A stretch of 43,631 nucleotides of DNA, taken from contig NZ_JAGQCE010000019.1 in the NCBI RefSeq assembly GCF_024345995.1, positions 1 through 43,631 of the forward strand. Direction: 5' to 3'. Each line of letters begins with the position of its first letter. The stretch's first letter is position 1. A model generated the notes under the pieces. That model was not told the origin of the DNA. It ran no database searches and was given only the letters and a program-made list of their open reading frames with translations. The position numbers were made by a program, and so were the translations under genes. Below are positions 1 to 43,631 of this stretch, one piece after another. The stretch comes from Synechococcus sp. Cruz-7E5 (GTDB lineage: Bacteria > Cyanobacteriota > Cyanobacteriia > PCC-6307 > Cyanobiaceae).

Positions 1-143
1 CTGAGGACCCTGAATTCGAGACCTTCTACACGAAGAACATTCTTCTGAACGAAGGACTGCGTGCCTGGATGGCACCGGCCGACCAGCCGCATGAAAACTT
101 CGTATTCCCTGAAGAGGTCCTGCCCCGCGGCAACGCTCTCTGA
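1..143 (+). CDS. psbD: Photosystem II D2 protein, C-terminal end (partial)
   Basis: The first 46 codons (reading from base 3, TGA at 141-143) encode the C-terminus of the photosystem II reaction-centre protein D2, ending in the family signature [17 protein letters not shown], with [18 protein letters not shown] before it. D2 binds the P680 chlorophylls, pheophytin, QA and non-heme iron in the thylakoid membrane; only the lumenal tail is in the window. The ending separates D2 from D1. In cyanobacteria one psbD copy normally overlaps psbC; here no psbC frame follows and a terminator lies about 65 bases on. This is therefore probably the second, monocistronic psbD copy (inference). Confidence 0.95.
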
Positions 144-210
144 TCTCTGCCTTGAGACCCTGAAACCCGAGCCCTCTGGTCGGGTCCAGCCTCATCTCTT
201 CGGATCATCA

Positions 211-235
211 AGGCGCCCTGCTGGGCGCCTTTTTT
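211..235 (+). terminator. Intrinsic terminator after psbD
   Basis: A perfect 8-bp stem (AGGCGCCC / GGGCGCCT) with a TGCT loop is followed directly by six T. This is a classic rho-independent terminator. It closes the psbD transcript and supports psbD being monocistronic here. Confidence 0.9.
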
Positions 236-371
236 GTTGGATGTCCCATTGGGTAATGGCCGTCCTCCGCCGATGACGAGCTCAGGATGGTGATGCCTGT
301 GCTGCCCAGCTCATCAGCTCTCGCCAGGCCGGGAGATTCCCCTAGATTCACGGCGTTCCGTCAGCAGTGTC

Positions 372-512
372 GTGGAGCAGGTCTTCAGGCCCAGTGCCCG
401 ATCAGCCCGCTTCGAAAACGTCACCGGCTGGCTTTATCCCCCCAAGGAGGAGGTGCCCGTGAGCCACAGTTCCATGACCCAGGGTCTGCTGATCGCGGAG
501 AACGCCGGTTGA
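372..512 (+). CDS. Possible small protein, 46 aa, unknown
   Basis: An open frame from GTG 372 to TGA 512 encodes a 46-residue peptide beginning VEQVFRPSARSARFENVTGW and ending TQGLLIAENAG. Its codons are of the type used by the neighbouring genes (GAG CAG GTC TTC, GCC CGC TTC, GTC ACC GGC), and its third positions are mostly G or C, unlike the longer overlapping frame at 287-532. A TAGATT hexamer at 343-348 could be a -10 box about 25 bases before the start. An internal AAGGAGGAGG (444-453) stands before GTG 459, so a 17-residue product is an alternative. No signal peptide or membrane segment is evident. I do not recognise the protein, and it could be non-coding leader sequence. Confidence 0.4.
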   Translation: MEQVFRPSARSARFENVTGWLYPPKEEVPVSHSSMTQGLLIAENAG

Positions 513-567
513 TTTCGGCGCCTGTTTCCTGATCAATCGGTTCCGCGCCATAGCGGACCCGGCGAAC

Positions 568-605
568 GCCCCCGCTGCTGCGCTCTTTAGCACGGCAGCG
601 GGGGC
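568..605. repeat. Perfect 11-bp hairpin between convergent frames
   Basis: GCCCCCGCTGC (568-578) and GCAGCGGGGGC (595-605) form a perfect GC-rich stem with a 16-base loop. It lies between the end of the small + frame at 512 and the end of the minus-strand gene at 629. Neither strand has a proper T-run after it, so it may be a weak bidirectional terminator or an RNA 3'-end stabiliser. Apart from this, 513-628 holds nothing recognisable. Confidence 0.5.
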
Positions 606-628
606 ATCGTTCTTGGACCGCATTTGAT

Positions 629-2341
629 TCAGTCGGGGTGGCTATTGAGCTGCTGCTGGATCGAGCCGATCAGTTCCTCGAGCTGGCGTCGCGCTGGCAT
701 CACATCAGGCTGGTTCCGCTGCAGGAGCACCACCCCATCGGAGAAGGCCCGCACCCCGTAGGGCTCAGGCAGGGAACTCAGCGCTTCGAGGCTGTTCTCC
801 AGGGCTTCACGATCGCTGGGGAAGGCCACTTCGTAGCGGCGCAACCAATCGAGATCGACGGCGATCCAGTCGACGGCATTGTCGCGGCCCTGGCGATCTC
901 GGTAGATCACCCCGTTCGGGAAGCGGATCAGCACCGGCCTCTGGGCCAGGTGGGGAATCAGGGGGGTGGTGGCGGCCACGCTGGCGCCATCAGGGATCAG
1001 CCTGAGCAGGTCGCGGGCGTTGGCCCCGTGGCTCCACTGGCGCGGCGGGGAGCTGTAGACCCAGGGATCGATGCTGTCAGGAATCAGGAACGAGAGGCTG
1101 CGATTGGGGTTGGCCAGCAGGGTGAACAGCAGGGAGAGCGCGATGCAGCCGCTCCACACCCGCCGCAGGCGCCGGCGCGCGAAGGTCTGGGGATGGCGGC
1201 TCCACCACTCGATCGCCCCGGCGAACAGCCCGGGCACCACCAGCAGCGCGTAGCGGAGGTTGATCGAGAGTGGATTGTTCGATCCCTGCGCTAGCAGCAG
1301 GCCCAGCAGGGGCAGGCCCATCAGCAGCCAGCTGTCGAGGCTGATCAGCGGCACCAGCATCAGGGGCAGACCCTGGGCCAGCAGATAGCGCAGGGTCTCC
1401 CCTGGCGGCCAGATCAGCTCCCGCAGCACCACCAACGGCTGACCGAGGGCCTTGAGCAGCACTTCCAGGCTGCTGGCCTGCTCCGCATCATCGAGGTACT
1501 GGCCGAAGTTTTCGACCATGAAGCGGCGCGAGTTGTCGTCGCTGAAGAGCGGCATCAGCACGTTGGTCACCAGCAGCACCCAGCCCAGACCCATCACGGC
1601 CAGCCCCAGGGCCAGGGGCCAGCGCTGGCGTTGACGCACAAGAATCCAGAGGCTGACCCCCACCAGCAGCACGCCGGTGTCTTCCCGAATCATCGGCACC
1701 GCCAGCGCCGCCAGCGCCACCAGCCACCAGTTGCGGCGCTGCAGTCCATACCAGAGCAGCAGGACGGCCAGGGGCAGCTGGGACAGGTCGGTGAAGTTCC
1801 CCAAGGTGGGGCCGATCACGGCATTGGCGCCGAAGAAGCTGCAGGCCAGGAAGGCGGCCAGCCACGGATCCTCCAGCCGTTCCCGGGCAATGCGGTGCAG
1901 CACCAGTCCGGCGGCCGTCATCAGGCCGACCTGCACCAGCGGCAGGGCCCAGATCCCCAGCAGCCCCACCAGTGGCACCCAGAGCAGCAGGGCTGGTGTG
2001 AAGTGCTGGCCCAGTCGGTGATAGCCCAGGGATGGAGGTTCCCCGGCGTGGATCACGTTGGTGGACAGCTGGGAAGAGAGGGTGCTCTCGAAGGGATGGC
2101 CGTGCAGGCCGCTCCAGATCGTCTGCAGGAATATGCCCTGGTCGTAGGAGGCGGTGAGCACCTGCAGACGCCACCACTGCAGCAGCAGCCCCGTCAGCGC
2201 AAACAGCGCCGCCGCCACCAGCACGGTTCGCTCAGCCTGGACCTGCTCAGGGGGCTTGAGGGGCAGGGGTCTTGGCTTCTCCTGCACAGATCCAGCGTTG
2301 CCAGCTGTCGCCACCGCGAGCTTCCAGGTCACAGGTGGCAT
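629..2341 (-). CDS. DUF2079-type polytopic membrane protein
   Basis: A protein of about 570 residues with many hydrophobic segments. Near residue 65 it has the pattern YDQGIFLQTIWSGLHGHPF, followed by LGQHFTPALLLWVPLV, which fits the DUF2079 family of predicted membrane proteins related to GT-C glycosyltransferases. The acceptor and donor are unknown. It is the last of three membrane genes on this strand and overlaps the preceding gene by 95 bases if ATG 2341 is used. GTG codons at 2287 and 2224 are alternative starts, and the conserved region begins only after about residue 40, so the N-terminus is uncertain. The operon suggests a role in lipid-linked sugar transfer to envelope polysaccharide (inference). 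Confidence 0.8.
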   Translation of the reverse strand: MPPVTWKLAVATAGNAGSVQEKPRPLPLKPPEQVQAERTVLVAAALFALTGLLLQWWRLQVLTASYDQGIFLQTIWSGLHGHPFESTLSSQLSTNVIHAGEPPSLGYHRLGQHFTPALLLWVPLVGLLGIWALPLVQVGLMTAAGLVLHRIARERLEDPWLAAFLACSFFGANAVIGPTLGNFTDLSQLPLAVLLLWYGLQRRNWWLVALAALAVPMIREDTGVLLVGVSLWILVRQRQRWPLALGLAVMGLGWVLLVTNVLMPLFSDDNSRRFMVENFGQYLDDAEQASSLEVLLKALGQPLVVLRELIWPPGETLRYLLAQGLPLMLVPLISLDSWLLMGLPLLGLLLAQGSNNPLSINLRYALLVVPGLFAGAIEWWSRHPQTFARRRLRRVWSGCIALSLLFTLLANPNRSLSFLIPDSIDPWVYSSPPRQWSHGANARDLLRLIPDGASVAATTPLIPHLAQRPVLIRFPNGVIYRDRQGRDNAVDWIAVDLDWLRRYEVAFPSDREALENSLEALSSLPEPYGVRAFSDGVVLLQRNQPDVMPARRQLEELIGSIQQQLNSHPD

Positions 2342-3899
2342 CCTGAAGCCGCAGGCGACCAGGGTTGCCGGGCTCCAGTCTGCCGACGCCGTCGACGGGG
2401 CGCAGCAGAACCCTGAAGCGCTTCTGCCAGTGGTCGCGAGGGCTGTCGGGCAGGTTGAACAGCTCCTGCTCTGCGTACCAGCGCAGGCTCGGGCGCTGTC
2501 CCTCGTTGCCGGGCATGTGGATCGGCAGCTTGGCCTTGGGACTGTCGCCCTCGACGCCTCGGGCCAGCTCAGCGGCTGGCAGCACCGACCAGGTTTCGTT
2601 CAGCTCCCAGTTCCAGAACGGACTCAGGAAGAACAGCAGCAGCGAGGCGCTCCAACCGAGCAGCAGCAGCGTCAGCCCCAGTCGTCGCTTGCCCTGGGCC
2701 GGCCGGCTCAGGGCAATCCCCCCCAGCAGCAGACCCAGGCCCGCCGGCAGGGGCAGCCAGCGGAACGACTGCGGGAGCAGCACTGAGGCCAGCAGCAGCA
2801 GCCCCCCCAGTGCGGCCCAGAACCAGGGCAGCCGCCCCAGCAGGCCCCTCGGACGGGGACCTTCCACCAGTCTCGCCAGAATCGGCCCGCAGATCAGGCA
2901 GAAGGGTGGCCAGAGCAGGAGGCTGTACCAGGGCAGCTGGGTCTTCATCGGCAGCACCGTCAGGCTGGCCGCCAGGCTGAGGCCCAGGCTCCAGCGACCC
3001 GCCGGTTGCCTCCTCTCTCTCCAGGCCAGGACCAGGCCGATCGGCCAGAGGGGCAGCCAGGGCCACCCCCCCTCCAGCACCTCCAGCAGCGGCTCTAGTG
3101 GACTGCCGTGGTGCTCTTCCACCGTGGCGGTGAAGCGCAGCAGTCCCTGACCTCCCCACATCAGCAGGGCCTCGGAGCCCCGTTGCAGGCCATGCCAGCC
3201 GTGCCAGGCCATACCCACCGACAGCCCCAGGCCCAGTCCCAGCCCCAGACGCAGCCAGGCCTGCCGATCCAGGTCGCGATCGAGCCAGCGCAACAACAGG
3301 CCCGTAGCCAGCACCGGCAACAGCACCGGAGCCTTCAGCAGCAGCAGCCCACTGCCCCCGGCCCCAGCGATCAGACCACCCACCAGCGCCGTTCGAGGCC
3401 GGGGCCTGGCCAGCAGCAGGCCCAGCCAGAGGAGGGCCATGGCCGTGAGCTGGGCCCCATCGAGCATCGCCAGCCGACCGTGGCGGGCCAGGGGCATCAG
3501 GGTAAGGGCGATGGCTGCCGCCCCCACGGCGGCCAGGGGCTGGCCGGGTCGCAGCCGCAGCTGGATCGCGCCGATCAGCGGCACCAGCAGGCTTGAGACG
3601 ATCGCCGGCGCCAGCCGGATCACCCACTCCGGTGGACGCGTGGTGGCCTCGCCGCTGAGGGCGCGCCAGAGCTGGATCACGCCCGCGATCAGCCAGTGCA
3701 GGCCAGGAGGCTTGTTCAGATAGCTGGATCCCCAGAAGGTCGGCAGCAGGGTTTCGGGCCAGGAGGCCTGGCTGGTCTCGAGGGCCACGCGGGCCACGAT
3801 GCCCTCATCCCAGTCGCGCAGGGGCAGGTTGCCCAGGCCGGCCAGGGCCAGCACCAGGGCCACGGCCCAGAGCCCGAGCAGAGCGCGGCTCACTTTCAT
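2247..3899 (-). CDS. ArnT/PMT-like membrane glycosyltransferase
   Basis: A 550-residue polytopic protein. After the first membrane helix it has LPLRDWDEGIVARVALETSQ and then SYLNKPPGLHWLIAG, the acidic first-loop motif and KPP-type motif of ArnT/PMT (GT83/GT39) enzymes. These transfer sugars from polyprenyl-phosphate carriers on the outer face of the membrane. The remainder is a long run of hydrophobic helices plus a soluble C-terminal part of about 110 residues. The start at ATG 3899 is well supported because it overlaps the upstream stop as TGATG, implying translational coupling. The open frame reaches further upstream, to 4163, but that part is a shadow of the neighbouring gene. The substrate cannot be inferred. 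Confidence 0.85.
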   Translation of the reverse strand: MKVSRALLGLWAVALVLALAGLGNLPLRDWDEGIVARVALETSQASWPETLLPTFWGSSYLNKPPGLHWLIAGVIQLWRALSGEATTRPPEWVIRLAPAIVSSLLVPLIGAIQLRLRPGQPLAAVGAAAIALTLMPLARHGRLAMLDGAQLTAMALLWLGLLLARPRPRTALVGGLIAGAGGSGLLLLKAPVLLPVLATGLLLRWLDRDLDRQAWLRLGLGLGLGLSVGMAWHGWHGLQRGSEALLMWGGQGLLRFTATVEEHHGSPLEPLLEVLEGGWPWLPLWPIGLVLAWRERRQPAGRWSLGLSLAASLTVLPMKTQLPWYSLLLWPPFCLICGPILARLVEGPRPRGLLGRLPWFWAALGGLLLLASVLLPQSFRWLPLPAGLGLLLGGIALSRPAQGKRRLGLTLLLLGWSASLLLFFLSPFWNWELNETWSVLPAAELARGVEGDSPKAKLPIHMPGNEGQRPSLRWYAEQELFNLPDSPRDHWQKRFRVLLRPVDGVGRLEPGNPGRLRLQDATCDLEARGGDSWQRWICAGEAKTPAPQAP

Positions 3900-5947
3900 C
3901 ACTTGTCCTTGTTCAGCTGGTCGGTCACCCTGCGGGTTGCCTGGGGAACCGAACGCAAGGCCCGCTGCAGACTGAAGGGATCTGCCAGGAGGGCGCCGCT
4001 CACATCGGCGAGGGCGTTGAGCACAGGCTCCTGATGCCCACGGGTCGCCGCGGTGGCCACGGCATGGGCGCGCCAGGGATTCCAGCCGGCCAGCAGCACC
4101 ACACTGCGGTACGCCGGCGGCCAGGGGTTCGCTGGCTCCAGGGTCTGCAACCTGCTGAACCACTGATCTGCCTGGAAGGGGCGGTTGCGCAGCACGGCCA
4201 GTAATGCCAGCGCCCAGAGGGCGTCCCGATCGCCGGGATCGGAGCGCAGGCGCTGCTCGGCCCAGTCGATCACCCGCCCCTGGTAGTGCCAGTGGCCATC
4301 GAGCTGGTGTTGGGGGCCGATGGCTTCGAACACAGGCGCCAGCCCGGCCGGGCCCCGCTCCAGACCGGAGGCCAGCTCAATGAACCTGCGATCGAAGCGC
4401 GTCGTGGCGGGCACGGGCTGGCGGCGGGTCCAGAGCTCAACGGGTTCGCCGTCGCTCCAGGGCCAGCGGCCCACCAGCCGGAAGCGGGAGTCCTGGCGGA
4501 TCGCACTGGCCAGCTTCCGTGAGGCTTCCCGTCGCATGCCTGCCTCGCCGGTGGTGAGCAGGACCCACTCCGCCTGATCCAGCACCAGCTCGCGCTCCCT
4601 GGGCTGCCGGCCGAGCTGCCGGGCCACGATCTGCCCCCCCCGGGCCCGCCCGAAAACCGTGGCGGTGTGCTCGTTGAGCTCGGCGGCATTGGGGAGCATC
4701 ACCAGGGTGCGGGGCTGATCACCCACCTGCTGGCGCATGGTGTCCATCACGTCTGGCAGGGGTGAGCGGGGTTGCCAGCGGATTTCGCCGGCCTGGGCTG
4801 TCACCGCGCTGCCGGCACTGGCCGCCAGCCCTGCGGCCAGGGCAGCCCAGCTGGCGCGTCTCCAGCCCTGCCTGAGCAAGGCCTGCCCCAGCTGCCACCA
4901 GCCCCAGCTCAGGAGCAGCACCAGCAGGGGCAGCACCGGGGTGATGTAGCGGGGATCCTTGTTGGGGCTGAGGGTGGTGAACAGCCAGCCACTGAGACCG
5001 CAGCCGATCAACCAGCGCCAGCCCCAGCCGCCCTGAGTCCGGTCCGTCCCATCGGCGGGCTGCGGCTGCGGGCAGTCCCGGCGCCATGGCCAGGCGGCGT
5101 GCAGGGCCAACAGCGTGCCTGCCAGGGCTGGCACGCTGTTGGCCAGTCCCAGCTGCTGGGGCCAGAGCCTGGGGTACCAGAGCAGGCTGGCCAGGCTGAA
5201 CGCTGGCGGGTCACCCTCCTGGGCGGCCGACTCAAGCACCGCCCGGTTGGTGCCGCCGATCGTGGTTATCCAGTTGTGCTGCAGCCAGGGGAGCACGAGG
5301 GTGAGCACCAGCGCCAGGGCGGCCAGCGCCTGCCAGCGCCGCCGGGCTCGCCCCAGCCCCCGCAGAGCCACCCACAGGGCCGGGGGGAGCAGCACCAGCA
5401 AAGCGCTCTGTTTCACCAGCACGGCCGCCGCCAGCGCCAGGGCCGCGACGGCGGCCTGGTGCCAGCGCCCCCCCCTGGGGTCGGGCGACGCCCAGCGCCC
5501 CAGCAGCCAAAGCGCCAGCACGCTGGTGGCGGCGAGTGGCAGATCGAGGGTGAAATCCAGCCGCAGGCTGAGCAGGGCCGGGGTGGTGGTTGTCAGGGCG
5601 GCCGCCAGAAGGCCGAAACCCGGCGAAACCAGTTGGCGGCCCCAACAGGCCACGCTCACCAGCAGCAGTCCCTGCCAGAGCGCCAGGGCCGCGCTGGCCT
5701 GATCGGGGCTGTCGCCCGATAGAGCGATCACCGAGCCATTCACCAGGCTCGCCAGCGGCGGCACCTTTGGGGAGAGATCGAGCAGACCCTGCCAGCCCGG
5801 CCAGGCTCCACCGGGAAGCAGGCCGAGGGCGCGGCCATGGTCCACGGCGCTGTTGAGGTAGTCGGCCTGATCCCAGGCCGGCAACCGCTGGTCCAGCTGC
5901 AACCAGAGCTGGTCGGCCAGGCTGCCAGCCAGCCAGATGGCGGCCAC
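3899..5947 (-). CDS. Membrane glycosyltransferase, GT-C/PMT type, with long C-terminal domain
   Basis: A 682-residue protein. Near the N-terminus RLPAWDQADYLNSAVDHGR places an Asp in the first periplasmic loop, as in GT-C dolichyl/undecaprenyl-phosphate sugar transferases. Hydrophobic helices run to about residue 380, with SPNKDPRYITPVLPLLVLL near 310-330. The last roughly 300 residues are soluble and partly TPR-like. The start is GTG 5947; there is no ATG or other GTG in frame before an upstream TGA. The first helix may begin slightly upstream, so a non-standard start is possible. It leads the three-gene minus-strand cluster and is divergent from the first porin across 186 bases in which I see no clear promoter. 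Confidence 0.82.
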   Translation of the reverse strand: MAAIWLAGSLADQLWLQLDQRLPAWDQADYLNSAVDHGRALGLLPGGAWPGWQGLLDLSPKVPPLASLVNGSVIALSGDSPDQASAALALWQGLLLVSVACWGRQLVSPGFGLLAAALTTTTPALLSLRLDFTLDLPLAATSVLALWLLGRWASPDPRGGRWHQAAVAALALAAAVLVKQSALLVLLPPALWVALRGLGRARRRWQALAALALVLTLVLPWLQHNWITTIGGTNRAVLESAAQEGDPPAFSLASLLWYPRLWPQQLGLANSVPALAGTLLALHAAWPWRRDCPQPQPADGTDRTQGGWGWRWLIGCGLSGWLFTTLSPNKDPRYITPVLPLLVLLLSWGWWQLGQALLRQGWRRASWAALAAGLAASAGSAVTAQAGEIRWQPRSPLPDVMDTMRQQVGDQPRTLVMLPNAAELNEHTATVFGRARGGQIVARQLGRQPRERELVLDQAEWVLLTTGEAGMRREASRKLASAIRQDSRFRLVGRWPWSDGEPVELWTRRQPVPATTRFDRRFIELASGLERGPAGLAPVFEAIGPQHQLDGHWHYQGRVIDWAEQRLRSDPGDRDALWALALLAVLRNRPFQADQWFSRLQTLEPANPWPPAYRSVVLLAGWNPWRAHAVATAATRGHQEPVLNALADVSGALLADPFSLQRALRSVPQATRRVTDQLNKDK

Positions 5948-6119
5948 GGCCAGCCACCACAGCCAGGGGCGTTGGGACCGGGTGTTCAGGGCCTTGGCGG
6001 CGGTTCAGGCCACTTTGGACCAGTTGCCGTCCCTGCAGCCGTTGTGCTTTCTGTCACACCTGCACGGGCCGCCTGCTGGACTTGGGGCGATTCTTCATGG
6101 CAGGCGCATTGCGCCAACT

Positions 6120-6129
6120 TGTGTGAGGA
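6120..6129 (+). promoter_or_regulatory. Shine-Dalgarno of porin 1 with Yfr1-complementary GUGUGAGG
   Basis: TGTGTGAGGA lies 4 bases before the ATG of the first porin and contains its GAGG ribosome binding core. GTGTGAGG (6121-6128) is the exact complement of CCUCACAC, the core of the conserved single-stranded motif of the cyanobacterial sRNA Yfr1. Pairing there would block ribosome binding. In Prochlorococcus, Yfr1 is known to act on outer-membrane porin mRNAs. The ten bases 6120-6129 are also exactly complementary to 7810-7819 in the 3' UTR of the same gene. Confidence 0.7.
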
Positions 6130-6133
6130 CCCC

Positions 6134-7756
6134 ATGAAATTCTTCCGGCAATTGCTGCTGGCACCTGTCGCCCTCGGACTGATGGCCCCCGTGGCCGCCA
6201 CAGCCGGCGAAATGAACCTGGACGGCATCAACCAGTACGCCGCCTCCGAGGACCAGGTCACCAGCATCACCCAGTTTTCCGACGTGCAGCCCACCGAGTG
6301 GGCCTACCAGGCACTCTCGAACCTGATCGAGCGCTACGGCTGCGTCGCTGGCTACCCCGATGGCACCTTCCGTGGCAAGAAGCCGCTGAGCCGCTGGGAA
6401 GCCGCCGCTCTGCTCAACGCCTGCCTCGATCGGATCACCGAGGTGACCGATGAGCTGCGCCGCCTGCTCAAGGAGTTCGAGAAGGAACTCGCCATCCTGC
6501 GCGGCCGCGTCGACAACCTCGAGGCCAAGGTCGGTGAGCTGGAGGCCAACCAGTTCTCCACCACCACCAAGCTGCGTGGTGTGGCCACTTTCACCATCGG
6601 CGCCAACAGCTTCGGTGGCAGTGCCCGTGTCCTGGGTGACAACACCGGACTCCCCAACAGCCTCAACCCCACGCTGGCCGACGTCGCTGCAGCTCAGCAA
6701 GGCGCCACCGCCTTCAACTACAACCTCGACCTCTTCCTCGACACCAGCTTCACCGGTAAGGACCTGCTGCGCACCCGTCTGCGTGCCGGTAACTTCGGCT
6801 CCAGCCCCTGGGGTGCCGCAAACCCTGACAACCTGGTCGGCCTGAACGCCTTCGAGATTGCCTTTGAGGGTGCCAGTGGCGCCGATTCCGTCGAAGTCAA
6901 CCGCCTCTTCTACCAATTCCCCCTGGGAAGCAGCTTCACCGCCACGGTGGGTGCAAAGGTTCGTCAGGACGACATGCTGGCCTTCTGGCCCAGCGTGTAC
7001 CCAGCTGATACCGTCCTCGACATCTTCACCTACGGCGGCGCTCCCGGCGCTTACCCCCTGACCCTCGGCTCCGGTGGTGGCCTGTGGTGGAAGAGCGGCG
7101 GCTTCAGCATCAGTGCCAACTATGTGGCCGTCAACGGCAACGTGGGTAACCCCAACATCGGTGGCATCGGCACCGACGGTTCCGCCCAGACCGGCACCGC
7201 CCAGATCGCCTGGAACAACGAGAACTTCGGTATCGCGGCCGCCTACACCTACACCACCCCCCAGGGCGGTCTGGCTGGCCTCTACGGCGGTAACGGCACC
7301 CCCCTGGCCAACCTCGGGTATGCCCTCTCCGACAGCGTCAACTCAGTTGGCATCAGCGGTTACTGGCAGCCCTCCAACTCCGGTTGGCTCCCCTCGATCA
7401 GCACCGGCTGGGGTCTGAACGCCCACAGTTCCGACACCTTCGATCAGATCGACGGTGCCCAGACTCAGTCCTGGTACGTGGGTCTGCAGTGGTCCGACGT
7501 CTTCATCAAGGGCAATTCCTTTGGTATGGCCGTGGGTCAACCCACCTTCTTCACCAAGTCGGGTGATGGCGACATCATCGAGGCCAACGACGGCAACTAT
7601 GCCTGGGAGTGGTGGTACAAGTTCCAGGTGACCGACAACATCTCGATCACCCCAGCGCTCTTCTACCTCAGCGTGCCCCTTGGTCAGCTGCAGAAGAACA
7701 GCAGCGACACCTTCGACAACTTCGGTGGCCTGGTCAAGACCACCTTCAAGTTCTGA
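6134..7756 (+). CDS. SLH-domain outer-membrane porin 1 (OprB/Som family)
   Basis: A 540-residue secreted protein. Residues 1-24 are a signal peptide (MKFFRQLLLAPVALGLMAPV, cleavage near ATAG). Residues about 45-100 form an SLH domain (FSDVQPTEWAYQALSNLIER, YPDGTFRGKKPLSRWEAAAL) that binds peptidoglycan-linked polymer in the periplasm. Residues 103-138 are a heptad-rich coiled coil. From about 145 a beta-barrel of alternating polar and hydrophobic strands ends in the terminal Phe (KTTFKF) needed for outer-membrane assembly. This is the Som/cyanobacterial OprB porin plan, a major passive channel for small solutes and ions. The open frame extends upstream to 5837, but ATG 6134 has a proper RBS and signal peptide. 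A close paralogue follows at 8104. Confidence 0.95.
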   Translation: MKFFRQLLLAPVALGLMAPVAATAGEMNLDGINQYAASEDQVTSITQFSDVQPTEWAYQALSNLIERYGCVAGYPDGTFRGKKPLSRWEAAALLNACLDRITEVTDELRRLLKEFEKELAILRGRVDNLEAKVGELEANQFSTTTKLRGVATFTIGANSFGGSARVLGDNTGLPNSLNPTLADVAAAQQGATAFNYNLDLFLDTSFTGKDLLRTRLRAGNFGSSPWGAANPDNLVGLNAFEIAFEGASGADSVEVNRLFYQFPLGSSFTATVGAKVRQDDMLAFWPSVYPADTVLDIFTYGGAPGAYPLTLGSGGGLWWKSGGFSISANYVAVNGNVGNPNIGGIGTDGSAQTGTAQIAWNNENFGIAAAYTYTTPQGGLAGLYGGNGTPLANLGYALSDSVNSVGISGYWQPSNSGWLPSISTGWGLNAHSSDTFDQIDGAQTQSWYVGLQWSDVFIKGNSFGMAVGQPTFFTKSGDGDIIEANDGNYAWEWWYKFQVTDNISITPALFYLSVPLGQLQKNSSDTFDNFGGLVKTTFKF

Positions 7757-7795
7757 TCAATTCTGATCAGTTGATCGGTTTCTGCTGATTATCCT

Positions 7796-7834
7796 CCAGC
7801 CAGATCATCTCCTCACACACCTTGATCTGGCTGG
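7796..7834 (+). promoter_or_regulatory. 3'-UTR hairpin presenting a Yfr1-like CUCCUCACAC loop
   Basis: CCAGCCAGATCA (7796-7807) and TGATCTGGCTGG (7823-7834) form a perfect 12-bp stem. The 15-base loop TCTCCTCACACACCT contains CTCCTCACAC, the Yfr1 signature less its first A. The hairpin starts 39 bases after the porin 1 stop and precedes the terminator at 7880. A perfect 12-bp stem presenting this motif is unlikely by chance. The loop could pair with the porin 1 RBS over 10 bases (7810-7819 with 6120-6129) and with the porin 2 RBS over 8. It may act in cis, be released as a 3'-UTR-derived sRNA, or stabilise the 3' end; these roles are inference. Confidence 0.65.
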
Positions 7835-7879
7835 TCCCTAGTTCTGAGCTAATCTGATTCTCAGCAGTACGCCCCTTTG

Positions 7880-7904
7880 GCCGTGGTTCCCACCACGGCT
7901 TTTT
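7880..7904 (+). terminator. Intrinsic terminator after porin 1
   Basis: GCCGTGGT and ACCACGGC form a perfect 8-bp stem with a TCCC loop, followed by five T. It ends the porin 1 transcript, so the two porins are probably separate transcription units. Of the 347 bases between the porins, the rest holds a small hairpin (CCCCTG CGGGA CAGGGG, near 7963-7979) and the porin 2 promoter. Confidence 0.9.
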
Positions 7905-8056
7905 GATGCGCTTTTTTGTATGGCTGCGCTTTTGAGGCCGAGGCGCTGCAGGGCTCCAAATCCCCTGCGGGACAGGGGGTTGCACATAGGTATGTGACCG
8001 TCGACACTCGGGCATGTGTTCGTGGGTGGTGGTCCTAATCCGCCTCTTCGATAAAG

Positions 8057-8062
8057 TATAAA
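8057..8062 (+). promoter_or_regulatory. -10 box of the porin 2 promoter
   Basis: TATAAA sits in an AT-rich island within GC-rich surroundings, 41 bases before the porin 2 ATG. Transcription starting near 8069 would give a leader of about 35 bases that includes the GUGUGAGG site. There is no convincing -35 box at the usual distance, which is common in picocyanobacterial promoters. Confidence 0.6.
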
Positions 8063-8088
8063 AGTGTCCTTTTGGACCATCCCTCAAT

Positions 8089-8098
8089 TGGTGTGAGG
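8089..8098 (+). promoter_or_regulatory. Shine-Dalgarno of porin 2 with Yfr1-complementary GUGUGAGG
   Basis: TGGTGTGAGG ends 5 bases before ATG 8104, the same place as in porin 1, and holds GTGTGAGG at 8091-8098. The flanking bases differ from those of porin 1 (TG before it, TT after). All ten bases are complementary to CCTCACACCA at 9849-9858 in this gene's own 3' UTR, against 8 bases for the porin 1 3'-UTR loop. Confidence 0.7.
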
Positions 8099-8103
8099 TT
8101 CCA

Positions 8104-9789
8104 ATGAAATTATTCCAGCGTCTGCTGCTGGCACCGGTCGCCCTTGGGCTGGTGGCCCCCATGGCCGCTTCGGCCGGGGATCTCGATCTCGATGGCATGA
8201 AAAAGTATGCCGCCAAGAAAGATCAGGTGACCAGCATCACCCAGTTCTCTGATGTTCAGCCCACCGAGTGGGCCTATCAGGCACTCTCGAACCTGATCGA
8301 GCGCTATGGCTGCGTCGCCGGTTATCCCGACGGCACCTTCCGCGGCAAGCAACCCCTGAGCCGCTGGGAAGCTGCTGCTCTTCTGAATGCCTGCCTTGAT
8401 CGGATCACCGAAGTGACCGACGAGCTGCGCCGCCTGCTCAAGGAGTTTGAGAAGGAACTCGCCATTCTGCGCGGCCGCGTCGACAACCTTGAGGCCAAGG
8501 TTGGTGAATTGGAGGCTACCCAGTTCTCCACCACCACCAAACTTCAGGGTCAGGCCACCTTCGTAATCGGCGCGGTCAACGCCAGTGGTGATCGCCCGGG
8601 TGCAGGCGTCTTCGGTTCTGCCCCCGAATTCGGCAGCCGCGATGCGGCTGAAAAATATAATGCTCAGTTCGGCGCCACCACTTTCAACTACGACCTTCGG
8701 CTGAATCTGCTCACAAGCTTCACCGGCAAGGATCTGCTCTACACCCGGCTGCGCACTGGCAACTTCGACAATGCATTGAGTGGCAATGGGGTGAACCTCA
8801 CAGCCCTGGATGTGGCCAGCAATGGCTTCGGCGGTTCCGACTCCATCGGAATTGATCGTCTCTACTACCGTTTCCCGGTGGGTCGCGATTTCACCTTCAT
8901 TGTTGGTCCCAAGGCCAGGAATACTGAGTCAGTCGCTGTAACCCCGTCGCTTTATGGCAGCGGGAAGGGCGATAAGATCCTTGATGTATTCCAGCTCTGG
9001 GGTGCTCCAGGTGTCTACAACAAGGCTACCGGCTCTCTGGGCGGCGTGATCTGGAAGCAGAATGTCAAGAAAGGTCAGGGCCGATTCAGCGCTTCGGCCA
9101 ACTACGTTGCTCAGCAAGGCAGTTCCGGTCAGGTCTTCGACGGAAATGACAATGTCTGCTCCAGCAGCGAAGGCGGCATCGGCACCGATTGTGCCCGTGG
9201 CAACTTCCTGGCCCAGCTGAACTACACCGCCCCCCAGTGGAACGTCTCGCTGGCCTACCGCTACGGCCAGCAAGCCACCAACTTCCGTCGTGGCACGAAT
9301 TTCGCTGCCAGCAACAGCTGGTTCCTGACCACTGGTGAATCGAACAGTGTGGCGGCTAACGCCTACTGGCAGCCCAAGGAAAGTGGCTGGCTACCCTCGA
9401 TCAGCGTGGGCTGGGGTCTCAACAGCCTCTCCGGCAACGACAACAATGCCCTGGGTATCGAATTTGTTGATCCCTACGTGACCGAGAGCCAGAGCTGGTT
9501 CGTCGGCCTGCAGTGGAGTGATCTGTTCGGCAAAGGCAATGCCGCCGGTATGGCGGTCGGTCAGCCTGTCTTCGCCACCGCCCTTTCCCGTGGTAGCAGC
9601 GACACAGGCAATACCACCCCGGCCGATGGCAACTACGTCTGGGAGTGGTGGTACAAGTTCCAGGTCACCGACAACATTGCCGTGACCCCGGCGATCTTCT
9701 ACCTGAGCCGTCCCCTGGGGCAGCTCACCGGCGAGGACAACAGCTTCAGCAACTTCGGCGGCCTCGTGCAGACCACCTTCAAGTTCTGA
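8104..9789 (+). CDS. SLH-domain outer-membrane porin 2 (OprB/Som family)
   Basis: A 561-residue paralogue of the porin at 6134 with the same plan: signal peptide (MKLFQRLLLAPVALGLVAPM), SLH domain, coiled coil, beta-barrel and final Phe (QTTFKF). From DQVTSITQ to STTTKL, about 108 residues, the two proteins differ at only two positions (K/Q and N/T), and the DNA is also nearly identical. The barrel is strongly diverged, with different loops, insertions and a few Cys (VCSSSEGGIGTDCARG). Parts of the barrel use more AT-rich codons than the first copy. This fits tandem duplication with a conserved or gene-converted periplasmic anchor and divergent channels. It has its own promoter and terminator. 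Confidence 0.95.
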   Translation: MKLFQRLLLAPVALGLVAPMAASAGDLDLDGMKKYAAKKDQVTSITQFSDVQPTEWAYQALSNLIERYGCVAGYPDGTFRGKQPLSRWEAAALLNACLDRITEVTDELRRLLKEFEKELAILRGRVDNLEAKVGELEATQFSTTTKLQGQATFVIGAVNASGDRPGAGVFGSAPEFGSRDAAEKYNAQFGATTFNYDLRLNLLTSFTGKDLLYTRLRTGNFDNALSGNGVNLTALDVASNGFGGSDSIGIDRLYYRFPVGRDFTFIVGPKARNTESVAVTPSLYGSGKGDKILDVFQLWGAPGVYNKATGSLGGVIWKQNVKKGQGRFSASANYVAQQGSSGQVFDGNDNVCSSSEGGIGTDCARGNFLAQLNYTAPQWNVSLAYRYGQQATNFRRGTNFAASNSWFLTTGESNSVAANAYWQPKESGWLPSISVGWGLNSLSGNDNNALGIEFVDPYVTESQSWFVGLQWSDLFGKGNAAGMAVGQPVFATALSRGSSDTGNTTPADGNYVWEWWYKFQVTDNIAVTPAIFYLSRPLGQLTGEDNSFSNFGGLVQTTFKF

Positions 9790-9795
9790 TCCAAC

Positions 9796-9882
9796 GGGCA
9801 CGGCCCTGGTTGCTGCTATCAGCCCAGGTCGTGTCCTCTCCTCCGGCTCCTCACACCACCGGCCCCCGTCAGGGGGCTTTTT
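9796..9882 (+). ncRNA. Yfr1-like element in the 3' UTR of porin 2
   Basis: The element begins 7 bases after the porin 2 stop. Stem-loop one pairs GGGCACG (9796-9802) with CGTGTCC (9830-9836, one G-U), and inside it CCTGG with CCAGG and GCTG with CAGC, the last closed by a CTAT loop. About 25 unpaired bases follow, containing CTCCTCACAC (9847-9856), and then a terminator hairpin with a T-run (9862-9882). Two stem-loops flanking a single-stranded CUCCUCACAC is the architecture of the sRNA Yfr1. Known Yfr1 genes are short, usually read ACUCCUCACAC and sit elsewhere (near guaB/trxA), so this may be a 3'-UTR-derived relative or a relocated Yfr1. Expression as a separate RNA is not shown by the sequence. 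Confidence 0.6.
9862..9882 (+). terminator. Intrinsic terminator after porin 2
   Basis: GCCCCC and GGGGGC pair around a GTCA loop, followed by five T. It ends the porin 2 transcript and would also form the 3' end of any RNA released from the Yfr1-like element. Confidence 0.92.
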
Positions 9883-9930
9883 CATGGCTGGAGCCCTTGT
9901 CATGATGGGTTCAGCTCCCAGCAATCCCCC

Positions 9931-10608
9931 TTGAAGGCAGCCCTGGCCAGCAGCGATTTCTATGCCGTTCTGGGCGTTCCAGCCACGGCTGCGGCAGATG
10001 AGATCAAGGCGGCGTACCGCGCTCTGGTCAAACGGCACCATCCCGATGCCGGTGGGGATGACACCGCGATCCTGGCCATCAATGCCGCCTGGGCCGTTCT
10101 TGGAGATGGCGACCGGCGTCGCACCTACGACATCAGCCGGCAACCCTCAGCCAGCAGCCGGCGGCATGGCTCCAGAGTCGCCACCCCAGCCCATCGCGGC
10201 CTCGATCGCGACGGGGCCCTGCTGGGCTGGTTGCAGCAGGTCTATGGGCCGATCGATCGTCTGCTTGCCCAGGTCATCAACCCATTCCCCGGCCAGCTTC
10301 GGGCCCTGGCTGCCGATCCTTACGACGACAGCCTGATGGAGGCGTTCTGCACCTATCTGGAGCAGAGCCGGAGCCGCATGGACAAGGTGGAGGCACTTTA
10401 TCGTTCAATCCCTTGCCCGAGCGAGGCCCGGGGGTTTGGCCTAAGCCTCTACCACTGCCTCAGCCAGGTCCAGGACGCCCTGCTGGAGCTGGAGCGCTAC
10501 ACCCTGGGCTACGTCGACAGATACTTGCACGATGGCCGCGAGATGCTGAGGGAAGCCAAGCAACGGCGCAGCCGCCTCAAGGAAGAGCGTCGAAGCCTCG
10601 ATCTCTAG
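9931..10608 (+). CDS. J-domain (DnaJ-like) protein
   Basis: A 225-residue protein starting with a J domain: DFYAVLGV at about residues 9-16, then AYRALVKRHHPDAGG with the HPD tripeptide that stimulates the DnaK/Hsp70 ATPase. There is no zinc-finger or Gly/Phe region, so it is not a full-length DnaJ. The other roughly 150 residues are helical and not recognised, ending in a basic stretch (AKQRRSRLKEERRSLDL). The start is probably TTG 9931, because no ATG or GTG lies in frame before the J domain. The likely role is a specialised DnaK co-chaperone. Its TAG overlaps the TAG of the convergent ndhO gene in a shared CTAG. Confidence 0.85.
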   Translation: MKAALASSDFYAVLGVPATAAADEIKAAYRALVKRHHPDAGGDDTAILAINAAWAVLGDGDRRRTYDISRQPSASSRRHGSRVATPAHRGLDRDGALLGWLQQVYGPIDRLLAQVINPFPGQLRALAADPYDDSLMEAFCTYLEQSRSRMDKVEALYRSIPCPSEARGFGLSLYHCLSQVQDALLELERYTLGYVDRYLHDGREMLREAKQRRSRLKEERRSLDL

Positions 10609-10853
10609 CAGGCCTCAAGCTGATCGAGCCGCAGCCATACGTCCGGCACCGGCAGGCGCCACCGCAGCTGGGCGAATTCGCCGCTGATGGCCAGCACTTC
10701 GCCTGGACCTTCAAACAAATAGTCGGGGGGAGTGGGATCGCTGGCAGCCGCTTCAAGGCTGCCCAGATAGGCATTCCTGCTGACCTTCACCAGGGAGCCT
10801 TTCTTGATGGCAGCGGCCTTGGGGGCAACGGCATCTGTTGGGGTCTGGGCCAT
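10605..10853 (-). CDS. ndhO: NAD(P)H-quinone oxidoreductase subunit O
   Basis: An 82-residue protein matching NdhO, a small peripheral subunit of the cyanobacterial thylakoid NDH-1 complex for cyclic electron flow and respiration. Recognisable features are IKKGSLVKVSRNAYLGSLEA, PPDYLFEGPGEVLAISGEFA and the ending PDVWLRLDQLE. The length fits the family, with a short Ala-rich N-terminal extension. It stands alone on this strand, convergent with the J-domain gene, and shares the CTAG stop palindrome at 10605-10608. Confidence 0.92.
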   Translation of the reverse strand: MAQTPTDAVAPKAAAIKKGSLVKVSRNAYLGSLEAAASDPTPPDYLFEGPGEVLAISGEFAQLRWRLPVPDVWLRLDQLEAC

Positions 10854-10947
10854 TGACAGTCAGCACTCCGCTTGGAATCACGCTAGGCCCTGCTCGGAGG
10901 ACTGGGGCGCCTCTTAGCCTCGGCAGCGGTGTGTGCTGCCTGGGCCC

Positions 10948-11883
10948 GTGAGACTGCTGCTGCTGGGATGTACGGGGTTCGTGGGGCGCGAGCTGGTGCC
11001 CCACCTGCTTGCTCGGGGGCACCACCTGGTGGTGGTGAGCCGTCAGTTGGTGCCCCTGGTGGGGCTGGAGCACCCTGAACTGCGGCGAATCCAGGCGGAT
11101 CCGGCCCTGGCGGCCTCCTGGCAGGAGCCGACTCTGAGCGTTGCCGTGGCTGAGGCGGACGGGGTGGTGAATCTGGCCGGGGAGCCGATCGCGGAGAAGC
11201 GCTGGAGTGACGAGCAGCGGCGCAGGCTGATCGACAGTCGGCTGGGCAGCACCAGCAATCTGGTGGAGGCGCTGAGGGCCCATCCCCGGCCGAACAGGGT
11301 GCTGGTGAGCGGTTCCGCCGTGGGCTACTACGGCAGCAGCGAGGACGCCCGCTTCAGCGAATCGAGCCCTGCGGCGCCGGATCTGCTTGGTCAGCTCTGC
11401 CGCGACTGGGAGGCAGCTGCCGATCTGGCTCCCTCCGACTGCCGGGTGGTGAAGCTGCGGATCGGCATCGTTCTCGGCCCCGATGGTGGTGCCCTCGGCA
11501 AGATGTTGCCGGTGTTCCGCTCTGGTCTGGGCGGCCCGATCGGCTCCGGACGGCAGTGGATGAGCTGGATTCATCGCACCGACCTCTGCGTGCTGATCGC
11601 CAGCGCCCTGGAGACCCAGGATTACCAGGGCGTTTACAACGCCGTGGCTCCCCAGCCGGTGCGCATGGGCCGATTCGCGGCAGCCCTTGGCAGGGTGCTG
11701 AAGCGTCCCAGCCTGCTGCCGGTTCCCGCACCGGTGCTGCAGTTGATGCTCGGGGATGGTGCCTCGGTGGTTCTCGAAGGCCAGCAGGTGGACTCCGAGC
11801 GGCTGGAACTCCAGGGCTTCACTTTTCGCTACCCCGATCTCGACTCAGCCCTTGCCGCTGCCACCAGCCCAGCAGCCCACTGA
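10948..11883 (+). CDS. TIGR01777-family NAD(P)-dependent epimerase (YfcH/SulA-like)
   Basis: A protein of about 311 residues with an N-terminal Rossmann fold (VRLLLLGCTGFVGRELVPHL, nucleotide-binding GxxGxxG variant). It then shows VVNLAGEPIAEKRW, RVLVSGSAVGYYG (the SDR YxxxK region is atypical, as in this family), LRIGIVLGPDGGALGKMLP and WMSWIHRTDL, all typical of TIGR01777 proteins. Family members are linked to cell-division inhibitor SulA-like or plant giant-chloroplast proteins; the substrate is unknown. I chose GTG 10948 because the family usually starts right at the Rossmann strand; GTG 10933 is the alternative. The last 65 bases overlap, tail to tail, the small membrane gene on the other strand. 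Confidence 0.88.
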   Translation: MRLLLLGCTGFVGRELVPHLLARGHHLVVVSRQLVPLVGLEHPELRRIQADPALAASWQEPTLSVAVAEADGVVNLAGEPIAEKRWSDEQRRRLIDSRLGSTSNLVEALRAHPRPNRVLVSGSAVGYYGSSEDARFSESSPAAPDLLGQLCRDWEAAADLAPSDCRVVKLRIGIVLGPDGGALGKMLPVFRSGLGGPIGSGRQWMSWIHRTDLCVLIASALETQDYQGVYNAVAPQPVRMGRFAAALGRVLKRPSLLPVPAPVLQLMLGDGASVVLEGQQVDSERLELQGFTFRYPDLDSALAAATSPAAH

Positions 11884-12124
11884 CCAGGGCGGCCGCCATC
11901 AGCAGGCCGATCGCCGGGGTGAACAGAGGATCCCAGAGCCTCTGAAGCAGTTGGAGCGGTGCCTCCACATGCTGGCTGTGCAGAGTCACCGCCAGGGCAA
12001 ACCAGATCGCCCCCGCGATCACCAGGAACACATCGATCACCAGCACGGTGTCGATCCAGCGCTTCAGCCGCGGCGCAAGGGCTTCAGTGCTGGCGGCATC
12101 ACTGGAGCGGGGCTGAGGGTTCAT
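11819..12124 (-). CDS. Small two-helix membrane protein, unknown
   Basis: A 101-residue protein starting MNPQPRSSDAAST. Two hydrophobic segments are clear: about residues 28-48 (VLVIDVFLVIAGAIWFALAV) and 68-86 (LFTPAIGLLMAAALVSGLLG), with a basic C-terminus. I recognise no family. The start at ATG 12124 overlaps the end of the upstream LpxB-related gene by 26 bases, and the 3' end overlaps the convergent epimerase by 65 bases. The frame is open further upstream, but that part shadows the neighbour. The membrane topology and operon position favour a real gene. Confidence 0.65.
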   Translation of the reverse strand: MNPQPRSSDAASTEALAPRLKRWIDTVLVIDVFLVIAGAIWFALAVTLHSQHVEAPLQLLQRLWDPLFTPAIGLLMAAALVSGLLGWWQRQGLSRDRGSEK

Positions 12125-13325
12125 TGAGGACCTGCAGGATCTGCCCAGCCATCCTGGCGGCCCCGCCGGGACCACCGATGCGCTCCAGGCCGTTGCGTCG
12201 GCAGCGCTCGCCCAGATCGGTGTGCTGCAGCTGGTGCAGCACTTCGCCCACCAGCGCGGCGGTGCCGCCAAGGCTTCGCTCCGAGCCCGGCTCCCCCTCG
12301 GCACTGAACAGCGAGGGCCCCAGCAGGCGTCGTTGGGCCTCGGCGAAATTGGGGCTGAACTGGGGCCCGCCCCCCGCCAGCTGAACCACGGGTTTGCCCA
12401 GACCCACGGCCTGTTCCGTGGCCGTGCCGGTCATCGCCAGCAGCAGATCGGCCTGCTGCACCACCGCCTGGAATTCCCCCCAGTGCAGCCTCAGCTCCAG
12501 CTCCCCGCGGCACAGACGCCCAGACGGCTCCAGCTGCCAGCCCAGGGGGCGGCTGAGCCTGGCCACTGTCGCCTTGTCGATGGCCCCCACCAGGGCGGCG
12601 TTCAGCTGGAGGCCGCCGCTGGCCTGCAGGGCGGCAGGCAAGCGGGTGAGCACCTGCAGCATCAACTCGAAGTTGCGCAGGGCCTCCGGCAGGCGGCTGC
12701 CAGGCAGCAGCCCCAGCCGGGGGCTGGGCGCCCCGACCCCTGGTCCGTCGAGGGGAGGTGCGCTCTCCAGGACCCTGTCGAGGAAGGGGTTGCCGAGAAA
12801 GTCCACAGGCCGCCCGAGCTGGTGACTCAGGTCTGTGGCGGTGAATGCATCCCGGCTGAACACCCTGCGGAAGCGGCGGCTGCGCAGGCAGCTTCCGCAG
12901 GGCCAGGGCAGGCGCAGGCGGCCTTCGTAGTGGCTGGAGTAGGCCACCAGGTAGGTGACCACCGGCCGGCGGCTGCACCAGGCGGCCAGTACGGGGATCA
13001 CATCCCCGACCACCACCACCGCGGCGCAGTGCCGGGCTTCTCGGAAAAACAGCACCAGCTGGCTGAGCAGGTAGGTGAGCTGGCCCTGCACCAGTTCAGT
13101 CAGGCGTCCGCCGAGGCTGGTGTAGCCAAGGCCGCCGGTGCTGAATTCACGGGTGTGCCCGAGCACGGGCAATCCAGCCTGGCGGTAGGCGCCGCCATGA
13201 CCCACCAGCGGCAGGGCCACCACCTCCAGCCCCAGTTTCTGGAGCTCCTGTCCGATCAGGCTGCCGCTGAGGTCTTCCCCATGGCCATTGCTGAGCAGCA
13301 GCAGGCGCCGGGGGGGATCGCCCAT
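12099..13325 (-). CDS. Lipid-A-disaccharide synthase-related protein (TIGR03492)
   Basis: A 408-residue protein resembling the cyanobacterial TIGR03492 group, related to LpxB and other GT-B glycosyltransferases. It opens with RRLLLLSNGHGEDLSGSLIG, has VVVVGDVIPVLAAW and TYLVAYSSHYEG in the middle and, in the second half, LLLAMTGTATEQAVGLGKPVVQLAG, a donor-binding GT-B loop. True LpxB condenses UDP-diacylglucosamine with lipid X; the function of this group is not settled. ATG 13325 has a GGAG 10 bases upstream and is preferred to TTG 13346. It follows the TPR gene by 17 bases and is probably co-transcribed with it. Confidence 0.85.
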   Translation of the reverse strand: MGDPPRRLLLLSNGHGEDLSGSLIGQELQKLGLEVVALPLVGHGGAYRQAGLPVLGHTREFSTGGLGYTSLGGRLTELVQGQLTYLLSQLVLFFREARHCAAVVVVGDVIPVLAAWCSRRPVVTYLVAYSSHYEGRLRLPWPCGSCLRSRRFRRVFSRDAFTATDLSHQLGRPVDFLGNPFLDRVLESAPPLDGPGVGAPSPRLGLLPGSRLPEALRNFELMLQVLTRLPAALQASGGLQLNAALVGAIDKATVARLSRPLGWQLEPSGRLCRGELELRLHWGEFQAVVQQADLLLAMTGTATEQAVGLGKPVVQLAGGGPQFSPNFAEAQRRLLGPSLFSAEGEPGSERSLGGTAALVGEVLHQLQHTDLGERCRRNGLERIGGPGGAARMAGQILQVLNEPSAPLQ

Positions 13326-13342
13326 CGTGGGGGCTCCAGGGA

Positions 13343-13771
13343 TCAACCCTGCAGCCAGGCCTTGACCTTCTCCAGGGCACCCCAGCCTGGGCGCCGCCTG
13401 AGCCCATCGGCTATCGCCTCGTTCAGTTCGCTGGCCAGCTCCGGTGATACGGCGGTGATGCGCAGCACCAGATCGATGTGCTCCCGCACTCCTTTGGCGC
13501 CCGACTCGAGCATGGCCAGACAGAGGTTCACCCGCGACTGGGGGTCCTGGGGGTTGAGCTTTACCGCCATCCGGGCTGAGCGCAGCGCCGCTTCGGATTG
13601 GTCTTCGAGCAGCTGCAGCCAGGCCAGGCAGGTCCAGGCTGCCGCCAGGCGGGGAGCCTGGGACGTGATCGTCAGGAAGTCGTCGATGACGTCAGCGGCT
13701 GCAGCTCCCTGCTGGTAGCGGCCAATGGCCTGATCGAACAGGGCTTCGGCGGACTTGGTGGTGGCCGTCAT
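13343..13771 (-). CDS. TPR-like protein, unknown function
   Basis: A 142-residue helical protein with helix pairs resembling tetratricopeptide repeats, for example AAAWTCLAWLQLLEDQSEAA and ARMAVKLNPQDPQSRVNLCL, the latter with the typical NPxxxxxxxNL spacing. There is no signal peptide or membrane segment, so it is probably a cytoplasmic scaffold. It lies between the IscA-type gene (57 bases away) and the LpxB-related gene on the same strand, so the three may be one unit. The specific partner cannot be inferred. Confidence 0.75.
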   Translation of the reverse strand: MTATTKSAEALFDQAIGRYQQGAAAADVIDDFLTITSQAPRLAAAWTCLAWLQLLEDQSEAALRSARMAVKLNPQDPQSRVNLCLAMLESGAKGVREHIDLVLRITAVSPELASELNEAIADGLRRRPGWGALEKVKAWLQG

Positions 13772-13827
13772 CGGCAGCGGCTGCGGGTGACCCAGATTCC
13801 CACGCTGAAGGTCCGCATCTGGGCGGT

Positions 13828-14256
13828 TCAGACGGCGAAGGAGCTGCCGCAGCCGCAGGTCTGGCTGGCATTGGGGTTGGTGAAATTGAAGCCACCACCG
13901 ATCAGGGCAGAGCTGAAATCCAACTGCATGCCGTAGATGTAGAGCAAGCTCTTGGGATCGCTCACCACCCGGAAGCTGGGGGCGCCATCAGGCTCATAGA
14001 CGTAATGCTCGTCATCGTCGCGAATCGCGGCGCTGTCGATGAAATCCATGGTGTAGCTCATGCCGCTGCAGCCGCCGGAGCGCACTCCCACCCTCAGGAG
14101 CTTGTCGTTGCCCTGCTGCTGCATCAGGGCGGCCAGCTGCTTCATGGCCGGCTCGGTGATGCGGATGCCCTTGCCGTCCTTTCCGGTGTGAGTTGCCACA
14201 GGTGCCGCCGCGGCCTCCTGGGTCGGGGCGGGAGCATCGGTTGTGGGGCTGCTCAT
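13828..14256 (-). CDS. HesB/IscA/SufA-type Fe-S cluster carrier
   Basis: A 142-residue A-type carrier protein. After a low-complexity Ala/Pro-rich N-terminus of about 30 residues comes the core: [39 protein letters not shown] and, at the C-terminus, [12 protein letters not shown]. The three cysteines (one in SGGCSG, two in CGCG) are the conserved iron-sulfur ligands. It probably receives clusters from the SUF scaffold and delivers them to apo-proteins. It is divergent from zds across 122 bases that contain a 10-bp inverted repeat. Confidence 0.93.
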
Positions 14257-14294
14257 GGGCGAGGCCTGGGGCAGGTGGAACGGGTTGTCAGGAC

Positions 14295-14355
14295 ACTCTA
14301 TGGATCAATCTCGAGCTCTGGCGTCCCGCCGTCGCCGTGGACGGCTCCATAGAGT
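14295..14355. promoter_or_regulatory. 10-bp inverted repeat between iscA-type gene and zds
   Basis: ACTCTATGGA (14295-14304) and TCCATAGAGT (14346-14355) are perfect inverted copies 41 bases apart, inside the 122-base divergent intergenic region. Read 5'-3', each strand therefore carries ACTCTATGGA upstream of its own gene, at 74 bases (zds) and 89 bases (iscA-type). It could be a pair of -10-like elements (TCTATG/TATGGA), an operator for a shared regulator, or a hairpin in the leader. The sequence alone does not decide. Confidence 0.55.
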
Positions 14356-14378
14356 CGGCTCACCTGAAGGAGTCAAGG

Positions 14379-15863
14379 GTGCGCGTCGCCATCGTGGGAG
14401 CTGGTCTGGCCGGTCTGTCAGCCGCGGTCGATCTCTGTGATGCCGGCCACCAGGTTGACCTCTATGAATCCCGCTCGTTCGTGGGTGGCAAGGTGGGCAG
14501 CTGGGTCGATGCGGACGGCAACCACATCGAGATGGGCCTGCATGTCTTCTTCTTCAATTACGCCAACCTTTTCGCCCTGATGCGCAAGGTGGGTGCCTTT
14601 GGCAACCTTCTGCCCAAGCAGCACACCCATCTGTTCGTCAACAAGGGCGGCGATCTGCGTGAACTGGATTTCCGCTTCCCGATCGGAGCCCCTTTCAACG
14701 GGCTCAAGGCCTTCTTCACCACCCCGCAGCTTGACTGGATCGACAAGCTGCGCAATGCCCTGGCCCTGGGCACCAGCCCGATCGTGCGTGGTCTGGTGGA
14801 CTACGAGGGGGCGATGGGAGTGATACGGTCCCTCGACCGAATCAGCTTTCGCGACTGGTTCCTCGGCCATGGAGGCAGCGCCCGCAGTGTCGAGCGGATG
14901 TGGGATCCGATTGCCTATGCCCTGGGCTTCATCGACTGCGAGGCCATCTCGGCCCGCTGCATGCTCACCATCTTCATGATGTTCGCCTCCAAGACCGAGG
15001 CGTCCAAGCTGAATCTGCTCAAGGGTTCGCCGCATCGCTGGCTGCACCAGCCCATCCTCGATTACATCGAAGCCCGCGGGGCCAGGCTGCATCTCCGCCA
15101 CCGCGTCAGTGAGGTCTGCTTCGACGAGGGGGCGGGGCCGGAGGCGGCGCCCCAGGTCACGGCCCTGCGCCTGGGTACCCCCGATGGGGAGATCAGTGTC
15201 GAGGCCGACGCTTACCTGGCGGCCTGCGATGTGCCCGGCATCCAGAGGCTGCTGCCGCCCTCCTGGCGCCGCTTCACCCAGTTTGAGAACATCTACCGGC
15301 TGGAGGCGGTGCCGGTGGCCACGGTGCAACTGCGCTACGACGGCTGGGTCACCGAGCTCGGGGAGGGCGAAGCCCACGCCGCTGCCCGCTGTGATCTCAG
15401 CCGTGCGAGCGGACTGGACAACCTGCTGTACACCGCCGACGCCGATTTCAGCTGCTTCGCCGACCTTGCTCTCGCCAGCCCAGCCGACTACAGGCGCGAG
15501 GGGGAGGGATCCCTGTTGCAGTGTGTGCTCACTCCCGGTGACCCCTGGATTTCCCGCCGAAACGACGAGATCGCCGCTTTGGTGGACGCCCAGGTGCGTG
15601 AGCTGTTCCCATCAGCCCGCGGCCTGAACCTGATCTGGAGCAACGTGGTCAAACTGGCTCAGTCGTTGTATCGCGAGGCCCCCGGCATGGAACCCTTCCG
15701 CCCGCAGCAGCGCACCCCGGTGGACAATTTCTTTCTGGCTGGCAGTTACACCCGACAGGATTACATCGATTCGATGGAGGGGGCCACCATGAGCGGACGA
15801 CTGGCGGCAGCCGCCATCCTTGATCAGCCGGTACGGCTCGCCTCCGTGGCGGCTGTCGCCTGA
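14379..15863 (+). CDS. zds: 9,9'-di-cis-zeta-carotene desaturase
   Basis: A 494-residue FAD-dependent desaturase of the plant/cyanobacterial type (Zds/CrtQ). It converts zeta-carotene through neurosporene to lycopene in carotenoid synthesis, passing electrons to plastoquinone. It shows an N-terminal FAD-binding motif ([20 protein letters not shown]) and the family stretches [33 protein letters not shown] and [20 protein letters not shown]. At the C-terminus are [19 protein letters not shown] and [12 protein letters not shown]. The start is GTG 14379, with GAAGGA 7 bases upstream, although the frame is open to 14193. It is divergent from the IscA-type gene, and the SRPBCC gene follows after 5 bases, a pairing common in cyanobacteria. 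Confidence 0.95.
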
Positions 15864-15868
15864 TCACC

Positions 15869-16315
15869 ATGGGACGTTGGCTTGAGCACAGTGTGACCAC
15901 GGAGATCAAGGCTCCGGTGGAGCGGGTCTGGGAGGTCTGGAGCGATCTGGAGGCGATGCCGCGCTGGATGCGCTGGATCGAGTCAGTGGTCACCCTTGAT
16001 GACCCCGATCTCACCGACTGGACCCTGGCGGCCCAGGGATTTCGCTTCCACTGGAAGGCCCGTATCTCCCACCGGATCGAAGCCCAGCAATTGCACTGGG
16101 AGTCGGTGGGGGGTCTGCCCACCAAGGGGGCCGTGCGGTTCTACCCCCAGTCCGAGAGGCTGACGATTGTCCGGCTGACTGTCAGCTATGAGCTGCCGGG
16201 AATCCTTGCGCCCCTCATGGAACCGACCATCCTTGGAGGAATCGTCACCCGGGAACTCCAGGCCAACCTGGATCGCTTCCGGGACCTTGTGGAGCAGGAG
16301 CATGGCCAGAGCTGA
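15869..16315 (+). CDS. SRPBCC/START-like (cyclase/dehydrase) family protein
   Basis: A 148-residue protein of the SRPBCC fold, which binds hydrophobic ligands in a deep cavity. The start HSVTTEIKAPVERVWEVWSD is the typical first beta-strand and helix, with PRWMRWIESV next. A long amphipathic helix (ILGGIVTRELQANLDRFRDL) closes the fold at the C-terminus. It lies 5 bases after zds and is probably translated with it, so a role in carotenoid or other lipid handling is a reasonable inference, but no catalytic residues can be named. The 3' end overlaps the start of the next gene by 14 bases. Confidence 0.88.
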   Translation: MGRWLEHSVTTEIKAPVERVWEVWSDLEAMPRWMRWIESVVTLDDPDLTDWTLAAQGFRFHWKARISHRIEAQQLHWESVGGLPTKGAVRFYPQSERLTIVRLTVSYELPGILAPLMEPTILGGIVTRELQANLDRFRDLVEQEHGQS

Positions 16316-16889
16316 GCGGCATCAACCCGGCATGAACCAGGCGAGAACCGTGACGGGTCTCGCCCTGCTGCCGCTCCTGCTCGCTGGTGGCCTGGTGGGC
16401 TGTGGAGGCACACCTCCTGCCGATCTTGGTGCGGTGGCCCCTCCGGCCCCCGCTGCACCCGGGGCAGCCCCCACCGCACCCAGCAAACCCGCACCGTCGT
16501 CAGCCGCCATTGCCGAAGCAGGCTTCACCCCGCTGCCCACGGTCCAGCAGGTTGAGGCTGCGATGCCCCCAGGCCGGCTCGACCCCTTCGCGCCACTGGC
16601 GGTCACCAGGGTCACCGGTAAACCACGGGCCATCGTGGTCCAACCTCCGCTCACCCTCCCCGATGGTTTCCGTTTTCAGGGCGTGATCACCAGCGGCGGC
16701 CGCCCCATGGCTCTCGTCCAGTTCGGCGGTCAGAGCGGTTCCCTGGCGGTTGGTGATGCAGGCGGCCGCACCACAGACCTCCTGCCCGAGGCCTGGGGTG
16801 TGGCCTCGATCGATGTGCTGCGCGGCCGCCTGACCCTTGTGAGCCGTCAGGGCCAGGCCAAGGGCCAGGTGGTGATCGCCGAGCTCTAG
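16302..16889 (+). CDS. Lipoprotein with PilP-like C-terminal part, function unknown
   Basis: A protein of about 195 residues. The sequence MNQARTVTGLALLPLLLAGG followed by LVGCGG is a lipoprotein signal with its lipobox Cys. After it comes a Pro/Ala-rich linker of about 45 residues and then a domain with RLDPFAPLAV, FRFQGVITSGGRPMALVQFG and SLAVGDAGG, reminiscent of the PilP-type beta fold of pilus assembly lipoproteins. This resemblance is by eye only. ATG 16302 has GGAG 7 bases upstream and overlaps the SRPBCC gene; ATG 16332 gives a more standard signal length. Its TAG is shared with the convergent hemD stop in the palindrome CTAG at 16886-16889. Confidence 0.75.
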   Translation: MARAERHQPGMNQARTVTGLALLPLLLAGGLVGCGGTPPADLGAVAPPAPAAPGAAPTAPSKPAPSSAAIAEAGFTPLPTVQQVEAAMPPGRLDPFAPLAVTRVTGKPRAIVVQPPLTLPDGFRFQGVITSGGRPMALVQFGGQSGSLAVGDAGGRTTDLLPEAWGVASIDVLRGRLTLVSRQGQAKGQVVIAEL

Positions 16890-17683
16890 GGACCTCCAAG
16901 GACGCGGCCGCAGGCCGCCATCAGCCCGTCCAGGTCATGGGGGTCGGCTTCTGCGTCCACCCGTCCAAGCAGCTCCCTGCAGGCGGTGCTGGTCTGGGGA
17001 CCGATCGACACCAGGGCCACGGAGTCCAGCCGTTCGCGCCAGCCCTCCTTCAGGTCCTGCTGAAGCAGCTGCACGGTGTGGAGCACGGTCTTGCCGCTGG
17101 TGAAGGTGATGGCGTCCACCTGGCCTTGGCGCAGGGCAGCGGCGGTGGCCAGGGGGAGATGGGGCGGACAGCGGGACTCGTAGGCGGCGGCCTCCACCAC
17201 CCGCGTGCCGGCTTCGGCGAAGGCTTCCGCCAGCAGAGTGCGTCCACCGCTCTGGACCCTGGGCAGCAGCAGGCGCTGCCCCCAGCCGGAGACAGGGAAA
17301 TGTTCGATCAGGCTGTCGGCCACAAAGCTGGGAGGCACGAAATCGGCGGGGGCGCCCAGCTGCTCCAGTCGGGCTGCGGTCTTGCGGCCAACCGCCGCGA
17401 TCTTGAGGCCGCGGGGGCGATCACTGAGGTTGCGCCCGATCCGCTGCAGCCGCTGTTCCACCGCCTCCACTCCGTTGACGCTGGAGAACACCAGCCAGTG
17501 AAAGCTCTCCAGCTCTTCGAGCGCATCATCCAGGGGCCCCCATTCATCGGGAGGGCCGATCACCAGAGCGGGAAGGTCGAGCACCCGGGCGCCGGCCCGC
17601 TCGAACATCGCGCGAGCTTCGCCAAGCTGCTGCTCGGCCCGCGTCACCGCCACCACCCGACCTGAGAGCACTGCCACCTCCAT
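16886..17683 (-). CDS. hemD: Uroporphyrinogen-III synthase
   Basis: A 265-residue cytoplasmic enzyme that closes hydroxymethylbilane into uroporphyrinogen III, the precursor of haem, chlorophyll and B12. The family is weakly conserved, but the order of features fits: RVVAVTRAEQQLGEARAMFE at the N-terminus, FHWLVFSSVNGVEAVEQRL near 80-100, IAAVGRKTAARLEQLGAPAD, and VDAITFTSGKTVLHTVQLL near 185. ATG 17683 overlaps the upstream stop as TGATG, so translation is coupled to the GT2-TPR gene. The 3' end shares a CTAG with the lipoprotein gene. Confidence 0.9.
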   Translation of the reverse strand: MEVAVLSGRVVAVTRAEQQLGEARAMFERAGARVLDLPALVIGPPDEWGPLDDALEELESFHWLVFSSVNGVEAVEQRLQRIGRNLSDRPRGLKIAAVGRKTAARLEQLGAPADFVPPSFVADSLIEHFPVSGWGQRLLLPRVQSGGRTLLAEAFAEAGTRVVEAAAYESRCPPHLPLATAAALRQGQVDAITFTSGKTVLHTVQLLQQDLKEGWRERLDSVALVSIGPQTSTACRELLGRVDAEADPHDLDGLMAACGRVLGGP

Positions 17684-18891
17684 CAGTCGTCCAGTCTCAC
17701 CATCGCTCCGGCCTGCCGCTGCAATTGCTCGGCGGCACTGGTCTGGCCCTGCTGCCGCAGCAGGGCAATGGCCTGGCGAAAACTGGCGCGGGCAGCACTG
17801 ATGTCGCCCGCCAGCAGCTGGGCCACCGCCCGGTTCTGGTGGGTTTCGGCGTGCTCGGGGGCCAGGCTCACGGCGATGTCGTAGGCCTTGAGGGAGCCGC
17901 GAATGTCGCCGAGGCGGCGGCGGATCAGGCCGAGGTTGTACCAGCCCAGAGCCAGCTCGGGTGCCCCGCGCGTGACGGCTTCCGCCAGCTGGGCAGCCTC
18001 TTCTGAGGCGCCCTCCTGTAGCTGCAGTGCCGCCAGGTTCAGCCGTGCCGCGACCTGCAGTCGTGGATCGAGAGGCAGCGCCAGGGCCTCCCGGTACAGG
18101 GCGGCGGCCCTGGCGGGATGGCGGCTGGCCTCGGCCATCGCCAGGTGCAGCAGCAGTTCAAAGCGTTCGGGGTGGGCTCCGGGGGGGCAGCCAGCCAGCC
18201 CGGCCCTGAGCAGGGCAATCCCACGCTTCACCCGCCCCTCGCTGATCTCCAGGCCACCGAGTTTGGCGCTGGCGTAGGCATTGCCGGGGTGCTCCAGCAG
18301 CTCCTGCTCCATGGCCCGTCGCAGCTGCCGCGCCTTGCGTCCATCGGCAAGCCGTTCCGGCCGGTAGCCCTCATGGAGGATCGCCGGCTGGGGGCAGTCC
18401 ACCACTTTCCAGCGGGTCTCCCTTGCCATCAGCTCGGCCACGCTGTCATCCACCATCGCGTGATAGGGGCGGCTCCAGCGGATCTGGGGGTGACGCCGGA
18501 ACAGACGACTGACGCTGGAGTAAGGCGACTGCAGCGCGCCCACCTCCTGGCGCAGCAGGTTGATCAGCAGCGTGTCGGGATCGGCCATCAACGTGCGCAA
18601 TGGTTCACGGGCCTCCTCCAGCAGCTGCTCATCGGCATCAAGCACCAGCACCCAGGTGCCCCGGACCCACTCCAGGGCCCGGTTGCGGGCGGGGGCGAAA
18701 TCCCCGGGCCAGGCGATGCGCTCCACCCGGGCGCCATGGCCTTCAGCCACCGCCACCGTGTCGTCGCTGGAGCCGGTGTCCACCACCACCAGCTCATCGG
18801 CGAAGCCCGCCACCGATTCAAGGCAGCGGCCGAGACGCTCGGCCTCGTTGCGCACGATCATCGACAGGCTGAGCACGGCGGCGGCCCGCAT
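17683..18891 (-). CDS. Family 2 glycosyltransferase with TPR C-terminal region
   Basis: A 402-residue protein. The N-terminal half is a GT-A glycosyltransferase of family 2: LSLSMIVRNEAERLGRCLES, then DELVVVDTGSSDDTVAVAE, with LVLDADEQL as the metal-binding DxD. The C-terminal half is made of TPR-like helix pairs (ELALGWYNLGLIRRRLGDIR, LKAYDIAVSLAPEHAETHQN). Proteins of this layout often glycosylate proteins or surface sugars; the acceptor is unknown. It is coupled by TGATG to hemD and starts 50 bases after the nagZ-like gene. Confidence 0.9.
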   Translation of the reverse strand: MRAAAVLSLSMIVRNEAERLGRCLESVAGFADELVVVDTGSSDDTVAVAEGHGARVERIAWPGDFAPARNRALEWVRGTWVLVLDADEQLLEEAREPLRTLMADPDTLLINLLRQEVGALQSPYSSVSRLFRRHPQIRWSRPYHAMVDDSVAELMARETRWKVVDCPQPAILHEGYRPERLADGRKARQLRRAMEQELLEHPGNAYASAKLGGLEISEGRVKRGIALLRAGLAGCPPGAHPERFELLLHLAMAEASRHPARAAALYREALALPLDPRLQVAARLNLAALQLQEGASEEAAQLAEAVTRGAPELALGWYNLGLIRRRLGDIRGSLKAYDIAVSLAPEHAETHQNRAVAQLLAGDISAARASFRQAIALLRQQGQTSAAEQLQRQAGAMVRLDD

Positions 18892-18941
18892 CCAGGCGTG
18901 AGGTTAGGGGTGAGAGGTCAGGACTTCAGGCGTGATCGGGC

Positions 18942-20594
18942 TCAGTCGGTGAAGCCGCCCTCGGCTGGGCTGCTGGCGGCCAGGCCGAGCCTTGTGAGCA
19001 GGCCGGCCTGGGCCAGGGGCATCTGGGCGGGGCTGTAGCCCGCGGGAATTCCCCTGGGAAGCAGGGGCTCCAGGGCCTCCCACAGGTAGGGACTGCCCAG
19101 CACGGCGAGGCCCGCCAACCGACCAAGCCGCAGCAGCTGCCGGATCACCGCGGGCCAGGGTTCATCAGCTCCGGCGCTGCCGCGGAAAGGATTGCCGCGC
19201 ACGAACAACTGCAGGAACAACGGCCCATCCGGCAGGCGATACATGGCGAGGGGTGCCTCGGCGTTCCCGCTCCAGGGGCTGGGCCCACGGGCGTCCAGCA
19301 GGCAGCATCGGTAGCCGGCCGCGGCTGGCCGCAACAGGGCCGGCGCCATCGCAGGCAGGAAGGGACAGGCCAGGCTGTTGTCCAGGCGGATCAGGTTGAC
19401 CCCTGGCCCCGGCGGCAGGCCCTGGTGGCCCCGCGTGTTCAGACTCATCTCCACCAGCTCCCGCGCCAGGGCCTGATCCTGCGGAGTCTCCAGCTCGCCC
19501 AGCGCCTCCAGTGGTGCCATGGAGGCGGCCGGGGCCCGGGAGCCTGCGGCGGCCAGGGCCTGCTCGCGCCGCCGCAGGCTCTGGGTCAGCTGCTCCAGCG
19601 GCAGGCGCCGGGTGCTGAAGGCCTCCACCAGGCCGTCGATGGCTGCATCGGCATCGGCGGGCATCAGAATCAGATCCGACCCGGCCTCGAAGGCCAGCAC
19701 GGCGGCCTCCGCTGCGCCCCAGCGCGAGGTGATCGCCTCCATCACCAGGGCGTCAGTGATCACCAGCCCCGTGAATCCCAGCTCGTGCCGCAGCAGCCCC
19801 GTGAGCACGGGCCGCGAAAGGGTGGCCGGCCGCAGCGGATCCAGGGCGTCCAGCTGCAGGTGGGCGGTCATCACCGCCGCGCAGCCGGCGGCCATGGCTG
19901 CCCGGAAGGGGGGCAGCTCGATCGCCTCCAGCCGCTCCCTGCCATGGGGCAATCGGGGCAATTCCAGGTGGGAGTCGTCACTGGTGTCTCCATGACCGGG
20001 GAAGTGCTTGGCGCAGCAGAGCACACCTTCGGCCTGGGCCCCCTCCACGAAGGCCGCCGCCAGTGCCGACGCCGTGGCGGCGGTCTCCCCCCAGGCGCGC
20101 ACGTTGATCACCGGGTTGTCGGGGTTGTTGTTGACATCGCAGACCGGAGCGAGCACACCGTTGAGCCCCAGCAGGCGCGCCTGGCGCCCCGTGCACTGGC
20201 CGTAGCGGCGGGCCAGGGAGAGGGCGCCCTCAGGATCGCTGCAGTGCAGGCGCCCCACCGCAAGGGGCGGTACCAGCCAGCTGGCCCCCTCGAATCGCTG
20301 CCCCACCCCCTCCTCCACATCGGCGCAGATCAGCAGCGGTTGCTCCGACCAGTTCCGCAGTTGTTCGCTGCGCAGGCGAAGCTCGGCGGCACTGCCCCCC
20401 AGCAGGATCACGCCACCCACGCCTTCGGCCAGCAGCCGCTTCAGGGTGGAGTTCTCCAGTTCCCAGAGTGGGTAGCGCCGCTGACCGTCACTCAGGTGGC
20501 CGCTGCCGCGGATCACCAGCAGCCGGGCCACCTGCTGGCGCAGTTCAGCCGCCGGTGGCAGGGGCTCCAGGGTCAGGGGCCGAACCGTCGTCAT
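18942..20594 (-). CDS. Glycoside hydrolase family 3, NagZ-like beta-N-acetylhexosaminidase
   Basis: A 550-residue protein. The N-terminal (beta/alpha)8 barrel carries the family 3 NagZ signature [20 protein letters not shown], in which the flexible loop His-Asp pair acts as the acid/base, and [16 protein letters not shown], whose Asp is the nucleophile. Typical NagZ is about 340 residues; here about 200 extra residues form a second domain, as in longer cyanobacterial members. The expected role is removal of N-acetylglucosamine from peptidoglycan fragments in recycling. No signal peptide is visible. ATG 20594 overlaps the rbfA stop as ATGA. Confidence 0.9.
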
Positions 20595-21040
20595 CGCCCG
20601 CTGCCGTGGCCTCCGTCGCCGGCTTCAGCTGTGAGGGGTTCATCAGAGGGGGGAGGCTCATCAATGGCCAGTGCCTCCCGTTGCTGCCGCTCCTCCCCCA
20701 GTTGGCTGAGCAGCCCGAGCACCGCCCCGCCCCGCTCAAGGCCCCGATCGAGCAGGAACTGCACCTCGGGGGTGCGGCGCAGATTCAGCCGCCGTGCCAG
20801 CTCCCCTTTCACGAAGGGAGCCGCCGACTTCAGGCCGGCCAGGGTCGTCCGGCGGTCCTCGTCGCTCCCGAAGACGCTCACGAAAATCTTGCAGTGCTGC
20901 AGATCACCCGCAACTTCCACCTGGGTGACGCTGACCATGCCCAGCGAGACCCGCTCGTCCTTGATGCCGTTCACCAGCAGCTCACTGATCTCCCGGCGAA
21001 TCAGGGAAGCCATCCGCTCGACCCGTCGGCCCTGTGCCAT
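20591..21040 (-). CDS. rbfA: Ribosome-binding factor A
   Basis: A 149-residue protein that assists late maturation of the 30S subunit. The core matches Rbf[41 protein letters not shown] and [18 protein letters not shown]. After about residue 120 there is an acidic, low-complexity tail ending in GDGGHGSGR. The start is ATG 21040; the upstream extension of the frame shadows the DUF751 gene. It lies 2 bases after that gene and overlaps nagZ by ATGA, so the three are one operon. Confidence 0.95.
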
Positions 21041-21042
21041 TC

Positions 21043-21249
21043 CTATGCCAGTGGTGCTGGATTCACCATGGCACGCAGCACAAGGCTCAGGCTGATCATT
21101 CCGCTCACCAGGGCCCCCACAAGGGCTACGGCGGTGACCGGGTTGCTGCGCCGTTTTGCCAGGGGTTCGAGCACGGAGTTGAACACACCGAGGCTGAAGG
21201 CCACCAGATAGCGCGGGTAGCGCGTCACGTTGAGGAAGAAGTCCTTCAT
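21043..21249 (-). CDS. DUF751 (Ycf33-like) small membrane protein
   Basis: A 68-residue protein, [20 protein letters not shown] followed by a segment with [20 protein letters not shown]. The opening NVxRYPRYL and the central NPVTA match the small DUF751/Ycf33-like family, which is confined to cyanobacteria and plastids. There are one or two membrane helices, presumably thylakoid or plasma membrane, and the function is unknown. Position next to rbfA is usual for the family. It leads the rbfA-nagZ operon and is divergent from the GST gene. Confidence 0.85.
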
Positions 21250-21362
21250 GGCGCAGGCGGGGCAGTGGGTGGCAAGTCGTTGAAAGGCGAGGCAGTGGCG
21301 GGGTGCCGCCCACGCCGGGAGAACATGAGGGCTACTCTGCCGCCCAGAGGACCGTGCCGCCG

Positions 21363-22106
21363 ATGCTCGAGCTCCACCAGTTCCGCCATTCCTCCTTCTG
21401 CGAGAAGGTGAGGTTGATCCTGGCCGCCAAAGGTCTGGAGTATCGCGTCATCGAGGTCACCCCCGGGTTGGGGCAGCTTGAGCTGTTCCGTCTCTCAGGT
21501 CAGCGTCAGGTGCCGGTGCTCGTGGATGGAGCCGAGGTGATCGCCGACTCCAGCTCCATTGCCCAGTACCTGGAGCGCCAGGTGCCCACCCCTCCCCTGA
21601 TTCCCGAGGATCCGGCCGAACGGGCGCGGGTGCTCCTGTTTGAAGACTGGGCCGACACTGCCCTGGCCAGCGGGGTCCGTCAGGCTCTGCTGCAGGCGGC
21701 AAGCTCGGATTCGGTGCTGCGCGGCGCCCTGCTGCCTGAAGCCACCCCTGCGGTGCTGCGCTCGCTGGTGGGGGCCCTGCCCACGGATCTGCTCGCGTCG
21801 CTTGGCGACACCATCGGCCAGACGGAGCGGCGCCAACTGCAGGCGAACCTCGAGCAGCTGGCGGTGCTTCTCGCTCCCGGCCGCTTTCTCGTGGGTGATC
21901 GCCTCTCTCTGGCTGATCTGGCGGTGGCGGCCCAGCTGTCTCTGCTGCTCTTCCCGGCCAGCTCCGGTGCCCCCCTGGCTGGCCGTGGCGTGCCAGGCCT
22001 GGCCGACCATCCTCTGTTCACCAGCCTGTTCGCCTGGAGGGATGGCCTGTACCTCTCCCTCGGCCGTATTGATATCAGCGAGCCGGTTTCCCCCACCACA
22101 CCCTGA
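21363..22106 (+). CDS. Glutathione S-transferase family protein
   Basis: A 247-residue protein with an N-terminal thioredoxin-like GST domain (MLELHQFRHSSFCEKVRLIL, FRLSGQRQVPVLVDGAEVIA and DSSSIAQYLE, the Glu-Ser glutathione-binding turn). An all-helical C-terminal domain follows (FLVGDRLSLADLAVAAQLSL, the conserved N-cap/hydrophobic staple region). The catalytic residue is probably Ser or Cys in the SSFC stretch. A role in detoxification or peroxide defence is inferred from the family. ATG 21363 begins exactly at the domain; the longer open frame from 21303 is unlikely. Confidence 0.9.
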   Translation: MLELHQFRHSSFCEKVRLILAAKGLEYRVIEVTPGLGQLELFRLSGQRQVPVLVDGAEVIADSSSIAQYLERQVPTPPLIPEDPAERARVLLFEDWADTALASGVRQALLQAASSDSVLRGALLPEATPAVLRSLVGALPTDLLASLGDTIGQTERRQLQANLEQLAVLLAPGRFLVGDRLSLADLAVAAQLSLLLFPASSGAPLAGRGVPGLADHPLFTSLFAWRDGLYLSLGRIDISEPVSPTTP

Positions 22107-22115
22107 TCCTGGTAC

Positions 22116-22811
22116 TCAGGGGTTGCGGCTGAGCAGCAACCAGAGGTGATGGCTGTCGACGGCATGGGCCACCAGCCCCTGCTCCGGTGACGGGTAGCTG
22201 GCCTGCCACTGCTCCGCCCGGATCAGTTCGTGGCCAGTAGTGCTGTCCACGAGCCGGTAGCGGCTCAGGGTCTCCACGCGGCTGATCCGGGCTCCCCCGG
22301 GGCCATGCAGCACCTGCAGGGCCAGCTCGTCGCTGAGAAAGCTGTCGCCAAGGGCCACAGCCTCCGAACCACCCTGGCTGCGGCGGCCGATCACGGTGGA
22401 TTCCAGCTCCAGATCACCGCGCAGCAGAGCCAGCTGACGGTTGGGGTTGGCCGGGTCGTTGGCGACCGAGAGCAGCTGACCACCCAGCAGCGCATCGCCC
22501 ACCTGGGTGGCGTTGAAGGCACGATCGCCCACCACTGCCCCTCGGTGATCCATGAGGAAGCGCACCGCGTAGGGCGGGATCGGCGCAGCACTGCCCTCCT
22601 CCAGGCTGTGGACCCACCAGGCCCCGGCGAACCAGTCGGGGTAGCGGAGGTCGCTGCGACCGGGTCGGCTGAGCGGAGCCGGCAGACTCCATTCCGGCCA
22701 GGCCACCAGCCGCCGCTCCAGCGCACCTGGGCCACCGTCGGCCGCCATCGCCTGCCCCGGCCAGAGGGCGATCAGGGCGGCGAGGATGAAGGCGATCCGT
22801 GAGCTGAGCAT
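22116..22811 (-). CDS. Secreted protein, probably DUF6816-like
   Basis: A 231-residue protein with a clear signal peptide (MLSSRIAFILAALIALWPGQ, cleavage after AMA). The mature part has LVAWPEWSLPAPLSRPGRSD followed by LRYPDWFAGAWWV and VRFLMDHRGAVVGDRAFNA, and is rich in beta-strand. I think it belongs to a cyanobacterial and plant lumenal family (DUF6816-like), but I am not certain. It probably acts in the thylakoid lumen or periplasm. Its ATG overlaps that of the divergent crr7-like gene in a CATG (22809-22812), leaving no room for a separate promoter. Confidence 0.75.
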   Translation of the reverse strand: MLSSRIAFILAALIALWPGQAMAADGGPGALERRLVAWPEWSLPAPLSRPGRSDLRYPDWFAGAWWVHSLEEGSAAPIPPYAVRFLMDHRGAVVGDRAFNATQVGDALLGGQLLSVANDPANPNRQLALLRGDLELESTVIGRRSQGGSEAVALGDSFLSDELALQVLHGPGGARISRVETLSRYRLVDSTTGHELIRAEQWQASYPSPEQGLVAHAVDSHHLWLLLSRNP

Positions 22812-23073
22812 GTCCGATCCCCTGCTGAGGGAACTCGATCATTACGTGGTGCTGGAGCCCTCCCGGGGGGAACGCATTCTCTCGGCCGCCGAAACCCTCA
22901 GCTGGCTCACCACCCAGCTCGCTGAACTGGAAGAGCCCCCCGCCGACCTGCGCTCCCTGCCCAGCGACCGTGAACGGGCCGAGCGCCTGCTGGAAACGGC
23001 CTGTGAACTGGAGTTGGAGCCCGGCATGGCTGTTCAGTGGTTTGCCGTGCGCCTGGAGCCCCCGGCCCGTTGA
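22810..23073 (+). CDS. Crr7-like (chlororespiratory reduction 7) protein
   Basis: An 87-residue acidic soluble protein starting MSDPLLRELDHYVVLEPSRG and continuing ERILSAAETLSWLTTQLAEL, ending with FAVRLEPPAR. The YVVLEP ... AAETLSWL pattern and the length resemble Crr7, a factor linked to NDH-1 complex assembly or stability in plants and cyanobacteria. The match is from memory of the family and should be taken as probable. An in-frame ATG at 22786 lies inside the divergent gene. ATG 22810 shares CATG with that gene's start. Confidence 0.68.
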   Translation: MSDPLLRELDHYVVLEPSRGERILSAAETLSWLTTQLAELEEPPADLRSLPSDRERAERLLETACELELEPGMAVQWFAVRLEPPAR

Positions 23074-23151
23074 GGCACGAACGCTTCCCAGGAAGTTTCA
23101 GTGAATATCTGTTTATCCCTCCAGACCTGAGGCCTCCTGCAGATCTGAGGC

Positions 23152-23814
23152 TCAGTCCGGTCCTGTTGTGGCGTTCAGGTTCGCCGCGCTGGCGCCGTTC
23201 ATGTCGATCAGTTCGGCGGGAGCCTGGGGTGGTGCCTCCCGCTGGCGCAGCACCGTCGGGATCGCCTCCAGGACCTGCTGGGCCACTGCCGCGGCCGCCC
23301 GGCCGTCCTGGGGCACCCTCAGGTCGGCCTGGCTGTAGAGGGGCAGGCGTTGGTCCAGCAGCTGGCGTAGCCGCGACTCAGGATCAGCCGTGGTCAACAG
23401 GGGCCGCTGGCCTGGATCGGCTCGGAGGCGCTTCAGCAACAGCTCCGCGGGGGCGTCCAGCCACACCACCAGCCCCTGCCGCATCTGGCCCCAGTTGACG
23501 GGGCGGCTGACCACGCCACCGCCTGTGGCCACCACCAGGGAATGCCAGCAGGCGATCCGGTTGAGCACGGCCGACTCCAGTTCGCGAAAGGCCGCTTCGC
23601 CCTGGTGCTCGAACAGTTCGGGGATGGAGCAGCCGGCGTGCTGCTCGAGCACGCTGTCGGCATCGATGAAGCGATAGCCGAGGGCTTCGGCCAGCGGGCG
23701 CCCCACACTGCTCTTGCCTGCCCCCATCATCCCCACCAGGTAGATGTTGAGGCCCTCCAGGCTCCCCGGCAAATCTGGGGTGAAGCTGGCGGGGGAGGGG
23801 GGTTCAAAGGCCAT
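23152..23814 (-). CDS. aroK: Shikimate kinase
   Basis: A 220-residue enzyme phosphorylating shikimate with ATP in the chorismate pathway. The Walker A loop is in IYLVGMMGAGKSSVGRPLAE, followed by ALGYRFIDADSVLEQHAG (the Asp for shikimate/magnesium), VVATGGGVVSRP (substrate-binding GGG) and a lid region with DPGQRPLL. Usual length is 170-190; here there is a short N-terminal extension and an Ala-rich tail. ATG 23814 is chosen because the upstream part of the frame crosses the probable promoter region of the divergent PTPS gene. Confidence 0.95.
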   Translation of the reverse strand: MAFEPPSPASFTPDLPGSLEGLNIYLVGMMGAGKSSVGRPLAEALGYRFIDADSVLEQHAGCSIPELFEHQGEAAFRELESAVLNRIACWHSLVVATGGGVVSRPVNWGQMRQGLVVWLDAPAELLLKRLRADPGQRPLLTTADPESRLRQLLDQRLPLYSQADLRVPQDGRAAAAVAQQVLEAIPTVLRQREAPPQAPAELIDMNGASAANLNATTGPD

Positions 23815-23869
23815 GGGGGCTGGTCGGCGAAGACTTGGGTCCGGCGTTGCCAGGGGCGGAATCCCTAGG

Positions 23870-24856
23870 ATGACCCGGCAGGACGCCGCCGAGTCGATGG
23901 CAACCGGGATCCTGGCGATGCCCGCCACCCCAAGTACTGGCGTTTCAGCCGGCATCAATCACCACGGCCGTGGCCGTGGCTGCGTGATCACCCGACGGGC
24001 CCTGTTCAGTGCCAGCCACCTCTACCGGTTGCCGGAGCTGAGCGATGAGGAGAACGCCAGCCGCTTTGGCCGCTGCAGCCTCGCCCCGGGTCACGGTCAC
24101 AACTATGAGCTGATCGTGGCGATGGCTGGCCCGCTTGATGGCGACGGCATGGTGCTCAACCTCTCTGATGTCAAACACGCCATCCGTCGGGAGGTCACAG
24201 ATCCCCTCGATTTCCGTTTCCTAAACGACTGCTGGCCGGAGTTCGATCTGAGCCGACCCGAGGGTTGCCTGCCCACCACCGAGGCTCTGCTCCAGGCCAT
24301 CTGGAAACGGCTGGCTCCGCGCCTGCCGCTCGTCGGTCTGCGCCTCTACGAGCAACCCACCCTCTGGGCCGATGTCATCGGCAATCCCATGGAAGCCTTC
24401 CTCTCGATCCGCACCCACTTCTCGGCCGCCCACCGCCTGGCCCGCGAAGAGCTGTCCCAGAGCGAGAACGAATCGATCTACGGCAAGTGCGCCCGCCCCC
24501 ATGGCCATGGCCACAATTACCTGCTGGATGTCACCGTTCGCGGTGCGATCGATCCCCGTACCGGCATGGTCTGCGACCTGGGCGAGCTGCAGGGCCTGGT
24601 GAACGAACTGGTGGTGGAGCCCTTCGATCACACCTTCCTCAACAAGGACGTGGCCCACTTCGCCAGCTGCGTCCCCACAGCTGAGAACATCGCTCTGCAC
24701 ATTGCCGATCTGCTCAGCGCCCCGATTGCTGCCACTGGTGCAGCCCTGCACAAGGTGCGTCTGCAGGAGAGCCCGAACAACGCCGCTGAGGTGTTCGCCG
24801 AAACCCCCCTGCTCGAAACTCGCCCCGCCGTGCTGGAGGCCCTGGCCGGCGCTTGA
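23870..24856 (+). CDS. Tandem 6-pyruvoyltetrahydropterin synthase/QueD-like protein
   Basis: A protein of up to 328 residues made of two consecutive PTPS/QueD domains. The first has RRALFSASHLYRLPELSDEE and FGRCSLAPGHGHNYELIV, the second IRTHFSAAHRLAREELSQSE and YGKCARPHGHGHNYLLDV. Each repeat thus has the zinc-binding histidines (one in FSAxH, two in GHGHNY) and the Cys before them. The family converts dihydroneopterin triphosphate to pyruvoyltetrahydropterin or carboxytetrahydropterin for pteridine or queuosine synthesis. The second domain looks the more canonical. Starts at 23870, 23897 and 23918 are all possible, and TAGGAT (23868-23873) could itself be a -10 box favouring a later start. 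It overlaps the next gene by TTGA. Confidence 0.85.
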   Translation: MTRQDAAESMATGILAMPATPSTGVSAGINHHGRGRGCVITRRALFSASHLYRLPELSDEENASRFGRCSLAPGHGHNYELIVAMAGPLDGDGMVLNLSDVKHAIRREVTDPLDFRFLNDCWPEFDLSRPEGCLPTTEALLQAIWKRLAPRLPLVGLRLYEQPTLWADVIGNPMEAFLSIRTHFSAAHRLAREELSQSENESIYGKCARPHGHGHNYLLDVTVRGAIDPRTGMVCDLGELQGLVNELVVEPFDHTFLNKDVAHFASCVPTAENIALHIADLLSAPIAATGAALHKVRLQESPNNAAEVFAETPLLETRPAVLEALAGA

Positions 24857-25500
24857 GCTTGCCCCAGCTGCGGCTGGTGCTGGCCATCAGCCTCGATGGC
24901 CGTCTCGCGCCAGCCCAGGGAGGTGCCGCCCAGCTTGGAGCTGCCGGAGATCGCGCCGTGCTCGAGGAGGCCCTGTCCTGGGCTGATGGCTGCCTCGTCG
25001 GAGCGGCCACGCTGCGCCTGCATCGCAGTACCTGCTTGATCCACCGCCCCGAGCTGCTGGCGCGTCGCCGCCTGGAGGGGCGCCAACCTCAACCCATCGT
25101 TGTGGTGGTCAGTCGCGGCCGCGGACTCGAGCCGTCCCTGCCATTCTTCTCCCAGCCCCTGGAGCGCTGGTTGCTTTCACCCGGGCCTGCCCAGCAGGCC
25201 TTTGATGGCCATGTGGCTCTTGGCAACTGGCGGGCTTCCCTGGCGGAACTGGCAGGGCGAGGGCTGCGCCGGGTGGTGCTGCTCGGTGGCGCCGAACTGG
25301 CCACGGCCCTGCTGGCGGAGGGACTGGTGCAGGAGCTGCAGCTGAGCCTCTGCCCACTGCTGCTGGGGGGCAGACATGGCTGGGTGAGTCCCCTGGCGCC
25401 CGACCTCTCGGGTCAGTGCTGGAAGTTGCTGGAGCACCGGCCCCTTGGGGGCGGTGAACTGCTGCTGCGCTACCGCTGCAGTGCGCCTACGGCAGCGTGA
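24853..25500 (+). CDS. RibD C-terminal/dihydrofolate reductase-like protein
   Basis: A 215-residue protein of the RibD-C fold: LPQLRLVLAISLDGRLAPAQ at the start, ALSWADGCLVGAATLRLHRS in the middle, RVVLLGGAELATALLAEGLV near 140 and LCPLLLGG towards the end. These are the NADPH-dependent pyrimidine reductase/DHFR motifs. There is no deaminase domain, so it may be the stand-alone reductase of riboflavin synthesis or a pterin reductase; the pteridine gene before it fits either. The likely start is TTG 24853, which overlaps the preceding stop as TTGA; TTG 24859 is possible. The 3' end overlaps a minus-strand gene by 14 bases. Confidence 0.85.
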   Translation: MSLPQLRLVLAISLDGRLAPAQGGAAQLGAAGDRAVLEEALSWADGCLVGAATLRLHRSTCLIHRPELLARRRLEGRQPQPIVVVVSRGRGLEPSLPFFSQPLERWLLSPGPAQQAFDGHVALGNWRASLAELAGRGLRRVVLLGGAELATALLAEGLVQELQLSLCPLLLGGRHGWVSPLAPDLSGQCWKLLEHRPLGGGELLLRYRCSAPTAA

Positions 25501-25939
25501 CGGGGCGCTTGAAGCGGCGTTGAAGGTCATCCAGAGAGACTTCTTTGAGACTGTCGGCGGGCAGCCCCAGCAGCTTGGCAACGCAGCGTTTCACCACCAC
25601 CTCGCTGTCGTCGCCAAGCCGGCCCCGGGCCAGTTCGCTGATCACCCCGAAGCTGCGCCCGCTGCTCTCGGCCTCGGAGATCAGGCAGGCGCTGGCAGGT
25701 GCCGCCAGACGGCGGCAGGGTTCCTTCAGGCTGCGCTCCAGGCTGGCCTGGCCGCCGGCGGCAGTGCTCACGCAGACGTCGCTGAGCTTTCTCTCCAGCT
25801 GGGGTCGCATCAGGCGCAGTACCGGCCCCAGCAGACTGGCCGCAGCGGGCAGGGGGCTGCCCAACCCGGAGGCCAATGCACCGGACAGCGTCAGGACTGC
25901 CGCCACCAGGGTCGACAACCGGTGCAGTCGTTGCGTCAT
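25487..25939 (-). CDS. Secreted small protein, unknown
   Basis: A 150-residue protein with an N-terminal signal sequence (MTQRLHRLSTLVAAVLTLSG, then ALASGLGSPLPAAAS). The mature part contains four cysteines (in SDVCVST, KEPCRRL, SACLIS and KRCVAK), suggesting one or two disulfides, and has an alpha-helical look. No family is recognised. It is convergent with the RibD-like gene (14-base overlap) and divergent from the FemAB/GNAT-like gene, whose longest possible start (25938) would share a CATG with this one. Confidence 0.7.
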   Translation of the reverse strand: MTQRLHRLSTLVAAVLTLSGALASGLGSPLPAAASLLGPVLRLMRPQLERKLSDVCVSTAAGGQASLERSLKEPCRRLAAPASACLISEAESSGRSFGVISELARGRLGDDSEVVVKRCVAKLLGLPADSLKEVSLDDLQRRFKRPVTLP

Positions 25940-25985
25940 GCCGTTAGTTTTGCCCCTCGCCGTCGAGCCCACGTGTTCCTCCGCC

Positions 25986-27164
25986 ATGGCTGAGCTGCAG
26001 GCCCGCTGGCACCGGGCCATGACGGAGATTCCCCGTGAAGCCTGGCAGGAGCTCACGGGGCCTGCGGGTCTTCCGTTCTACGGCTGGCCCTGGCTGCACG
26101 CTCTGGAGCGCTCCGGCAGCATCGTGCCCCGCCAGGGCTGGCAGCCCTGCCATCTGAGCCTGTGGCGCCAGGAGCGGTTGATTGCCGTGGCGCCGCTCTA
26201 CCTCAAGGGCCACAGCTACGGGGAATTCGTCTTCGATCAATCCTTCGCCCAGCTCGCTGGTCAGCTGGGCCTGCGCTACTACCCGAAGCTGGTGGGCATG
26301 AGCCCGCTCAGCCCGGTGCAGGGTTATCGCTTTCACATCGATCCCAGTGAAGACGAGGCAGAGGTCACGGCCCTGATGCTGGAGCTGATCGATCGCTTCT
26401 GCCGCGAACAGAAGATCTTCAGCTGCAACTTCCTCTACGTGGATCCCCAGTGGCAGCCCTTGGCCGAGGCCGCTGGCTGCGCCACCTGGCTGAATCAGCA
26501 GAGTCTCTGGTCCAACGATGGATTCAGCAGTTTCGAGGATTATCTAGCGGGCTTCAATGCCAACCAGCGGCGCAACATCCGCCGGGAGAGGCGCTCGATC
26601 GCCGCGGCCGGTCTGCAGGTGACTCCCCTGGCTGGGTCGGCGATTCCCGCCGCCATGCTGGAGCGGATGCACCACTTCTACGCCCAGCATTGCAGCCGCT
26701 GGGGGGCCTGGGGCAGCAAGTACCTCAGCGAGGAGTTCTTCCAGCTGGATGCCCTTGAGTTGCGAGAGCATCTGGTGCTCTTCAGTGCCCATCAGGGCGA
26801 TCCGCAGGAGCCGGTGGCGATGTCGCTGTGCGTGCGCCATGGCGAGGCCCTCTGGGGCCGCTACTGGGGTAGTGATCGGGAGATCGAGAACCTGCATTTC
26901 GAGGTCTGCTACTACGCCCCGATCGAGTGGGCGATCGAGCAGGGCATCCGCTGCTTTGATCCAGGGGCTGGCGGTAGCCACAAGCGGCGCCGGGGTTTTC
27001 TGGCCGAGCCCCGAGCCAGCCTGCACCGCTGGCAGGATCCAGGCTTCGATCGGCTGCTGCGTCGCTGGCTGCCCGAAGCCAATGCCCAGATGCTCGAGGA
27101 GATCGGGGCGGAAAATGCCGAGCTGCCTTTCAGCCGCCGGGATCTGCCCTTGGGCACCTGCTGA
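25986..27164 (+). CDS. FemAB/GNAT-like acyltransferase (COG3146/DUF482 type)
   Basis: A 392-residue protein. It shows GPAGLPFYGWPWLHALERSG, VFDQSFAQLAGQLGLRYYPK and LVGMSPLSPVQGYRF, then FNANQRRNIRRERRSIAAAG (the basic region of the family) and FEVCYYAPIEWAIEQGIRCF with DPGAGGSHKRRRGFL near the end. These match the GNAT-fold COG3146 family, once annotated as peptidoglycan biosynthesis proteins and related to FemAB. The acyl donor and acceptor are unknown. The frame is open far upstream. I chose ATG 25986 because an ATG at 25938 would overlap the divergent gene's start and leave no promoter. Confidence 0.85.
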   Translation: MAELQARWHRAMTEIPREAWQELTGPAGLPFYGWPWLHALERSGSIVPRQGWQPCHLSLWRQERLIAVAPLYLKGHSYGEFVFDQSFAQLAGQLGLRYYPKLVGMSPLSPVQGYRFHIDPSEDEAEVTALMLELIDRFCREQKIFSCNFLYVDPQWQPLAEAAGCATWLNQQSLWSNDGFSSFEDYLAGFNANQRRNIRRERRSIAAAGLQVTPLAGSAIPAAMLERMHHFYAQHCSRWGAWGSKYLSEEFFQLDALELREHLVLFSAHQGDPQEPVAMSLCVRHGEALWGRYWGSDREIENLHFEVCYYAPIEWAIEQGIRCFDPGAGGSHKRRRGFLAEPRASLHRWQDPGFDRLLRRWLPEANAQMLEEIGAENAELPFSRRDLPLGTC

Positions 27165-27186
27165 GGCCGCTGTTTACGATCAGTGC

Positions 27187-27609
27187 ATGGATCAGCGATC
27201 GTCGATCACGCCTTCACCCGCATCTGCAGCTACACCCTTGCAGGAGCTGCGAGCGCTCGATGAACGCCTGTCGCAGCGCCCTATCGATCTCGATCCCGCC
27301 GGCTATGTGCTGATCAGCCTGGATCGCGAGCGGGGAGAGTTGGTTGCGGAGCTCTACAGCAACGGCATCAATGCCAGAGGCCTGGCCACCGATCCTGACA
27401 CCGGCGAAGTGCTCAGTTGTCGTGGAGCAGCCCCTCGCCGGCCGGTGACAGTATTTCGAGGCCGCACGGCCAAACAGCTGGGTATTCAGCTGACCGAGGG
27501 GCCATCCCCAGCCCCGATCAGCAGGCTGGATCATGCCCTCTATCTGGGCCGTGAACTGCAGAAGGCCGAAGCGGCCCTGCGTTCTGGCGACTCCTACATC
27601 CAGGACTGA
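27187..27609 (+). CDS. DUF4346-like protein
   Basis: A 140-residue soluble protein. DLDPAGYVLISLDRERGELV and AELYSNGINARGLATDPDTG, followed by FRGRTAKQLGIQLTEG and DHALYLGRELQKAEAALRSG, resemble the small cyanobacterial DUF4346 family, whose function is unknown. The match is probable, not certain. ATG 27187 is 22 bases after the upstream stop, and TACGAT at 27174-27179 could be a -10 giving a very short leader. It is convergent with the radical SAM gene across 47 bases with no clear terminator. Confidence 0.7.
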   Translation: MDQRSSITPSPASAATPLQELRALDERLSQRPIDLDPAGYVLISLDRERGELVAELYSNGINARGLATDPDTGEVLSCRGAAPRRPVTVFRGRTAKQLGIQLTEGPSPAPISRLDHALYLGRELQKAEAALRSGDSYIQD

Positions 27610-27656
27610 AGGAGCTGCTGGCGCTCAGGGTTTCTCTCCGACATGAGCTCAGTGGG

Positions 27657-29261
27657 TCACGCCGGCTGGAGTTCTCTCACATCTGACGTGGCGGGAGGGG
27701 GTTCCGGAGGCAGTGACTGCAGTTGCACCTGAATCTCCTCGGTGACGATGCTGCGGTACTCCATGAAGTGCTCGTTGTGAGCGAGCACCACGAGGAACTG
27801 CTCGAGCTGATCGGGATTCGTACGGGCCATGGCCAACAGGTAACGCCAGAACCGACCGCGGGTGTCGCGGACCAGGCCCTGACGCCAGATGACGATCAGC
27901 AGGGCGCGCACGTCAGTCCAACTGGGAAGCTTGAAGCCGGAATGCTCAGGCTTGAGGAAGGGCTGCCAGCGGGGCTTGCCCACCTTGTGGTAGTAGCTGA
28001 AGACCCGATCCATGTAGGCGTTCGGCTCATAGAGGTTGCAGAAGGCCTCCACGTATTCGTTGGCTATGTCGCGGATCGGGCGGGTGGGCACGAAGTTGAG
28101 CAGATTAGTCTGGTTCACCCCCTTGGCGTCAGCCTTGTCCTGGATCAGCCGTCCTTCCTTTTCAAGCCGATGCCAGAGGCCGGTGTTGGGCAGAGCCTGA
28201 AGCATGCCCATCATCGCTGCGGGAATACCCGTGCGGGTCACGAACTCGACGATGCGGTTGCCGGCCCCGGATTTCTCCCCATCGAAGCCGATGATGAAGC
28301 CGGCCATCACCCTGATGCCGTAGGAGGTGATCCGATCGACGGATTCCTCCAGGGAGCTGCGTGTGTTCTGCAGCTTCCGGGCCGTTTCCAGACTCGCCTC
28401 ATCCGGCGTCTCGATGCCGAGGAAGACACTGTCGAAACGGCTTTCGGCCATCATCAACATCATTTCGTCGTCGGAGGCCAGATCCACCGACGCTTCGGTG
28501 GCGAAGCTGAAGGGGTAGCCGTGCTCGATCTGCCATTGCTTCAGGGCCGGTAGCAGCAACTTGGCGTTGCGCTTGTTGCCAATGAAGTTGTCATCCACCA
28601 GGAAGATCGAGCGCCGCCAGCCCAGGTCGTAGAGATATTGCAATTCGGCGATCAGTTGCTCTGGGGTCTTGGTGCGGGGCTTGCGTCCATACAGAACGAT
28701 GATGTCGCAGAATTCGCACTGGAACGGGCAGCCCCTGGAGAACTGCACTGACATCGAGTCGTAGGCGTCGAGCTCGAGCAGATCGAAGCGGGGAATGGGG
28801 GTGCCGGTCACATCGGGCTTCACGCCCTCAGAGCTGAAGCGGCCCTGCCGCTCGCCGCGCTCCAGAGCCTCGATGAACATCGGCAGGGTGATCTCACCCT
28901 CATCGAGCACCTTGAAATCGGCCAGAGCTATCTCTGGTGCATCAGGGGTCGAGCTGGCGAAGGGGCCTCCCACAGCCACGGGCAGACCCCGCTGCTTGGC
29001 CTTGGCGATCTGGGCGGCCATGTCGGCCTTCTGCACGATCATCCCGGAGATGATCACAAGCTCAGCCCAGGCCCACTCGGCCTCGGTCACTTCCCGCACA
29101 TTGCGGTCGACAAGCTTGAACTCCCACTGCTGGGGCAGCAGGGCCGCCACGGTGACCATCCCGAGTGGCGGGAGCAACACCTTGCGGTTCACAAGCTCGA
29201 GAATTTTCTCGTAGCTCCAGAAGGTCTTGGGGAACTCCGGGTAGACGAGCAGAGCGCGCAT
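27657..29261 (-). CDS. B12-binding-domain radical SAM protein (DUF4070 type)
   Basis: A 534-residue protein with three parts. Residues 1-150 form a cobalamin-binding-type Rossmann domain (RALLVYPEFPKTFWSYEKIL, LVIISGMIVQKADMAAQIAK, VAVGGPFASS). Residues about 170-380 form the radical SAM core, with SVQFSRGCPFQCEFCDIIVL holding the CxxxCxxC that binds the 4Fe-4S cluster. A C-terminal DUF4070-like domain follows. Relatives in this group include hopanoid and lipid modifying enzymes (HpnP, HpnR, HpnJ) and BchE-type cyclases. Picocyanobacteria usually lack the other hopanoid genes, so I would not assign HpnP. The reaction is unknown. Confidence 0.9.
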   Translation of the reverse strand: MRALLVYPEFPKTFWSYEKILELVNRKVLLPPLGMVTVAALLPQQWEFKLVDRNVREVTEAEWAWAELVIISGMIVQKADMAAQIAKAKQRGLPVAVGGPFASSTPDAPEIALADFKVLDEGEITLPMFIEALERGERQGRFSSEGVKPDVTGTPIPRFDLLELDAYDSMSVQFSRGCPFQCEFCDIIVLYGRKPRTKTPEQLIAELQYLYDLGWRRSIFLVDDNFIGNKRNAKLLLPALKQWQIEHGYPFSFATEASVDLASDDEMMLMMAESRFDSVFLGIETPDEASLETARKLQNTRSSLEESVDRITSYGIRVMAGFIIGFDGEKSGAGNRIVEFVTRTGIPAAMMGMLQALPNTGLWHRLEKEGRLIQDKADAKGVNQTNLLNFVPTRPIRDIANEYVEAFCNLYEPNAYMDRVFSYYHKVGKPRWQPFLKPEHSGFKLPSWTDVRALLIVIWRQGLVRDTRGRFWRYLLAMARTNPDQLEQFLVVLAHNEHFMEYRSIVTEEIQVQLQSLPPEPPPATSDVRELQPA

Positions 29262-29353
29262 GCTGATCCGGTTCGTAGGGCGACAGCCTAAGGGGAACCC
29301 ACGGCAGCAGGGTTGCTCTGCTCTAATGAGCGGGTTGTATTTCCGTGCTGGCC

Positions 29354-29446
29354 ATGGCGGCAGCTTTGTACCTCGTTCTGGTGGCCGCTGGACTGGTGAC
29401 GGCCTTCCTTCTGTCCACTGTTTTACGCGGCATCAAGCTGATCTGA
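29354..29446 (+). CDS. PetL-like subunit of the cytochrome b6f complex
   Basis: A 30-residue single-helix protein, MAAALYLVLVAAGLVTAFLL followed by [10 protein letters not shown]. The size, one hydrophobic helix and the ending LRGIKLI or LRAIKLI are features of PetL, a small peripheral subunit stabilising the cytochrome b6f dimer. PetM or another small photosynthetic peptide is a less likely alternative. TTGCTC (29313-29318) and TTGTAT (29335-29340), 16 bases apart, could be the promoter. Its last 24 bases overlap, antisense, the end of the MFS gene. Confidence 0.62.
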   Translation: MAAALYLVLVAAGLVTAFLLSTVLRGIKLI

Positions 29447-30661
29447 GCCCCCTGGATTCAGGCGCAGTCCCCAGCGGCTTGTCAGCTCCAGCAGCCCCAG
29501 CGCCAGGCCAATGCTGCCCATGACGGCGAACGTGGCTGGCAATCCGATCCTCAGCGTGAGCACGGCGGCGATCAGTCCACTGAAACCGCCGCCGCCGAGG
29601 AAGGCGATCTGACCAAGACCTGCCATACGTCCGCGCAGCACGAGCGGAGCTCCCACCTGCAGGATCAGGTTGCTGCCCGCCAGCAGTCCAGCGGTCCCGG
29701 CTCCGATCAGAAAGGTCATCCCCAGTCGGAAGGCCGTGGGCGCACTGAGAGCCATGCCCAGCTGGGCGAGGCTGGTTATCACGGCACAGGTGCCCAGAAG
29801 CAGGGAAGGCCGCTCGCTCAGCCACTGGCTGCGTCGTTGCAGCAGCAGCCCTCCGCTGATGCTGCCCGCCGCCAGCACGCTCGTGAACCAGCCCAGGGCC
29901 TGGGGGGATGGTCCCAGCACCTGGGCGGCGATCAGTGGCGCCAGGCCGGGATGGAAGAAGACCGCCAGGCAAGCGAGGCCAGTGAACACGAGGACGTGGC
30001 GAAGGCTGGCGCCACAGCCCCGCCAGGCGCTGATCAGGCTGGAATCAACGCCCCTGCCGCTGCGCCGCTCGGCGCTGAGGTTGGGCTGCAGCAGCCACAG
30101 CACTGTGGCGATCGGCAGCAGGTATGAGGCCGCATCGATTGTCAGGGCCGTGGCTGGTCCCGTCAGGGCGAGCAGCAACCCACCGATGGGTGGCCCCACC
30201 AGCTTGCCGACGTTGAACACCACCGAGAAGGAGGTGAGGTAGGGAGCCAGCTGGGCCGGCTCATCCACCAGCAGGGCGCAGTACTTGTTGCGAGCCGTGA
30301 GCTCGAAGGCGCTGGCCAGACCCACCACCAGGGTGCTGAGCAGAAGCAGGCTCACCTGGGCGGCCCCCGTCAGCAGAGGGATGGCCACAGCCCCCAGGGC
30401 TGCGCCGGCCACCAGGCCCCACTGGGAGCGGATCAGCACCCGTTCGCAGCCGATCCGGTCTGTGAGCACACCGGCACTGCCGCTGGCCAGCAGACTCGGA
30501 ATTGCCAGGGCGCCGAAGTGCAGGGCCAGCAAGAGGGGATTGCTGGTCTGGTCCATCAGGATCCAGCCCTTGGCGGTGAGTCCGGCGAAGGAGCCGGCGG
30601 TGCTCAGCCCCGAGGCGATCAGAAAGGTGGTGCGCTGGTTGCGGTGGATCCAGTGCCTCAA
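29423..30661 (-). CDS. Major facilitator superfamily transporter
   Basis: A 412-residue protein with about 12 hydrophobic helices. The loop between helices 2 and 3 contains [20 protein letters not shown], a form of the MFS GxxxDRxGRR signature, and [20 protein letters not shown] resembles motif C of drug-efflux (EntS-like) members. The substrate is unknown. The likely start is TTG 30661, which overlaps the rimO stop as TTGA and gives [19 protein letters not shown] before the first helix. The longer open frame shadows rimO. Its last bases overlap the petL-like gene tail to tail. Confidence 0.87.
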
Positions 30662-32091
30662 CCGCGGCTTCCGCTGGTGGCCAGAGCCTCCTCCACCATG
30701 GCCCGGGCTCCCACCACCTCGCCCTGAAGGTCGTAGGGGGTGGAGGCCGTGATGCGCACCGGCACCATGGTTCCCGGGGAGGCGCAGAGGCCGCCGGCGC
30801 CAGGGCTCACGCGCACTTCCCCGTCCACGTCGGGAGCGAAGCGGGCACATCTCCCGATCATCTCGCCGCTGCTGGGGTTCTCCTGCTCGATCAGGACATC
30901 AACGATCCGGCCCACCCAGCTGGCATTGCGCTCGGCCGCGATCGGTTGCTGAGCGGCCATCAGGCGGTTGCGGCGCTCGATCGCCACCTCAGCCGGCACC
31001 GGATCGGGCAGATCCACCGCAGCGGTGCCGTCTTCCGGAGAGAAGGTGAATACCCCCACATGGTCGAAGCGCTGCTCCTCCACGAAACGGAGCAGGTGCT
31101 CAAAATGCTCCTCGGTTTCACCGGGGAAGCCGACGATGAACGTGGTGCGCAGCACCGCATCGGGCAGCTGCTGGCGGATCCGTCCCAGCAGCTCTGTGGT
31201 GACGCCGGTCTGCCAGGGGCGGTTCATGGCCCGCAGCACCTCGGGATGGCTGTGCTGCAGCGGCAGATCCAGATACGGCAGCACGTTGGGCACGTCCCGG
31301 TAGGCGCTGAGCACCTCGGATGTGAGGCCGGTGGGATAGGCGTAGTGAACACGGATCCATGGGATCTCCACCTCTCCCAGGACCCGCAGCAGCTCCGCGA
31401 GCTGGGGCTTGCCGTATAGGTCGAGGCCGTAGTTGGTGGTGATCTGGCTGATCAGGATCAGCTCCTGCACCCCCTGGGCGGCGAGCTGATGGGCCTCCGC
31501 CACGACCGACTCGATCGTGCGGGAGCGTTGGTCGCCCCGGAGCCTGGGGATGATGCAGAAGGCGCAGCGATAGTCGCAGCCTTCGGCCACCTTGAGGTAG
31601 GCCACAGCCTCGGAGGTGGTGCGGTAGCGGGGCAGATGCTCATCGCCCACGAATGTGGGCACCTCGCTCACACGGTTCACCCGCTCACCGGCTTCCACCC
31701 GCTCAAGTACCTCCACGATGTGTTGGTAGTCGCCGGTGCCGACGATCGCGCGTGCCTCCGGCAGCGATTCCAGCAGTTCCTCGCGGAAATGCTGGGCGAG
31801 GCAGCCGGCGATGATCAGCTCCTTGCCCTGCTCTGCCAGCTCCACCAGGGTGCGCACCGACTCCTGACGGGCGTCCTGGATGAAGCTGCAGGTGTTCACC
31901 ACCACCACTGCCGCATCGCGCTCATCGGCGCTGATCCCGTAGCCCGCCTGGGCGAGCAGTCCGAGCATGTGCTCGGTGTCGACCCGGTTCTTCTCGCAGC
32001 CCAGGTGAGCGAAGGCCACGGTCGGGCGGCTGCTGCCGGATTCCCCGGGCCGGGTCGATCCTGCTGGGAAAGCTGCGCTGGCGGGAGACAT
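30658..32091 (-). CDS. rimO: Ribosomal protein S12 methylthiotransferase
   Basis: A 477-residue radical SAM enzyme that adds a methylthio group to an Asp of ribosomal protein S12. The N-terminal UPF0004 domain has cysteines in [32 protein letters not shown] and [10 protein letters not shown], binding the auxiliary cluster. The radical SAM triad is in [22 protein letters not shown]-terminal TRAM domain spans the last 70 residues. ATG 32091 is 21 residues before the conserved core. It is followed by the MFS gene with a TTGA overlap and is divergent from btpA. Confidence 0.95.
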
Positions 32092-32203
32092 GGATGCGGA
32101 GGCCGAAAACCTTGGCCGTGGGTGGAAGCCCTTGGGCCAATCCGTCACCCTAGGGATTCCAGGGTGCCTCGGCCTGGCTAGTTCTCCTTCTGCGGCGATT
32201 GCC

Positions 32204-33040
32204 ATGCCCTGCTCTGGATCCCACTGGCGTGAGCTGTTCCCCCAGCCCTGTCCGCTGATCGGGGTGATTCACCTCGGCCCCCTGCCTGGATCTCCGGGCT
32301 GGGCCGGTGATCTGGGGCATCTGGAGGCCGCCGCCCTCGCCGATGCCGAGGCCTATCTCATCGGTGGCGTCGATGGCCTGATCGTGGAGAACTTCGGCGA
32401 TGTGCCCTTCTGGCGGGGATCAGTGCCGCCGGAAACGGTGGCGGCCATGACCAGGCTGGCCCTGGCGGTGGTGCGGGCCACAGAGCGGCCTGTGGGCATC
32501 AACGTGCTGCGCAATGACGCGCTGGCGGCTCTGGCGATAGCCCAGGCCAGTGGCGCTCGCTTTCTGCGGGTGAATGTGCTCAGCGGTGCCACGGTCACCG
32601 ATCAGGGGTTGATCGAGGGGGTGGCCGCCGAGCTGCTGCGCCGGCGCCGGCTGCTGGGTGCCGAATCAGTGAGGATCCTGGCCGATGTGCTGGTCAAGCA
32701 CGGAGCCCCCCTGGCGCCGCTGTCGATGGCAGAGGCAGTGAGCGATGCGCTCGAGCGCGGCGGCGCCGATGGGGTGATCGTCTCGGGCACGGGCACCGGC
32801 AGACCCACCGATCCGGCCGATCTGGAGCAGGCCAGGGCTGCGGCAGCCGGGGCGCCTGTGCTGATCGGCAGTGGGGCCAATCCCCAGACGCTGCAGAGGC
32901 TTTCGGCTGCCTGTGATGGCGTGATCGCCGGCACAGCCCTCAAATGCAACGGCTTGATCTCTGAGCCGGTGGACCCCGCGCGGGTCAGTGCTCTGAAGCG
33001 GATGCTGCCACAATCGGCCCAGATAAAGCCCTTGCCTTGA
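32204..33040 (+). CDS. btpA: Photosystem I biogenesis protein BtpA
   Basis: A 278-residue TIM-barrel-like protein. [56 protein letters not shown] and [12 protein letters not shown] are the BtpA family signatures. In Synechocystis BtpA is a thylakoid-associated factor needed to accumulate photosystem I. The family is wider than phototrophs, so the molecular activity may be enzymatic and unrelated. ATG 32204 is preferred to the earlier open frame at 32090, which overlaps rimO. The end overlaps the VKOR gene by TTGA. Confidence 0.93.
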
Positions 33041-33957
33041 CTTCCACCCGCTTGAGCAGTCGTCTGAGCAGCCGTCGACGATCAGACCCCGGACTGCGCT
33101 GGGTTCGTGTGGTGATGGCTGTTCTGGCCACGATCGGTGCGATCGACACCGGTGCTATCACCCTCAAGCGTTGGGGGCTGATCGGCCCGCTCAGCTGCCC
33201 CGGGGGCGCCGAAGGCTGCGACAAGGTGCTCAACAGTGCCTGGGGCAGTCTCTTCGGACAGCCGCTCTCGCTCTTCGGCTTCCTCGCTTACACCACGGTG
33301 CTGGTGCTGGCGGTGCTGCCGCTGATTCTCAAGGGCGAGGCCCGCTCGGCCATCTCCGAGCGCAGCTGGTGGGGGCTGTTCCTCCTCAGCGGCGGCATGG
33401 CCGTGTTCAGCCTGCTCCTGATGGGGCTGCTGGTGTTCAAGATCAAGGCCTTCTGTTTCTTCTGTGTTCTCTCGGCTGTTCTCAGCCTGAGCCTGTTCGT
33501 TCTCAGCCTCATCGGCGGCCAGTGGGACGACCGCGGCCAGCTGGTGTTTCGTGGGGTTCTTGTAGCTCTGCTGGTGGGGTTGGTGGGCCTGGGCTGGGCC
33601 GCCTCCGTTGATCGGCCCGCCGCCATGGGCACCCGCGGGACATCACCGCCCGTCATCAGCGTCAGTACCCCAGCCACCATGGCCCTGGCGGAGCACCTCA
33701 GCCAGACCGGTGCGGTGATGTACAGCGCCTATTGGTGCCCCCACTGTCATGAACAGAAGGAACTGTTCGGCAAGGAGGCCAACGCCAAGCTGAAGGTGAT
33801 CGAATGTGCCGCCGATGGCGTCAACAATCAGAAAGCGCTCTGCGACAGCAAGAACCTCGAGGGATTCCCCACCTGGGAGATCAACGGCAAGCTCGATTCC
33901 GGCGTCAAGACCCTCGCCAAACTGGCCGAATTGAGTGGTTTCAAGGGCCAGCTCTGA
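33037..33957 (+). CDS. Vitamin K epoxide reductase-thioredoxin fusion
   Basis: A 306-residue membrane protein with two parts. The N-terminal four-helix VKOR domain has the loop cysteines in GLIGPLSCPGGAEGCDKVLN and the quinone-side CxxC in FKIKAFCFFCVLSA. A fifth helix leads to a lumenal thioredoxin-like domain with the active site MYSAYWCPHCHEQKELF and LEGFPTWEINGK, which holds the cis-Pro. The fusion oxidises thiols of lumenal proteins and passes electrons to quinone, as in known cyanobacterial VKOR-DsbA proteins. TTG 33037 overlaps the btpA stop as TTGA. The pair with btpA and the neighbouring psbU suggest photosystem assembly. Confidence 0.93.
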   Translation: MTSTRLSSRLSSRRRSDPGLRWVRVVMAVLATIGAIDTGAITLKRWGLIGPLSCPGGAEGCDKVLNSAWGSLFGQPLSLFGFLAYTTVLVLAVLPLILKGEARSAISERSWWGLFLLSGGMAVFSLLLMGLLVFKIKAFCFFCVLSAVLSLSLFVLSLIGGQWDDRGQLVFRGVLVALLVGLVGLGWAASVDRPAAMGTRGTSPPVISVSTPATMALAEHLSQTGAVMYSAYWCPHCHEQKELFGKEANAKLKVIECAADGVNNQKALCDSKNLEGFPTWEINGKLDSGVKTLAKLAELSGFKGQL

Positions 33958-33973
33958 ACTCACAGGACATTGT

Positions 33974-35668
33974 TCAGCCCGAGTTACCGTTCTTCAAAGG
34001 GGCAGTGTGGATCGCCTTACCGCGCAGCTGCAGTGAGTGACGTTGCCAGAAGGGCTGGGGCGCCGGGCAGTCGGTCCGGTAGTGGCCGCCACGGCTCTCG
34101 CGGCGGAACAGGGCAGCCTCCACCAGCAGATCCGCCAGGGTCAGCAGCTGGCGCAGATCGTTGAGGGGGCGCAGAACACTTCCGCCTCCCGTTCCAAGGG
34201 GTAGTTGATCGCCGGGTTCGAGCCGTGCCAGGGCCTGAATCCAGGGCTGATCGTCCAGCTCCTGTCGTTGGTGGTGGATCAGCCGCAGGGCCTCCCGTAG
34301 GTCCCGCTCCTGGCGCTCTACCCCCGCCACCCGCCAGCAGAGACGGCGTAGCCGCTCGCTCTGGGCCAGCAAGTCGCTCTGCAGGGGCTGGGCCTGGGCG
34401 AGAGGGGGGGGGCAGCTGCCCCCCCTGGCAGGAGAGGGCGATTCCCAGGAGCTGGGCCAGGGCTGCTGCTCCGGCAGGGACAGGTGCCGCAGCTGCCCGG
34501 CAAAGACCAGGCATTCCATCAGTGAATTGCTGGCCAGCCGATTGGCGCCATGCACGCCTGTGCAGGCCACTTCCCCCACGGCGTACAGGCCAGGAAGATT
34601 TGTGGCGGCGCCCAGGTCGGTGCTCACCCCACCCATCCAGTAATGGGCGGCCGGAGCCACGGGGATCGGCGCCGAAATGGGCTCCAGGCCCAGCTCGCGG
34701 CAGCGGCGCAGGATCGTTGGAAACTGACGGTTCAGCCGCTCCTGTCCCACCGGTCGCAGGTCTAGCCAGAGGTGGTCCACGCTCTGGGCCTGCATGGTTC
34801 GCACCAGGGCACGGCTCACCTGATCGCGGGGCGCCAGATCGGCACTGGCCAGGTCGGCCACCGGACTGTGGCCGTGGGCATCGATCAGGCGGGCCCCTTC
34901 ACCACGCACCGCCTCGGATATCAGGAAGTGGGGGGCCCCTGGCAGCATCAGGGCGGTGGGGTGGAACTGGACAAACTCCAGATCGCGGATGGCGGCCCCG
35001 GCCCGCCAGGCCATCGCCACACCATCGCCCGTTGACTGGGAGGGATTGGTGGTTTTCTCGAACAGGTGGCCGCCGCCGCCGCTGGCCAGCACCACGGCGC
35101 CGGCTCCAAGCCAGCGCACCTGATCGTTCTCGAGCACCTGCAGGCCGAGACAGCGGCCCTGCTCGACCCAGATCTGAAGCGCCATCAGCCCCTTGCGCTG
35201 CACCAGCCCCGGGCGGAGCAGCACCTCCCGCTCCAGGGCATCCACCAGAGCGCCTCCAGTGCGATCCTGAGCGTGGAGCACCCGCCGGTGGCTGTGGGCG
35301 GCCTCAAGGGTGGTGCTGAGGCCGCTGCCGTCGCGGTCAAAGGCCATGCCCAGCCCCAGCAGCCGCTCAACGCAGGCCGGAGCCTGCTGAACCAGCAGAT
35401 CGACGGCGCCTGGATCGCACAGTCCCGCCCCAGCCCGCAGGGTGTCATCGCGGTGGCTCTCCAGGCTGTCCTCAGCCCGGGTGACTGCGGCGATGCCGCC
35501 CTGAGCCCAGCGACTGGCGGTTCTGGGTCCGCGCTCCTTGCTGAGCAGGAGCACCCTCAGCCCGGCGGGAAGCTCCAGGCAGGCCATCAGCCCGGCAGCG
35601 CCGCCACCCACAACCACCACGTCCCAGCGCGGAGCCAGGGGTGGTTGGGGGTGGGGTGTCGAGGTCAT
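33974..35668 (-). CDS. nadB: L-aspartate oxidase
   Basis: A 564-residue flavoprotein, the first enzyme of de novo NAD synthesis, oxidising aspartate to iminoaspartate. The FAD-binding motif is in WDVVVVGGGAAGLMACLEL. Other family stretches are TASRWAQGGIAAVTRAEDSL, HSHRRVLHAQDRTGGALVDA, DLEFVQFHPTALMLPGAP, PAAHYWMGGVSTDLGAATNL and GEVACTGVHGANRLASNSLM. A helical C-terminal domain follows. ATG 35668 precedes the Rossmann motif by about 15 residues. It is convergent with the VKOR gene (16-base gap, no terminator seen) and downstream of psbU on the same strand, separated by a terminator. Confidence 0.95.
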   Translation of the reverse strand: MTSTPHPQPPLAPRWDVVVVGGGAAGLMACLELPAGLRVLLLSKERGPRTASRWAQGGIAAVTRAEDSLESHRDDTLRAGAGLCDPGAVDLLVQQAPACVERLLGLGMAFDRDGSGLSTTLEAAHSHRRVLHAQDRTGGALVDALEREVLLRPGLVQRKGLMALQIWVEQGRCLGLQVLENDQVRWLGAGAVVLASGGGGHLFEKTTNPSQSTGDGVAMAWRAGAAIRDLEFVQFHPTALMLPGAPHFLISEAVRGEGARLIDAHGHSPVADLASADLAPRDQVSRALVRTMQAQSVDHLWLDLRPVGQERLNRQFPTILRRCRELGLEPISAPIPVAPAAHYWMGGVSTDLGAATNLPGLYAVGEVACTGVHGANRLASNSLMECLVFAGQLRHLSLPEQQPWPSSWESPSPARGGSCPPPLAQAQPLQSDLLAQSERLRRLCWRVAGVERQERDLREALRLIHHQRQELDDQPWIQALARLEPGDQLPLGTGGGSVLRPLNDLRQLLTLADLLVEAALFRRESRGGHYRTDCPAPQPFWQRHSLQLRGKAIHTAPLKNGNSG

Positions 35669-35676
35669 GGGGCCGC

Positions 35677-35705
35677 AAAAAAAGCCGCCGGGGACCGACG
35701 GCTTT
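35677..35705 (-). terminator. Intrinsic terminator of psbU
   Basis: On the minus strand AAAGCCGTC and GGCGGCTTT form a 9-bp stem (one G-U) followed by a run of T (seven A on the plus strand, 35677-35683). It lies 23 bases beyond the psbU stop and just before nadB. It should limit read-through from the highly expressed psbU. Confidence 0.88.
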
Positions 35706-35728
35706 CGGAGGGTCGCGACTTTAGGGGT

Positions 35729-36106
35729 TCAGCGGTAGACGCCCGGGTTGATGCGATCGTCGCCTTCATTAAGGGCGATCGAGGGTGCAGTCACCGTGAA
35801 ATTGTCCTTGTACTTCTCGAACAATTCCTTCTGCCGATCCGTCAGATCAAGGCTGAGCACGTCGTCGATCTCCTCGTAAGGCCCCCCGAGCACGATCTTG
35901 CCGGCCAGGGTCGGATACATGCCAGGGAATTGCTGGAAGCTGCGCACGGGTGAGTTGTTGAGATCCACCTTGCCTTGGCGGGCCGCGATCTTCTCATCCG
36001 CCACATTGCGGAGCTCCTCCGCCTGGACTGCCGGAGGCAGGAGCAGGGACACCAGCAGGCCGGCCAGCAGCACGCCGCTCATCATCCAGGCAACCAGCCG
36101 TTTCAT
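35729..36106 (-). CDS. psbU: Photosystem II 12 kDa extrinsic protein
   Basis: A 125-residue precursor. MKRLVAWMMSGVLLAGLLVS is a signal peptide cleaved near VQA-EE for export to the thylakoid lumen. The mature protein has VDLNNSPVRSFQQFPGMYP and LAGKIVLGGPYEEIDDVL, the helix-hairpin-helix region of PsbU, and KELFEKYKDNFTVTAPSIAL towards the end. PsbU stabilises the oxygen-evolving manganese cluster. ATG 36106 has GGAGAA upstream. It is probably monocistronic, with its own terminator. Confidence 0.95.
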   Translation of the reverse strand: MKRLVAWMMSGVLLAGLLVSLLLPPAVQAEELRNVADEKIAARQGKVDLNNSPVRSFQQFPGMYPTLAGKIVLGGPYEEIDDVLSLDLTDRQKELFEKYKDNFTVTAPSIALNEGDDRINPGVYR

Positions 36107-36277
36107 CGCAGTTCTCCGTGGTGTGGATCGGTGAGGATCGCCGTTGGATGGAAGCCTTGACTCGGAAGCTCTCCGAGCAGGGTCAGGGGCAACGCTACAG
36201 GCCAGTTGGCGGATCAATCCACACAGCGCCAAGGCTTTTGCAGTTCTTCAATTCCCGCCCCCCAGTCCCGCCCCCCT

Positions 36278-37105
36278 TCAGATCAATCCACTGAGCTGGG
36301 GGCTGAGCAGGGAGGCGATCAGGAACAACCCGTCCACTGCGAGGGTGGTCAGCAGCGTGGCTGCGGCCAATCGCCCTCCAGCACCCGAGCGGCGGCATCG
36401 GCGCGCCAGCAATGTCAGGGCCACCGCCATCCCCAGAACCAGAGCCAGCGAGGCCGGCTCCAGGACCTGCAGGGCTGCTCCATGCAACAGAGCGGGTGCT
36501 TCATGGACCGGGGCGCTCAACACCTGCGGCCAGAGCGGCATGACCCCCGTCAGGGCGATCGCCCCATCGGTGCAGGCGGTACCCAGGAGTGAGGCGAGAT
36601 AGATGTGGGAGGCGCTGCGCCAGCGTCCACTCAGGCCGGCCAGGGCCAGAGGCAGGGCGAAGGCCTCGATCGGCAGATGCCAGAGCGGATGCAGGCGGCA
36701 CCATCCCCAGAAGAGACAGCCGGCCAGCCAGCTGCCACTGAAGCCAATCAGCAGCGGCCCGAAACCGCGACAGCGCTCAGGGCCCCGCAACTCCAGCAGC
36801 AGCCCGATGGCCATGATCACGACTGTGAACAGCGTGGCGCTGCTGGGGTGCAGGCGGACCCAGGGAGCCTGAAGGAAGACAGGCAGCACCACCAAGGCTG
36901 CGGCCACCATCGGCAGCACGGCTGTATCAGAACTCCCCAGGGGCGCCCTCAGTGCCGCGCTGGATGGGTGCCAGGAAAGCACGAGGGTCTCGGGGACCAG
37001 GGCGGACGTGGGAGGAGTGGCGGTGGCCCCGATCACCTGGTTCTGTGAAGAAAGGTATGCAACCTTAAGGGACGCCGGAGGTGGAGCTGCGAGCTGGGCG
37101 GTCAT
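36278..37105 (-). CDS. DUF3120 membrane protein
   Basis: A 275-residue protein with about six hydrophobic helices. LVVLPVFLQAPWVRLHPSSA, FSGSWLAGCLFWGWCRLHP and FALPLALAGLSGRWRSASHI match the cyanobacterial DUF3120 family, whose function is unknown. The N-terminal 70 residues are low in conservation. The frame is open to 37159, but that start would overlap uppP, so ATG 37105 is chosen, leaving 32 bases to the divergent uppP start. The 171 bases between this gene and psbU hold no evident gene. Confidence 0.82.
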   Translation of the reverse strand: MTAQLAAPPPASLKVAYLSSQNQVIGATATPPTSALVPETLVLSWHPSSAALRAPLGSSDTAVLPMVAAALVVLPVFLQAPWVRLHPSSATLFTVVIMAIGLLLELRGPERCRGFGPLLIGFSGSWLAGCLFWGWCRLHPLWHLPIEAFALPLALAGLSGRWRSASHIYLASLLGTACTDGAIALTGVMPLWPQVLSAPVHEAPALLHGAALQVLEPASLALVLGMAVALTLLARRCRRSGAGGRLAAATLLTTLAVDGLFLIASLLSPQLSGLI

Positions 37106-37137
37106 AGGGTCACTGGCTCCGCCGTGCCACTCCGCGC

Positions 37138-38010
37138 ATGGGCTCTGCCCTTTCAGCACCGGTTCCAGGCTTTCTTGAAGCCTGCTGGCACGCCCTGGTG
37201 CTCGGCATCGTGCAGGGCCTCACTGAATTCCTGCCGATCAGCAGCACAGCCCATCTCAAGGTGGTGCCCGTTCTGCTCGGCTGGGGCGATCCTGGGGTGG
37301 CAGTCACGGCCGTGATTCAGCTGGGCAGCATCGCGGCCGTGATCGTCTACTTCCGCCACGACCTGGCGGAGGTGATCGCGGGCGTCAGCCGTGCCTTTCG
37401 CCATGGGCAGTGGGGAGATCCTTCGGCGCGGCTGGGGGTGGCCATGGCCATCGGCACCCTGCCGATCGTGCTGGCCGGCCTGGCCATCAAAATCCTGTGG
37501 CCGGCCTACGAGAGCTCTCTGCTGCGCGGCATCACCTCGATCGCCCTGGTCTCGATCGTGATGGCCCTGCTGCTGGCCCTGGCCGAGCGGAGCGGTCGAC
37601 GCCAGAAGGACCTGCCCCAGGTGCGCCCGATTGATGGCCTGCTGGTGGGCATCGCCCAGGCCTTGGCCTTGATCCCCGGGGTGTCGCGCTCCGGAAGCAC
37701 CCTCACCGCATCGCTCTTCGATGGCTGGCAGCGGGCCGCCGCTGCCCGATTCTCTTTCCTTCTCGGAATCCCGGCGATCACCCTGGCCGGACTGGTGGAG
37801 CTGAAGTCGGCCTTCGCCAGCAGCGCCAGCCTCGGCCCGATTCCCTTGTTGATCGGCATTGCCTCAGCCGCCGTGGTGTCCTGGCTGGCGATCGCCTGGC
37901 TGCTGCGCTTTCTGCAGAACCACAGCACCTGGATCTTCGTGATCTACCGCTTGGCCTTCGGACTGCTGCTGCTTCTCTGGGTCTGGCGGATGGATCCAGC
38001 CGTCAGCTGA
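37138..38010 (+). CDS. uppP: Undecaprenyl-diphosphatase
   Basis: A 290-residue polytopic enzyme that dephosphorylates undecaprenyl diphosphate to recycle the lipid carrier for peptidoglycan and other envelope polymers. The two signatures of the UppP/BacA family are present: GIVQGLTEFLPISSTAHL (Glu-rich motif near residue 25) and LIPGVSRSGSTLTASLFDGW (PGxSRSGST motif with catalytic Arg and Ser near 180). It also gives bacitracin tolerance in other bacteria. The length is typical. The next gene starts 46 bases later on the same strand. Confidence 0.95.
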   Translation: MGSALSAPVPGFLEACWHALVLGIVQGLTEFLPISSTAHLKVVPVLLGWGDPGVAVTAVIQLGSIAAVIVYFRHDLAEVIAGVSRAFRHGQWGDPSARLGVAMAIGTLPIVLAGLAIKILWPAYESSLLRGITSIALVSIVMALLLALAERSGRRQKDLPQVRPIDGLLVGIAQALALIPGVSRSGSTLTASLFDGWQRAAAARFSFLLGIPAITLAGLVELKSAFASSASLGPIPLLIGIASAAVVSWLAIAWLLRFLQNHSTWIFVIYRLAFGLLLLLWVWRMDPAVS

Positions 38011-38056
38011 AGCCCTCAGGCGCCCACACTGAAACTCTTCGCTTCGAGTCCCCACC

Positions 38057-39445
38057 GTGTGGAACGAACCCTCCGCAGGTCTTCCCCTGGCCCCTGTGGA
38101 TTCAGTCCGCCAGCCCCAGCCAGCCGTGGTGGCCGCCGTGGAGCCCGGGTCGATCGGCGAAGACCTCGGGTTCCAGCCCGGGGACCGGCTGATCAGTATC
38201 AACGGGGTGCGGCCCCGCGACCTGATCGACCTGCAGGTGCTGGTGGGGGAGGAGGAGCTGAGCCTGGAGGTGGAGGACCCCGATGGCACCCGTCATCAGG
38301 TCGAGCTCGAGAAGGATGCCGATGACGGTCTGGGGCTTGCTTTCACCGAGGCCCTCTTCGATGGCCTGCGCCAGTGCAACAACCACTGCGCCTTCTGTTT
38401 CATCGATCAGCAGCCCCCCGGACGGCGCCAGAGCCTCTATGTGAAAGACGACGATTACCGTCTCAGCTTTCTCTACGGGTCTTACCTCACCCTCACCAAC
38501 CTCACCGCGGCGGATTGGCAGCGGATCGAGGAGCAGAGGCTCTCGCCCCTGTTTGTTTCGGTTCATGCCACCGACTCCGAGTTGCGCAGCCGCCTGCTGG
38601 TGAACCCAAGGGCCGGCCTGTTGCTCGATCAGCTGGGCTGGTTCAGCGAACGGCGGCTGCAGATCCATGCCCAGGTGGTGGTCTGCCCAGGGGTGAATGA
38701 CGGGGCTGCCCTGGAGCGCACCCTGCTGGATCTGGCCCGTTTCGGGGCCGGCGACTGGCCGGCCGTGCTCTCCACCGCCGTGGTGCCCGTGGGCCTGACT
38801 CGCTTCCGTCCCCCGGGGGATGGTCTGGTGCCGGTCGACCGCGCCTGCGCCCGGCGGGTGATCGAGCAGGTGGAGCCCCTCCAGGACCGGTTCCGGGCGG
38901 CCCTCGGCAGCCGCTTCGCCTGGCTCTCCGACGAGTGGTACCTCATGGCCGGCCTCCCCCTGCCGGAGCGTGCCAGCTACGAGGATCTGCCCCAGCAGGA
39001 GAATGGGGTCGGCAGTATCCGTGCCTTTCTTGAAGCTCTCGATCAGGCCACCAGTCGCCTGCCCCGCCGCCTGATGCAGCCTCGGTACCTGAGCTGGGTC
39101 GTCGGCGGCTTGGTGGCCGAGGCCCTGCAGCCGGTTGTCGATCGCCTCAATGCCGTCGAAGGGCTGTCGCTTCGGCTCCATGGTCTGCCCAGTCCCTACT
39201 GGGGGCAGGAGCAGGTTGTCACCGGCCTGCTCACGGGCTCAGATCTTCTGGCCGGTCTGGAGGGCCAGGAGCTCGGGGATGAGCTGCTGCTTCCCGCTGT
39301 GATGCTGCGTCAGGGGGAGCCGGTCTTCCTGGATGACTTCAGACTTGAGGACCTGCAACGTCGGTTGCCGGCGCCGATCCGCCTGGTGCAGGGGGCGGAT
39401 GATTTCGTGGCCGCCTGCCTCGGCATTCAGGCCTCGGCTCTTTAA
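38057..39445 (+). CDS. PDZ-radical SAM DUF512 protein (TIGR03279 type)
   Basis: A 462-residue protein. An N-terminal PDZ-like segment (PAVVAAVEPGSIGEDLGFQP, GDRLISINGVRPRDLIDLQV) is followed by a radical SAM-like core whose cysteines lie in DGLRQCNNHCAFCFIDQQPP, a CxxxCxxC cluster motif. A C-terminal DUF512 domain ends with LPAVMLRQGEPVFLDDF. It belongs to the TIGR03279-like group, common in cyanobacteria; the reaction is not known. The start is GTG 38057; a later GTG (38096) before the PDZ part is possible. Confidence 0.88.
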   Translation: MWNEPSAGLPLAPVDSVRQPQPAVVAAVEPGSIGEDLGFQPGDRLISINGVRPRDLIDLQVLVGEEELSLEVEDPDGTRHQVELEKDADDGLGLAFTEALFDGLRQCNNHCAFCFIDQQPPGRRQSLYVKDDDYRLSFLYGSYLTLTNLTAADWQRIEEQRLSPLFVSVHATDSELRSRLLVNPRAGLLLDQLGWFSERRLQIHAQVVVCPGVNDGAALERTLLDLARFGAGDWPAVLSTAVVPVGLTRFRPPGDGLVPVDRACARRVIEQVEPLQDRFRAALGSRFAWLSDEWYLMAGLPLPERASYEDLPQQENGVGSIRAFLEALDQATSRLPRRLMQPRYLSWVVGGLVAEALQPVVDRLNAVEGLSLRLHGLPSPYWGQEQVVTGLLTGSDLLAGLEGQELGDELLLPAVMLRQGEPVFLDDFRLEDLQRRLPAPIRLVQGADDFVAACLGIQASAL

Positions 39446-39471
39446 GCTCTGGCCTAACAACGGTTATCTGT

Positions 39472-41205
39472 GTGCGGCGCTCCTTCCTTGCCTCGGCAGC
39501 CCTTGCGGGGATGGCGCTCGTCCCTGGCTTTCAGGGCGTGAGCCTCGCCCAGGACACAGCCCCAGCGGCTGTCCCGGCTGAGGCTGTGCCTGGGCGCCCA
39601 GCCCAGCCCGTGCCGATTCCCCTGGCTCCAGATGTCAAGGGAAACCGGCCCAAATCGGACCCCACCGTTCTTCCGCCGGCGGCTACCGAGCTTGAGCCCG
39701 GTTTACAACCCCTGGCCTCACCCCCCTCCCTGGCGCTGCCCACCAGGCCAGCCCAGGTCAAAATCCAGCAACTGCGGCCCCTGGGCCTCCGCGAGGTCGA
39801 GACCCTCGCCGAGACCAACAACCCCAGCCTCAAGGCGGTGGCCTCCCGGGTGGATCAGGCCAGATCCAACCTGAGGGCCCAGATCTCCGCCTGGTACCCC
39901 AGCATCAATTTATCCACCGGAGCCTTCCCGGCCCTTACCAACAGCTACCGGTTCAGTTACGACGCCGACGCCACCGGCCCCTTTGCCACGCCTGAGTCGC
40001 GCACGAAAGGGCAGACCCTTGGGGCCAACATGAACATCGGGATCAACTGGGACCTGATCAATCCCCAGCGGGTTCCCCAGATTTCGGCGGCCCGCGACCA
40101 GTTCGAGCAGGCCCAGAATCAATACCTGATCGCCCTTCGCGACCTGCGCCTTCAGGCGGCCCAGAATTATTTCAACCTGCAGCTTGCCGATGAGGGCGTG
40201 CGCATCGGTCAGGAATCGGTGCGGGCCTCTTTGGTGAGTCTCAAGGATGCCCGAGCCAGGTTTCAGGCGGGGGTCTCCACCAAGCTTGAGGTGCTCCAGG
40301 CGGAAACCCAGCTGGCCCGTGACCAGCAGTTGCTGACCAACTCTCTGGCCGAACAGTCGGTGGCTCGCCGGGCTCTGGCCTCCCTGCTGGATCTTCCCCA
40401 GGACGTCACGCCGACGGCCAAGGAGCCGGCACGGGTGGTGGGCACCTGGATGCCGTCGTTGCAGGAAAGCATCGTGGCGGCCTACGCCTTCCGAGAGGAG
40501 CTCGATCAGGTCATCCTGCAGATCTCGATTGCCAACAGCAATGCCAATGCGGCGATCGGCGCGGTTCAGCCCTTTCTGAGCATCGTCAACAACTTCGGCT
40601 GGGATCGCAGCAACGGCCGGAATGGGGTTCCGGTGGATCTGCCGATCAACATGGGCAGTTACACCTACGGAGTCGACAATTCGATCGGCCTGAATCTGAG
40701 CTGGAATCTCTTTGATGGCGGCCGGGCCGCCGCCCAGTACCGCCAGCAGAAACAGGCGGCAGAAGAGCAGCGCTTCAACTTCGCCGACCGCCGCGACCAG
40801 ATTCGGCTGGAAGTGGAAACCAGTTTCTACCTGCTTCTTCAGAACAACCGCGACATCACCACGACCTCCCGGTCGGTGATCTCTTCGCGCGAAGCGCTGC
40901 GCCTGGCAAGGCTGCGTTTCCAGGCGGGCGTCACCACCCAGCGGGAGGTCGTCGAGAGCCAGCGCGACCTCACCCAGGCAGAGGTGAGTTACGCCCGCGC
41001 CGTGACCGACTACAACCGCCGGCTGGCCGAACTGAGGCGCCGCACGGGCCTGGATCAGGTGGCTTTCTGTCAGCCGCCCAGCCTCCCATCCAGCAAGCCG
41101 GCCACCGATCCCACCACCCAGATCCCGATCGAGCCCCAACCGTTGTTACCGGCCTGTCAGTCTGAGGTGCGTACGCCGGATGGGCGCGGTCCTCTCTCCC
41201 CCTAG
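39472..41205 (+). CDS. TolC-family outer-membrane efflux protein
   Basis: A 577-residue protein with a signal peptide (VRRSFLASAALAGMALVPGF, cleavage near SLAQ) and a Pro/Ala-rich stretch of about 80 residues. Two outer membrane efflux repeats follow: VETLAETNNPSLKAVASRVD and ALRLARLRFQAGVTTQREVV, with long helices between. The sequences RARFQAGVSTKLEVLQAETQ and RLRFQAGVTTQREVVESQRD show the internal duplication. It should form a trimeric exit duct for type I secretion or drug efflux. The start is GTG 39472, with TTATCT only a few bases before, so the true start may be later or the mRNA nearly leaderless. Confidence 0.93.
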   Translation: MRRSFLASAALAGMALVPGFQGVSLAQDTAPAAVPAEAVPGRPAQPVPIPLAPDVKGNRPKSDPTVLPPAATELEPGLQPLASPPSLALPTRPAQVKIQQLRPLGLREVETLAETNNPSLKAVASRVDQARSNLRAQISAWYPSINLSTGAFPALTNSYRFSYDADATGPFATPESRTKGQTLGANMNIGINWDLINPQRVPQISAARDQFEQAQNQYLIALRDLRLQAAQNYFNLQLADEGVRIGQESVRASLVSLKDARARFQAGVSTKLEVLQAETQLARDQQLLTNSLAEQSVARRALASLLDLPQDVTPTAKEPARVVGTWMPSLQESIVAAYAFREELDQVILQISIANSNANAAIGAVQPFLSIVNNFGWDRSNGRNGVPVDLPINMGSYTYGVDNSIGLNLSWNLFDGGRAAAQYRQQKQAAEEQRFNFADRRDQIRLEVETSFYLLLQNNRDITTTSRSVISSREALRLARLRFQAGVTTQREVVESQRDLTQAEVSYARAVTDYNRRLAELRRRTGLDQVAFCQPPSLPSSKPATDPTTQIPIEPQPLLPACQSEVRTPDGRGPLSP

Positions 41206-41272
41206 AGAGCGCCCGGCGGGGGATCAACCCGGGTGGCCGGAAGGTTTCGTTGCCTGAATCTTGCCCTCCACC

Positions 41273-42682
41273 ATGGCCCTCTCCAGCTCGCCGCCCAGCC
41301 TCTCGATCGCCAGCACCGTGCGGCTGGGGCTGTTCCAGGGGAGCCTCGGCTTTCTGGCGGTGATCTTCGCCGGCATGCTCAACCGGGTGATGATCAGTGA
41401 ACTGGGATTTCCCGGTCTGTTGGTGGGTGGGGCCCTGGCCTTCGAACAATTCGTGGCCCCGTCGAGAATTCTGTTCGGCCAGCTCTCCGATGCCCGGCCC
41501 CTGGCGGGCCGCCACCGCACCCCGTACATCTGGCTGGGCGCCGCGCTCTTCTGCGGGCTGGCGGTGCTGGTGGTGCCGGTGATCTTCCGGCTAGCGGCGG
41601 CCCGGGAGCTGGGGGATGGAGCCGCCATCACTCTGGGCACAGTCCTGATGTGTGTCCTGTTCGCTGCCTACGGACTGGCTGTTTCGATGGCCACCACCCC
41701 GTACCTGGCCCTGGTGATCGACCGCACCCAGGAGCGGGAGCGACCCCGGGCGGTGGGAATCATCTGGTGCATGCTCACCGTGGGGATCGTGGTGGGAGCG
41801 GTGGTGATCTCCCGGAGCCTCAAGGGGCTCGACGGCATCACCGACCCGCTGGTGCTCGAGGCTGAGCTCTCCCGGTTCATGGTGCGGGCCGCCCTGGCGG
41901 TGATGTGCCTCACCCTGCTGGCCACCTGGGGCGTCGAGCCCGTCGTTCCTGCTAGCGCCAAGACCGTCGGCAGCGGCACCAGCTCAGCCCGTGACGATGC
42001 GATCACCATGCCCCAGGCATGGCGTCTGATCACCTCCAGCCGGCAGGTGGCGGTTTTCTTCCTGTTTGTGGTGCTCTTCACCCTGGCCCTGTTCATCCAG
42101 GACCCGATCCTGGAGAGCTATGGCGCCGACGTGTTCGGCATGCCGATTGCCGCCACCGCCTCGCTCAATGCCTTCTGGGGGGTCGGCACCCTGCTCGGCC
42201 TGGTGCTGGCGGGTTGGTGGATCGTGCCCAGGCTGGGTAAGTACGCAACGGCCAGGCTTGGCTGTCAGCTGATCCTGGCTTCGATGCTCCTGCTGATTCT
42301 GAGCGGACTGGTGGGTGAGGTCCCCTTGCTTCAGGCGGTGCTGCTGCTCTTCGGGCTGGCCTCCGGCATCGGCACCAACAGCACCCTGTGCCTGATGCTC
42401 GATCTAACCCTGCCGGAAGCCGCTGGCACCTTCGTGGGTGTGTGGGGCCTGGCCCAGGCATTCTCCCGCGCCACGGCCAAACTGATCGGTGGCGGATTGC
42501 TGGATCTGGGTCGTGCCATCATCCCCGGCCAGGGTCCTTTTGTTCCGTATGCCCTGGTCCTGGGCACGGCCGCGCTGATCGCCCTGGCGGCCCTGCGGGT
42601 GCTGGTCGCCCTCAATGTTCACCGCTTCCGCGACGACACCACCAGGCAGCTGACCCAGGTCCTGACCACCGAACTCGGATGA
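41273..42682 (+). CDS. PucC/LhaA-type (BCD family) membrane carrier
   Basis: A 469-residue protein with 12 hydrophobic helices. VRLGLFQGSLGFLAVIFAGM, LNRVMISELGFPGLLVGGAL, FVAPSRILFGQLSDARPLAG and GRHRTPYIWLGAALFCGLAV are the signatures of the BCD (bacteriochlorophyll delivery) MFS family, including PucC and LhaA. Cyanobacterial members are thought to aid pigment delivery or assembly of chlorophyll proteins; the substrate is not proven. ATG 41273 is preferred to TTG 41261. The stop overlaps the ATG of the next gene as ATGA. Confidence 0.93.
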   Translation: MALSSSPPSLSIASTVRLGLFQGSLGFLAVIFAGMLNRVMISELGFPGLLVGGALAFEQFVAPSRILFGQLSDARPLAGRHRTPYIWLGAALFCGLAVLVVPVIFRLAAARELGDGAAITLGTVLMCVLFAAYGLAVSMATTPYLALVIDRTQERERPRAVGIIWCMLTVGIVVGAVVISRSLKGLDGITDPLVLEAELSRFMVRAALAVMCLTLLATWGVEPVVPASAKTVGSGTSSARDDAITMPQAWRLITSSRQVAVFFLFVVLFTLALFIQDPILESYGADVFGMPIAATASLNAFWGVGTLLGLVLAGWWIVPRLGKYATARLGCQLILASMLLLILSGLVGEVPLLQAVLLLFGLASGIGTNSTLCLMLDLTLPEAAGTFVGVWGLAQAFSRATAKLIGGGLLDLGRAIIPGQGPFVPYALVLGTAALIALAALRVLVALNVHRFRDDTTRQLTQVLTTELG

Positions 42683-43485
42683 CTGCCACCTTCACCGCCA
42701 TTCCACCCGAGGCTCTGAGGCTCACGGAATTGCTTGATGCCGTTGCCGAGCGGCAACGCAAGGATTTCGGCCACATGGCCTCGGAAGCCAAAGCCGACGG
42801 CAGCCTGATAACCGCCTGTGACCGCTGGAGCGATGAAACCCTGGTGCGGGGGCTGGAGCTGCTTTATCCCGGTGAGGGGGTTCTCAGTGAGGAGGGCCGC
42901 AAGCTGGTGCCCTCCACCGACGCCTACTGGGTGGTCGATCCCCTTGATGGCACCACCAACTTCGCCGCCGGGATTCCCTATTGGGCGATTTCCCTGGCCC
43001 GCTTCGAGGGAGGTGTCCCCGTGCTGGCGGTGCTGGATGTGCCTCCCCTGCGCCAGAGAATCATCGCGGTGCGTGGGCTGGGCGCCTGGCGCAATGGCAA
43101 ATCCTTGAAACCCCCGGGAGATGAGGCCCAGGCGGCCGGGTGTGCTTCGCTCTGCAGCCGTTCGATCGGGGTGCTGCAGAAGCTGCCGGATCGGCGCTTC
43201 CCCGGCAAGATCCGCCTGCTCGGGGTCGCCAGCCTCAACCTTGTGAGCGTGGCCATGGGCCAGACCGTGATGGCGCTGGAGGCCACCCCCAAGATCTGGG
43301 ATCTGGCTGCAGCATGGCTGGTGCTGAGTGAATTGCAGTGTCCCCTGCGCTGGCTGGTGCGCAGTCCTGAGCACCTGAGGCCTGGCGACGACCATGGCCA
43401 CACTGATTTTCCGGTGCTGGCCGCCAGCAGCCCGGAGGCGCTCGAGCGCTTCATGCCCTGGGCCGAAGCGCTTCTTCGAGGTTGA
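42679..43485 (+). CDS. Inositol monophosphatase family protein
   Basis: A 268-residue protein of the lithium-sensitive phosphatase fold. YWVVDPLDGTTNFAAGIPYW contains the metal-binding DPxDGT motif. GEGVLSEEGRK supplies the upstream Glu and KIWDLAAAWLVLSE the second motif (WDxAA). Substrates in the family include inositol phosphate, fructose bisphosphate, histidinol phosphate and PAP; the sequence does not decide between them. Translation is coupled to the BCD gene by ATGA. About 40 bases after the stop a structured region begins. Confidence 0.92.
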   Translation: MTATFTAIPPEALRLTELLDAVAERQRKDFGHMASEAKADGSLITACDRWSDETLVRGLELLYPGEGVLSEEGRKLVPSTDAYWVVDPLDGTTNFAAGIPYWAISLARFEGGVPVLAVLDVPPLRQRIIAVRGLGAWRNGKSLKPPGDEAQAAGCASLCSRSIGVLQKLPDRRFPGKIRLLGVASLNLVSVAMGQTVMALEATPKIWDLAAAWLVLSELQCPLRWLVRSPEHLRPGDDHGHTDFPVLAASSPEALERFMPWAEALLRG

Positions 43486-43524
43486 GCCCTGAGTACGGCT
43501 CGTTCTGTGGTATGTTTTTGGACT

Positions 43525-43631
43525 GCGCGTGAGCCGGAAGGCGAGCGCTGCAGGGCTTACAGCAGAAGTGAGGGCGAGAGCCCGCCGCCGGTGTTGTAAG
43601 TTTCCAAAGCGGTCGGGAGACCACCGCGAGC
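43525..43631 (+). ncRNA. Unassigned structured RNA or long leader (cut by window end)
   Basis: After a TATGTT hexamer (43511-43516, possible -10) several hairpins follow in about 105 bases. Hairpin one is GCGC-GTGA-GCC, loop GGAA, GGC-GA-GCGC (43525-43548). Hairpin two is GGGC, loop GAGA, GCCC (43572-43583), enclosed by CTTACAG (43556-43562) pairing with TTGTAAG (43594-43600, one G-U). Hairpin three is GGTC, loop GGGA, GACC (43611-43622). All three loops are GNRA tetraloops. No open frame fits. This looks like a structured RNA or the leader of a gene beyond the window; it lacks the conserved bases of RNase P RNA, tmRNA or the riboswitches I know. Confidence 0.5.

Follow-up and report, generated by a model that had tools for sequence, protein, structure and literature searches.

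Yfr1-type seed sequences in the 3' untranslated regions of porin genes of the Cyanobiaceae and their possible role in feedback on porin translation

The 3' untranslated regions (UTRs, hereafter also tails) of porin genes in the cyanobacterial family Cyanobiaceae often contain, as their conserved unit, the seed of the small RNA (sRNA) Yfr1, which is displayed either unpaired ahead of a terminator or in the loop of a covarying hairpin. We consider it somewhat probable that porin tails with this conserved Yfr1/Yfr10 seed feed back on porin translation beside Yfr1 itself, and that the tail RNA accumulates. Yfr1 is among the most conserved sRNAs of cyanobacteria, its usual place is between the genes guaB and trxA, and porins are validated targets of its action. 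The window that is considered here, i.e., the whole stretch of 43,631 nucleotides from Synechococcus sp. Cruz-7E5 that was analysed, contains two such porin genes, and the coordinates of the relevant features are summarized in Table 1.

Table 1. Porin genes, ribosome binding sites and 3' UTR elements in the window.
Feature	Position	Strand	Evidence
Porin 1, SomB-type iron uptake porin	6134..7756	+	NF033921, 314 bits; OprB and SLH domains
GTGTGAGG at porin 1 ribosome binding site, complement of Yfr1 seed	6121..6128	+	Sequence, pairing energies
Porin 1 3' UTR hairpin, 12-bp stem, 15-nt loop, Yfr10-like display	7796..7834	+	Fold, covariation, R2 match 7800-7830
Porin 1 terminator	7879..7900	+	Terminator scan
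Porin 2, SomB-type iron uptake porin	8104..9789	+	NF033921, 284 bits; OprB and SLH domains
GTGTGAGG at porin 2 ribosome binding site	8091..8098	+	Sequence, pairing energies
Long stem-loop 5' of motif	9796..9836	+	Fold; absent from seven same-genus orthologues (alignment)
Mostly unpaired linker with CTCCTCACAC at 9847-9856	9837..9861	+	Fold, motif search
Porin 2 terminator hairpin and U-run	9861..9882	+	Terminator scan (9861-9878), fold (about 9862-9877)

In the sequence of both of these genes, GTGTGAGG is found directly 5' of the start codon. The tail of porin 1, which was absent from the preliminary description of this DNA, has CTCCTCACAC at 7809-7818, within the 15-nt loop of a hairpin with a folding energy of -21.4 kcal/mol (z -6.51). 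For the tail of porin 2, the preliminary description had reported a stem-loop, an unpaired motif and a terminator with U-run, and this succession was confirmed by both the fold and the terminator scan. The region 9790-9884 folds with -42 kcal/mol (z -3.66), a stability that was equalled in 0 of 200 shuffles, and CUCCUCACAC at 9847-9856 is unpaired and enclosed in the minimum-energy fold by a weak 3-bp CGG/CCG contact. In the third porin of the Cruz-7E5 genome, both the 5' site and the 3' motif are lacking. The porin 2 of a cultured relative, Synechococcus sp. WH 5701 (L048), is 90% identical. Within the leader of porin 2 (window 8082-8098), CCTCA is present 5' of TGAGG, and their pairing could mask the ribosome binding site, while the leader of porin 1 (window 6103-6115) has the palindrome GGCGCATTGCGCC immediately 5' of the GTGTGAGG site. 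The genes 3' of porin 2, for a DnaJ-domain protein (window 9931-10608, + strand) and, on the opposite strand, for NdhO (window 10605-10853, - strand), are ordinary ones.

The preliminary description had further suggested that the porin 2 tail could be a porin-linked Yfr1 paralogue, lying directly behind a porin gene and away from guaB and trxA, and it had proposed a genome search for a second, canonical Yfr1 as well as an Rfam score for the tail. A canonical Yfr1 is indeed present elsewhere in the Cruz-7E5 genome (61 bits by Rfam), where it is flanked by a GuaB3-type IMP dehydrogenase-related gene and thioredoxin. The location given for the tail is borne out, the tail is additional to the canonical copy, and the possibility that it represents a relocated Yfr1 was rejected because of the existence of that copy. 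The tail is the second-best match in this genome to the Yfr1 model (RF01116), but its score of 20.8 bits is below the cut-off of 38 bits. Two stem-loops around an unpaired seed are seen in the porin 2 tail only and not in that of porin 1, and to this extent the layout is Yfr1-like; however, the unpaired stretch is longer than in Yfr1 and the 11-nt Yfr1 motif ACUCCUCACAC is matched at 10 of 11 positions in both tails, with a G at 9846 and a U at 7808 where the motif has A. In an alignment with seven porin 2 orthologues from the same genus, the long 5' stem-loop was missing from all of them, whereas the terminator was retained in 7/7 and CCTCACAC in 6/7, the exception (L022) having CCTCGCAC. Due to the low score and the absence of the stem-loop from these orthologues, the Yfr1 architecture was rejected as the conserved unit, and of the suggested paralogy the link to porins is retained but not the relationship by architecture. 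A separate paralogue of Yfr1 located 3' of porin 2 and transcribed from a promoter of its own, for which the order of stem-loop, unpaired seed and terminator and the rank of the Rfam match could be cited, is very improbable in view of the same score and missing stem-loop, and of a promoter scan of 5900-10000, covering sigma-70 type sites only, which yielded 0 sites vs 0.7 in shuffles.

The 10-nt motif is present in 2 copies in the window vs 0.16 expected, and two or more copies were also seen in 2 of 100 shuffles. In the 3.16-Mb genome there are six exact copies of it and three of the same word read backwards. Two of the six are the porin tails, one is Yfr1, one corresponds to the complement in Cyano-1/Yfr2, and the other two (L007 and L010), for which no Rfam match was obtained, lie within long putative ORFs of >150 aa on both strands. 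The Cyano-1/Yfr2 gene, the single match of its kind in the genome, is located on another contig and carries a perfect complement of the motif. A plasmid search produced two records with short, weak matches.

To examine the distribution of the seed, porin sequences were taken from 76 named loci and further genomes of the Cyanobiaceae, and 331 rows were reduced to 216 unique 3' UTRs by removing duplicates and those ends cut by a contig end with <110 nt of 3' sequence. Distant porins are under-sampled in this set, most of which comes from the sequences that best matched porin 2, among the matches listed. The 5' end was readable for 198 of the 216 porins, of which 158 had the 5' site and 40 did not (18 were without a readable 5' end). 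The hexamer CCTCAC was found within 100 nt of the stop codon in 94 of the 158 porins with the 5' site vs 6 of the 40 without it, and no CCTCAC was present in the 3' UTRs of the other 64 of the 158. The corresponding numbers for the longer CCTCACAC were 49/158 and 2/40 (p 4e-4, for rows that are related to each other), the 49 occurrences comparing with a mean of 1.12 and a maximum of 5 in 200 dinucleotide shuffles. Only four 8-mers, all of them of terminator type, were commoner than CCTCACAC in the 158 porins, and among all 216 3' UTRs the reverse complement of the 8-mer was present in none and the reversed 8-mer in two. In a control of 348 non-porin ORFs (at least 300 codons, selected with no gene calling, from which porins were removed by sequence pattern, not annotation), CCTCAC was present in only 14. 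An origin of the seed by chance, or from the composition of C-rich 3' UTRs, would be in keeping with the reversed hexamer CACTCC, which still occurs in 24/158 porins with the 5' site (2/40 without), and with the 8/348 non-porin ORFs that have CCTCACAC. However, this explanation is contradicted by the shuffle counts given above and by the stem covariation and the whole-genome specificity of the R2 matches that are described below, and we regard it as exceedingly improbable.

In a count of 161 porins, 78 had both the 5' site and the 3' motif, 48 had the 5' site only, 2 the 3' motif only and 22 neither (11 were without a readable 5' end). Within the genus to which the window belongs, the 3' motif was present in 16/17 porins with the 5' site and in 0/8 without it, and it was scarce in the genera g35 (2/23 porins with the 5' site) and g59 (0/5). 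Outside of g35, the association between the 5' site and the 3' motif has a p value of 2.6e-7, which applies to related rows and includes no phylogenetic correction; the co-occurrence of the two elements is also not independent, because a single paralogue accounts for most of the porins that lack the 5' site. Several porin tails (L106, L111, L096, and L084/L156) have two copies of the seed, the first in a hairpin loop and the second unpaired. Clustered, intergenic-looking copies of the seed were observed in g35 (G082:C1:1676210-1676582 and G128:C1:1409241-1409503), where several of the sampled copies are near Cyano-1/Yfr2, and in this genus standalone copies of the seed may take the place of porin tails.

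The tails display the seed in two main ways. In 23 of the 107 3' UTRs that have CCTCAC, the hexamer is situated inside a stem of at least 7 Watson-Crick pairs, in comparison to a mean of 1.48 and a maximum of 5 in 200 flank shuffles. The stem sequences of these hairpins vary widely across lineages and the loop keeps CCUCACAC. After the omission of L131 and L180 as doubtful and the merging of identical cores, 16 unique hairpins remained, in which 142 of 144 cells were paired and CCTCACAC was invariant in 16/16 loops, the selection having demanded only CCTCAC and a stem. In a model-fitted alignment of 19 distinct rows, where both the selection of the hairpins and the model fitting favour the structure, 95.1% of the cells were paired vs 54.6% in the shuffled alignment and at most 41.8% with slid partners, and the covariation score was 0.966 vs 0.235 for the shuffled rows. 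The number of pairs changed on both sides, which is nine, is not distinctive, because 78 of 500 shuffles reach this number. In the other 84 tails with CCTCAC outside such a loop, a T-run followed the motif within 60 nt in 65 cases, and a stem-loop with a folding energy of -10 kcal/mol or below preceded it in 26, including that of the window and porins from other lineages. For ten loci, eight of them from the list with a stem-loop before the motif, no match to the Rfam Yfr1 model was seen up to an E value of 5; the tails L206, L208, L210, and L227, which have Yfr1-like folds, likewise gave no Rfam Yfr1 match.

Two models of the hairpin were made, R1 on the basis of 5 selected sequences and R2 with 20 matches that were obtained from 21 selected sources, the latter comprising porin-tail hairpins only. 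In its own genome, R2 has one significant match, in the porin 1 hairpin (7800-7830, E 3.3e-7), with the next match at E 4. Matches at E ≤0.05 were found in 118 of 300 genomes of the family, and at E ≤0.005 in 13 of 242 genomes of the class, all within the same family. The surroundings were examined for the best 29 loci besides the window's own and for 65 weaker places, among the matches listed. By tblastn, 28 of the 29 best loci directly follow the end of a porin, and in the remaining one (L264) a porin-type C-terminus is present 14 nt before the match. Twelve of the 29 are from genera that contributed training sequences, and the other 17, which belong to g31, to g45 and to a single additional genome, are not from any genus to which a training locus could be traced (training row L100 carries no genus assignment). 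The 65 weaker places include 16 behind a porin by tblastn and one that repeats the L264 place. Of the 48 others, 33 can be assigned by their letters to two Prochlorococcus-type hairpins. When 20 such Prochlorococcus-type loci were searched with Rfam, Yfr10 was identified in 5 (53.7-101.6 bits) and Cyano-1/Yfr2 in 11. The fact that R2 finds Rfam Yfr10 supports a shared design of the porin tails and Yfr10, and it also means that R2 is not specific for porins below about 29 bits. Four of the weaker R2 matches (L301, L302, L303, and L306), which have no preceding porin and, in the case of L302 and L303, an altered loop, are presumably false and were set aside. In two g10 genomes, hairpins with the seed in the loop (L319, 2200-2227, - strand; L320, 2278-2305, - strand) are not behind a porin, and that of L319 gave no Rfam match. 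In the 1.7-Mb genome G025, which judging by its size and its Yfr10 is probably a Prochlorococcus, the Yfr1 seed is in the loop of the porin's own terminator (L278, 2262-2289, - strand), and this was treated as an isolated case because, among 200 genomes of that genus, only one gave a match.

In high-light Prochlorococcus, Yfr10 is located upstream of the Yfr2 gene. The hairpin at 7796-7834 and its relatives have the seed in the loop atop a stem, and in Cruz-7E5 the Cyano-1 gene is not next to it; a search of 7700-10000 with the Rfam Yfr10 model (RF02362) gave no match up to an E value of 10. The portions of PMC6778093 covered here describe Yfr10 as presenting the Yfr1 seed within the loop that caps a stem, with neither synteny nor sequence outside the motif being conserved. 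Extra copies of the motif near Yfr2 and Yfr5 in MED4 are noted in the covered part of PMC2190773, where WH5701 is among the genomes. A wider proposal, possible and yet a little on the doubtful side, is that porin 3' UTRs of this family encode Yfr1/Yfr10-type RNAs that repress the same porins, with one seed being used in the constitutive Yfr1, in the standalone Yfr10 and in the tails, and that Yfr10 and the tails may share an origin, one being derived from the other.

The mechanism that we favour would involve pairing of the tail seed with the GTGTGAGG ribosome binding site of its own and of the sister porin mRNA, which would lower porin translation and constitute an RNA feedback alongside Yfr1. 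The 3' end of the porin mRNA would probably accumulate as a short, terminator-protected RNA that acts like a further Yfr1 or Yfr10, i.e., we infer for the porin tails the release of an RNA, repression by it, and action in trans rather than in cis. As would be expected of an autoregulatory 3' UTR sRNA, the tails combine a complement of their own ribosome binding site with a terminator. The predicted pairing energies with their own ribosome binding sites are -17.9 kcal/mol for the porin 1 tail (-15.7 for the Yfr1 linker) and -22.4 kcal/mol for that of porin 2 (-19.4 for the Yfr1 linker). With partners exchanged, the porin 1 site is predicted to pair with the porin 2 linker at -18.7 kcal/mol, slightly better than with its own loop, and the porin 2 site with the porin 1 loop at -14.4 kcal/mol. 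For 94 porins, the difference between own and swapped 5'/3' partners was weak (p 0.035, with no correction for relatedness), and this comparison was set aside as evidence of co-evolution; the specificity of pairing between tails and sites is, as modelled, loose.

The main alternative is that the tail serves as a sponge, which, instead of pairing with porin 5' UTRs, binds and titrates Yfr2 (an RNA that carries GTGTGAGGAG) and frees Yfr1, with porins being affected only indirectly. It derives its appeal from the single Cyano-1/Yfr2 gene of this genome with its perfect complement, from the proximity to Cyano-1 of weaker R2 matches in other genera at 11/20 loci, and from the predicted pairing of Yfr2 with the porin 1 loop (-19.8 kcal/mol, stronger than that of the porin 1 site with the same loop) and the porin 2 tail (-20.4 kcal/mol). 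Furthermore, according to the sections of PMC6778093 covered, both Yfr1 and Yfr10 are bound by Yfr2, and the 4.7-fold repression that Yfr1 exerts on a porin 5' UTR in E. coli is relieved by Yfr2. However, a Yfr2 sponge alone makes no prediction that the 3' seed should accompany the 5' site within one gene, and we consider it rather unlikely. Unlikely to a greater degree is a purely cis-acting element, in which pairing between the 5' and 3' ends of the mRNA, or a site for an RNA-binding protein, would influence stability or translation with no released RNA or trans action. The complementary ends on one transcript and the display of the seed in several structural forms are consistent with such an element, but the same hairpin design is found in standalone RNAs, five of which are Rfam Yfr10, that by published work act in trans. 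Under the feedback reading that we prefer, porins in this family of small cyanobacteria may hold down their own synthesis through the pairing of RNAs. If this is true, a porin mRNA with both the target site and the seed that attacks it would represent a built-in feedback on outer-membrane permeability, and porin tails would be a possible evolutionary source of Yfr10.

The preliminary description regarded a porin-linked RNA of this kind as undescribed to its knowledge, and this agrees with the literature searched, most subscription papers and all supplements being outside its scope, where no report was found that locates the Yfr1 seed in the tails of porin genes. No such description is contained in the portions covered of PMC6778093, whose supplementary figures S6/S7 (Yfr10-like sRNAs) were outside this scope and could possibly include a link to porins, nor in those of PMC2518516, PMC2190773, PMC6974561, PMC4734099, PMC5069720, PMC7368042, and PMC7398697.

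The porin tails resemble Yfr1 (RF01116) in the 10-nt core CUCCUCACAC that is common to both, in the order of stem-loop, unpaired seed and terminator at 9796-9882, and in having as targets the complementary ribosome binding sites of porins. They differ from it in being located behind porins and not between guaB and trxA, and the porin 2 tail is additionally distinguished by its sub-cut-off score with 10/11 motif bases and by a 5' stem-loop that is not conserved within the genus. The unpaired stretch of this tail is about 24 nt and the element at 9796-9882 is 87 nt long, whereas for Yfr1 the covered portion of PMC2190773 gives an unpaired stretch of 16-20 nt, a length of 54-69 nt and an A before CUCCUCACAC. 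With Yfr10, the tails have in common a seed that is looped out above a stem of variable sequence, and the porin-tail model R2 picks up Rfam Yfr10; in contrast to Yfr10, the hairpin here belongs to a porin 3' UTR, there is no Rfam Yfr10 match up to an E value of 10 in 7700-10000, and the hairpin does not adjoin Yfr2 in its own genome. An sRNA derived from the 3' end of an mRNA also exists in a cyanobacterium and reportedly goes by the name ApcZ. This RNA, as presented in the part of PMC8136909 covered, comes from another gene and has another target. OppZ and CarZ of Vibrio cholerae, which are sRNAs derived from 3' UTRs and are autoregulatory, are similar to the porin tails in that, in the covered text of PMC7398697, a sequence of the 3' UTR pairs with its own transcript; they differ from them in belonging to another phylum, in that processing and repression are for the porin tails what we infer here, and in that the seed of the porin tails is common to separate, conserved sRNAs.
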